Of a stretch of 64,000 bases of DNA, positions 1 to 64,000 are shown in pieces. The position numbers were made by a program, and so were the translations under genes. The notes under the pieces were generated by a model. It searched no databases. It saw nothing but the letters and a program-made list of their open reading frames with translations, and was not told the DNA's origin. Source of the stretch: Haliclystus octoradiatus (lineage: Eukaryota; Cnidaria; Staurozoa; Stauromedusae; Haliclystidae); the NCBI GenBank assembly GCA_916610825.1, contig OU744447.1, forward strand, positions 9,183,402 through 9,247,401, written 5' to 3'. Every line of letters starts with the position of its first letter. Position 1 is the stretch's first letter.

Positions 1-17
1 TTGTTGGATGTTGCTGA

Positions 18-70
18 AGTGACCACTGTATACAGGTGGTTGCTCTGTAGAGGTGATTTTTATAACAGGG
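18..70 (+). repeat. Right-end fragment of CAGTGAAACC-type MITE
   Basis: The sequence gaccactgtatacaggtgg followed by a short spacer and ataacagg matches the right half of the MITE seen complete at 55742-55918 and 48299-48474. The fragment ends about 20 bp before the RCL1 exon acceptor. Confidence 0.75.
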
Positions 71-89
71 ACAACTCTAATGTTTGTAG

Positions 90-1946
90 TTCACCTGGGT
101 TTGGTCTCTGTTTGATGGCTGAATCAACCACTGGTGGTATGCTGAGCAGCGATTCATCTTGTTACAGTCATAAAGACGGCAAACAAGCATCACCTGAAGA
201 CCTTGGAAAGGAAGCTGCCATGTTGCTACTTGATGAAATTTGCAAGGTTAGGACATTTATTAAATATTAAAAGCCATTTGGCTGGGACTAATTTCGTGGT
301 GATACTTTATAGCCATGTTCTATCAAGGTCAAAAACCATGAACCTATTGTGTGACCTCACTGTAGGCCAAATAATTAGCCTATCAGTATTGAGAACACAT
401 TGTATTTTATGTCATAATTAATGTTATTGTGTTGTAGGGTGGGTATGTTGATTGTTATCACCAAGAAACAGTTTTATTATTCATGGCTTTGGGTGAAATG
501 GATGTCTCAAAGATTCAGTTGGGTTCAACAATGTCAACAAAATCGTAAGTCACATAAATTGTCATTTTAAGCATTTTGTAGAACCGATTATTGTAGCATC
601 ACAGCCAATTGTGTGCAATGCGTGCAATAAAATATTATGAAAATTTAATTTAAAATTGAATTTTTTTGCAAGAACAAATCATGACATTAAAACCTTAAAT
701 TCAAATTATATATTTTCTTTATGGTGGTATTGTGGTGTTTATAATAAGAAACATGTCATTTTAATGTACTTGAATGGAGGATCAATAACGATAGAAATTA
801 GCTCCATTCCAGTATTAGAGACTCTATTGCCAAATTATTTCTATGCAACGTGGAAATTTGGTATAGCCCCCTGTTGGGGATGTCAACCCCCTCATTGGGA
901 AATCCTTGTGCCACCCCTGGGGCCCTGGTCAAAGTGACGATCTTTAGTCTCTCTTTTTTCACCACGAGGAACCCGTTTATTTTTCATAAGGGGTTTGGAC
1001 CAGAAAAACAGTTAACGTTTCATGTTTTTGGCTCTAATAAAAAACGGCTGATGCAAGTGACAATATGCTTTCAGAATGATTATGTTCAGCTCAAGATGTA
1101 CACAGATCCAAAACTAAAAACTTTTGACTTTATAGACTTATAAATATTTCTTTTGCTGTTCCTATTATCTAAATAAAATATATCTGTACAGTACATCATC
1201 AGCTGAATCAATCATTCTGAAAACAGGTTTTCATTTGCCGTTTTTTTTAAGAGACAGAAACTTGAAATATTTAATTTTTTTCCGGTGTAATCCCTCTTGT
1301 GAAAAATTATCGGGTTCCTGACGATGGAAAAAGAGTGAGACATGAAAAAACTCAAAGGGTCACTTTGACTGCATTTTTGAAGAAGTAATGATCACATAAA
1401 GCAAAAAAGACAAGAACAACATGTATGAATGGAAAAAAATCTAAAGGAGCAATCTCTCGATATCCAGGATATACACTTTAAGGGTGATTGATAACTTCGA
1501 AATGACTCTTGAAGTCTCTTAAAGTTTGCAAAGCTGAAAGAAAATGTAGCATAATGAATTATTGGCAGGAATCAAATTTCAAACCTTACAAATGTATGAA
1601 TATTTTAACAAAACGATTCTGGACATTTTTTATAGAATCACATATTTCTTTCTTGTTGTTAGAAATTGTTAAATTTGCAGGCACTCAAGCAGTCTATTTT
1701 ACCAAATCCAAATATAAACTCTCCATCAATGTTTAGTGTGTTTGTTTGTTCATTAATTTTTGTTGGATTTTATTTTTATGTAGGATACATTTTCTCAAAC
1801 ATTTGCGAGACTTTTTTAATGTTGTATTTAAAATTGGATCACTACGGAAACATGATGACGATGAAAGCGAGACTGGAGATGATGAAAAATTATTATTGAC
1901 ATGTGTTGGTGTTGGCTATACTAATATGAGTAAACCTTCATTTTGA
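90..1946 (+). CDS. RCL1: RCL1, RNA 3'-terminal phosphate cyclase-like protein (3' part of gene, last three exons)
   Basis: RCL1 is a nucleolar protein that acts with BMS1 in early 18S pre-rRNA processing; it belongs to the RNA 3'-phosphate cyclase fold family without being a cyclase. Three coding exons are visible: 90-246, 438-544 and 1784-1946, each with AG/GT borders and consistent phase. Motifs seen are SPGFGL, LxAEtT, PEDLGKEAAMLLLDEI, GGYVD, MALGEMDVSKIQLG, HLRDFFNVVFKI and LLTCVGVGYTNMSK, matching the C-terminal third of animal RCL1 in order. The stop at 1944-1946 follows SKPSF, close to the usual C-terminus. Upstream exons lie outside the window. Reading further left through the open frame is not supported, because bases 18-70 are a MITE remnant and a good acceptor (tttgtag) ends at 89. 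An acidic DDDES stretch near the C-terminus looks lineage specific. Confidence 0.93.
928..1369. repeat. Foldback (long inverted repeat) element in RCL1 intron
   Basis: GTCAAAGTGAC at 928 and its complement GTCACTTTGAC ending at 1369 bound two imperfect inverted arms of about 170 bp. Shared stretches include gaggaacccg/cgggttcctg and ctttcagaatgatt/aatcattctgaaaa. The loop is about 100 bp. No coding potential is seen, and no target-site duplication could be fixed by eye. Confidence 0.65.
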
Positions 1947-2007
1947 AGAAATAATCTATATTACTTTTATGTACATATAATTATACTTTATAAAAATATA
2001 ATAATAT

Positions 2008-2018
2008 TTTATTTTATT
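2008..2018 (-). promoter_or_regulatory. Overlapping AATAAA polyadenylation signals for TRPML
   Basis: TTTATT at 2008-2013 and 2013-2018 reads as two overlapping AATAAA signals on the minus strand, about 180 bp past the TRPML stop. The same interval is the 3' flank of RCL1, so the two 3' UTRs must nearly touch or overlap. No canonical AATAAA was found for RCL1 on the plus strand. Confidence 0.5.
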
Positions 2019-2194
2019 TGGAAAATACAATATGATTCAATTTATGTTTCTACTACATGAAATATTTCATCACAGAAATTGTTATCAAACATCATGCAAG
2101 GGTGCTATTATATCAAGTTTTTGTTCAATGTCAATGTCAGTAATTTGTAAATCTTCTGCATTCAAGAATATTTTATCTACAAACAATTAGGCTC

Positions 2195-5100
2195 TTATTC
2201 CCATGATGTTGATTCAACTGATAATTGCGATACGTTATCTAAAGAGCTCAATTGAGTAGCATAAGAATATGATGGTCCATTGCCAATAGTTGAACCTGCA
2301 CGTGTGCTGTAAGAAAAAACAAACACGAGACTGTGAAATGTAAATTTGCTATAATCAGACACCCTGTGATTATAGACTGTTGTAGGCAGAAGCAAATTCA
2401 GAAGGAGATCAATATTTTTCTAATTTATAGGCCAAAAAACCTAGATTGACAATTTTTAAATGCTCTAGGCAGATCCAGAAGGCTAAACATATTGCCAGGC
2501 ACTGCATGAAATAAGAAATTATAATCTTAAAAATTTTAAGAATATTATTATTTAATCACTTGAAGTGCTGTGCTACTTCTTTTACCAACATTGTAAATCA
2601 GTATCCTTCTTGTATTGAATAACAGTTACATCTGTCTGATGTAATGTATAATGTTACCCCTGTATACTGTGATATGTGGCCATTTCAGCAATATCCCTTC
2701 CGCGTACGGGGAATGTCGGGATCCGGAAGTTTGAGATAAATTGACCAACAATCAGAAGTTTGCACTTTTTGTAAAACAGAAAGACTGCAAGAAAATTCTT
2801 CCGATTAAGGAGGTTACACAGTATTACATAAAGACGTCAGTTTTTGCAGGTCTATCTAATACCAATCCCTGCAAAAAAAGATTACTAGTTCTTGAACTTC
2901 ATGAGTTTCCAAGGGGTTCATGAACTGTTTGTCAAAGGTGGCCCATTTCAAGTTCATGAACTGTTCATGAAAAACTCATAAAAATGGGTTGGTTTCAACT
3001 TGATGAACTCAGAAACATTTTTTCTGATATCTGGTATTAGTTAATATTACATCCTGTGAATTCGAATGGCTATGATCAATGCGGATGCTACTAAGACCTG
3101 TCAATTGTAACAATGGTGTTCATAATGACCTTATTACATTTTACAGTAAAAGAAACTACATACATTCTTAAACCGGATCTCAGTTAATCAGAAATCCATT
3201 TGGACATTTCTGTAATCTAATTGGAAATGACTGTTACATTGAGTTCATGACATGGAAACAGGGTCTAACAGATGGCTATCCTGCTTTCTTAGATTATAGA
3301 TGACAAATTCAAAAGAAATTTGACTTTTTTCTGTTTTATAGGTAAAACTTGAACACAAAAATTCAGTAGAAAATTTCTCAGATCCAGTAGAGAAATGGTT
3401 TTAACCTTATTAAATGTATCATGATAGTCAAATCTTTTAACACTAGAAATATTCGATATCAACATTTTTTAACTGCCATGCCCTTAAAATTTAAATGTAA
3501 ACTTGAACGTGACGTGACACATACAAGCTGAAATGGCATAAAAATGACAAAATAAAAGCATGGCAGTCAAATCTTTTGTAGCCATTTTGAAATTTTTTAT
3601 CTTGAATTTAATTGGTATGAAAATGATGCAGAATTCTTTGGTATGATCATATAAGTCAATCGGGAAAGAAAAAACATTTAAAATGTGACACCGGGACTAG
3701 TGCCAGGCTCTTTTCGTTCAAATAAAATGGGTCTTCTTAAAAAGGTCGGGTGTAAAATTTCTTTGCATAAATCTTAATTATTTTTGCTGATAATTGTACC
3801 TTGACATATTTGCTTGGATTCTACCGTGTGCTTTTTTTGATTGGTGAAAAAACAAAAAAGTTGTAGTGTTTTGAAGTTTCAAAAAGCAGTCACGCTCCAG
3901 CTGTTTTAGAAAGTTTCAAAACATCTGATTGAATAACTTTTTTGCTTCTTCACCAATCAAAAAAAGCACACGGTAGAATCCAAGCAAATATGTCAAGGTC
4001 CAATAACCAGCAAAAATAATTAAGATTTATGCAAAGCAATTTTACACCCGACCTTTTTAAGAAGACCCATTTTATTTGAAAGAAAAGAGCCTGGCACTAG
4101 TTCCGGTGTCACATTTTTAATGTTTTTTCTTTCCGGATTGACTTTTATGATCATACCAAAGAATTCTGCATCATTTTCATACTAAATATATTCAAGATAA
4201 AAAATTTCAAAATGGCTACAAAAGATTTGACTACCATGCTCACAATAAATAAATGATTGTCTAGATGATGACTATCTTACCATCTATGGCAATCTCCACC
4301 TGCCGTTCTCTGTCGAGTCATTTTATCTTTTCTCCCTTCAACAAATTGTTGAATTTTCGTTTGTGGCAAACGACCCCAATCCTGAACAGATAGAGATAAT
4401 TAATTTAAAGATACATCATTATCTTGATAATTATGTAGGATATAAATACATGTATTTCGGCTGCATAATTTCCCATAAATAACACCACACATCAAGACAT
4501 GAAGATAAGTGATGATTAGCTTGCTGTGTGTCTCACAATAAATGGAATGTCATGGAACACTATTACACGCACAGCCCTTATCACTAGATTTGATACATGT
4601 TATTAATTCTATAAGTTGCAATTTCAAAGTGAAAACATTTAAAAGCCTCTTTCAAACATGTTATTCTGTAAAATCTACCCTGCGTTAATAATTTATTTTT
4701 GAAAAACTGATAGTTCTAATTGTATGACACTGTACTAAAAAGTGGATTAATGATGACAACAAAATGGATACTATGAAATATATACATAATATATACATAA
4801 TGGATACATTCTGGAAGTGAAACATCACATTTCACAAACATTCAAATTGCAATTTACTGGTAAACATTAATTTCCAAAAGTCTGTGAATCTCATTATTTC
4901 TTTCACAGATCAAAATAAGAATATAAACATCATTTAATCACAACATATAAAATCAGGTTCACGAAAACAGGCCATTCAGCGCTCATGGGGTACTCTAAAC
5001 CAATCAAATTTCGAAAAAACAAAAAAATGTTTTTTGGTATGAACTAAGGTGGTCACAAAGAGTTCATAAACTCAGTACTGTTATAAACAAAATTTGAAAA

Positions 5101-8100
5101 CAATAGCTTATAATTATAGATTACCTTGATGCGTTCATATGTATCACCCACAATACTAATAAACGTGCTGAGAACGACATATATGAATAATGAGATGAAG
5201 ATGTAAAGATAAAATTTACTAAATATCCATATCATCGTATTGGTTTCGCTCATAGCTGTAAATGTTGGAAACATATCGTCACCATTTAAGAGAGAGAACA
5301 GACATTGAGCAGTGATGAAAAATTCTCTGAACTAAAAGAAAAGAAAAGAACATTTATTCATGATATTAATATATCAAAGGTAGAAATCAACTTTAGAATA
5401 ATACTTTATTTAACTTTCTATTTTTTATTTTGTAAATACTAAAATTTACCTCTTATCTTTGTTAATGTTTTATTTCCTGCTTATATATATGTATGTTGTA
5501 ATGTATAGCCTAATCAGTCATTTGAAAAAGGTTTGATGTAAACTTGAAGGTTTTTTGAATAAATGATGATGATGATGATGATGATGATGATAGCTATTTG
5601 AATTTTGCATTTTTTATTACCTTATCGTGATAAGGACCAAGAACAACCCATCCGCACAACGTAAACCCAATGAATATGAAAAGTGCGCAGAACATAAAAC
5701 GTATAAGACTTGGTGCGGCTGTTCGAAGTGTTATTAATAAAATCTAAAAAAAAGGAAACAAAGAAGTAACTGAATATGAACAGAAGTACCAGTAGACAAA
5801 AATAGGCTAACTCAAAAATATTTCAAACAAATAAATATTTCAACATCAATACCAGCAGGCTAACCATAGAAGCAAAATTGAAAATTACTTAATTACATAT
5901 CACTGTGTTGCTATCATGCATGAAACTTGTACTTTATCTTTTAACTACCAATGCAATGACTATAGGTCATTGTAGCCTACTACATACTTCCAGAAGGTAT
6001 ATGTATGAATATGAGTCTGGACAATGATGGACAAGCTAACTCTAGCAGGAATATCCAGATTTCAACATTAGCAAAATTTGAGTGAATAACTTGTTAGGTA
6101 GCAGAAGGTGTGGGAGATTGGCACACATGAACCAAAATGATGTCATTTTCCTAAAATACAATAACGCCAGCACAGGCAAGTGCAAAAAAGTATAGGAAAA
6201 ACTCAGCCTTCTTCGTTTCTACATAATCGAATATATCTTATTTGAATAGCTTCTCTTAATGGCCATTTTGAAGGTTTGCTTATTGCCCATACTTTACCTA
6301 CACTTTAATTTAATTGGGAAGCGTGCCATACGTTTCTTTTTAAAAAAGCATATGAGTAACATTTGTATAAAACATTACTATTTTAGTATTTATATAGCTT
6401 TTACAGTATTTTTAATGGTATCCATCTTTTAACGCTCTTCTCCTTAATGCATTTCTTTTAATCTTTTAAATGTTTTAAATTTAAATTTTTTATTTTTAAC
6501 TTATTTAGACTAGACCACCAATGTAAATCGCTTTGAGCAAAATTTTGGAATAAGCGCTATATAAATAATGCATTATTATTATTATTATTATTATACAATT
6601 CTATAATTTCCTAATAAACACTGAAAGGTTAAAATCTGGATGAAAATTCCATTAAGAAAGCTGAATTGGCTATATGTGTTTGAAATTATTTCCATTTTTA
6701 TTATTTCATTCTGATTTAGTGTCTTTTTGTTTTTGCTGAGTTTGAGTTGATAAGCCACATTCAATTTTTGGACTTTTCACAGAAGTTTGAAATATTTTTG
6801 GGGTCTATTTATCTTACATCTCACAAGCTTACATGCATACCTCAGCAGAAGCTCCAACTGATTAAGCTAATACTTATTCTAATACTAATTCCAATAGTTA
6901 TAATAATACATCTATCTTTGGATGAGTATGTGTGTAATTGCCATTGCAAAAAACAGTGCAGGAGTTCATGAACAGTTCATGAACGCCAAATGATTCAATT
7001 TTTATGAACAGTTCATGAACACTGAATGGTTCAATTTTCATGAACCGTTCATGAACGCTATATGGTTCAATTTTCATGAACAGTTCATGAACGCTAAATA
7101 GTTCAATTTTCATGAACAGTTCATGAACGCTAAATGATTCAATTTTCATGAACTATTCATGAACGCTTAATGGTTCAATTTTTACGAATTGTTCATGAAC
7201 GATAAATGGTTTGACTTTTATGAACTGTTCATGTATCCTTAACTGTTTTTTGCAGGGGTTAAGCTGCAAACATGCTAATGCAAAAATGAAATTCTAAGTA
7301 ATAATGTTATTAAAAAAAAATACCAATAAATAATATGGGGGTTCTGAAATCTGCTTATATTCACAATTAACTGACATCTCATATATAGTAAAAGCAACCA
7401 ATATTTCATCTTCAAACATAACACGCCATTTGAAGTCATACTAATCTGCAATTTTTGAAATCCTTCCATATCAGATACACAACCTGTTATGATAATAAAT
7501 CCAATTATACATAGCCTACTGATCTGATTTAAGTGTCATTGCATTTAGCTTACATTATATGCTTTTAAATAAGCTAAGAATCGTAACAGTCCAATCCAAA
7601 CCAAAATGACGCCAAGACCAAGAAGAATACTGCAAATATTATAGAACTCCAAATCCTACCAACAAAATCATCCAACATTATCAAAATCATTTGCATTATT
7701 AGCATTTACAGTTCCTGGAAAGTATTTTTTTCAAGGAGGGCTAAATAAACTAGTGTAGAAGAATTTCCTTCTTTGAATCCTCAAAAATACTTTTTGTTTA
7801 GCCACTTCTTTAATTTTTCCGACATATTGGATCTTGTAATTAATTTGTTGCCTTTTGTTTGATGACCATCAAATGGCCTTCAAAGATTTTCTAATAATTT
7901 TTGTTTGAACGTCATTGTCATCCCTTTTGAACCATTTCATTAAAATTTTATTCAATCCTTTCAATGCTGTGACTTCATCTGAGTTATTCTAGAAAAGTCG
8001 AGATGGTCGGGTCTGTTTAGCTGCTCTTGAAAGACTGTTTCATAAACTAAGAAAGAAACTTCTGACCAAAAACAGATCTGTTATGTGAAAGTTGTCGTCA

Positions 8101-11100
8101 TTTGACTAGGGCTTAATTGAAAATGATCATCTCACCCTCTCATCAACAAAGACTTTATAAATGGATCCAGCCACAGACAAACAATCACTAATAACAATCA
8201 CAGGAAACCATTTATTGATAAATTCCCACGTATCCCATTTGGTGAATTCCTCTCCTCTGTTTTCAATAAAGAACTTCTTCACTACCTTCAAATGAAACAC
8301 AACACAAATATGAGATAATATTAAAATTTCAAAACATTTATTCTGATTCAGATTAAAATTGAGTCTTTTGAATATTTTAGTTTAAACCATTCATCTTAAT
8401 ATTACAACAATATTTTGGCCTAGGTGCTTGGTTGGTAGGTGGGAGGTGGCAGGCGGCAATAATTATAAAGGCCAGCAGAACAAAGGCAGACCTGACACCA
8501 CCAACCAAGCTCCAGTCAAACTGCTAAGTCAGTGGAATTCCTAATCATACTTACCAACCATAACTTTGAATGGGAGGAGGGTAGGAGAAAAAAAAAAGTT
8601 CCACATTTAACTGGCAAAAAACCACAGCAGCCAAAACTCAGTGATCAATGGCATAGCCTAGCATAGCAACAACAACAACTTCAATGATAGCGGCACGGCC
8701 CAAAGCATTGGCATAGCATAGCAACAACAACAACACCAAATATAGCAGCATGACCCTAATCATAGCATTATCATAGCATAAAATTGATTCTTTTGAATCT
8801 TTTAGTATAAAGATAGCAATAAAAATCACGTTAAATCTGTTCCGACGTTTCAACATTACTGTTGTCATATATCCCGATTAAAAGAAATATTTTATGAAAT
8901 TACAAGATATATATAGGTAAAATTTGATTTTTGTCGCTATCTTTCATATTTTTCTTTATTTCTGTAGACTGTGATTCTACTGCACTTCATATTCTCACCT
9001 ATTGTTTAACATGTGGATAACTTTAATACATTGAATGTTATGTATTTATCCTGTAAAACTATTATTCATTCTTTTTTCTGCCTTGCCTGATGATGATTAA
9101 AGATTTAATCGAAATATTGCAATACCTATGTGTGTGTTTCACCGCTGAAGAATTACCTTGAGCCTTATAAATAATTTAAAGCACAAATATTAGTAATCAT
9201 TTTGCTCTAGTCTATAATCTTTGTTTTGTTTATAAATACAGTAGAAAATTTCAATGGCTTCACCCCTAGGGAACTTTAAGAAGTATCTTATAGGAGATGT
9301 GCCATTATAGTTAATTATTTATAAGAACAAAGATACCAAATTTAACCAGAAACACCAGTTAAATTCAGTATGTTATAAACAGTAATCTACTATATAAACG
9401 TTGATGTATGTCTGTTTGTATCTACTGTATTCGAGATTCAAGCTTCTCATTGTGAACGTATCAAATCCATACTTTTCGTGGGGGTATTTTAATTTTTTGC
9501 GACAACATTAGGCCATGTTTTATGTTTATATCTTTATATTCCTTCAATTGACGGCCCAAAGCGTATTTTTTCGTAGGATTTCTTTTGCGGATCCATAGAA
9601 AGATCGAATTACATTCTCATGTTCGGCACGCAATATCTTTCACACCCGACTGACCTTCAGTTCTATTGTTTTATTTATCATTTGGGCTAACTTCTAGCAA
9701 TTAAATTTTCTATATTTTTATTTTCAAATTTCACCCAGCGGAGCGGGTTCACTTCACTAGTCCGTTATAAAAGATGACAATATAAACAGTTTCTACTGTA
9801 CCACTACGCCACTGTATCATGCACTCTCTTAAATCATTTATTATTATTAATAATATAGTACAAATATATTTAATAGCATACCTTGGATAGTCGGATTGAT
9901 TTGACGAGTGAACGTATACAAAGGATACATGATAAGGCACACACAAAAATCACGGTAAAGTCAAATGCTAACAAACAATCCTTTATAAAACGTGAGTCTG
10001 AAGTAAAAAGAGAAATATATTAACATAATTTGATTGATTATAATGTCAGCTATGACCATGGCCACCAAGAGGAGGCAAATGAGGCAACTGACTCAGGGCC
10101 TTAGTCATTTTAAGGTCTGCAAGGTTTTCCTGCATCCTGGGTATAGTGGTTAGGGGCTTAGACAAATGGCCCGAAGGATCTTCGGTTCAATCTCTGGCAG
10201 AAGGACTAATGGTTGGTGTCAGGACAGGGCATCCGGCCATAAAATGCACAAACACTTTGAAAATACTAATCAATTAACTAGCCACCCCTGATAAAGGAAG
10301 CTCCTAGCTTACCCGGCTCAAGGATAAATGACAACTCCCAAAATAAAAGCTCCCGTATTTTGATTGTGAGTTTGTTGCATATTTAAAACAGAAATGTCTG
10401 ATAGGCAACAGAAAATTCTTTCTTACTGCCATATAATTTGCAAAAATCTTCAGCACCTTAAATGTTCTCATCAGCACTGCAGTATGTATTTCATGTAATT
10501 ACCTCTGCTTATTGTATAAACAGCCGGACAAGTAGGCAGTAAAGTTGGATCACATTCCATTTTAACTCTGAGTTTCCCATCATGGTTAGTGTTGTCAAAG
10601 CGGATCTATTATGTAAATAATAAAATAAAATATAAAATAATTAATTAATAAAATAAATTCAGGGTCCTACAAGAGTGTGTATCCTGCAATTATTCTTGAT
10701 TTCAGATGATTCAAAATTCAAATTAAAAAGAACTTTGACATGTTATTGATTTATAGGCCAAACAGAATGCAAAACCGTTGTCCAGTAAAATGACAGCCGC
10801 TACAGTCAGTGAAGTAGAATTGATATTCCTATCAAATCGTAGATATGTGAGTTATAATGCATCCATGTATTTTTAACCTTTTTATAGTGTGGTCTACTGT
10901 GTGGTTAGCAAAATTTTAAAATTATAAGGTATTTCCACATTCAAATTCTGAATTTTTAAATTGACATTTGAAACAAAAAATTTGCCCATAACCATTATTT
11001 GAAATACTTTCAATGTTGAAATTGAAATTATAATCCAGAGATTAGGTTGTGGTCATGAAAGTAGCAGAATTCGAATTTGATTTGGAACTTTGATTCAAAA

Positions 11101-14100
11101 TCATAATATAGATAATTTTAACTCATCCGATGATGAGCTCTGGCTTAGGTGCTTGGTTGGTGGGATATCTATTTACATGCTTCTATTATATAGATATTTC
11201 TATGCACAACTAATAAGCCTCAATAACATATATATGCTTGCTATAGGCTTTTATCACATCTCTTAGCTGGCTTTATGCGTTCAACTTCTACATGCTTGTT
11301 GTATGCTGCTCTTGCTATGGCGAATGAGAGCTGCAAGTATTTTACAATTTCTTATTTAAGACGTAACAAAGTATTTGAGACGGTATTGCCCCACGGAAGC
11401 CGCCTCTACTACCCTTCTATTTCCAGATGAATGGCTCAGAGCAATGAGAGTAAATGTTCCTTGTTGATTCCAGGTGGGACATTGCAGATCCGTTCTAACT
11501 GATTTAATAGCACATCTATGCTTAGATAAGCCTTGATTTTTATTGGCCATCAGTACACTGTAGTCAGGGTCCGACAAACGTGGGATCCTAGGTCCCGGAA
11601 GGCTAGCAAATTAAGAATAAAATTGAGAATTTTCTGATTTATAAGTCAAAACTCAACAAAACATTCAGAAGAAAATGATTTCAAGATTCAAGAAGGTTAA
11701 ACCGTTTGTCAGACACTGGCTACAGCTGATACAAAGTAACTGAGACGGAATCAAGCACATTCCGAATTTCCGAAGTGATTAATTTGTAATTACTGTAGTA
11801 ATTTCAACAGATTTCTTGGCAAATAGGATATCAATACATACTTTAACATCAAATAAAAAACATTCTGGTTGATGATGAAATGTTATGCCATACAGATAGA
11901 TTGTATGTATCTTTATTTTCAAATCGATATAAACAAGTCTGAAATAATAAACAAAATTTCCAAACGTTATGCTTTATTGTATACAGTATTTAAATGTCAG
12001 CAAACGTGTGGAAAAACAATATCAGAAATATAGAATGAGAGTCAAAAATGAAACAAGCTAGAATTACGCTACTTCAAGTTTCACAGCAGAAGGTGATCAT
12101 CGGGCGACTTATTTCAACTAGACTACAAAAATTCATCCCTATCTGATTAATTTCATTGAGCACTGTACTAAGAACTGGTGTAGAACAATCCCATTACAGT
12201 GAAACCTGTATATAACAGCCAGCTACGAGAGGTAGATATATTGACCATTATAGATAGGTGACCTTTTTATACAGATTTGATTCAATATAAAATACTATTT
12301 TAGACATTGCAAGAGTGACCACTATAGACAGGTGGTCGCTATAGAGAGATAAACGTTGTAACAAGTTTGACTATAAATATTATTATTATTATTATATCAG
12401 AATTTATACATGTTAGAGTTAGACATACCTATCAAAAATGTGGCGCTTAACTACAAAATCAGTGATATTCAAGTTACCAGTCATTGGACGGCAATCTGAG
12501 AAATAAAATAAGCAAAAGCATTTCTTATAAAGAAATTATATCCTTATCATCAGTGACGAAAGGTTTAGCATTCAGAAATCATTTCCAACATTTTCTTCTG
12601 AATTTTTGTGTAGAAATTTGGCCTATATAAAACATAAACTTATCAGTTTTATTCTGAAATTTTTCTAGCCTTCCGGGATCTAGGATCCCAGGATCGCCAC
12701 ATCTGTCGAACCCTGCTTATCAATGCACATTGCATATCGTAGATCAATCTTGGCAATCAGAAAAAAAATGATTTAATTCACAATAAAATTGACAGTCAGT
12801 GACACAGAACATCTTTTTCTCATTAAACATCAGAGGATATATATAGCTTGTTTGTCTCTTATATAAATTGCTAGTGAATAGTGAATAGCAAGCGAGGACC
12901 AACTTTTAACACATACCCGTAGATTGATTCTATCCTTTCAAAAACTATTTTTGTAAACAAAATTACTGCAAATAGATTTTGCATAGATTTTTTTAAATTC
13001 CCAAATAAAACAACATAAAATGTCAGAATTTAGCCAGATACTGCCAGATAGACACCTCTACATAAGAATTGAAAATTATTATTCAATTAATCATACAATA
13101 TAAATATTCCACAGCGAGTTTCAATGACTCTTTATTTTGTTTTAGATTCTTTACAAATCCTATTTTTTTTTACCATTTATTGAACTAAGACCCGGATTTT
13201 GATCCACATTGGATCGCGATTCTCAAAGTAGATCTAGATATGAGCACCTGTGATGTCCAATCAAACGGCTTGTAATATCACCTGTAGTAATCTTATCGTC
13301 ATATGTAAATGATTCTGAAGAGGCATTCTGTGAGCCTTTAACAAATGAAGAGACACAATATTCCATAGGAGGAGGATCATCTGCCAAGTTTTCATAATCA
13401 AAAAGACCAAGTGCAACACTCTTTATGCTATGATACTAAAACAAAAATAGTGGAATAAAAGCAAAATTATAAGTAGGCCTACTCAATCCTACGTTCAATC
13501 CCGGCCTATATTAAATTGTGTTTTCTTCAAATTCGTGATCAAATTCGAAATTCCTTTGAAAATGGTTAGAATTTCATAAACAGATCATGAACAATTTTAA
13601 ATGCATATAATGGTCAATTTATCTACCTCTTATAACTAGCTGTTATATACATTATATACAGGTTTCACTGTATCAATTTGTTTGACGCTGTGGCCCAATG
13701 ACACCATAAGCCCGACTTCACCAAGGAAACCCCCTATATGCCATAGCAATAACGTATTCACACACTTAATTTTTAAACAGTCTGACAGTAAAATAGGCCA
13801 AAATCTGGCTCCTGTTACTGTGTAACTTCAGGGAGGGGACTGAGGCTAATAATAATAGTTACCTGATGGGAATATAATATTACTTTTCGTGAACAAATCC
13901 ATGATTTGAGCTGGCTATAATGACTGACAACATCGCAATTTAACAAAAAGACTGCAAAAACTAATTTTGAAAAAAATTGCTACAAAAAAAATCGCAACCT
14001 GAATATAATAATGATAAAAAAGAAAAAAATCTATACAACTTCAATGGGATTGGGAAACCATACACCTGTCTATGATGGCCAATTCAGTTAGGCCTACTAT

Positions 14101-17086
14101 ATATACAAACTGGCATACGATCTCTCCTAGCTGCTTGTTATATATATATACAGTGAATCAGTGATATATGTTTCACTGTAGCAAATACTTGCACAATAGA
14201 ATCACTCAATCTATGTCGGCATAATAAGTAGGCCTAAGTTATTTATACGTTAATATAAACCAATGATAGCAAAGGAATGAATACATACCGATGAATTAGC
14301 ATAATAGAGAGAATCGACAAGATCCTGTCGAGAATACAATGAAAAATCGTCTGAATTATCAAATCCTTTAATGAGAATGTTACTAAGAGCTTTATCAGTG
14401 TGCTGGAAAAATGAAACGGAAGCAAAACGATCAGCGCCAAATAGAGAAATCTGAAAGCAACAAGAAATACATTCATTTTTTGACATATAAAGTGAACACT
14501 GGTAGCTCACAGGTAGAAGACAGGAGAGTTCAAATTTCGATAATAGTCAAAAATTTAAAAATATTTTGATAAATGTTCATTCCATCCATCATCCTTAGGT
14601 GGAACTCATTTGATGTTTTAGATAAAACCAAGACTGGGTTGACCTTCGGGGGATTAATGTATGCTAGGTTATAAATGCAAATGTATGTTAGGCAGCCGTG
14701 TGGGCAGTCTAGGTCACAAGATAGTGAATAAATGAGTTACTTAAACATATGAGTCAATTATATTTCATAAAAACTATTATATTAAACATTATTAGCAGTA
14801 GTTGAGACAGTAACGACCTACCAAAGGCACATATACCACTCCTTCATTTCTAGAAAGAGTGGCTCTCTTTGCTGAGAGCAATGATGTTAAAATGCTCTTT
14901 ACTGATCTCAGCCGCGACACTGCAGATCAATATCAACATATATCATGGCAAATAGGTCTCGATTGTCAATGCGCAACGATGCGCCGCAGCTACTTACAAT
15001 GCAAATCCCTCTGGACCATTCCATCCGCCATCCTCAGATGGTACTCATTTGATGTGTTAGATAAAGTCAAGGATGAGTTGACCTTCGGGGGATTTGAACA
15101 ACAGTCGATGAGATATGACCAGATCTGAAGTTCGTTTGCTCTGCCATCTGAGCTAATCCTCCCTTAATAGATACGTGATGATTGATCAATCACAAACATA
15201 TATGATGGAAGGAGTTAAAGGGGCAAAATTGACCGGCGACCGCTGCGAGCTCAAGTTGAATTTATGCTTAGCGTAATTCAACCGTCTCGCTTTGAAACTA
15301 TTGTTATACGCAGGCCTAATTTGTTATAGATTCATGTTAACAGTTAACATTGTGTTATAAACAATAAACATGCACGTGATCCTAAGTGCGTAGCGCCTGT
15401 TGGTCATTATTGCTCCTTTAATATATGGAGCGTTGTTAGGATAGGGATGCGAATCGACAGTCAAAACGGTAATCGAATATTCGACAATGCACTATTCGAT
15501 TCGAATCGAATATTAATCGAAATCTTTTGTTGTATTGTTAGCCTACCATTCAAGTAGACAATGAAAACACAAACAAAACCTTTTCCACGATTGACTTGCT
15601 CAAGTCTCACTTCTGTGTATCGCCAATCTTGATGGATTGGGAAGTGAGACTTGTGTCCTTTGAGAAATCTATTGTCTTCGAACACAGAGAAACCGCCTCA
15701 GTTTACAGGAAGTGACGCACATAGTCTGTTGGTGTTCCAGGGAGTCGTGCAACTCGAAATAATTACAAAATGGCGCCTGAATTTCGCGAAGCGTTTGAAT
15801 ACATAGATATAACAGTTTGTTTGCTCAGTTTGCTTCGACATTAGTTTACAGAATCCATGTTATTCAACGCCCTTCATGTTTCATCATGTCTGTTCGATCA
15901 ATTAATTGTCATAGCAACAGAGTCTGAAATAGAACTAGTAGCGCGTAGCTTGAGACTTTCTTTGTTATGGTAATTAGGAGGAGTTCAGTAAACCATTCAA
16001 AAACCCAAAAGACGTCGTTTGGATGATTTGTTGCGTGTTTGTTTCGTATTTTATATTGGTGAAAAGAGCATTTCATTTTGAAGAAAAATTTATCCAAGAA
16101 AGGTTGCTTTATATTTGGAAACAAGCATATATAAAATTAATTTAAATAATCGAATATTCATTTTACTATTCGAATAATCGATATTTCATTAATATTTGAT
16201 TATTAATCGATTAATCGATATTCGATTCGCATCCCTAAGCGTTGTACCGCTGTTAAGCAAAGAAACTTATAAAAATCTTGGGCTGGATATAATATTGAAC
16301 TTTCGAACACAAAAATGTTGGGAAATATGACCTGATACCCTAATAACTCAGCCATAGTGGAGGCGAGAGAGTGAGTGTGAAGTTTAGTTGCACATTAAAC
16401 TCTTAGATAAATTAAAATAATATGATGAAGTATTTAAGTACAAAAGTATTTAAACAATTAGCAATTCTACAGTCTTAGTCTACTAGCCTAATTACAAATC
16501 AAGATATTATAGAAGCCACAAATTTATGACATCAAAAATGATACATAGTTACCTGAGTTGTGACAATGACAATCTTCAATATCTGAATGGCCAATTTCCA
16601 TGGTTTTCTTCCTCTTTTATACTTCTGGTAAGGAGTCATAAAATGATAGTCTAATTTAAATCTTAATCTTTGTTCTTCACTTAATTCACGGTGGTCTTTC
16701 TTAGTACTCGACGTGCTTCTCTGTAATAAACTATTAACTCTCACCAATAGATGAGCAACAAAGGGTAATGATAATTTGGATCTGTTATCGTCATCATCAC
16801 CATGGCGCGGTTTAGCTTTCTCTTTGAATTGACATTCAGACTCACTCTGTCCTCTACATCTTACCATGGGATCAAATTCATCATCATCAGATTGAACATC
16901 TCGATTAGAATGGTTAAGTTCAGGTAGAGATTTGCATCTCGTTGCTTTGCCTAGTTTATTATCATTGGTTGTTTCAGGCGTTCCGATCAGGTTGTCCATG
17001 GATGTACAAGAGAGATTGAAAGGTGGAGATTGACTCCTAACTACTCTAGCATTGTTGGTAGTACCAGTATTTCTTATTGCACTCAT
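2195..17086 (-). CDS. Mucolipin / TRPML lysosomal cation channel, complete 13-exon gene
   Basis: TRPML (MCOLN) proteins are six-helix PI(3,5)P2-gated Ca2+/Fe2+/Zn2+ release channels of late endosomes and lysosomes. Exons in transcript order are 17086-16553, 14450-14289, 13435-13282, 12495-12429, 11938-11842, 10605-10503, 9997-9882, 8285-8136, 7655-7554, 5743-5621, 5331-5125, 4381-4281 and 2306-2195. All have AG/GT borders and phases that close to about 675 residues; human MCOLN1 has 580. The N-terminal 178 residues are cytosolic and end in a basic FMTPYQKYKRGRKPWKL segment, equivalent to the PIP2-binding region, leading into helix 1. Exons 2-6 encode the luminal domain, with ECFLFDVKIRFDN matching the family DCxxFxVxIxFDN. 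Later exons give helices 2-5. Exon 11 holds the selectivity filter NGDDMF (about residues 552-557) and helix 6. The longer N-terminus is serine-rich and unlike vertebrate copies. The paralogue class (MCOLN1, 2 or 3) cannot be assigned. Confidence 0.95.
2866..3022. repeat. GTTCATGAAC-type MITE copy
   Basis: It begins with ccctgcaaaaaaag and carries repeated GTTCATGAACTG/CAAGTTCATG motifs, as in the larger copies at 6945-7258 and 49647-50062. It lies in the last TRPML intron. Confidence 0.6.
3557..4240. repeat. 684-bp near-perfect foldback element
   Basis: The left arm starts AGCATGGCAGTCAAATC and the right arm ends GATTTGACTACCATGCT. Arms of about 310 bp stay alignable throughout, for example ctaccgtgtgctttttttgattgg versus its complement near 3950-3985, with a loop of about 60 bp near 3870-3930. 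It lies wholly within the TRPML intron between the last two exons. No ORF is present. Confidence 0.85.
5480..5592 (+). mobile_element. 3' tail of a non-LTR retrotransposon
   Basis: The segment ends in aataaatgatgatgatg repeats, the same terminus as the RT-bearing fragment at 33781-34698. No coding part remains. Confidence 0.55.
6300..6593 (+). mobile_element. Retroelement 3' tail ending in ATT repeats
   Basis: The block aatcgctttgagc, then gcgctatataaataatgc, followed by (ATT)n resembles the conserved 3' end of L2-like LINEs and the SINEs that parasitise them. The 5' boundary is uncertain. Confidence 0.5.
6945..7258. repeat. GTTCATGAAC-type MITE with 36-bp tandem array
   Basis: It opens with tgcaaaaaacagt and closes with actgttttttgcagggg, an inverted pair. 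The interior is about seven head-to-tail units of about 36 bp, each with GTTCATGAAC plus an aatggttcaattttcat core. The apparent minus-strand reading frame with repeated MKIEsFSVHELF units comes from this array. Confidence 0.85.
8422..8514. repeat. Short inverted-repeat element (ggtgcttggttggt ends)
   Basis: Left taggtgcttggttggt pairs with right accaccaaccaagctcc around a GGAGGTGGCAGGCGG-rich centre. A solitary half copy, ggcttaggtgcttggttggtggg, lies at 11143-11165. Confidence 0.5.
8641..8770. repeat. Imperfect tandem duplication, about 60-bp unit
   Basis: Two units each begin tggcatagc...agcaacaacaacaac and end catagcat or aagcat. They lie in a TRPML intron. Confidence 0.6.
9238..9800. 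repeat. CAGTAGAAA-ended MITE, split by a Helitron
   Basis: Left end CAGTAGAAAATTTC and right end ACAGTTTCTACTG are flanked by TA on both sides, consistent with a mariner-type TA duplication. A second copy at 45768-46051 shares the interior (aagataccaaattt, agttaaattcagta, gttataaac) but lacks the central segment 9386-9760. Confidence 0.75.
9386..9760 (+). mobile_element. Non-autonomous Helitron, 375 bp
   Basis: The 5' end TCTACTATATAAACGTTGAT is typical of animal Helitrons. Near the 3' end the palindrome ACCCAGCGGAGCGGGT is followed about 10 bp later by CTAG. It sits between host A (9385) and T (9761), the Helitron target pattern. The related MITE at 45768-46051 shows an unoccupied site. There is no coding capacity for Rep or helicase. 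Confidence 0.8.
10120..10345 (+). mobile_element. tRNA-derived SINE (family 2)
   Basis: An A-box-like TATAGTGGTTAGGGG at about 10142 and a B-box-like GGTTCAATCTC at about 10184 are at tRNA-like spacing. They are followed by an unrelated body ending near gataaatgac. The 3' end is uncertain. Confidence 0.6.
11567..11720 (+). repeat. GGATCC/CCGGAAGGCTA dispersed repeat
   Basis: The block agggtccgacaaacgtggga, then cctaggtcccggaaggcta, recurs with variation at 12590-12716 (inverted), 35449-35502 (inverted), 43230-43292 (inverted) and 53830-53995. The class is unknown, probably non-autonomous. Confidence 0.6.
12197..12372 (+). repeat. CAGTGAAACC-type MITE, full copy
   Basis: It begins CAGTGAAACCTGTATATAAC and ends with a degraded GTAACAAGTTTGACTA. 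The internal halves are inverted relatives containing gaccactatagacaggtgg. The flank reads TTA|CAGTG. Confidence 0.85.
12590..12716 (-). repeat. GGATCC/CCGGAAGGCTA dispersed repeat, inverted copy
   Basis: It contains tagccttccgggatctagg and tgtcgaaccctg, the complement of the copy at 11567-11720. Confidence 0.6.
13611..13670 (-). repeat. CAGTGAAACC-type MITE end fragment
   Basis: The segment atctacctcttataac, then tatatacaggtttcactgta, is one MITE terminus in inverted orientation. Confidence 0.7.
14575..14665 (-). mobile_element. SINE family 1 fragment (body only)
   Basis: It shares attccatccatcatcc, ggtactcatttgatg-like and gttgaccttcgggggatt blocks with the longer copy at 14850-15165, but lacks the tRNA-like head. 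Confidence 0.65.
14850..15165 (-). mobile_element. tRNA-derived SINE (family 1), long copy
   Basis: On the minus strand the 5' part reads GGATTAGCTCAGATGGCAGA, a near-canonical tRNA A box, and GTTCAAATCCC, a canonical B box, about 50 bp later. A non-tRNA body shared with three other copies follows. The lower boundary is approximate. Confidence 0.75.
15437..16237. mobile_element. hAT-type non-autonomous transposon, 801 bp, with 8-bp TSD
   Basis: Perfect 8-bp duplications AGCGTTGT lie at 15429-15436 and 16238-16245. The terminal repeat is TAGGGATGCGAATCG / CGATTCGCATCCCTA; the left end carries an extra TAGGA outside the repeat. Subterminal runs of ATTCGAT and ATCGATTAATCGAT occur at both ends. 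Two short reading frames inside show no transposase features. Confidence 0.9.
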
Positions 17087-17156
17087 TTTACTGGAGAATT
17101 GAAGCCTACAAATTTAATCAAGTCAAGACAAACATTGGCTGTTTTGTAAGCACGAC

Positions 17157-17167
17157 CGCCATTTTGT
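17157..17167 (-). promoter_or_regulatory. YY1-like box upstream of TRPML
   Basis: CCGCCATTTTG reads CAAAATGGCGG on the gene strand, about 70 bp upstream of the TRPML start codon. This type of site is common at TATA-less animal core promoters. Confidence 0.4.
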
Positions 17168-17183
17168 TCGCTCTTTCACAGCC

Positions 17184-17191
17184 TCACGTGA
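17184..17191 (-). promoter_or_regulatory. TCACGTGA palindrome (CLEAR/E-box-like) upstream of TRPML
   Basis: The 8-bp palindrome TCACGTGA lies about 98 bp upstream of the TRPML ATG. The CLEAR element bound by TFEB/MITF factors is GTCACGTGAC-like, and MCOLN1 is a known TFEB target in mammals. The site is seen directly; its function here is inferred. Confidence 0.5.
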
Positions 17192-17259
17192 TGCATCATC
17201 AGCTGATAGTAGCACAAAGTCTGTACGTAGACTGAAATGTATCCATTTTCCATTTCTAT

Positions 17260-17350
17260 AGCCTGCGTGTATACTCAACGTGTTTCTGAGCAAAACAGTA
17301 AACTAGTATCTACTGTTTTGCTTAGAAATGTTGAGTATGCGCGCAGGCTA
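17260..17350. repeat. 91-bp palindromic hairpin element
   Basis: The left arm tagcctgcgtgtatactcaa and the right arm ending ttgagtatgcgcgcaggcta pair over about 40 bp, including gcaaaacagta/tactgttttgc, around a short loop (ctagtat). It lies just upstream of the TRPML promoter region. Confidence 0.8.
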
Positions 17351-18189
17351 CATTTTCTACGAATTTGTCAAAAATGACAGCCAAGAATAAAAAAAAGATT
17401 ATACAAGTGTAATTCCATTTTTATGTGGCAGATTTACAATGCATCTTATAAAGTTTATACTGTAGTAGCAATAATTAGTTTAATTAATAATTTAATTAAA
17501 TAATTAACTTGAGAATTTGAAAACATGACTTGACTATAAATTCGACTAGAACTTTAGTTGGACACTCTTTGCGAATTCATATGCGTTATGCCGGTAAAGG
17601 CTGACAACACATGGAATTAATTGTGTTTATTATAGCATTATCTATATAGAGGGCCGTGAATCGAGCGCGGAATCGTGGGTTAAATCAAGTCATCGGGCAT
17701 TTTAAATACTTAATTGTATATCTCATGATAGATCAAATTCACTTTGATGATTCGAGGAACTTTATTTAGTAATAAATTATCGCAATCAACTACGCCCTAT
17801 CACTAGAGATATTATAGTTGCCATATATAGGACATGTTTTACAGAATAACGAGATATCGGTGTAAGACCTGTAAGATAAAATATTAGATTTATAAATTAG
17901 AATCAAATACATAAAATTGAAACTATAAATTATATATACAAAGGGTAAAATGGGGATATGGGCAAGTACGGTACATTTCATAATGTATTGCATCGTTAAT
18001 TGTCTTATTTACAAGTTTCCTTGTCAGCCATGTCCGACCTTGCTTTGTAGTAGTAGTTTTTGTGTAGCAAATATGTTAGACGTACTAGAGGGACGGCGCA
18101 TTCCTGTAACTATAACGTGACTTTCTATTGCTACTAAGGTAAAACTTACAGATTAAAATTCCAATGACTCCAATGAATCTAGTCCGAGA
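17351..18189. other. Intergenic, nothing recognised
   Basis: AT-rich sequence between the TRPML promoter region and the nested transposon block. No exon, repeat or RNA gene could be supported. Confidence 0.5.
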
Positions 18190-19542
18190 ACTACCCGACA
18201 AACAACCTTCGCTGAACGTTAATTTACGTCCGTCCGACGCGAATGTTCTGTGAACGTTCACATAACGTTCGTATAGAACTTTCGATAAAATTTGATTATT
18301 AATACTCTTATAACGTTCAGTGAACGTTCCCTGAATAGTCTGGTCCATGAAGTTCATAAATTGCATGAACCTAGAAAAAAATGGTATAAAGCTGTATTTT
18401 ATATCAATAAAATGCTTATATCTTCCCGAGTAACATATCCAAAATCCGCTCAAATCCGCCTTGGGGAAAATGCTGTAGAGCACTTTTAAAAATTGCTATT
18501 TTTTAGTATCATCCGCCATTTCGATTGAATGTTTATATGTGAATTCTGAAACTTTTTTGCAATCCGAGAAGGTATGTTTTTAAGGAAGTAGCCGACAATC
18601 GAACTAAAAGTTATTGTTTTAATTAAACTGTTGTGTAAATAAGAAAGATTGCGTCAATCTTCCCGCGAAATAGTCCAGAAATGATGTCTTGCATAAATTT
18701 AATTTATACAACACGTGTACCTTGACTTGATCAAAAAAGTAGAAGAAGCACTGTAATTATTGCAGCTCTGCCAATCTATATAAACAAATATTACAACTAT
18801 TAATTCTTTTATAACATCTATAAATTATTATACTTAATATTAATGTGATGCGTGATTATTCTACAACGACTACAACTATATTCACACCTTGAACAAAAGA
18901 ATAAATACATTGTTATGCTGATCGCTCAAATATGTATGTGGTAAGTAATTTATGTGCATAAATGAAAAGTATTTAATAAATCTGTTAAGTAATAAAATAT
19001 GTAATGATTAACGGATGAACTTCACAACTGAAAAATTTATAACGGCAATCCACAAATAGTACGTAAACTTAGTTAATTTTTCAATATTTCACACCCTCTC
19101 CCCCTATAAGCAGCTGTACACTTTTAGATTTCCCCCTTCCGTACTGACAATTTTGCTACACCCCCTACATTTTTACAACATTTGTCTTTGTTGTTTCCAA
19201 AATTTTACAAGTGTAACGCTTTTAAAGAAAAACGAAATTTTCGCTTTCAACAATGACTATTTATAGTTTAATTTTCTGCAGCAAGTAAAATCGATTTAGA
19301 ACAATCAAGCTATGTATCTTGAGCTGAATACGGTTGTGTATAGTATTGCAGGGGGACAGGTTCCTTAATGATTCTGTTGGAGGGAAATTCCGGACCATCA
19401 TAACACATATAGCGACCTAAAACCTACAGTGTGACAACTATGGCAGTTTTGGTAAAGGTGTTTTCAATTTTTTTCAAGTTCATAATTATGGTCTTCTTTG
19501 TCATGGATTGTTTAGGTTGTTTATGAAAATCAGTACTGAATA

Positions 19543-22500
19543 ATGACAGAAATAAAGAGTGATTGCTGTGTAATATGTAATAACAATTTTGAAAGGACCG
19601 AGTCGATCAAAGTTTCCAGGAAAGGAATTTTAAGTTTAATCAATTTCTGCTTAACACGTGAGAGGTTAGAGCTACACCAATATCTTAGTAAATGTATTGG
19701 TCCCACTCACATTGATGAAGTTTTGGTGCACAAGAAATGCCGAAGAGATTTCACTGATTCAAAACGTGTTACGAAGCACAAATCTGTTTCGGAAAATGAC
19801 GTAGTAAATAATAAAAAGAGACTTCGCTCTAGCATATGTCCTTTCAATTATAAAGAGCAATGCGTGTTCTGTTCAAAATCGGCTGTCATAGATCCAAAGC
19901 ACCCTGACAGAACTGTGATATGTGCCGTACGAACTATCCCAAGCAAAAACAAACTCCTTGAACATTGCTCTACGAGGAATGATAAGTGGTCACAAGAGGT
20001 TGAGACTCGTCTACAGGGAATTATCGACTTGGTGGCAGAAGAAGCCATCTATCATAAAGACTGTCATGATCGGTTCCAATTGAATAAAATTGTACCAGAC
20101 ATGACTATATCAGCCGATAGAAAACCAAAAGGAAGACCACAATCAGAGCCTAAGATGGTAAAATTTATGTTACTATGCCAATGGCTTGAGTTAGAAGCTG
20201 GAGCTGAACTGTATACACTGTCTGAGTTGCATGAGAAAATGAGCACATTCCCTGGCTCTGGAGAAATTTATTGTTCTAAGCGACTGAAACAGAAGCTAGA
20301 AAATCACTACGGTGAATTCCTTTTCTTTGCCGATGTTAATGGGCGTGACAATGTACTATGCTTCAAAAACATGGCAAAATATATTATTAATGATAAATGG
20401 CACTCAGACAGAAAAAAAAACGCACAAGAAGAGGCAGGAAGAGTAGTTCTAGCAGCTGCAAAAATTATACGTGAAGAACTGAGAGAGGTTAAGTATGATC
20501 TCACATCATACCCAACTAATGCAGATATTGGAAACGTCGATAAAGGTATGACTTGGATACCTAAGCATCTTCAAACTGTATTAAAAGTTTTAATGCCTTC
20601 AACAACAAGAAAACAAAACAGCATTGGACATGCTATTTTGCAGGCAGCTCGACCTCGGTCAATAATATCTCCTACTTTATTTGGAGTAGGTGTAGAGCTA
20701 GACCATGTGTTTGGCTCAAAATGGCTCGTTGATGAACTATATCAACTTGGCTTCTCTGTTAGCTATCATGAAGTAACCAGGTACAAACAATCAGTTATTC
20801 AAAATGAATCCCTTGACAGTTTATTGACAGAATATATACCAGGGACATTTGTTCAGTGGGTAGCAGATAATGTGGACCATAATATTGCAACATTAGATGG
20901 AAAGGGAACATTTCATGGCATGGGTATTATCGCTGTTTCAAGTACTAAAACTAACGAGATTCCAAAATCAGTTGAATGTCACAGCATTAATAGAAAATCG
21001 ATTATCAAGGTCGAGGCTCTTGTTAAAGATAAAGGAGTTGGAATCACGCAGTATATCTATGAAGCTCAATCTGGTCTCTCCAAACTCCCTTTATTACCAA
21101 TTATACAATTGCAGAGTCCATTCGTATTGCCAAAAGAATTGTACTCTAATATACTCTGGCATTCCGCATGGATTTTCAATGAACTTTCAAGACCAAGACC
21201 AAACTGGTCAGGATATATGCAGCATTTATTTAACGGAGAACATTTTGAGAAATCGCACATTTTGATGTTGCCCATCATTGATCTTAACCCTTCTGATGAA
21301 ACTTGCATATATTCAACACTTCTCTTTATTCAAAATCAAGCAAGAAAATTGGACATTTTATCGCCCTGTATCACTTTCGACCAGCCATTGTGGCTCAAAG
21401 CAATGGATATAATTGAGACAAAGTCGTTGAATATTGTTTGTAGATTGGGTGGATTCCACACAATGATGAGCTTTATTGGCAGTATTGGTCACATCATGAA
21501 AGGCTCAGGTCTTGAAGACGTTTTGGAAGAAGGCTATGGTCCTAACGCTGTTACACATATAATATCTGGCAAAGCTATATCCAGGGCGTTAAGAGGGCAT
21601 TTCCTCGTGCAATCTGCACTGGTTAACAAACTAATACACGCATTAATTCCTCCCAATGATTCTGAAAATGAAACAACAGGATCAAGTGATGTTATAGAGG
21701 ATGCAGTATATATAGATCAAGCTCATGTAAAGGAAGGAGGAAGTAATCAACCAGAAGATACTATTGAGATACTCAAGACTGGTGATATCGATGAACTCAA
21801 GCGCATTACTTCTGATGTCTACAACAGCACTCAACCGGATCCAGTGTCTTATCATGAAAATTCAAATGCATTGCTGGCATTAGAAACATGCCTGGAAAAA
21901 TATAAAGATAAACTGGCTTCACAATCACGGACAGCAAAACTCTGGATACAATACATTGATTATATAGACATTTTGAAACTATTTATTCGGGCTGAAAGAT
22001 CCGCAAATTGGCATTTACACCTTGAAAGTATCGGTAAAATGCTTAATCTGTTTGCTGCTAGTGGTCATATAAACTATGCTAAAAGTGCACGATTATACTT
22101 GCAGTATATGAGAAAGCTAGGAAGTGATCATCCATGGCTATATAAACAGTTCACAGAACATGGTTTCCATTCTGTTAGAAGAAGCAGCCAGTTCTGGGCA
22201 GGACTATGGACAGACCTTACTATCGAACAGGTTATGATGAGATCAATTAAAAGTCGTGGGGGCCTTACAAGAGGACGTGGAATGACAGAGAGTGTTCGAC
22301 TCCAATGGATTTACAGCATGCACAAATGTGCATCTGTTCACAATGCAATGACAAACTCTACAAATTCAAAGCATAAAACAAGTGAGCAACACACTGATTT
22401 AGGAATAAGTAGAACAATTCGCGATTGTAAAGACCTTGTCAATTTTCAAACTTGGTTTGATAACCACGAGCCATTTGATGGTAATGAGAAAAGTCTTCGT

Positions 22501-24129
22501 TCTTTGGCATCTGGATTGACAGCATCGGATGGTGACGGCGTGAATTGCGACAATGCAGAACAAGTTGGATTAATGATACAACAAAAATTAGATGGATTGA
22601 CCTTGAACGAAGCATCAATTAAAAGGAAAGATCATGTTAGAACATTAGAAACTCTTCAGCCTGGTGTAACTGTTGAGAAATCGAAAATCACCCTTAATCC
22701 AACAATTCTGTTTACTAGACTCGTTGCACTGGTCCAACGAGAGGAAGATATGGTTTCTAATTTTGAATACGAGCTGACCCCTTATCCAACTTCACTGTTC
22801 AAAGGTATTATGATGAGGAAACCTAACAAAGCTCAACTTGCTAAAGACTTGACATCCGATGTGTTACATACAAACAGAACTGAAACCATGATGAATGTTT
22901 TGGACGGTGGTGCGCTAGTTCACAGAGTGAAATGGCTTAAACATGTCACTTATGCAGACATAGCTACTCAATATGTAACTTATGTACGTAGGCAGTATGG
23001 ACTATGCTGTATTGTCTTCGATGGATATGGCAATGGAGCATCAATAAAAGATCAAGAGCACCAGAGAAGGACAACGAAGACGTTGGCAGATATACAGCTA
23101 AAAGAGAATATGGAAGCTTCAAACAACCAGCAAGCATTCTTGAGCAACACGTTCAACAAGAAGCAATTTATATCTCTCCTCTCCCGCTACTTAATGACAG
23201 ATGGTCAGATAGTCTATAATAGTGATGGAGACGCAGATACTATGATTGTAATGCATGCTGTTCGTTTTGCTAAAGAAGGTATGTCTGTTACCGTAATAGC
23301 GGATGACACAGACGTGCTGGTCCTATTGATTCATCATTGGCAAAAAGATATGGAGGATATATATTTCAGATCAGAGGCAAGGAAAAAACAAGAAAACATA
23401 TGGAAAATCAGCGATATCATCAACTCCATTGGCACCACATCCAAATATCATATTCTATTCATGCATGCTTGGTCTGGTTGTGATACTACATCTGCCACTT
23501 TTGGTCATGGAAAAACTGTTTTACTTAAAAAGCTTATTCAATCAAATTGGCTACAAAACTTGTCAAATACTTTTTATAGAGAAAATGCTACTTCTCATGA
23601 CATTAGTAAAGCAGGTGCACAAGTTTTCCTTACACTGTATAGGGGTAAATCAATGTCTTCCTTGAAGAAACTTCGGCACAAGAAATTCATGGAAATTATA
23701 ACATCTGGTAATTCTGTACTTGATCCTCAGAAATTACCACCTACAGATCGTGCAGCAGATTTCCACAGCCTAAGAGTACATCTTCAGTTAATCATCTGGA
23801 AAAATCTCGACGAAGCTGCTCTGGACCCAACGCAATGGGGATGGAAGAAAGAGAATTCAAATTTGGTACCAATCATGACAGACCTTCAAGCAGCACCTGA
23901 TCATCTTTTAAAATTTATACGCTGCAAGTGCAAAATGTCCTCTAAAAACCCTTGCGCTAATAACATTTGTTCCTGCCGCAAAAATGGATTGAAATGTGTA
24001 ACTGCTTGCGGTGATTGCATGGGAGAAAGCTGCTGCAATTCAGATACTGCAATCGTAGATGAAGATAAAGAGAGCAACAACATAAATATTGATACTGAAG
24101 AGGATATACCTAGCATTGATAATTGCTGA
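19543..24129 (+). CDS. Transposon-encoded protein: zinc-binding N-terminus, PIN/XPG-like nuclease core, CXC C-terminus
   Basis: An uninterrupted 1528-residue frame without introns. The N-terminus has two related Cys/His modules: CCVIC (about residues 8-12) with VHKKCRRDF (about 63-71), then CVFC (about 106) with YHKDCHDRF (about 169-177). A long helical middle has no recognised fold. Acidic motifs of a PIN/FEN/XPG-like nuclease follow in order: IVFDGYGN (about 1153), SDGDADTMIV (about 1227), ADDTDVLVLL (about 1253) and HAWSGCDTTSATFGHGK (about 1307). Residues about 1463-1498 form a CXC (tesmin/TSO1-type) zinc domain, CKCK...PCANNICSCRKNGLKC. Similar multi-copy proteins are widespread in invertebrate genomes and usually unannotated. 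The lack of stops suggests recent mobility or retained function. Cutting DNA during transposition is the likely role, but this is inferred. Confidence 0.8.
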   Translation: MTEIKSDCCVICNNNFERTESIKVSRKGILSLINFCLTRERLELHQYLSKCIGPTHIDEVLVHKKCRRDFTDSKRVTKHKSVSENDVVNNKKRLRSSICPFNYKEQCVFCSKSAVIDPKHPDRTVICAVRTIPSKNKLLEHCSTRNDKWSQEVETRLQGIIDLVAEEAIYHKDCHDRFQLNKIVPDMTISADRKPKGRPQSEPKMVKFMLLCQWLELEAGAELYTLSELHEKMSTFPGSGEIYCSKRLKQKLENHYGEFLFFADVNGRDNVLCFKNMAKYIINDKWHSDRKKNAQEEAGRVVLAAAKIIREELREVKYDLTSYPTNADIGNVDKGMTWIPKHLQTVLKVLMPSTTRKQNSIGHAILQAARPRSIISPTLFGVGVELDHVFGSKWLVDELYQLGFSVSYHEVTRYKQSVIQNESLDSLLTEYIPGTFVQWVADNVDHNIATLDGKGTFHGMGIIAVSSTKTNEIPKSVECHSINRKSIIKVEALVKDKGVGITQYIYEAQSGLSKLPLLPIIQLQSPFVLPKELYSNILWHSAWIFNELSRPRPNWSGYMQHLFNGEHFEKSHILMLPIIDLNPSDETCIYSTLLFIQNQARKLDILSPCITFDQPLWLKAMDIIETKSLNIVCRLGGFHTMMSFIGSIGHIMKGSGLEDVLEEGYGPNAVTHIISGKAISRALRGHFLVQSALVNKLIHALIPPNDSENETTGSSDVIEDAVYIDQAHVKEGGSNQPEDTIEILKTGDIDELKRITSDVYNSTQPDPVSYHENSNALLALETCLEKYKDKLASQSRTAKLWIQYIDYIDILKLFIRAERSANWHLHLESIGKMLNLFAASGHINYAKSARLYLQYMRKLGSDHPWLYKQFTEHGFHSVRRSSQFWAGLWTDLTIEQVMMRSIKSRGGLTRGRGMTESVRLQWIYSMHKCASVHNAMTNSTNSKHKTSEQHTDLGISRTIRDCKDLVNFQTWFDNHEPFDGNEKSLRSLASGLTASDGDGVNCDNAEQVGLMIQQKLDGLTLNEASIKRKDHVRTLETLQPGVTVEKSKITLNPTILFTRLVALVQREEDMVSNFEYELTPYPTSLFKGIMMRKPNKAQLAKDLTSDVLHTNRTETMMNVLDGGALVHRVKWLKHVTYADIATQYVTYVRRQYGLCCIVFDGYGNGASIKDQEHQRRTTKTLADIQLKENMEASNNQQAFLSNTFNKKQFISLLSRYLMTDGQIVYNSDGDADTMIVMHAVRFAKEGMSVTVIADDTDVLVLLIHHWQKDMEDIYFRSEARKKQENIWKISDIINSIGTTSKYHILFMHAWSGCDTTSATFGHGKTVLLKKLIQSNWLQNLSNTFYRENATSHDISKAGAQVFLTLYRGKSMSSLKKLRHKKFMEIITSGNSVLDPQKLPPTDRAADFHSLRVHLQLIIWKNLDEAALDPTQWGWKKENSNLVPIMTDLQAAPDHLLKFIRCKCKMSSKNPCANNICSCRKNGLKCVTACGDCMGESCCNSDTAIVDEDKESNNINIDTEEDIPSIDNC

Positions 24130-24330
24130 AATGATTGTAAACTTGGGTATTTTCAAACATGAACATTGGACAATTACAGGGAACTTATTGAGACATTTAT
24201 TTAACTTTGCAATATATAAAAAATATATGTTGATAGAAGTGACAGTTTTGTTAGTATAAAGTAATATTTATAGAATATGTCTTTACATTATATACATCGC
24301 AATAGCCTTCCCGCATAAAGCTCGTAGTAA

Positions 24331-24336
24331 AATAAA
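24331..24336 (+). promoter_or_regulatory. Polyadenylation signal of the transposon ORF
   Basis: AATAAA, about 200 bp past the stop at 24129 and inside the right terminal repeat boundary. Confidence 0.5.
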
Positions 24337-25259
24337 GTCATTCACGTTGTCTTTATATCTATTTTTGTTGACTATCTTAAATAGTCTTTATATACTATCT
24401 AATTATTAAATTCATATTCTGTTTCATCAAAAGTATTTTCAACATGACAAATCTTCTTTTGGACATCTATTAGCGATATATCTACATTTGTTAGAACGGA
24501 ATTCCCAATATCAATTGTTTAGCGATGACGTCATTCACTTAAAAGGGATGAAAACTTAAATCTTCTCTAGAATTTTTTGCCCAAAGCGGATTTTTGCGGA
24601 TTTTGGATATGTTGTTGCAGAGACTGATGTGGGTAGAATAAAAAAAATTCCAGCTTTATACCATTTTTTTCTAGGTCAAAATCTCTATGTACCAGACTAG
24701 AACGCCAGTCATATTTCAAGAACAACGATTTTTTTGTATTGCATTTAAAGCAAGATAATATGTGGGATACTTCCTAATTTCAATAATTTTATTACAGCTT
24801 ACATGATAATCGTAATGTTAGCTGTACGTTGCTACCGCGGAAAGTTTTGTATATGGTTCCTGATTTATTTTGAATTTTCTTTCGTTTTAGCAGAAATCCC
24901 TGGCCACGTTCAACTGTTGCGCCAAGCGATCCAAGGAGGACGACGGAGGTCCATCACAAAAAGATTTTATTTTCTACAAATTGCCCATATTTACGAAGAT
25001 AAATTAATGAGATAAAATTTAATATATATATATATATATTATCATTCGTTAATATTGAAGAGAGTTTTATCTATTTATTTTCAATAATTTGTCTTCGTCA
25101 AGTTGATAATTAAATCTTCTTTGCTTGCTAATCAAAATGTTTGCTTGAAAATCAAAGAAACAAAAGATTAGCTGATCATGAGCAGCCGCAAATAACAAGC
25201 GACTCGGAGAAAACGAATGCCTCCCTAGTATTACTTATATTTAAACTTAAAGACCATAA

Positions 25260-26230
25260 AATGACCAGCAGCCTTTGCATATTTTTGTCTTTGAAATCTG
25301 GACCCAGATTTCAATCACTCGTTTTCATGATACACGGCCCGCCTTTGTGTCTCCTTTGCACACACACGCGATTTTGCAAAACATTTCGTAAAACGAACAT
25401 GGAAGCATCTCTGCCAAGTTTTTTATCAACGAACTGGTTTGGAAAGTTACAAGAGCAATAGAGGTGGACGTCGAAGGGCTTTCGACGCTTGAAGAAATGT
25501 GTACCACGAAAATCAATTCACTTGCTACTAGCGTCATACGAATTGAGGACGGAAGACAGAGTTAAAAACTACAACTGAACTCGACTGATTCAAAATTTCA
25601 TGTTGGTGTTTACTCGATACAAGAATATTGGGGATTTGGAGAACGGGAAGAGATTTGTTAGCATTCAAAATCGAAATTTATCACCGAAACAAAATGAAAT
25701 TATAACACCAGGTGAATTCGTTTTTTAATACGGATACTTTGATCATTCAGATTCTAAATTATGTTTGTAAACACGTAGGCTTCGTCTAAAAATAGTTAGT
25801 TACATTACTTGCATACCTATGTATGTTTTATATTGCATTATTTTTCTGTAGTATTTATGCCTGTAAATTGTAAAATTTAGAATCATATGGATTTACTTAG
25901 TGTTGATTTCAAAGTACATTTTATCCAAGTTGTTTTGATTTGCGTCAAACTTCTCAGACAGATAATCGGACTTTGACTCTCATTCCGCTATTTATTTGTG
26001 AGCCGTATACATTTGTTGGCTATCTATAGCCATAGACTTTGCGTTTCGACAAATAAGAATTGAGATTTATCAAAAACTGAAATTGATAAACCAGACTATT
26101 TTCTAGAGCTTTCTGTCGTGTCTTTCCGTAGCAACAGCCACGAGGACAATCCACTGACGTCACTTTCCAGAGGATTAGCCTCGTTTCTTGTAATCAAAAC
26201 AACAAAACAAAGCAAAGGCTGCTGGTCATT
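25260..26230. repeat. Possible nested element with AATGACCAGCAGCC ends
   Basis: AATGACCAGCAGCCTTTGC at 25260 reappears exactly inverted, ending at 26229/26230. The 950 bp between has no recognised gene. It lies inside the right part of the outer GAACGTTC element. No duplication was found, so the status as an element is tentative. Confidence 0.45.
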
Positions 26231-27197
26231 CGAAACTCTTTAAGAAAAACAATTTTATCAAAATGATATAAAGTATAATATATATATCATGATATAAATA
26301 TTATCTCTATATTAATATCAAAATATGTAAAATTAGCTGAACTATATCATCAAATAAATAGTAATGCTAATTATGTGTATATAATTAATTAATACAATTT
26401 GCAACATGCTACATAAATATTATATTTTCCTTCTCACGCAGAACTTTCCCGCATTTGTCCGAATTGGACGTTCAGAGAACGTTCTGTAAACGTTATTTGG
26501 ACCTATAAAAAATGTTCAGTGACTGTTTATTAGATATCTACACTCGAACGTTCGGTGAACGTTCGCTGAAGTTCCGAATGAACATTCCACGAACGTTCAG
26601 CGAACGTTCGCTGAACGTTCGTTGTTTGCCGGGTAGTCACGTGATTTCATTATTTGAACCTTGTGACAGATATCGATCATCTACTAACGAATCTAGTAAA
26701 ACTACAATTTTTACGCCGATGAAAAATCGATAAAATTAGATTCAGAAAGTCAACTCCTTCATTCGAATTTTCATTTCATTCTAGAAACCTCAGAGATTAA
26801 ATTAAGATTGTTTCTGACTCTGCATTTTTAGCATCAAGCACTGCATTAAAGCAGATAAGAAAAACTCTACTTTTATATTACACTGGCAATATTGGTTATA
26901 TGCCCGCGTTGATGACTTGCGGAGACGTAAATTATCCCCAATTTGCTTTATTGTAAATTCCGTAGTTGAATAATGTAAGTGAAGTTTCGTACGTTAAATA
27001 TATGAATCGATATAATTGCATGTGGTTGTACCGTTAGTTGCAGGCCCAGGCCGTTATCGCGCGTCTGAATGCTCAATACAAACACAAGCACGTAGTTATT
27101 ATAGACTGCAAAATATGCCTGCAGCTTAACGCATTTGAGAGAAACAGCAATAAATTTGTAAAAGCATTTTCAAGTACAAGTTTACCCACTTTTAAAT

Positions 27198-27899
27198 ATG
27201 ATGGAAGAGTCAAGTAGCCCACCTGAGCCAAGGAACATCAAAATTAAAGAACCAAACATGCAAACAGAAAGTAATATCGATGCAAACACTACCGATCTAT
27301 CTGCTTCTACTAATCAGCTAACTTGCCCTAATCAAACGACAAATCAAGAAAGTGAAAGGTATTGGACAAGATTCCAAAATGGAAGTTGTTGTAATTTTGA
27401 TACGATCTATATCCGACAAACATGGGAAGGGAAATTAAAATGCATTCAATTAATTGTTAGTTTCTTAGCTGGTGTAATATTAATTGCGTCATCTATTCCT
27501 ATGTATCATTATAGTAATATTATATTTTTTAATATTATTATATGGACATCATTTTTAATTGCTGTATTGGATCTTACACTCAAATTAACAAATACATTAG
27601 ATTATTGTCCAACGATATTTCAAGATGATATATTCTTGTTATTACTTAATGGTATTTACGCTATATTATTCTTGGCTTCAAGTGTTCTTGTGGCCGAGAC
27701 AAGTTCAAATATAATTGGTAATCAGGCAAGTATTGCTGCTGCTGTTATTCTTGGTTTTGTTGCCATGACTATGTTTGGTCTCGAAACATTTATTTATTTT
27801 TGGCGTGTAAGAAATGCCTCGTCCCAGACTTCTGGTTTAACTCGGATGCACGAAGATGTAATAGTTAACGATGCGAATACAGTTACTTTGCAAGTATAA
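27198..27899 (+). CDS. Four-helix MARVEL/CMTM-like membrane protein
   Basis: An intronless 233-residue frame beginning with two adjacent ATG codons. Residues 1-80 are hydrophilic and Ser/Thr/Asn-rich. Four hydrophobic helices follow at about 82-102, 107-129, 144-166 and 178-202, then a short cytosolic tail ending TVTLQV. Four helices, short loops, a Cys pair (GSCCNFD) before helix 1 and both termini predicted cytosolic fit the MARVEL fold found in CKLF-like (CMTM) and myelin/vesicle proteins. No diagnostic family motif was recognised, so the assignment rests on topology. An AATAAA at 28199 would end a transcript of ordinary length. A retrogene origin is possible because neighbouring genes are intron-rich. 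Another tetraspan family remains possible. Confidence 0.7.
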   Translation: MMEESSSPPEPRNIKIKEPNMQTESNIDANTTDLSASTNQLTCPNQTTNQESERYWTRFQNGSCCNFDTIYIRQTWEGKLKCIQLIVSFLAGVILIASSIPMYHYSNIIFFNIIIWTSFLIAVLDLTLKLTNTLDYCPTIFQDDIFLLLLNGIYAILFLASSVLVAETSSNIIGNQASIAAAVILGFVAMTMFGLETFIYFWRVRNASSQTSGLTRMHEDVIVNDANTVTLQV

Positions 27900-28198
27900 A
27901 CAATAACATATATATATCATCATCATTTTCAACTGAATGAACTGATTTGGTGATTGACAGAAGCACGTATATCAGTGTCTAAATTGTATACGTACAAAAG
28001 ATAAATGACAGTTATCATGAACACAAGAAGAACTTGCAATTGCACACAGATACTGCAGTGTAAATTAAAGCCGGAATTATGAAGTTATGATCATATAAGA
28101 TAAAATATCCGGCTTCCCGGCATAGATTGGAGATTTGTGTGGAATATTCCATCAGCTCCATATCAAAATGGATGTATAGTATTTATGTGCTATAAATG

Positions 28199-28204
28199 AA
28201 ATAA
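28199..28204 (+). promoter_or_regulatory. Polyadenylation signal of the four-helix membrane protein gene
   Basis: AATAAA, 300 bp downstream of the stop at 27899. Confidence 0.5.
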
Positions 28205-30053
28205 AGACAGTGCACAATTAATAAACAAGCTATAAAAATCTTGCTTAAATATGTTTGTATATGATTTATACTAACTTCGGGTGTGTATCTCCTTTGAATA
28301 GGGATTGCCACTGTTTGGAAAATGCACGGCCTGGTCTCCTCGTCAAGCTCTAGATTAACAGTAATTAATAGCATCCGTAAATAAGACATAGCTAATTTGT
28401 ACTTGTATGACCATTAAATTATTATCTGTGGTGTGCTGTATAATTGTATATATCTTTGTTTTTGGCAAATTGTGTAGGTGCGGACAATATCTGTAAAATT
28501 ATATTTATATCCACAACTAATTTAGATTTTCTTAGATCAATGGAAAAAACAATACAGAACTAACAATGAACTAACCGAGCTTAGAAATAGTAGTCTTTAC
28601 TGACAATGAGGCTTAGCTCAAGTATGCTAAAGTCAGAAAGAGGTTGTGTGAAACTCCCGCTCGTAACAAAGATGGCGGATTGGAAGAGATCAAATGGACA
28701 AAATGTGATTGTTTTTTGTTTTGATTTAGTCCAGGTTTAATATATCCGATACCGAAGCAACAGAGATAAGACACACATAAAATGTAAGAAAAAGACGCTA
28801 ATTCACCTTTGTTATCTAATTTGTTATTTGCATCCAAGCAGACCGATTTGAGATTCAGGAACAATAATATTGGCATATTATATAATTTTTTAATGATTGT
28901 AATTTATAGCCTAGCCAGGCCCAGGCCTAATACATCCACGTTACTTGCTATGTTATGCCTACTTACTATAATAATAGGTAGTAGCCTAGATTTAGTCTGA
29001 GATTAGGCTACCTTGCTTTGCTTATAAAAGTTGCCTTACTTGGAACGCCAGGCATTTACGCTAATTTCACGCCACACCAATTCATTATTCACATTTCTCG
29101 CCACGCCAACAATAGAAAAAACTATAGAAAAATGCCAGGATATGACTATTTGTACTGTAGCCTACGCCAAATTTTTGATAAATCAGCTACTATTTACGCT
29201 GTATATATCCTGGGTAACAGACATGAAAGTTCTCTAAGAGACTGATTTGTCGAACAGACTGCAGAGTTTGTAAATTATGCTTATATTTTTGCTACCTTTC
29301 TCTTGTCACGTGGCTTGATTTAGTTGAAAACCTATAAAAAGTTGTATAATCAAGACAAAAGCATGTGTCCAGAAAATTTAAATTCTTGTTCTTCTGCAAG
29401 CAGAAGATTTTATCTGACGAATAATTCAATTATTTGATTGTTGGTACGTACTGATGAATAATGAGGATTTAGTCGGAATTCGTCACCAGATTATTGACCA
29501 ATAACATAAATTTGTTGTATAAGGAAAAATAATCAAAACAATTAGTTATTCATTCGTAGGCCTACTGACCTATAAAGGTAGCCTTATAAATAACCTTGCA
29601 TTTATGGCATGAATCACTATATTAAAACAAAGAAGGCAAAATTAATACTTTCATAATATATTTAATGGTTTAAAGACATTTCATATTATAAAAATATTGG
29701 GGCAATTTCATGAAAATGTCCTTTCGAACTTCAAAATTAAAATTCGTTTTCCAGTCAAATCAATTATACAGATGTATTCTTTATTACTTCAAATACATGA
29801 ATATAAAAAAAAACTTATATATTTGAATATATTTGGGAATGAAATTTGGTTTTTAAGATCAGCGCGTCAAAAAATAATTACGAAAAACGCGCCATTTGCG
29901 AGGAGAATTTTTCTTTCTGACTGCGTGCAGTTTAAACAATACTTTTAAAATAACACATAAACATACGTTATAAACCAATATTAATACGTTTGTAAAACAT
30001 TTCACTCGAAAAATTAAAGAATTATGAAATTATAGGCCTTTATTCAACCTCCT
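28205..30053. other. Intergenic region, no gene recognised
   Basis: No exon could be supported on either strand. An AAGATGGCGGATT box at about 28670, YY1-like, could mark a promoter, but no first exon was recognisable beside it. Confidence 0.4.
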
Positions 30054-31223
30054 GAAACTCCATCACGAAAAAAATGACGAAAGTTAATATTATGTTTCGC
30101 ACGGTCATTCTTTAAAAAAATTGTTTTGTCTGTGTTTGAATATTTGATTTGTACGCATGCCTGCGGAAATATTTCACGATAAAAACCGGCCAACGACACA
30201 CAAAAAGTAATTTCAATGACGAAACTCCATCACGAAAATCTGTTGTGTTTTGAAACTCATTCATTCATATAATTTTCACGATGAGGACCAACGCGCAAGA
30301 GGCGGGCAAAAGGTGTTTAATTACAGCGGCGTCTCTGAACTACGATTTCAACAAGTCAAAACAAAACTAAACTAAACAATGGTAATATGTTTTCGCTGCA
30401 AACTTTGACTATTATTTAGTTTATTTTCCACTTGAAATTGTATATGATATCTTCCACTTCTCTTGCTTGTTTACTATTTCTATTATTTGATTTAAAATTA
30501 ATCATTTACGGCATAATATTTGAATAAAAAATTTTTTTATTCACACGGAGGTGTCAATTTCGAAATCAAATATTCACTCGCGCTGAGCGATACACAGGGC
30601 AATGACACTTCGGATCGTTCCAATTTTAAAGTTTGCATGCCAAATCTGATATTATTCAAATCATAGTCCATTATATTGCTTCGTATTTTATTTAAAAATA
30701 GAAGAAGAAGACTACAGGAACACTACAAAAGACTATTTTAAGTTTGTAATTTAAAACATTCCATCAAGGCTAACAGCAATGAAACTCCATCACAAGCGAA
30801 ATTCACAGAAGAAACTCCATCACGAAACGCGTGAAACTCCATCACGAAACGCGTGAAACTCCATCACGACGAATAATCAATAATTCTGGATTATTTAAAG
30901 TTTTAATCACCTTTCAATTGTTGGGAATCAATTTATATACCACTAAGCTATACAATCATCGTTTATTCAGTAAAATTCCAGCCCGAACTTCACAGGAATT
31001 TAAAAAATCAAACTTACGATTGAAAAATGGAATTTCTTCAGGAAACTCCATCACGAAGATAAATTGCAAAAATATCGATAAATAAAAACATTTTTGATTT
31101 AGAATGATTATAATTATGTAAACATAATATATATACTATGTCTAATCATTTGAAAGTCTATCTGAAACAAGCGCTTCCACATAAATAATGCAAAAAACTC
31201 TGTAAATTGAAACTCCATCACGA
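30054..31223 (+). repeat. Eight same-direction copies of GAAACTCCATCACGA upstream of USP24
   Basis: Copies begin at 30054, 30221, 30781 (one mismatch near the end), 30811, 30833, 30855, 31042 and 31209. Those at 30811, 30833 and 30855 are tandem with a 22-bp period (motif plus AACGCGT). The others are separated by unrelated AT-rich sequence. All are on the plus strand, and the last ends 121 bp before the USP24 start codon. Confidence 0.85.
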
Positions 31224-31340
31224 TGGAATTGCCCATTGATAGTTTCCAATGGTTACAATTCTCTACTAATTATCTACATTTATCTTACGCAATGGAAAAT
31301 TGTAACTTTAAGTAATTTGCACAAATTTTGTTTATACTTT

Positions 31341-31347
31341 CAGAATG
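31341..31347 (+). promoter_or_regulatory. Splice acceptor immediately before the USP24 start codon
   Basis: tttgtttatactttCAG|aATG places a good 3' splice site one base before the ATG. The mRNA 5' end therefore comes from an unseen upstream leader exon or from a trans-spliced leader. Confidence 0.55.
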
Positions 31348-31843
31348 CCTGATCTACATAATGTGGAACCAAGCGATGAACAAATTACAACCCTACTTGG
31401 TATGGGATTTGAAGATATTGAGCAAATCAGACGTGCTCTATCTTATGCCAAAAATGATCTAAATGAAGCGGTATCATTTCTAACGGGGGAAGATACCCAA
31501 CGTCATGAATTCGGTAGTGTCGTACCAGATCTAGAATTAAAAGAGACTTTCACATCACATGAACCAAGACAAAGTCATCTAGCATGTGAACGTGACGAAG
31601 CGGCACCAGCTCGACCACCATCTTATGATGATATTGTATCTAATTCTCAAACATCTGCTGTGAAAATAACGGAAAGTTCACAAGATTACAGTATCAATAT
31701 TGATAATATCCCTGATGAATTTCCAATAAGTGATTTGTACGAGTTGGAAAATCAAATTTCAAGCGATAATTGGTCAATTCCTTATAAAATGGACGAATCA
31801 CTTGGAAAGTGTTTGCTTAGTAGTCTCAAATTAACAACACAAG
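31345..31843 (+). CDS. USP24: USP24 exon 1: UBA domain and PPxY-like linker
   Basis: Residues about 10-48 form a UBA fold with the MGF loop ([16 protein letters not shown]) and the [10 protein letters not shown] helix. Next comes a proline box RPPSYDDI, as in vertebrate USP24 (PPPAYHEV). The exon ends in [22 protein letters not shown], which opens the helical repeats. The start is the only Met in frame after the acceptor at 31343. Confidence 0.93.
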
Positions 31844-34664
31844 GTAACAATAAATAGATTATTTTGTTAGCTATTCATAAAGTTCAAATAGTTAACTTCA
31901 GATTAGAGATCTGTGAATCCAATCCGATCCAACAATAATCCGTCGGATCGGATTAATTTTGTAAATTGAAATTATGAAGTATTTTCACTTTCCTTGATGT
32001 TAACAGATGTTGAACACTTGAACTATTTGCCTACTATTTATGAATTTAATATTCTTTAGTTATTAGTTGTTATACATTATTTTATTTCTCTATTGTCCTA
32101 AATGGATAAAAAGATTATTTACTATTCGAATTTTGTTGGATCAGATTAGATTTACAATGTGAAGTTTGAATATTTTGGATTAATTATATTAAATAATTTC
32201 TGAAACTCAGAGACTATTTCTAACAGTGTTGTTTTGCGTTGTGCTTCTATTCTGTAGGCATATGCGATCAAGATCCAAACTATGAGAGATTTCAAAGCCG
32301 TGCTCTCCCTGGATGTTTCCACAAAGTAAGTTAGAATCTACTGAAAAATATTTTTCAAAGTTATGATTGATTCTGATGTGTATCAATTGAAGAAATTACA
32401 TGTGGCAGTGATAAACATATTGAAATTGTCAGCATCTTGATGTGTCTGTTTAAGATAGATGTTCGTTAGGATAGGTTCAAATTTGTTTGATACAAAATTT
32501 ATTATTTACGTCACGAAAATAACTGCGGTCGCAGGAATATACTATTTAAAACATCGATATCTCCGTCATTTCTTATCAGTTCAGCTTTTACCAAACAAAT
32601 TTTCAGTTGATATACATCAAAATCAATCATTGCGGCTACCGCTTTGGCAGATAACTTTGACCTCATTCTGAATAAATCTCAATATTACACGCAACCTCAT
32701 TCAATAATTGCTTAATATAATTTTTATATATTTATTATAGCTTATGGCATCCACTGCTGTTCGTCGTTGGAGTCAAGAAACTCAAGATGGTGTTTTTTTA
32801 GTTACACAGTTGTTTATTGATCTAGTTGCATGCCGACTCACTTTTGATCCCATTCCGCTTGCTCTGATTGATGTACTCACGGAAGTAAGTATCTAGTATA
32901 TAGATTAAGCCAAGGATTAGGTACACATTTTGATACTGTTTCTTACAAAGGTGAGCTTTGTGCACTAATCAAACAGTTAAACTAATTACTTATTCAAAGT
33001 TCTTTAATATTAGGAATAACGATGATGATTAGGGCCACAGGATGGGCATAAGTGGGGTAAAGGCCCCAGGAAAATTATTGTCCTCACAAGGTGTTCTTAA
33101 TTTGAAATAAAAGAAAATTCAATGCCCAAATTTGCAAAAATTATTCGGATTGAAATTTTTCTTTGCCCGTCTTGGTAATGATGGATATTGACATTGAGCA
33201 CTGTTTTACTGCTACCACGTAATATCTCATAGAATTTATATTTTGAGAAGCTAATTACGGTATTTATTTCTTGGGAGCTAATAATAATTTATATTTTGAG
33301 CAATCTTGGGAGGATTAGCTCAAATAACAGAGCAAGTCAAATTCAGATCTGAAAAATCTTAATTGTGACTACGGCTTTATTTTAATCAAGATTTAGCAGC
33401 TAACTGAACAACCAGATAGCTCATTCCAACCACACACTCAGCTGACTGACAAGTGAACAATTTTATCTAGTTATCTTATTGCGTTAAAACAAATTTATCT
33501 TGTAGGTATTTGATGCTGATATTGAATACCATTACAAAAATAGATGTCGACGATGGAACCGAACTCATTACGAAGATGTTTTTGGATTTCAAAAGTGTCC
33601 TGCTGTTAGTCCATCATATAGTAGCTACAGAGTAAGAAACAACAACAAATTTTTCTCATTACTGATTTCCTGCAAAAAACAGTCCAGGAGTTCATGAACA
33701 GCTCATGAATGTTAAATGTCCTCAATTTTCATGAACCCTCGCAGACAGTTGATGAACAGCTTTTTGCAGTGGTTATTTGAATGTGTCACATATTAATCAG
33801 TAGTAATACACTGCAACCAAGCTCAAACACTCAACTTAGCTTTAACATAAATAAAACCAACTGCATGCTAATTGGTTCCAAATACTTTAACAATAGTACT
33901 CTGAATGTTGAACTAAATGACTCTCATATAAAACAAGTAGACATAATAAAATATCTTGGCTTAAAAATTGACAGTATCCTTAATTTCGATGTCCACATAG
34001 ATCAAATCATTAGCAAAGTCAACAGGGGTCTGGGAGTTCTAACATACAGCTGTAAATTTTTACCTATTGAAACGAGGAAACTTTTGTTCAACGCTCTTGT
34101 TTTGCCACATTTCAACTACTGTGCTGTTGTCTGGGGGAACTGTATGAACAAGCACCTCGATCGCCTCCAGATACTACAAAATAGAGGCATGAGGACGGTA
34201 CTCCAATGCCACTACAGGACTCCTGTCTCAGACATGCTTAGGCAACTTAACTGGCTCAGCGTTAGAGACAGGGTGAAACTCAACCAGCTTTCCTGGGTAC
34301 AAAAAATTAAATTTCAGAAAGCTCCTCCTCTGTTAACCACATTCTTCTCTTCTGCATTAACCACCAAAACACGATCCTCAACCAATAATGACATCTATAT
34401 CAAACAAAGCTATCGTCACTCTTTCCAATCAGGCGGTGCTTGTTTGTGGAACGGTCTGCCATCCTCGATGAAAGCGATTGCTGACAGTGCCATTTATAAA
34501 GAAAAATGTAAATCATATCTATATATATCGAAATAATAATTATATCCATGTATTCTAATTAATTAGCTTTTAATCTTTATATAATTTTTTTTTTATTAAA
34601 TGTATTATTCTGTATGAGCCCTTTGTAAAAAAGCCGGAAATGGCTTATAAGGTATACTCAATAA

Positions 34665-34699
<35 letters not shown>

Positions 34700-37600
34700 T
34701 TCAAGTCAGAAATTAGACATAGACTTATATTTCAACCATAAAAGCAGTTTGTTTACAAATGAAGACGTAGTAAATTAAAAAAATTATTATGTGGATATGG
34801 CTGTTGTCATCTTTCAAGCTCTAATGCTTGTCCCATAAAGGCCTTCAAAGGACCAATGAAGTTTGTTGTAAACTACAATTGAAATATATTTGGTTCTTAA
34901 TACAAAATAAAACTCTGGTTCAAGATCAGCTGGATTATAGTAACTGGTATTGAGGAAGATAAATGAAAAACAGAGTAAATAATGGAAACAAAAGAAAAAG
35001 TTTATAGCCTATCAGAACCATGAACTGGAAATTATTGTTTGCAATGATGGCTGGCTTGTGTAGCTATTGTGTAGCTGTGTGGACTGAATGTAAATCAAGC
35101 ACTTGTAGCTACGGGTTGACTCTCAGTCATCATTAATTGAGTATAAAATGTTGTAATTAATTTAACTCAAATTTATTGCAGCATTGCTTATGACTCAGAA
35201 AACTGCGGGAAATATAATACCAGAGTGTCACAAAGGTTTGAGCCTCCTAGGAAGCAGATTATTTTGAATTGAAAATTTTCCCAAATAATTTTTCAAGATG
35301 TTTCAAAATAAGGAGTACCTGAATTTATTCTGAATCTTAGTGAAATGTACTTCAAATAAAAAAAATGATAATCCAAAAATATAATCCAAAAATGATAACA
35401 TTAAATAAAAACAAAATTTAATTATTCAAAACCTTCTGAATTTGTACTGACCTTCCGGGAACCAGGTTCTGGGGATCCCGCACTTTGTGATAGCCTGACA
35501 ACACAAACATCACACTTGCAAGCACATACTTTGACATTGATAAGTTTGAAATATGATATGTAATCGTTGTCTTATTTTATCAAACTGTTCGTGTTTTAGG
35601 AACCGTATGGCCTATTGGTCAACCTCATTAACAGGGTAATATTGATCATCTTTTATGTTTATGTTGCTAATATCATCAATTCATTTGCTAGTATATTGAT
35701 TAGTAATTGTTTCTTAATTAGTTTGCAGAAAAGAATGGGTTTGAATCATTGTCAGAACGCCTCGAATCATGTGAAAATGTTAGCATTTCAGTAAGTTTGA
35801 TAATTTGCAAAATATCACAATGAATCTTGGTTATACTGAATTGCTGCTGAAAATCTACTGAAAAGACACTGGAATGGTATCGGTTACTGAAATCAGGGGT
35901 GGAAATTTTTAAAATATAGGGAGGGGCTGACATCAGCTTGCACCAAAAGTGAGATCCATCTCGAGGTCGGGTGAATGCTCCCCTGGAAAATTTTGAGTTT
36001 GCGCTTTGTATTTCCTTTATTTTCATCATCAACTTACCAAAGGTGAAATCCCTCTGATAAGGGAACATGCTCTCCCAGCATCTTTTTCGAGATTGTGCTT
36101 TGTATTTCCATCGTTTTCATCATCAATTTATCTAAAATCTTGAGGTGTTTATCAGATGGCACCAAAGGTGTGATCCCTTTGGTCAAGGGACATCTTTGAT
36201 CAAGCTTTGTACTGTATTTCCTTCATTTTCATCATCAATTTATCTAAAATGTTGAGGATGCCAACTGGACAGTAACACATGTAGATGATGTTAAAGTATT
36301 GTGTCATCAAATTTATTGTGACCTTCCCAATTTGGCCACAGTGTTACCTGGCAGGGGTTTTTATTATTCACAGACAAATGAGGATCCATATGGATTGGTG
36401 TTAAAAAAAGCATCTAGTAAAATGTTTTACAAATCATTTACAGAGTTACGAAAATAGTAAAAAAAATTATAATGATAAAAAAAAATTAATGAAAAAAGGT
36501 ATTGGGTGGGAGGGCGCCCCCACCCACCCCCACTTGTCCGCCCCTGACTGAAATCGTATTTCTACGGAAAGAGCTAGAAACGTTAATCTAGATCTTTTTT
36601 CCATTCTGCTGAAAAAATACTGAAGTGCACCTTAAAAAATTCTTTGAAAGCTACTGAGAAGTTCTTGATTCAGTATTCACTAAGTTTTCAGCGGGCTTTC
36701 AGTAAGATCTCAGTTTTTCAAAATTCGTTGTGCATGCTAAATGTGTTATGCTATGCACTGGGTTCTTTTAACAGCAACGTAAGCTGAATCATACACATAT
36801 GAATAAGTAAAATTAATTCAATACTTAATAGTAGGCCATTACCAACCATGCACTATAAGTTTTAATATGCGTTATAAGTTTTTTATTTGATCTATAATAT
36901 AGGTTTTGGCCACTTGTTTGAATCCATTTGGTGTGTGTGCATTGTATCTTTCTCCTGAAATTGCTGGTGTAAGTTGTTATAAACAGTATAAGCTGGTTTA
37001 AGTTGATGCTCAGATCCAGCTGCTCTGCAGCTTCACAAACTAATCTATCAAGGCATTTTTAAAACCCCATTTTTAAAACATCACACACATTCTAAACAAA
37101 TAATAAAGATGGAGCTATGAATTACAGCCTGATAATTGTATGATCTGTGAGAGCTTAAGATGTGCGAATCCAGCCTGAGTTCGAGTCCGAAACCCAATCT
37201 GATTGGTTTGGTCAGATTCAGGATTGATCTTTTAAGTCTTCGCATCGAATTGGATTTGTAGTAATATTTTTTGGTTTGGATTATTTCGGATTTCGAAATT
37301 TGACTGAGTATTTGTATTTTGTAATAATTAATGTGTTCTAGCTTCCATTCAACATAGAAAATAAAGTTTTTCAATGTAAATATAGCTACCTTAATATGCT
37401 GTTCTCTATATCAATCATACAATTGGTTCAATTGACTCAATTGATGTGAAATTAATTCAAATTTATGAAGGAAATGATTAAGATGTCTTGATTAATTGTA
37501 AATCATTTCAATGTGTGTTATGTCTCATGTTCTCCTCCTGAGTTCATTATACAGTGATAGGCTGCATAGTACGTCAAGCATCATATACCTGTATGAGTCT

Positions 37601-40600
37601 GGGGGTTTTGTTTTTTATCGCAGTAGTGGTTAATTGAAACTTTCTAGCTCCACGTAGAATGTCCATAAGCCCAGCTTGATAAGAAAAAGCATTGCTGGCG
37701 CACACCTTTGTCACTCTCAACTGTCTGGAACAGTCATCACACTTTCCGTGTTTTGAATAAATGCAAAAACAAAACTGATTGTCTTATTTATGAAATGCTT
37801 GCAACCAGGAAGATCAAGCCAACACTCAACACGTAATCGGATTCTATAATATCCCGGTTGTTTGTTTAATTTCTGTGTCATTGTATTTGATAGTTTCCTT
37901 TGTAAACTCAAACTTTATATATTTTTAATTTTTTAAATTGTGTTTATATTCCTGTTGATGCCATGGAGATATGATATGGCAAAAGGTTGTGAAATCCCGT
38001 GTTTTTATTTCTGTCAGTTGTTACAAATTTAATAAGCAAGAATTTATTAAATAAGTATTATTATTGTAAGAAATATTAATAATCAAAATAGCCTCTTATT
38101 ATTCTTTGTTGATTGACTTTGACAGTGTAACCCATTTAAGAGCGAGTTAAAATTGCCAGAAATTTTCGTTGCAGTTAAGCGGGAGTTTCACTTATCCAAA
38201 TTGCCATTTTTACACTGTAGTCCATATCAGTGGAACACAATTAATTATACTTATTCGTTTGCCAACAGGCTAAGCTTGAAGGTATTGCTGACAAGGCAGT
38301 TAAAACCATTCAAATGCTCCAAGACAATGATTTCAAGAATAAGGTAAACAGCACTGCCTGGATTGATTAATGTTCCTTATACTGTCAAACCTGCCATATA
38401 AGCCACCTGTCTACAGTGGCCATTTTTGTAATACGTATACAAATTTTATTTTTGATTGTATATACCCTGTATATAAAGACCGCCTGTCTATAATGGTCAA
38501 TTTAGGATTTGATAACTAATTCTCAATGCCAAAGATTTAGAGATCGGTAGTTGACTATAGATAATATAATGGGGTCAAGGACTACACATTCATTTAATAG
38601 GTCTACAAAATATTGAATTACTATACTGTATGTATTGTGGCTGGCTCTACACAATTTTACAGGTTTCACTGTAACACTTCTAGTGTAAACAGGTTTATTA
38701 TTGTATTACCAACAGGACACTGGCAAAGTATTTCTTCTGCTCAGGACACTGAAAAAGATTTCTAAAACTGTTTGGCCTGATAAAGTTGAATCAGTGAATG
38801 AAATGTATTTGGATACAATACTAAGAATGATGAAAGCATCACATTACAATGCTCGTATGAATGCAATGAAAGAGGTAATCTTGAATTATTTCATGGATCC
38901 GTGATAACGGTATACATCCAATGTCGCATACCGGTAATATGTTATTGTGCAATCATTATGTTATATCCAGTTATTTGTTGGAAACATGTGGTTCCAGATT
39001 CATTGTTTTTTCTATTGTCTCTTCAAAATTGCATGTTATATTAATCTCTCGCTTTATTTGTGTCTGAGTGATGTGAAGGATAAAATGAAGATTAAATAAA
39101 AATTGACTTGCAACATTTCACAGTACTGCTTTTACTAATGGAAATTTCTCAAATGAAAGTTTGTGTCTAAAAATAATTAGATTTAAGAGAAATATCATTG
39201 ACTTGATGGGTGTTTATATGAGTTGGGCTAGCCCAGGTGAAGGGTCAGGCAGGCTGTTTATGCCACCTGTTTATATGACAATTTCATCACACTTCCATCC
39301 AATTTTCAGCCCTAGTCACAGGGCTGGCCTCACATTTCAAACCTCTTATCAATATCATTTTTATATCTTCAAGTTTTCCAACGGAAATAACAAATAATAA
39401 CTTACAGCTGAATTTGATCCTAATGTTTTCATGTAAAGTGTTAGATTTTTTGCAAATAATCATTTAAATTCAATGTTATCTATTTGGTTCGCTTGCTCAA
39501 ATGAAGCGATCACAATTGATGGGTAAAGCGACAGTCTAAACTGTGTTTATATATGAAGATAAATTTCTGTCTAATACCCGATGGGATCCCACTGCTGCTC
39601 GTGTGAGATCCCACCTGGGTGGGCTACTGCAGCCTGATAACCGTATAAACTCATCACAGTTTAACAATAGAAAACAATATTTTTTGTTGATCTCATTCAA
39701 ATGTGTCACCTTGCTTTCCCGGGCTGGCCTACCTCATGTAAGCCCTACTTAACGCATTTGTTCTGAAATTCCATGAAATTTCTCAACATAAAATTTCATC
39801 ACTACAGCAATACCTTACATAACAGCCACATCCTCTTTATATAGTCGCATGTCTATAGTGGTCATTTCAGTAATGTAGAAAAAGCATTTATTCTATTGAA
39901 TTAAGGCTGTAAATACAAAGGGCCTGGCTGTTAATCTATACTTTTTAGACAATCTTACCATACAAATACTTCTTTCAGTTTAAACATTTTAGGTAACAGA
40001 TTTATATAAGAGCATTAATAATAAATAAACGAAAAAATCAGACATTCATATTTGCTTGATATTCATATTAGCAAATATGAATGTCTGAGTTGTTCGTTTA
40101 TTTATTATTAAACAGCTAAGAGGATTTATGTATAAGGTATTTCCTTCTGTTTCAGATGGCACGTCTCATTCGTGATGTTGAAAGAAAAGGGGATCATGGG
40201 ATTGCTATTAGTACGAGCAAAATCACTGATTGGCTAACAGATAATCAAGTATTGTCAATAAGCTTTGAAGGTGAATAATGAATATTTATGAGTTGAGTCG
40301 TAGAACAGACTCTTTCTTTCGAAGCATTGATTTATGTTTTGCCCTTTTGTTAAAAAATCTTTCCCGGAAGAGCATACTGTTTTCAGAAATAGTGTTTGAA
40401 ATGCCAGGATCCTGGAAGCAGAACAAAGGTTTATTTCTATTCAAACATTTTCAAAAATAGGATTTGTTATGACTTTGAGCGACTCTTTTGATTTGCAATC
40501 CAATTTATATTGATTTTGAAAGAGATATTAATTTGTGTTGTTGTTATTGTTATTGTTGTTGTTGTTAAAAGCAATGTATGATCCTTAAGAAAAAATAGTT

Positions 40601-43600
40601 GAGGAAATTTTTATGGTAACGCATTCTCTTTGAATCAGTATAGAGCAGCCCGGTTACTATTTAATACAATTCTGGATGCTATAATAGTATTTCTCCTCAA
40701 AGTTCAAGCTCGTCTGATTTATTTACTTCTTTTTCTCTATGGCAGGAAACTTACATAATCAACAGTATTGTGAAAAAATGCGTAAATTAATTGAATTTGT
40801 TGGTGCAAAATTATCTTTGGATGAGCTGCAAAAAATATGGAGTATTCAGGTTTGATCATATCATAATTTAAATGGGCCATTGGTCACAAGTTTTATATTA
40901 TAGACAAAATCACTTTATAATATTGTGTCGTTCCTCTTTCATTAAACCTTTTTGCTTCATGAGGAAATAAACAAATCATGGCTAGGCATGGGTAAGAGAG
41001 AAACTTGTCAGAATTGTAATTCACAAGATACCATACATCATTACTGTAATGCCCTGTTTAAAACAACATGTTACCCGGGTAGGCGTGTTGCTTGCCTTGC
41101 TGTATTCACTTTTGGGGTGTTTACAAGACATGCCCAAATGATCTGCTTGCTTGAATTTAATAATTTAATGTCAGTCTAGTGTGTCCAAAAGTGAAAGCTG
41201 TGAAGTTTTATAAAAACATGTTTGTATTGTATAAAGTGTTTGAGATGACTCACGTTCACACCAATGCAATAAATCATTATAGCTACAAGTGGGCCTATGT
41301 TCAATTGTTCATACCAGTATAATAATGATATTTTAGCTTTAATTACACTTTTTGTTTTCTTACATTTCAGATTGGGAAGCATCCAGCAATTGTTGATAAC
41401 ATTCATATAATCATCTCTTATGCTGCACAATATTTCATTTCCTCTCAATTAGAACATTTGATCTCATTAATCAAAGAGGTAATTGACATTGAAATATATG
41501 AATCATAAACGTATCTCTTTTTTTATTTGAAATCATGATTTATGAATTCAAATAAATGATTAATCTTGATTTAAAACAATCCAAAAAATTGATTTGTCAA
41601 GATTTGTTAAAACCACGTTTCACGGGCTTCCTACCTATTGTTTCACAATTCATAGCTTGAAAAGCTATAGAAAGATTTTTTTGATCACTTTTCACAAACA
41701 TTTAAACTGGAAATTCAGCAGCAATTATATTGTTGACTTCCCAGAATCACAACACTTAAAATTCTATTTCAAGTCTCACGAAAACACCCTTTCCTGCACT
41801 CATATATCTTTCAATCCTTTTCATCTTTATTTTAATTGATTATATAGACTTGGCATTCTGCAGATAAGTTCACACAAATAAAACTTTTGATTTTGATTGG
41901 TAAAATTGGTATTGAGATCAGAGACAAAGAAGCCATTATGCAGGTAGTTAATGCTTTCGCATTTAATGTATTTACATGTGTAACATTGTTAATCTGTTGT
42001 TGTACTATTTTCTAGAGCAACACAAAATAGTATTACAGTGTAACCCTCTTTAAGTGCAATTCGGATAAGTGAAATTCCCGCTTATCTGCAAACTGGCTTT
42101 GAAACCCTATCAACTATTTTCTGATCAAGTCCTTGTTAAACAATTTCAGATAACTGCAAATTCGGATAAATTCAATGAAAATCGTTGACAATTTTGACTT
42201 GCACTAGAGCTTGTTAAACTGTAAAGAATTAGAATGATAATTTTTTTAAATAAGAATAGACACTATACATAATAGAGGATAAAGTTGCTTAACAAATAAT
42301 ATAAATATGAGGTAGTTGACATGGAATGGGGCTTGATTTAGTTCAAAGCCTATTTTCAGTTATTTTTGGATCCGAATCCCGGTCCAAATCCTCAAAATAG
42401 TTTTCTCAATGGTGATGATTAAAGAGCATGATTGTGCAAACAGAAGCTTGGAGGACTCTTATATTCTGAATCTCAGCTCTTAAAATATTGAAAGATACAT
42501 TATTGGAATATTTCTCTATAATTAGTTTTTAGATTTGCTTTGGCAATTAATCCATGATGGTGACCTGGAAACAGATGTTATTCAAGAAGGTCTTAATTCG
42601 CACTTGGATATTCTTTCATTGTCATCTTGCATTAACGATGCAACGCAACACAGCTACATTCACAAATGCCTCTCTGATATTCAACAAGGCAAATTGGTTG
42701 TTCCGGCTCTGCGTCATATGCTACAAAATCTAGAATCAATGATGAAGCAACCTTATGCTAAAGGATGCAAGGTTATTTATTTATTTTTTGCCTTTTGGTT
42801 TAGTTTATTTTTGTTGTTGCTGTCGCCATCTTGTCTTTTTTTATTTTGCTTGTTTGTTTATTGTTGCTGTTTTGTTTGCCATTGTTGTTGTTGTTGTTGT
42901 CTTTGGCATTTGTCTTTGTTTTGTTCGTTGTCGTTTTTGTAATTTTGTTTATTTTTAGTTGTCCTTATTTTATGCTCCGCTTTTTTATTTGTTTGTTTAC
43001 TGTAGGCGTTAATGAAGTAAGCATGTTGCTGATATCTTTGTTTGCTTTTTGTTGTTATTATTAGTATTTGTTTAATTTGTTTTGTTGTTATGTTTGATTG
43101 ATTGTATGATTGTATGATTGTCGATACAATTTATGCTGTCCTTGTTGCCTGACAAAACATTTAGCCTGGCCAGAATGTTGCAATTTTCTGTTGAAGTTTG
43201 GCCTATTATTTCAAAATTAACTATTGTTTTCTTAATTTGCTCAAGCCTTACCGGATCTATGACCCCAGGATTCCCGCTTTGTCGTACCCTGTCGTTATTG
43301 TTGTGATTGCTTTGTTTTGTCTTTTTCTGTGTTACTACTTACGTGTTAAAACTTACGCCTAAATCATTCTTTCATTTTAATTTGTTTAGACAATGCTTCA
43401 AGATTTAGACAAGCAACACGATTTGATTAAACTTGTTACAAATAGCCTTGTAGATAGCCATCATCAAGGGGCTAACACTGTATCTCCAGCAAATACATCT
43501 TTACATTTTAAATTGAACGGAGACACTATCCTGCCATCTAAGTTTTCTTATGGCGAGACAATTGCAGCTCATTTAAAGTTTATCACCATGGTGCTCTATG

Positions 43601-46600
43601 AAGGTGGATTTTATTTGCCGTGGAGTAGAGCAAAAGAAATTTGGACGTGTTTAGTAGATGAGACTACTGCATGCAAAGGAGACCAAGAAGTATATTGCTA
43701 TGATTACTAATTATATTATGAATTTAATATGAGCCTTTACAATATGTTCTTGAAATGTCATATGAGTGATTCTTAGATCGTTGTCAATTTGATTTTCTAA
43801 ATTCAGTTCTGTTTTTAATGATTTTTGTTTTGGTGGCATATTATTCCACTCTGCTCAATATTCCCATGGTAATCTGTTTCCATTCACTATACTTAACAGA
43901 ACTCAACTTTTACTTTAAAAAGGGAATATGGAACTTAACAATATGGAGAAAATTTGAGAAGATTTGTATCCTGCAGGCATCTGGCAATATGATAAATTTC
44001 GTAATTTTTTGTCATTGTTGTATAAAGCGAAATTGTGTTTGTGCTGTTAGAAAGCTAGACAGTCATGTTAATTGTTCATTGTAGCATTATGATTCATTTT
44101 TCATATTTTGTGTTTCATAGACAGCTTTCGAATGGTTTACTGAAAGACTACAAGATTTGGAGCCAGAAACACAGAAGAATTTGTTCACATGTCGCATTTT
44201 AAAAACATCTGTTGCCAAAATCTCTGACAAAGGTATTGAAAGCTGACGTTTGATTATTTTGCAGAACTTGACGTAGACAGGACTACATCTACATACAAGA
44301 AGAGTCAAAACTGATCCAAGAACAGGCTATTCTTGTGGAATCTGAAAAGGAATACAGCTACTTTGAGTTGTCACTCTTGATATTGCCATTAATAGTGCAT
44401 ATATTCATCAGCTACATAAATATTTACAAACAGTTTTGATGGGAATACAGGCCATTATCCTCTGCAGTAAAACCTGTATGTAACAGCCATCTATAAGACG
44501 TATATAAACTGACCACTGAACACTATATGTGAGTCACCTTTATAGACAGGTTTGTAAATGTAATAGATAATTCTATTTTAGTCCTACCAGGGGTGACCCC
44601 TGTAGATTGGTGGCCTCTGTAATAGAGTTGAACGCTATAACATGCTTGACTGTACTACTGTAAATTCCCTGCTTCTGCTACATGCTTGTTTTTGTTACTT
44701 TGGCTTGGTCCCGGTTTAAATCACTGTAATGGCGGTTTTAACAATTAGTTGCTGTACCAATGTTTAACACCTTGATTCTGACTTGATTGTTTCCTTGACA
44801 GTGGCCAATGTCTTATTGACCTTGGCATGGTAGGATAATGCATGCTTCGAGCATTGCGTAACATTTGACAGTTTCATAATGTTGCGTTATAGGGTTTCAA
44901 TGTTTTACATCATACTTTGAATGTGTCAACCAGCATGAGCATAAAATCAAATCAATAGGCAAAGATACATACCACGTTGAAAAAGATGATCTTCTTGGTC
45001 TTTCATACCTTTGGCTTATTGTTTTACAATCACCTGATTTTAATGTTGCTAAAGAAGCTACACAATTTTTTATTCAACTCTCTTCAACATTATTATCACC
45101 AAAACTAAGAAAGGTACGCTTGACCACTATTCTTAAGTATCAATGAAGTTGTCCATAATGTCTTGCCATATTTATTTATAATTATTTTTTCTGTTTTGCA
45201 AAATGTTCAATAAAGAGCGAACAAGATAATATCCATAAGAAATTTATTGCCGAATTCCATAAACGGCTAGAGGTAATTATTTTCCTCATTTCCTTTTATT
45301 AGATAACTTTATTTGTTATTGTAGTATAATTTTGTTTAATGCTTATACAGGCACTTTTACTATTATTAAAAAAAGACGGTGTGCAAGAAAAATCTTCATT
45401 TTTTAAACATAGAAGACAACCATCTTGTGGATTCTCAGCTGATATGCCAAGGTATCAATGACCTAGATAACAGTAGACTAGACAGGCACATTTCTGGTTA
45501 TTAACCTTTATCCATACTACTCAAAATAGAAGGAGCAGACTTTTAAAGGGCAAAAATGACCAGCGAACAAGCCGGTAAAGTGGAGTACAGTGGATTGTGG
45601 CACAGGCCTACTGGCCTATACTTATCTGTATCAACATATTGTTTGTTGGTTGTTCAAATTCTCCTTTTGGAAAAATAAAAATTATTTTCTTCAGTCCTCA
45701 TGACTTTTTTGGCTCGACGGTAGAGAGTGCTGATTGTGTAAAAAAGCCAACCATGGGATAATGAAAACAGTAGAAACTATCTATAGCGGCACCCCGAGGT
45801 AACTTTCAAAATATATGTTGTAGATGATATGCCGTTGTAGCCAATTATCTGTAAGAAGAAAGATACCAAATTTCCTAGGAACATCAGTTAAATTCAGTAC
45901 AGTTATAAACAATAATATATATATATATTTTTAAACCATGATGTATTTCATCGAGAACTATTAAAACAGCAAATACTTCATTAGTTTATAAGTACCTTTA
46001 TATTACTATATATTAAAATATAAAAGGTGACGTTATAAACAGTTTCTACTGTATTAACCAATATTACCATAGTTACCAACCATAATAAGATGGACAAATC
46101 TACAAATAATTATTTATAATTAATAAATAGTGAAATTGATGTTGGTCAATTTATTATTTCTGTAGGTCAACCATTTTAATTTGTCTAGAGCGTTTACTCT
46201 ACCTCGCTTGTCAGTACATCTCTGCTGCTCAGGTATATTGTATCAATGTATTGTAGATATTTTAATGAAAAATATTTATTTCAATCATCATTTAGAGACA
46301 CGTTTAGTTGAATTCACAGGTTGCGTACATTAAACAATGATTGGGGCCATTTTTCCCGTGGGTAACAATACTTGTTTATAGGGAGACACAGAATAATAAT
46401 TACAGTTTTAATAAACACAAATTATCACATCAGACGAATTCTAGTGTTGCTCCTATAGTGTTGCTAAGCAACACTACTGGATACCTTGTAAGGGAAAGAC
46501 CTGTGCTAAGCAAAATAGGCAACATGTACATACATAAATAGAAAGAAGGTTCTATCAAAATCCGTTGTGTCCCAAAAAGTGATCTGTGCACTTTGAAACT

Positions 46601-49400
46601 AAATAGAAAATAACTGTTCCAAATATGATTAATTTAAATATAAATGTTTCACAATGAAATTGTAATCAAAAGTCTCCCAAAAGGCTAGATTACAAGTAAA
46701 CAATTAAACAATTGAACATTACTTTAACACAATGAAACTATAATCAAACATTTCTGTCTGTTAGGATTCATCTAATGCCAGCCAAAGGATCTACCCTCCA
46801 CATGGAAGATGTTTCCATGGTTATCCTGTGACGATTATTATTCAAGAGGAAAATAACAAAGAACAGTCAACAATGAATGTTAGTACAATTGAACATTCAT
46901 TTTCTATGTTTATTTTTTTGTTGTTTCGTATTTGTTTAGAAATAAACAGGATAATGTGATGTTTTCATCGAACTGCTACTCTATAGATTAAAGTCATTTT
47001 CTGATACATATTGCAATGTACCTGCTTATCTGCAACCTGGATTTGAAATATGAAGTGTTTTGTGTTCAGGTTCTTCTTAAGCAGTTTAAAATAAGTGCAA
47101 CAAATTTGACCTTCATTAATGCAGGTTACGCAGTATTGGAATTGTTTTGTATGTTTTATCGTCATTTAGGCTGAAACAAACGAGGCATTGTCATCATTGC
47201 ATCAACGCATTGCTCAACGTGTTAGATTGTCTTCTGATCAATGCCAATTATATGTCAATGATAAACAGGTATTTCTCTATTTGTGATTTCAACACACAAA
47301 CCTGATTGTACCTGCCTTCAAATTGAGCATGGCGTAACATTTGTCAAAATGCCAAATTAATGCTCTTTTATTACTTTTGCCTCTTAAATGGAAAAACATT
47401 ATTAATTACTATTGTTTTCAGTTTTCTCAGGCAGATAGATCAAAACTGCTACACCAGCTTGGTTTTAACGAACAGCAAGTAGTGAATGTACGGTCAACAT
47501 TGTCTGTATCATCTGTGTCATCAACACCATATGACGAACAGGTAAAATTATAATGCGCTAAAATCTTTCTGCCTTTATTTTGCACATACTGCTAAAAAGG
47601 CACAGGAAAATTTGCTCTTTTAACAGTTAAGTAATAATTAATTTTTATTTTGAAATTCGTAGATGACAAATCGTATCACAGCATCTAGTAAGGAGAAGGT
47701 AAATCCACTTGTTTTTATATTTGTTATATATTAAATCTGATTTTGAAAGGTAAAACTACTGTATTATTTTAACCCTGAAGGAAAAGACATCTCCTGGTTA
47801 CCTTTTAGCATTTGAATACAAGGCATTTGATAAGTTTTATCATCTAGCAGAACTGGAAGAACCAAGGTAATCATTTATGTTGTATCATTATATACAGTCA
47901 AACTTGCATTGACACCAAAAACTTTTTACACATATTTGGATAGCTGATGTTAAATGATAAAGAATGATGAAGAGGATTTCTCAATTTGGATGCGAGTTAA
48001 CCAAGATCGTTAATGTTGAATCTATTATTTTTGGTCATTCTCATTCTTCAAAACTGGGAACAATATCATTCAATTTTTCTGAACTACTATAGGAAAAAAT
48101 ATGGGTCAGAATTATAAAAATAAATAAATCTCCTTTCATTCAAAATTAAAAGTTTCTAGCAACCAAGTCAGATATGTCTACAGCTTTGCTGGGACATGTC
48201 ATTTTTCTTGAAATGAATACAGTCTATTAAGGAAGTTGGGAGTAATAATCAAGGTAACATGAAAGTTTCTATGAGAAATATAATATGGAAAGTAGCTACA
48301 GTGAAACCTGTACATAACAGCCAGATATGAGAGATCGATAAATTGACTACTATATGCACTTGGCCTTTATATACAGGGTTGATTTAATGGAAAATGATAT
48401 TTCAGACATTACAAGAGTGACCACTGTAGACAGATGGCCGCTATATAGAGGTGACTGTTATAACAGGTTTGGATGTAATCAGGGCAATATCAAGTAATTT
48501 TAATTTGTTTGAAATTGTTTAAGGTTATAGCCTTTGTTGAATTTTATTTTTAGAATTACTCAGTCGCTGAGGGATCTTATGTTACTTCTTCCAACCGACC
48601 CCGAAATTTTAGAAGCGCTTGAAGTCTTCAATTTGCAGGTAGAACTCAACTCCATGCTATGTATTAAAGGAGAATTAGCTCAAATAGCAGACCAGCCAGA
48701 CTTAAGAGACTAGATTTCAAATCACCCTTAGGTCAACTCAGCCTTGACTCTTTATCTGAAACAGCAAGAGAGTATCATCTTCGGACTAAATTTAATCTCT
48801 GAACATTTAGACTTTGCCGACGGATCAGAAGAAGGCTAATATTTCCATCAATTTATCAATGTTGTTCTAAAACAATTCTGTTGGAAAACAATGCCAATAT
48901 AGAATGGCCTGCCTAATATACAAAATGCTGTTTGTATTTGTTTTTATCGTAAAAACATTATATTTGTAAATTTATTCATTTGGCCAAGGTTTTAAAATCA
49001 TCTGAGAATAAATGTTTTTTACAAATGAAAATAGTTTTTTGCTGTAATTATCGAACAAGAGTCTCTGACAGGCTTAGTCAACTTGGTTGGCTATCAGTCA
49101 GATACAAAATAACATCTCAACAGCTAATCTTCACACGCAAAATCAAATTTAACATGGCCCCTCCTGTGCTTCTCCATCTATTCAAAAAATTGCATTCCAC
49201 AAAAATATGCTTGTATTCCCATAACGACATCTTCATTGAGCCAAGCCATCCACATTCATTAAAACATGCTGGTTCTCGAAAGGTTCTCGATGGTCTTGCA
49301 TCTGGGATGAAGGTGGTTACTAGTGACAGTGCTAGATTTAAGCATCTCCTCAAGAATCAAATGCATGTCAATAACATATTTAACTAATTTTTTACTCATT

Positions 49401-49434
<34 letters not shown>

Positions 49435-52400
49435 TTATTCTCTCTGTGAATAATTCTCTTTCTACTATAACATGTTTTAACCTGTTGTTATATTCTTGCT
49501 TGTCACACTCCCGTGAAAAAAGCTCCTAGCTGATCAGGTACTGTATAAATGATGATGTCATTGTTTTGGTAAAATATATGCATATGCACTGCTCTGTGAG
49601 AATTAGGTTACATCATCTACTCCCTCTGATAATTAATCAGTAACAACCTGTGCGAAAAAAGTTCATGAGTTCATGAACGTGAAATTGCCCAAAAATTCCT
49701 GAACTGTTCATGAACTTTCAGGCAATTTCACGTTCATGAATCAGTTCATGAACCAGTTCATGAAGTGTTCATGAACTCTTTGTGACTGTTCATGAACCCA
49801 CACAAAAAAGTTCATGAACTGTTCATGAAATTCATGAATTGTTCAACTGTTCATGAACTGCTCATGAACTGTTCATGAACTCTCAGGCAATTTCACGTTC
49901 ATGAATCAGTTCATGGACTCTTTGTGACTGTTCATGAACCCACAAAAAATGTTCATGAACTGTTCATGAAGTTCATGAATTGTTTAACTGTTCATGAACT
50001 GTTCATGAATTGTTTAACTGTTCATGATCTGTTCATGTACTGATGAATTTTTTTCGCAGGGGATGTCAGCTACCCAGTGTTATTAGTTGCACTACAACTG
50101 ACTGATTTTGTTATAATTATACTTATAGAATCCACTGACATTTTCTCCAAACACGAAAGCTGGCATTGCTACATCATCAACGTCAGTCTTTCATACCTAT
50201 TTCAACTGTAATTCATCACAGATGTCATCGTTTCGAGTTTTATACAATCTGCAGGTACCTTAATTTAAATTTTTAACTGTCTGAGGATCGCATAAAGCAT
50301 GAAACTTTAAGTAACAGTACCAAAATGTGTAGTCGTTGACTTCTTTATTGATACTTATTAATTTCAAAATTCATTTACTTTATAAATGTTTTTGAAAATT
50401 TCCATTTTCATTCTCTTACCTGAAGATATCATCATCATCACAAAAATATCAAAAGGAATAAAAAATTATGTCTCTTTTATCGTTGTATTTTATTGTAAAT
50501 TTGATAATGCTATGCGTTATTGAACAGACGTGAGAATTTTCAGACTTTTACTTGTGGATTTCAGACTATTCAACCATTATGAACTCTAGTTATTGTATTT
50601 TCCCATTGAAATCCATTACAAATAATCTAGGTTTACCTGCTGTCAGACTATTTTTGAAATTTCAATTTGAAAAGTTGTAAGAATTCCAAAGCGATCTCTT
50701 AAACAAATTACAATGAAATCTGTATATAGCAACAAGCTATGAGATGTAGAATGACCACTATAGACAAGTGGTCGTTGTATAGAGGTGGCTGTTATAACAG
50801 GTTTGACTGTATATCTCTGAACTCTTCTGTTATTGTAAATATGTAGGTTCTGACTAGCAAGTTGATGCCAACAGCTTTGCAAGATGGTGGCAATACAACA
50901 AATAAAATTTTCTGTGACAATTTCCTTGCCTATGGTGGCTTAAGGTGTGTTGTCAATAATCTGTGTTACTTATCTAATCTCTTGATTATAGTAAACGATG
51001 TTTATATGATCTGTTTCTATTTGTTGTATTTATTTATTTTTTGGTCATAGTCTTATACTAAACATCCTTCATTCTGGTCAGTTTCCTAGCAACGTCGATT
51101 ACAATCTGCGGCAATCGTGCTACTACATCTGTTTGCAAATTGCAAGGTGAGAAAGCTATTTTTGAATAAAACATGCAGTGATTAAAATCTAGTTGATGTA
51201 CACGCATGATTTTTCTTGTTTTTATACTTGTAATTTTGATAAGAGTTAGCATTTTGTTCTTGATTATTGGTAACAATGAACCTGTGATTTGTGTGAGACC
51301 AGCTAACAAATATCTCACTACTCTCAAGAGCATTTAAGTCACAGTAATAGTCAATGGAATTACTTGCCACACAACTAAAAGTAAACAACATTTTGTGGTT
51401 CATCTGTTCAGGTTTCTTCTTTGTGGTGATAGTATTGATGTCGATCAAAACAGATCAACAACAAGGACCTCACATTCTGTGTCGTTGTCGTCGTTTCAAG
51501 AGCATACAAGTGCCAGTAGTACAATGCCATCATCAAATACTCAAGCCTCAGATGTTTCCATGGCAACAAGTACACCTATCAAAATCAATAGAGTGTCTCA
51601 AAGAACCCCTCGTCGTCATCATTCAGCTGTCTCATCATGGCCTGGTACAAAGTTTATTAGCGGGTCACCTGCTGCAATGGTTATGGACATGTCTCCCTCT
51701 GCTAATAATAGTATGGTTTCTTCATCTTATGAAAGTTCAGCGTGTGTAACACCAGATTCTGTTTCTGATGCTAAAAGACCAAGAGCTGGTAGCATGGTAG
51801 AGGCAGTATCTTCAACAGTACGAATGGTGATTGATGTAAGCTCAACTATATTACAGTCAAACCTGTTATATTGCAGCCACCCTCATATAAAGACCACCTG
51901 TATATAATGAACGCTTAAGCGGAATCGTTATTCTATTGAAAAGCCCTGTATATGTAGATCTTATTACAGGTTTCATTATATTTTGACCATTTCTACTGAT
52001 TTTAAATTGAGGACAAAACCAACACCCTGATGTAAGAAGTAATGAAGAGAATTTTTTTAGGTCAATGTAGCCTACGTGAAGACTAAAATCTATCTTAACG
52101 AAAATGTTGGCTAGTTCAAGGAAAAGTTCTTATGTCGATGAATGATGTTAACCTTAATTGAAATCAATTCCAATTTTGAAAGGGCTCTTTGCAAATAACA
52201 TTATAAAATTGTCAAAATATACTACAGTTGAACTCGGTTAATTTCCCCTCTTTTATTTTCCCATTTTGCTTGATATCCCCACATAAAGCTGATTTCTATT
52301 TTCCATTCTCCATACTAACTCTCATATTCGTACCTCGCTTAATGTCCCTCTTTTCATCCGTACAAGATTGGGGATATTAAGCAAGTTCGACTTTAGCAAC

Positions 52401-55400
52401 ATCATAAAAATATACCAAATCAATGTAATAATGCTTCCATGTTATCTAGCTGGTAAGCCTTAATGGGTATGGTAAGGGATAATTTTGAAGCCTGCATTTG
52501 ACTAATTGAGATCCATGAATGACATCTTTTTCTTAAGTATAAGAGCTGTGTTTACATCAATTAGATCTATCTCATCTCTTTCAGACAATGAATAAGACCG
52601 AATTTCAAGATACAATTGTTCGGTTAATAAGTGTTGCGTGGGCTGCTGCAGCAGGTCAGTTGCATCTCAATCTAAATCAAGATGGAAATTCTAACGGTCA
52701 TCCATCTTTGAGACGCAATTCATCATCTGATCCTAATTCTTTGAAATCTGGAACATGCTTGCAATCGAAGCATGTTGACAACTTGGTGAGCTATGGATTT
52801 AAATTTTTGTGATTTATCATTTTCCCACAACCGGGTACTGCTGCAAGTACCTTTTTCACCAGGGTGGGTGGTTGATTAGGTGGTTAGTATTTTTTGGAGC
52901 GTGTGTGCATTCATGGGCCAAACGCACATCCTATCCCAATCCGAATGTGCTTCTCCCAGTGGTTGAATCCAAGACCATGCAGACCAAGGTATCCTCCACG
53001 CCTTAATCATGACGGCTCTACTGTTTTGATGACTTGACATTTTGCACAATTAATTCATTCTGAGTATTTATAGAACATGAAATATGTCAGTTAAAGCAGC
53101 TCAAGTTTATCACCTGTAAAGAAACAGGTCGTTTTCATAAATATATAGATAACTTTTGATTGTTTGGTTTTTTAACTGTAATCTTCTTTTACAATTTTGC
53201 TATTTCAGGATGCAAATCTCTCTTCCTCTGCCCTTCAATTGCTTGTGATGTGTCTTCAACTGCGGACAAACTTTTTGGACTCATTTTACAAACTATCATA
53301 TTGCAAAGATTTCATTATTGATGTGTTGACAGGTTCACCTAGCCAACAAGTAATTACGTACTTAGCAACTAAGATCATATTAAAATACCAATTTCCATCA
53401 GTCTATGACTTAATTTATTAATTTTATTTATTTAGGTACGCTCTTCTGCTGCTGAACAATTTGCCATTCTCGGTGATGCTAATGTGTTAGGTAAAATGAT
53501 AGATTTAATTTAATTTTATCCCAGGAGGTATCCTCATTACCATTTGCTCAAGACCAGATAAACTAATATATGTTAGTCAATATATGTTTGTTTCTACTCT
53601 TTTTCTATCGTTTAGATGCGAACATTCAACAGCCAAAATTATTTATATTGTCTGTGTTACTGAAAGCACCTTTACCTGTTTGGCATCAATCTTCAAATTC
53701 ACGTGGCGTCAATTCAAAGTAAGACAACATTAATTATCATCATTTGTTAAGAACCACCTGATAGCATTGCTACTTTGCTGTTACTTGTATTCTTGTTTTC
53801 TATTGAATTTAACCTCTGTAAATAGGTCGCCTTCAGGGTACGACAAAAGTGGGAATCCTGCAATCCTAGACTCCAGGAGGCTAGAAAAAATTCAGTAAAA
53901 AATTGACATTTTAACTACTCGTGGGTCAAGAAATCCAGAAGATAATGTTTTGAATTGTTCTAGGATTCAAAAAGGCTAAATCTTTCGTCGGTTACTGGCC
54001 GCCTGTTTGAATGGTTAATATTCTGATTTCATAACTGGCATTATAACGCAACTGTACTGCAAAATGTTTAAATGTGATCCTAATTCATGATATTGAGATT
54101 CCAGTACATATGGTGATGGCAGGATTTTCTCAAAATTGGCTTCAAGGGACAAGTATGACCAGCTGGCGCTACTACTTATAATGCTGTGCGTGTTTAAGTT
54201 CCGGTTGTCGTTCATCTTATTTCGATGTTTGAAAGCTTATGATTGGAAATCCATATTGTGAAAACCTCTAAGCCAGTTTCAACTTGAGCTCGTAGCAGTC
54301 ATTGGTCATTTCCCCTTAGCAAGAAGGTGATTTGAAAAGATTTTGCTAAAAGCTTACAGGTCATCTACCATGAGCTCATAGGGACAAAAATGATTCAATT
54401 CATATCCCCCTGTAGTCTCCCTTTCGACTCTAGGGTAGCATACATACATTCAAAACTACCTGCTTTACATTCGTCTTCTATTTTATTTAGGATAATTTGG
54501 CAATGTGAAGAATATTTTGAGCTATGCTGTGACTTGATTGGCAACCTCAGTGGTAAGTTAATAAAACATACGCTTTGATATGCTGGTTAGTAAACTGAGT
54601 GACTTGTGTTGGTAATTATCTTTTTTATTGTATTTTGCAGAAAGTGAACAAACTGATTTAAACATTGATGCAAACCAGCTTGCTTTAACTGAACTAGAAT
54701 GGTTACAGGCAGCAGAGCCTCAAGGTAGTAGTCCTAGCTAGAACCCTCTTACAATCAATAAACTTCATATAGAATCAAGGCTCAGTAAATTTGGGTAGGC
54801 CTACTGCTTGAAACAGCCGGTTGCAAGCAATTTGAAGTATTTATTTTACTTTTTTTTAATTAATGATAGCAATATGACTTGTGTTAGAGTTGATCTTCGA
54901 ATAAATATTGCACAGAACACCTTATATAAATAGTTAATGAACTGTTCATGAACAAATCAATATTTAGTCTGTTTAACGTCCATGGACTGTTTTCATAGGG
55001 TAGGTAATATTCATCTGATTTTTATGTACAATCTTGAACATTTGCATATTGACGGCTGGGAAGTAAAAAAAAATGTATAGTACGAGAATAATCACTGATG
55101 ATATTTCATCTGTTTCAGCGCCTTTCTTGCTTACTGGTCATCTGAAACTTGTTAATGTCATTTTAACTTGTGGGAATGTTGACAAGGAAAAACTTGGTTT
55201 GTATAAATTTCATTTCTCAAATATAGTGTCAAGAGTCTCTAGTTCTGATCTATTTCAAATTTGTTTCGAATATTTTCAAAGGTGCACAATTTCTGCCAGT
55301 CCTTCTCAACAAATTCCTCTCTTTTACACCTCAACAAAATGATTTGGCAGACAGGTTTGTATTTATATTTGTGTTTTCATTTAATTTTATAATTTTATAA

Positions 55401-58400
55401 TTTTACATATAATTTTATTATATGTTTATGTGTTGTTGTGATATTTTTCAACATGAATTTGCACATATAATATAACTAATTTTCTGTCAATCTTGTACAC
55501 TGCCATCTTCACTGATATTGTTATGATGAGAGCAGATGAACCTAACAAAAACCTGTTTTGTAGCACATCAGATCAAACGATGCCTGAAAGGAATGTAAAT
55601 AGGCAGTAAATTATAAATATGTTCTAGTAAACAATGAGTCAAATTAGACTTGTTTATCACAACATTGGTTAAATACATTTTATCATGATTGTCTATTATG
55701 ATTGTATTCATCGATTCAATGCTCAATTTATAAATATTATACAGTGAAACCTGTATATAACGGCCAGTTACGAGAGGTAGATAAACTGCCCATTATAGAC
55801 TTGTGGCCTTTATATGCAGGTTTGATTCAATAGAAAATACTATTTTAGACATTGAAAGAGTGACCACTATAGACAGGTGACCGCTGTATAGAGGTGACCG
55901 TTATAACAGGTTTGACTGTATCCTTCATTGAATTTATGATTTTTTAGTTAAATAAAACTCTTCATGATTTCAGGAATATCAATCATAGAATGCAATACTT
56001 GATGGCTTTTATTTTAATATAAATACCATTTTGTTTATTTTCAAGTTTGATTTTGTTCAACTGCAGAACAGTTGTTCTCAATCTTCTTTCGTCATTTGCT
56101 GACCATTGCTCTTCTAACTTTTGTCAAATCACACATCAACTAGCTGACAAATACCATGCAAAGATTTTATCTAATCTACAGTGGGATGTAAGTAGCAAAT
56201 TGTGAATAATGCATGATAACAATGGTCAGACTAATCACTGATTAACAGTGCAATCACTGACTTGCAGGCTAGGTTGCACTACTAATGTTCTCCACTAAAT
56301 GTGTGCAAATCTGAACGGATTTTGGATTGTATTCAGATTGAGTTTCAGCTATCAGATCAGATTAACATTGTTCTGTCGGATTAAATCGCATTTTGAGAAT
56401 ATTTTTACATATTTTTTGCAGTTTTCAACTTCTGTAACTACAATTAGTCAAATCATACCATTCTGATGATTAAGAAACTGTAGTCAACAATATCAATAAT
56501 AATCACCTTTAGTTTGGTAACAGTCAAATTGCAGCATTAAAAATCATTTAAAAGGCTACAAAAATTTTGTAATTTGTTTCTGATTTAGGATGAACATTTT
56601 GAGATCGGATCAGATTATTTTTCAATCTTGAAATTCAGATCGGATTTGGATTTTGGATAGTTTGTACCCGTGGTCAGTTTTCTTGAAATCTGATCCAATG
56701 CACACCTCTATTCTCCACGTCACTCTTTTTAATCACATGATCAAATGGCTGATACAATATTGTATTATCACAACAATTAGTGACTCCAACACATGTACTT
56801 GTAGCTGTTATGACTACTTGCTTCAATGTATTCATTACTTATATCTATTTTTGTTTGTTTTTAGTTTAGTCCTTTGGTCAATCCACGACCAGCCAGTGGT
56901 TTTGTTGGTTTAAAGAATGCAGGGGCAACATGTTACATCAATAGTGTATTACAACAATTGTATATGCAACCCTATATACGCGATGTTAGTACAATTACAT
57001 TAGTTTATTATTTAAATGTAATTTTGGTTGTGGGCACGAGGTATTTCGGTGGATTTCAATCCTTATTTACCCCAGGAAACTGATAGAATCTATATTTATT
57101 CCACTGGTATTGAGTTTCAATAAGACATTATCTATTTTCTCAGTGTTAGTCTATGCAATTTCTTTTTGCTTATTTGTCTGCTGTATTTTGGAAACTCAGC
57201 TTTTATTTATCAGATTACCTAATGAATAAAATTTCTCTATGATATTTTTTATTGATAAAATGATTAGCACATCATCATCATCGTCATTTATTCGCCACCT
57301 ATTCATCTATTCAAAACTTCGAGCTTAATTTACTTGACTGTAATTTAACAATTTTTCAATATAAGGAAGTCATTATTATGATAGATACCAAAGTTGTATG
57401 TACTTAAATTGTATAAATGTAGTTTGCTTTTCACCTACGTGATAGCATATACATAAAATAAACAGAAAATGAATTCAGAGCCTTGAAAATCCATAGAAAC
57501 GTCCATAAACTCATAATTTGAATGCATATAACCCTCAATAACCATATGAAAGCCAGCCATTTAGCCATATGAGGGGAATACTTTGAAGTTATCTAAACCA
57601 TGATATTCCAAATAAATCATTTTTTATTTTTTTATTTGATTATTTATGTATATAATGTTTCATTATTTTTGTTTCAGAACGTATTAAAAGCAAACCCTCA
57701 GAATCCTGCAATTGAATCACCTGAGAAGTGAGTTTTTAATATGACCTTGTTATATACCATAAAACCCACTGAAAATTGCCAGGTATTATACAGACAGTGA
57801 AATCTGCATATAACATTTTTCCAAGACCAAACTGATTTCTACTTCTAGTGGAAAAGGAAACAAGTTTTTGTGTTATTTTCCTTTGGCATTTGATTTGATC
57901 GCAAGGAATAGAGGTGATCTTCATGCATAGCCTGGTCAAAGTTTTCCTCATTTTTGATTGAATTGAACATCGAACCATCATGCATAAAAGTTTGCTTTCA
58001 TACATATATACTATTCCTTATTATATTTATACTCTATATTGCCTATTTGACCACTATATACAGGTGGTCTTTATATAAAGGGTTAATTAAAAAAAAATCA
58101 ATTTTCGTACATTGCTACGGTGACCATCATAGACCAGAGCCATCTATTTACAAGAGTTGGGACACTCTTTTATGTGCCACTCTCATCTCCAATTGGACAG
58201 ATTTTTTAAGTCACATGTTTTATGGACGCCATTTCTGTTCCGTCAAACCCATGCTTGCAAAATATGAACAAAGCTCGCAAAAATTATACGAATTCAAAAG
58301 CTTTCCGTTCAAAAGCAAAACCTCTTTTTCAATGGACCCAAAATGGCGATTTTTGAGCCCCAAGTGTTGCGTGTCCCAACTCTAGATGGCTCTGCAATAG

Positions 58401-61400
58401 ACATGTGACAGAGGTATAGAAGTTGTCTTTATAGAAGGTTTAACTGTGTTAGAATTTCACTACAATAGACGCCAAGGAATGCATAAACTGCAGATATGTG
58501 ACAACTGTACGTCAACTGATTGTTTTAATATTTTTTTAGCTTACTCTATTTGATTCAATCCATCTTTGGCCATCTTATGGAGAGTAGAATAGAATTTTTT
58601 GTTCCTGAACAATTCTGGAAATCATTTCGTCTGTGGGGCATGCCAGTTAACGTCAGAGAGCAACAAGTAACTATTAACATATTGATAAAAAAGTTTACTT
58701 TTGAAGCTTACAACTCACAGCTGTTAATTGTTTAACATTTGATATCTTTTTAGGATGCGTTGGAGTTTTTCATTAACATCACTGACCAACTTGATGAACA
58801 GCTCAAGGTTATTATTACAAATATTCAAGTTTCTATTTTTCAGAAAGAGAATATTGAAGCTTGATTACCCCTGCGAAAGAATTAATTGAGTTCATGAACG
58901 TCAAATGGCCCGATTTTTATGAACTTTTCACAAACTGCTCATGAACTGTTCATAAAATTTAGGCCATTTAATGTTCATGAACTGTTTTCATGGAGTATCA
59001 TAATCTTTCTTATTGTTAATCATTCAAATGTACCTAAAAGTTTACATAAACTCATAATAAAGTAGAAATATATTTGCGTTTCACAGGAATGACTTCATTG
59101 TTGTACCTTTGAATTCCACAATCTCGACTTATTTTGCATTTTCATCATCGATTCAAGAACTCTGATGATAAAATAGATGTTTTAAAATTCTGATTTGGAA
59201 TATTTTATAAAATTTGCAACTTTTTTAACTTTTGCAGGAGATTGGTAAACGTGAAATTTTTAAGAATATGTTTTGTGGAGTATTTGCTGATCAAAAAACA
59301 TGCAGTGAATGCCGTAATTGGTAAGTAGAGATATAATTGATTTCAAATAAAAACAAGGTTGTCACAAAGGGTTTAGTTGTCCGAAGACCAATCTGTCAGA
59401 CAGGAAACCTTATCCAGCATTGTTTTTCAAAATAGTTGAGAATTCTGAAGAGTTGCTATCAAAAGTTCTAAATTTTGACTTATTTTGATTTCTATGATAT
59501 TAATTTCTAATAAAAACATAATTTAAAACTAAAAGAGGCTATAATTTTTTAACAAAAAATATACGATAATTGAGAATCTCTCGATTTTTTGTGTTAGCCT
59601 CCTTGGAATCAGATTCATATGATCCAGCAGTTTGCAACAACGTGTCTGTGACAAATTATTTTCGAAATGTCTGTCAGAATAATAATTTTGCGATCATCAG
59701 ACAATCTCCAGTTGAGAAAATATAGCTGATCGATGATCCAAAATAAACATGTAAAACTCTGAGTTACAGAAATGCTCTTGTCTCGTTGATATGTATTACA
59801 TTGTCACAACTTTGTACATTCAACAGCTGTGAAAATGACGAAACATTTTGCGCTATCCCTGTGCCAGTGAAATGTGGCAATCTAGAGACATCATTACAAC
59901 AATTTGTTCAAGATGAAGTTATGGAAGGAGACAATGCCTACTTTTGTGAAAAATGCCGTGCGAGGGTATGTGTGCTATATAGCACAATTATAATTTGGTG
60001 TTTTATTGTTAATATCTGATTTGATATGGATGATGTATTTTAGAGGACAACAACAAAACGTACATGCATCAAAACGTTGCCACCTGTTTTAGTCATTCAA
60101 CTGAAAAGATTTTGGTATGACTGGGAGACGTCACGAGCCATTAAATTTGATGATTACTTCAAGGTATCACACTACTTACTGTATTCCAAATGATATTCTA
60201 AAATATCACGATGGTTTTCTGCGATCTGATTGGTCGAAAGAGCGTGCATGAAATCCTAGGGTAAAACATGGCTCCGAAAACCGGGAAAAACCGCAAGCTT
60301 CAAAAAGTTTGATCTGTGATAAAATACAGAATTTATAACTTTTTGATAACAATCCAATAAATATCTCAATAATGGCTACGATTTACAAAACGACATTTAG
60401 CTCAAGATGTTTTTATTTACTGAAAAGCGTGGTAAATGAGTTATTGGTCGTGTAACATGCAAAATAAAAACACAGAACGAAAGTCAATTATAGGCTACGC
60501 TGTTTCAAGGTAAACCTAAAATTTAAATAACAATTACTGCATTAATTTGCTAAAGAACTATTGTACCACTTATATTACAGACGTTCTTGTATATGTCTTT
60601 CTTTATTCGACAAAATCTATCTTGTTGTGGGATTCTCTTTATGCTGGTTTATGAATTGAAATTGAATTTTAAATTGTGAATTCATGAATTGAAAATTCGC
60701 CGTCGAATGAGATTCCGACATTTGTTTTATTTTAGAAAAGGGTTACCACATGCTTGCAAATGTTTGTATTCATATTTACTAAACGAGAAAATGTTGGGAG
60801 ACACGAGTGAAGCGCTAAAAAATCACGAGCTCCGAGCGAGTGATTTTTAGCTTCCTGAGTGTCTCCCAACATTTTCTCGTTTAGTAAATATGAATACAAA
60901 CATGGTAAGTATGTGGTAACCCTTTATTAACAATACAGTCAAACCTGTAATAGCAGTCACCTCTATACAGCAACCTCCTGTCTATAGTGGCCACTCTTGC
61001 AATGTCTAAAATAGTATTCTCTATTGAATCAAACCTGTATTTAAAGGCTACCTGTCTATAGTGGTCAATCTATCTACCTCTTGTAGCTGGCCATTATTTA
61101 TAGGTTTCGCTGTAATAGTATTACATTATAAGAATCTACTGCACTTCTTTTATACTCAACATATTGCTACACAAATTATACCAGAATTCATTGTCAGACA
61201 CAGCCGACAAGGATACGACTGTGCAGTAAGACAAAAAGATGTCAACAAATTTGCAGAAAAAGGTTAACAATGCCTCAGTGAAAACATCAAATTTTCATGA
61301 ACTGCTCATGAAAGGTCCTTGAAAAGCATACCATTTAATGTTCATCAAGCTATTATAACGCAATTGCTTATGCATATTTATCAATTAAGCAATACACATA

Positions 61401-64000
61401 AAGACAATGAAGACAATGAAACTCCACCAGATATAAAACTTCCATTACTGAAGGAACAGATTTTGCCACTAAAACCAATATAGTAAATGTTAGTAAATAC
61501 TTATTAAATGATATAAGGCTGAGTTGATTGTCTATCAGATCTGAAACCCGTAATAGGTATAAACAATTATACATGTGTGACCTATGCATGGTCACCCACC
61601 AAAATTATGTTTGAACTTCATGAGCTGTTCATGACCTTTGTGAATTGTTCATGAACATATTAAGAATGATTCATGAACTTTACGGACATCCATGAACTGT
61701 TCATGAACACCCTGTAGACAGTTTATAAACCATTCATGTTTACAATCTCTTTTATGAATTATTGAAGTGTTCATTAAAATTACCCCATTTTCTGTCCGTG
61801 TTGTCACAGGCATTGCCAATTAAAAGATGCACATTCATGTTAATGCTCTGTATTTTGTGCTATGGTTTCCATGACAATTTCCTTGTTATTTTTAATTAAT
61901 TAGTTTCCTCTGCTGCTTGATGTTGAACCATACACAAGTCAAGGTCTAAGTTGCCGTGAGAATCCTTCCTCCTCAGCATCACAACGCAATCCTTCTATAT
62001 TTTACGAATTAGTTGGTGTAGTTGTACACAGTGGACAGGCAAATGCTGGTCATTATTATTCATTTATCAAAAACCGAAGGTAAGTCTAAGAAATTGAGCA
62101 ACTTGAGACTGATAAACTGTATTATTATCATAATTCCCAAAATCGCATGCACAAACGGCTGGAGGAATTTTTTGTGAAAGGCCCTATACCCCCTCTTTAT
62201 TAAATTCAGTCAATTTACATAGGAGTCGTAATAATTTGATTTTGTACTCGAGCTACTGCAACATCTGAAAATTACTTATTCTTGCTCAACATCTTATTAA
62301 ATAACTTGATATGCTTATATATTATTTAATTTTAATTTTGAAAACAGCCAAATGTGTGGCAAACCTAATCAATGGTACAAATTCAATGACACATCTGTTG
62401 AAGAATTTGAAATGACACCTGTTAATCTTGAAGCAGAATGTTTTGGAGGTCACTACAAAGTAAAGAATGACATTAGTGGTGAGTTAGGTGTTTTCAAAAT
62501 ATATCTGTATATATTTTTTATATATGCAACTTTCAGCTATACCTAGATAATATAACAATAACTAAGATAGTGCAACTGAAATTTACGTTTTCGAAAGTTT
62601 TCAAAAGTTCATAATAGTATCTTACGTTGACGTAAATAATCCAACTAAACTGTAATTAACATCTTCAAACATTGAATTAGTCAAATCTAAAAACAGTACC
62701 TCTGGACGATATCAATACCACCCGCAATGATATTTTTTGTTGACCTCAGTTACAACATTTTCACAAAAACGTATCACTGTTGCTCCACCAAAAATAAGTG
62801 AAAGTGAGAGGTTTTCGTATTTTAGATCTTCTTTTTTGTGTCTGATCTCAATAGTGGTTCGAATTTCAAACCCAAACAAAAAATGCATTGTTCCTGGTCA
62901 AAACTGAGCAAAAAGTTAAAGTTTTTTTTTCATCACAAAACTTTAAACTCCTTGTTCTGAACCCCTTGGTATCCGTAGCAATAAGGTTTTAAAATCAATT
63001 ATAGTTTAATTGTGTACTCAAATTAATATTTACAAAGAATATTTGATGTTTTCATTTTTAGGTTCCCAGTATCCTGAAGATCGCGTTCGTTACTGGAATG
63101 GTTATTTATTATTTTATGAAACTATTGACAAAAGTAAATGTAGTGATTCTAGTTTGTTAAGGTAAGCAAGCGTTTAGCATCTTGAACACATTTTCCATGT
63201 CTTAAAAAGTTTTTGTTCTGGCATTTGTTGTTTTGTTTTGTTTTATAGTCCTTTTTCTGAATCACCAACATCTAGTCTGTCATCAGCTGGATCAAGACCA
63301 TCTTCTCCAGGCAAATTTGATGGCATTAAACAATTATCAGCGTTGATAAAAACGGGGGATAGAAAGGGGTTATTCAGTGACCCAATGCCGTCATCTATCC
63401 AGCGATCGGTATGATATTTTTGACTCATGCTGATATAACAGTTTATTGCCAATCAAGCAGACTTGTTTTTCTTCATTGCAATATTTCTTTATCTGTATCT
63501 ATTTGAATTATTTCAAGTTTTGAATAGCAGAAAGATTCATAACTTGAATTAAGGTTAAACTTCCTTACTACTGATACTGCATTATATTTGGATAATGGGT
63601 AACAGACCCCTTTAGAAACATATTTTTGCCATGAAGTCAATTTTTCAATTTTTGGAAGGATTGTAGAAATATAACAGCACGGTTTGAATTCTTTGTTTGT
63701 CTAGACTAAACATTTTATACAAGTTTGTCATGAAAATATGAAGCCATTTAAATTTCGTGAACTGTTCATGGACTGTTTTCGCAGGGGTTGTGAGATATCA
63801 ATTTGAACACTCCAAAATTACTTCAAAAATAAAATATACCTATGTTGGCCCCATCATTTATTTATTTTTCATATGTTTGATTAATGAAATGATGATATTA
63901 CAGTATTATTTCTTATCTCAGATTGAAGAAGAAAACCGCCAATTCTATGAATACCAGATTGTCTATGATGAACATTACTTTTCATTTATAAGACGATTGT
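31345..64000 (+). CDS. USP24: USP24, ubiquitin carboxyl-terminal hydrolase 24 (51 exons, 3' end outside window)
   Basis: USP24 is a very large cysteine-protease deubiquitinase; human USP24 has about 2,620 residues. It removes ubiquitin from substrates linked to DNA-damage response and protein stability. Fifty-one exons with AG/GT borders and unbroken phase give about 2,103 codons, so roughly the last fifth lies to the right. Recognised in order are an N-terminal UBA domain, a long helical-repeat region, a UBL-like segment with LLHQLGF, and the USP catalytic domain: Cys box [15 protein letters not shown] (Cys about 1680, codon 56931), zinc ribbon CSEC/CEKC, His box [12 protein letters not shown] (His about 1938, codon 62051) and KFND (Asp about 1961). 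The catalytic residues are intact. Introns are full of MITEs, a LINE fragment and hairpins, but none disrupts an exon. Exon coordinates are given in the segment entries. Confidence 0.96.
32258..40849 (+). CDS. USP24: USP24 exons 2-11: N-terminal helical-repeat region
   Basis: Exons are 32258-32325, 32741-32884, 33506-33631, 35600-35635, 35722-35790, 36903-36968, 38269-38343, 38716-38874, 40156-40270 and 40746-40849. Landmarks matching USP24 in order are [70 protein letters not shown] and [13 protein letters not shown]. This ARM/HEAT-like region is a scaffold of the USP9X/USP24 group. Exon 5 is only 36 nt. Confidence 0.92.
33305..33372 (+). mobile_element. SINE family 1 head fragment
   Basis: gggaggattagctcaaataacagagcaa carries the same A box as the copies at 14850-15165 and 48663-48800, and is truncated after about 70 bp. 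Confidence 0.6.
33669..33773. repeat. GTTCATGAAC-type MITE, short copy
   Basis: It starts cctgcaaaaaacagt and ends cagctttttgcag, an inverted pair, with GAGTTCATGAACAG inside. It directly precedes the LINE fragment. Confidence 0.7.
33781..34698 (+). pseudogene. 5'-truncated non-LTR retrotransposon (reverse transcriptase C-terminal part)
   Basis: An open frame to 34536 encodes the region after the RT palm: [11 protein letters not shown], the thumb motif [31 protein letters not shown] and VVWGNC, typical of CR1/L2/Rex-like LINEs. The 5' half with the catalytic residues is missing. The 3' UTR ends in aataaatgatgatgatg repeats to 34698. It lies in the USP24 intron after exon 4, in the same orientation as the gene. 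A second, more decayed copy is at 48985-49552. Confidence 0.85.
35449..35502 (-). repeat. GGATCC-type dispersed repeat, inverted fragment
   Basis: gaccttccgggaaccagg, then ggggatcccgcactttgtga, matches the complement of the copies at 11567-11720 and 53830-53995. Confidence 0.5.
35894..36546. mobile_element. hAT-type non-autonomous transposon, 653 bp, with 8-bp TSD
   Basis: Perfect duplications ACTGAAAT lie at 35886-35893 and 36547-36554. The ends are CAGGGGTGGA and TCCGCCCCTG. The interior contains three imperfect tandem units of about 110-130 bp (gctttgtatttcc..ttttcatcatcaa) at about 36000-36260. No transposase frame is present. Confidence 0.9.
38123..38217. repeat. CAGTGTAACCC-ended palindromic MITE, 95 bp
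   Basis: The left end cagtgtaacccatttaag and the right end cttatcc..ttacactg are inverted. A related, longer stretch starting cagtgtaaccctctttaagt lies at 42036-42177 and shares the interior aattcccgcttatctgc. Confidence 0.6.
38381..38671 (-). repeat. CAGTGAAACC-type MITE with internal insertion
   Basis: It starts actgtcaaacctgccatata and ends ttacaggtttcactg. Middle blocks cctgtctacagtggcc and ctgtctataatggtcaattt match the family; about 110 bp of extra sequence is inside. It begins 38 bp after USP24 exon 8. Confidence 0.7.
39807..39905 (-). repeat. CAGTGAAACC-type MITE fragment
   Basis: accttacataacagccac, then gcatgtctatagtggtcatt and ttctattgaatt are decayed family blocks. Confidence 0.55.
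40016..40110. repeat. 95-bp perfect-arm hairpin
   Basis: taataataaataaacgaa..cagacattcatatttgc pairs with gcaaatatgaatgtctg..ttcgtttatttattatta, arms of about 40 bp and loop tgatattcatat. It is located 45 bp upstream of USP24 exon 10. Confidence 0.85.
41371..46232 (+). CDS. USP24: USP24 exons 12-20: helical-repeat region, continued
   Basis: Exons are 41371-41478, 41848-41943, 42526-42771, 43390-43689, 44121-44232, 44893-45113, 45216-45272, 45351-45451 and 46166-46232. Conserved landmarks are [58 protein letters not shown] and [11 protein letters not shown]. For exon 14 the acceptor at 42524-42525, not 42531-42532, restores the family frame. Confidence 0.92.
42036..42177 (+). repeat. CAGTGTAACCC-type MITE, longer copy
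   Basis: TTA|CAGTGTAACCCTCTTTAAGT start, interior attcccgcttatctgc and aaattcggataaattc. The right end is unclear. Confidence 0.5.
42772..43080 (+). repeat. T/G-rich low-complexity tract, almost A-free on plus strand
   Basis: Runs of ttgttgttgttg, ttttgcttgtttg and similar extend for about 300 bp directly after the exon 14 donor. Hydrophobic reading frames across it are composition artefacts. Confidence 0.75.
43230..43292 (-). repeat. GGATCC-type dispersed repeat fragment
   Basis: gccttaccggatctatgacc, then ccaggattcccgctttgtcg and taccctg, matches the inverted family end. Confidence 0.5.
44465..44652 (+). repeat. CAGTGAAACC-type MITE, diverged full copy
   Basis: It runs from cagtaaaacctgtatgtaac to atgcttgactg, with internal tgaccactg and cctttatagacagg blocks. 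Confidence 0.75.
45768..46051. repeat. CAGTAGAAA-ended MITE, second copy
   Basis: It runs from CAGTAGAAACTATCTATAG to TATAAACAGTTTCTACTG. It represents the form of the 9238-9800 copy without the Helitron insertion. Confidence 0.75.
46765..47541 (+). CDS. USP24: USP24 exons 21-23: UBL-like segment
   Basis: Exons are 46765-46878, 47170-47268 and 47422-47541. [16 protein letters not shown] starts the fold, and [19 protein letters not shown] closes it, as in the ubiquitin-like insert of USP24. A serine-rich tail ([13 protein letters not shown]) follows, as in vertebrates. Confidence 0.9.
47663..56187 (+). CDS. USP24: USP24 exons 24-39: central region before the catalytic domain
   Basis: Exons are 47663-47698, 47781-47866, 48554-48638, 50129-50254, 50847-50944, 51051-51146, 51412-51835, 52585-52785, 53209-53349, 53436-53490, 53616-53718, 54491-54552, 54641-54724, 55119-55196, 55282-55354 and 56067-56187. 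Landmarks are [87 protein letters not shown] and [13 protein letters not shown]. Exon 30 (424 nt) is a Ser/Thr-rich, low-complexity linker. Confidence 0.9.
48299..48474 (+). repeat. CAGTGAAACC-type MITE, full copy
   Basis: It runs from CAGTGAAACCTGTACATAAC to TTATAACAGGTTTGGATG, flanked by TA on both sides. Confidence 0.85.
48663..48800 (+). mobile_element. tRNA-derived SINE (family 1)
   Basis: agaattagctcaaatagcag (A box) and atttcaaatcaccc (degraded B box) are followed by taggtcaactcagccttgac, the family body. Confidence 0.65.
48985..49552 (+). pseudogene. Decayed 3' fragment of the same LINE family
   Basis: [19 protein letters not shown] and [15 protein letters not shown] align with [18 protein letters not shown] and [15 protein letters not shown] in the 33781 copy. 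The tail ends ataaatgatgatg. An (AT)n tract interrupts the 3' UTR at about 49402-49436. Confidence 0.75.
49647..50062. repeat. GTTCATGAAC-type MITE, largest copy
   Basis: It starts cctgtgcgaaaaaagttcat and ends tgaatttttttcgcagggg. About twenty GTTCATGAAC/TG motifs are inside, with a duplicated sub-block (caggcaatttcacgttcatg) showing internal expansion. Confidence 0.85.
50710..50809 (+). repeat. CAGTGAAACC-type MITE, internally deleted
   Basis: It runs from caatgaaatctgtatatagc to ataacaggtttgactg. The central part is missing. It ends 37 bp before USP24 exon 28. Confidence 0.7.
51854..51980 (-). repeat. CAGTGAAACC-type MITE, partial
   Basis: It runs from CAGTCAAACCTGTTATATTG to tattacaggtttcattata and starts 18 bp after the exon 30 donor. 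Confidence 0.7.
52225..52395. repeat. CAGTTGAACTCG-ended MITE
   Basis: CAGTTGAACTCGGTTAAT at the left pairs with ATTAAGCAAGTTCGACTTT at the right. The interior has inverted attttccc/ccc blocks. Confidence 0.6.
53830..53995 (+). repeat. GGATCC-type dispersed repeat copy
   Basis: cagggtacgacaaaagtggg, then gactccaggaggctag, and later tctaggattcaaaaaggcta, match the 11567 copy in order. Confidence 0.6.
54932..55005. repeat. GTTCATGAAC-type MITE remnant
   Basis: aatgaactgttcatgaac, then gtccatggactgttttcata. One terminus only. Confidence 0.5.
55742..55918 (+). repeat. CAGTGAAACC-type MITE, best copy
   Basis: TA|CAGTGAAACCTGTATATAAC to GTTATAACAGGTTTGACTG|TA. The flanking TA duplication is clear. 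The two halves carry inverted gtagataaactg and gaccactatagacagg blocks. Confidence 0.9.
56865..58807 (+). CDS. USP24: USP24 exons 40-43: USP Cys box
   Basis: Exons are 56865-56984, 57678-57727, 58540-58666 and 58754-58807. [20 protein letters not shown] includes the catalytic Cys. It is followed by [20 protein letters not shown] and [23 protein letters not shown], the QQDAxEF box that supports the active site. Confidence 0.95.
57795..58446 (+). repeat. CAGTGAAACC-type MITE split by another element
   Basis: The left end cagtgaaatctgcatataac and the right end agaaggtttaactg belong to one family. Family blocks gaccactatatacaggtgg and gtgaccatcatagacc are inside. The interval 58136-58393 is a separate insertion. 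Confidence 0.65.
58136..58393. repeat. Nested element with AGAGCCATCTA...GAGTTGGGACAC ends
   Basis: The left end agagccatct..gagttgggacac and the right end gtgtcccaactctagatggctct are inverted over about 23 bp, with a 7-bp extra stretch on the left. The interior has no ORF. Confidence 0.65.
58868..58993. repeat. GTTCATGAAC-type MITE copy
   Basis: cccctgcgaaagaatt start, gagttcatgaacgtcaaatg and gttcatgaactgttttcatg end. Confidence 0.7.
59238..60163 (+). CDS. USP24: USP24 exons 44-46: zinc ribbon of USP domain
   Basis: Exons are 59238-59320, 59827-59965 and 60044-60163. CSEC at the end of exon 44 and CEKC in exon 45 form the four-Cys ribbon. [27 protein letters not shown] is the conserved strand block. 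Confidence 0.93.
60736..60924. repeat. 189-bp near-perfect hairpin element
   Basis: AAAGGGTTACCACAT and its complement bound arms of about 85 bp sharing gtttgtattcatatttacta and gagaaaatgttgggagacac. It lies in the USP24 intron before exon 47. Confidence 0.85.
60936..61112 (-). repeat. CAGTGAAACC-type MITE, full copy
   Basis: TA|CAGTCAAACCTGTAATAGCA to ATTTATAGGTTTCGCTG|TA. It follows the hairpin element by 11 bp. Confidence 0.85.
61296..61745. repeat. GTTCATGAAC-type MITE remnants (two blocks)
   Basis: 61296-61350 (ttttcatgaactgctcatga) and 61610-61745 (gagctgttcatgacc, gaactgttcatgaacacc) are decayed family pieces. The 260 bp between them is unrelated. Confidence 0.55.
61904..64000 (+). 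CDS. USP24: USP24 exons 47-51: His box and post-catalytic region
   Basis: Exons are 61904-62079, 62348-62478, 63062-63161, 63249-63408 and 63922-64000 (cut by the window edge). The catalytic His lies in GHYYSF and the Asp in [19 protein letters not shown] ends the USP fold. A Ser/Pro-rich linker and KTGDRKGLF follow, equivalent to the vertebrate KKGEKKGLF block. Confidence 0.94.
63722..63788. repeat. GTTCATGAAC-type MITE terminus
   Basis: gtgaactgttcatggactg followed by ttttcgcagggg is one complete terminus. Confidence 0.6.

Follow-up and report, generated by a model that had tools for sequence, protein, structure and literature searches.

The window analysed here, a stretch of 64,000 nucleotides from Haliclystus octoradiatus, carries a complete DNA transposon of 6364 bp at 18336..24699 on the forward strand, bounded on both sides by an exact GAA target duplication (18333..18335 and 24700..24702). 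The boundaries and the duplication given in a preliminary description of this DNA stand to the base, and its view that the element is complete is borne out by the presence of both ends, the target duplication and a stop-free reading frame, by further copies in the genome and by the empty sites of three of those copies. The element begins with TAGTCTGGTCCAT and ends, read inverted, with TAGTCTGGTACAT; the terminal inverted repeats of 13 bp (18336..18348, +, and 24687..24699, -) pair at 12 of 13 bases, and further inverted blocks lie internal to them. Two of these blocks are identical at both ends, a 26-bp block at 18369..18394 (+) that is the reverse complement, without a mismatch, of 24651..24676 (-), and an 18-bp block at 18432..18449 (+) that is the reverse complement of 24596..24613 (-). 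The 26-bp block may be a binding site for the transposase. No tandem repeats were found around the element. Clusters of the palindrome AACGTT / GAACGTTC occur at 18215-18330, adjoining the insertion site, and at 26477-26620, 1.8 kb past the opposite end of the element. Elsewhere in the window, a frame at 31312-31857 (+) has a UBA domain (Pfam E 2.5e-9) and resembles the N-terminus of USP24, and a 251-aa frame at 33781-34536 (+), which has no Pfam match at 0.01, resembles on inspection by eye the final part of a LINE reverse transcriptase.

The sole long ORF of the element (P0001; 19543..24129, +) encodes 1528 amino acids without interruption, as first described. Searched as a single protein against Pfam and PDB it gave nothing useful, and neither a profile of the whole protein nor one of its core found a match in PDB. 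Its N-terminal paired Cys/His modules (aa 9-178; 19567..20076, +) have cysteines and histidines that are conserved in alignment A1, and they might serve in DNA binding; no Pfam family exceeded the cut-off for them in the three proteins scanned. Near the other end of the protein, aa 1094-1439 (22822..23859, +) form a nuclease domain of the FEN1/EXO1/XPG type, as indicated by a profile match to EXO1 and by the fold of a predicted model, with the cluster of active-site acids aligned (D1121, D1160, D1230, D1232, D1255, D1257 and D1314). The XPG/FEN1-like domain, for which the preliminary description had proposed a structural comparison, is thereby upheld; the Foldseek E-values for the nuclease model are good, but the rmsd is large, at 8-25 A over the whole chain. 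The tail of the protein (aa 1461-1499; 23923..24039, +) contains nine invariant cysteines. It had been called a CXC domain, and the alignment and the spacing of its cysteines agree with that name. None of the five tails scanned exceeded the Pfam cut-off for CXC models (Tesmin/TSO1, preSET_CXC), three of them matching below it, and the tail encoded in the window received no score, so we call this part of the protein only CXC-like.

The region between these domains (aa 436-900; 20848..22242, +) is probably the DDE core of the transposase, predicted to be of the RNase-H type with a helical insertion and to place D442, D613 and E895 in the DDE positions. An alignment across six related groups holds these three residues invariant, together with the seven acids of the nuclease and the nine cysteines of the tail; other acids, for example D445, D452 and D891, are invariant as well. 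The model of the core is of low confidence, with most of the RNase-H strands and the helix of E895 at pLDDT < 50, and a Foldseek search with it returned no match at E <= 0.001. The preliminary description had leaned towards a different design, in which the nuclease domain by itself serves as the transposase and the middle of the protein is not a DDE enzyme, and the weakness of the core model and the fact that the nuclease is the sole part with a strong fold match can be cited in its favor. We consider it unlikely, given the predicted order of strands and helices, the acids in DDE positions and the integrase cores that occupy the top rows of the VIA list for the core model, in which glucokinase, MreB, Spt6 and the Avs3-bound terminase also appear. 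Moreover, joining of DNA strands is not known for enzymes of the FEN1 type. Academ is also named in passages of PMC9587614 and PMC9004415 among the superfamilies that have a DDD/E transposase. The statement that this is not a classic DDE transposase design is therefore probably wrong, and the proposal that an RNase-H fold in the core would refute an Academ assignment was ill-posed, since on the same published passages Academ is itself a DDD/E superfamily.

When the genome (262 Mb in 33 contigs, the window being part of it) was searched with the two ends of the element, the left end gave 17 long matches, the window included, and one of 81 bp, and the right end gave 17 matches. Twenty stretches were taken, and both ends could be inspected in 15 copies. 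Two of these were left out of the duplication count, L020 as part of a rearranged composite and L034 for the loss of its left end; among the other stretches, L021, L030, L036 and L037 are composite or have a single end only, and L038 had no match. Among the 13 copies kept, the 3-bp duplication is exact in 11 and has a single mismatch in two (L031 and L035), whereas shuffling the right flanks produced a mean of 1.3 exact duplications and never 11 or more in 100,000 trials. Joined flanks matched uninterrupted, as expected of empty sites, for three of the 13 insertions among 40 places scored of 1290 candidates (33 places for L023, five for L029 and two for L025); the other ten sites had no such match among those 40. 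The element thus inserts at a 3-bp stagger with exact ends, and the other copies with the same ends and 3-bp duplications that the first description had suggested looking for do exist. The L023 insertion lies within a repeat that recurs in near-identical form at 33 or more other places in the genome, and a flank of the L033 insertion resembles, by eye, the end of a LINE ORF.

Several observations point to recent movement of this family. The whole frame is intact in three copies, in the window and on contigs C11 and C7; set against the copy in the window, the C11 copy has 16 differences over 6364 bases and the C7 copy has 72 over 6361. Raw counts of codon changes, made under no model, are 19 non-synonymous and 22 synonymous against C7, six and three against C11, and 15 and 13 against L024; the C7 comparison suggests that the protein has been under constraint, and the changes in the other two are too few to be read in this way. 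Two further copies, L032 and L033, have internal deletions in common that remove roughly codons 482-958, and they differ from each other at 2 of 4658 bases even though their flanks are unrelated and their duplications different. A derivative without core catalytic residues has accordingly spread in the recent past, which means that it moved in trans with transposase supplied from elsewhere. On these sequence comparisons the element is probably autonomous and recently mobile, so that what was first called possible activity can be raised to probable recent activity.

The genome also contains at least six further groups of related transposons (L017, L018, L039, L040, L041 and L042), several of which have open frames exceeding 1400 aa. 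Five of the six stand at 34-38% identity, and the decayed L042 at 45-58% over its open fragments. L017/L044, L018 and L040 start with TAGTC, and their 3-bp duplications are exact, as read from the printed termini, the element start in L017 and L044 being one base inside the printed edge; a mechanical scan found no ends for L039, L041 and L042. L054 is also among the related transposons. A 533-aa frame with an integrase core and an H2C2 zinc domain lies beside a related transposon (L041:6203-7801, -), and the genome has XPG and EXO1 exons of its own. No relative from outside the genome passed tblastn in the viral_contigs and genome_contigs collections, a result of little weight, since eukaryote genomes as such are absent from both collections.

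A composite on contig C11 (L020 + L021; G000:C11:5758366-5771096) consists of two copies of the element, one of them partly inverted. Its order is TAA, a full element (A), CTG, positions 5433 to 1 of a second element (Y) in inverted orientation, CAG, the continuation of Y to 6364, and TAA. CTG and CAG are opposite-strand readings of a 3-bp target at 5431-5433, inside the element, and both inner junctions fall exactly at element termini. Judged from its sequence, this arrangement, known from one locus in one assembly, is best read as a transposition that used the ends of two sister copies. After replication, the transposase would bring the 3' end of one sister copy together with the 5' end of its counterpart, and the paired ends would be cut free of their flanks and inserted into one of the two copies. 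On this model the CTG/CAG pair is expected, as are the identical outer flanks of TAA; it favors excision over copying, and we regard excision as probable.

A and Y differ at two positions, and all 16 differences of A from the window are also found in Y; most of these differences recur, however, in L023 or L022, and A differs from the unlinked L023 at only 3 of 6321 bases, so that the two differences between A and Y are by themselves no proof of sister origin. At 5354, Y has the base of L027 and L029 and not that of A. Such near-identity among copies, in a composite known from one locus of one assembly, leaves some room for an assembly error or for an inversion unrelated to transposition, an account that we find rather unlikely. 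It would have to accommodate inner junctions at the exact termini with a common 3-bp duplication, outer flanks that are both TAA, and a base at 5082 that A and Y have in common and that is absent from the window and from the five other readable copies (L023, L024, L025, L027 and L029). Two other routes were considered and rejected. Ectopic recombination fits poorly with junctions that fall precisely on the termini and share a 3-bp duplication, and replicative self-insertion of one copy is rejected by reasoning only, in that the template would break at the target and an intact copy would not arise. If confirmed, the C11 composite would be physical evidence that the element is excised and that ends belonging to two copies can serve in its movement.

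The nuclease of AcademX transposons is of the XPG type. AcademX is a lineage of the Academ superfamily (Kapitonov and Jurka 2010; Kojima 2020, as cited in PMC4455052 and PMC10045372), and passages of PMC10045372 describe it as having a nuclease and duplications of 3 or 4 bp, in distinction to AcademH, which has a helicase and duplications of 9 or 10 bp. The element described here encodes its own nuclease, by EXO1 profile and by predicted fold, and its duplications are 3 bp long, without a mismatch in 11 of the 13 copies counted. We put at roughly four in five the probability that it is an autonomous cut-and-paste DNA transposon of the AcademX type, with a DDE core and a fused nuclease. It constitutes a new family within a kind already in print (PMC10045372), the comparison with Academ families being by published description, and on the same footing the Academ-like assignment made at the outset is supported by the 3-bp duplications and the nuclease. 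AcademH, although part of the same superfamily, is ruled out by the published length of its duplications; that Pfam matches at E <= 1 included no helicase in six proteins is weak evidence, because other parts of these proteins match no family whatever. That a different, unnamed DDE superfamily acquired an XPG-type nuclease independently seems to us unlikely. The likeness to Academ is one of published description, and other superfamilies, for example Kolobok, have acquired several nucleases according to passages of PMC9587614; a DDD/E core together with a nuclease and duplications of 3-4 bp is nonetheless the very combination published for AcademX (PMC10045372; PMC9587614).

These features allow a mechanism to be sketched. 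The zinc modules and the inverted subterminal blocks would bring the ends together, and the DDE core would cut them and link their 3' strands to the two strands of the target at points 3 bp apart. The fused nuclease might handle the 5' strands, either through the cut of the second strand or through removal of short 5' flaps where the new junctions form, and the 3-base gaps would be filled by host repair. Our tentative suggestion, which we hold at somewhat less than even odds, is that AcademX transposases are single-chain machines with two nucleases, a DDE enzyme for the 3' strands and a FEN1/EXO1-like enzyme for the 5' strands, that work by cut-and-paste and are able to pair the ends of sister copies, an ability to which the C11 composite would attest. 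Academ is little studied, and the present element adds a complete and probably recently mobile example; a narrow search of open papers found no mechanistic study of Academ, and no open paper was found that contains "Academ" and "XPG" together as whole words. The genome provides intact copies that are nearly identical, derivatives mobilized in trans and ends that are defined, from which it should be feasible to set up a working assay, and the role of an XPG-type nuclease within a transposase becomes a testable question.

Among known systems, the closest by published description is AcademX itself, which has, as here, a nuclease in the same element and duplications of 3 or 4 bp (PMC10045372), and whose DDD/E transposase has its probable counterpart in the core described above. 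The FEN1, EXO1 and XPG nucleases of the Rad2 family are alike in fold and in their aligned acids, but their identity is only about 12-13%, and here the nuclease is joined to a transposase and carried by a mobile element. In Tn7, with its proteins TnsA and TnsB, a DDE enzyme acts on the 3' strands and a second nuclease on the 5' strands. The same division of labor would apply here if the proposed mechanism is right, as an analogy only, since TnsA and TnsB are two bacterial proteins and the nuclease has another fold. Alternative transposition of maize Ac/Ds, as presented in passages of PMC3744419 and PMC4270019, likewise uses the ends of two separate copies in one event and leads to rearrangements; Ac/Ds belongs to another superfamily, however, and in the C11 composite one of the two copies itself contains the target, and a single product is seen.
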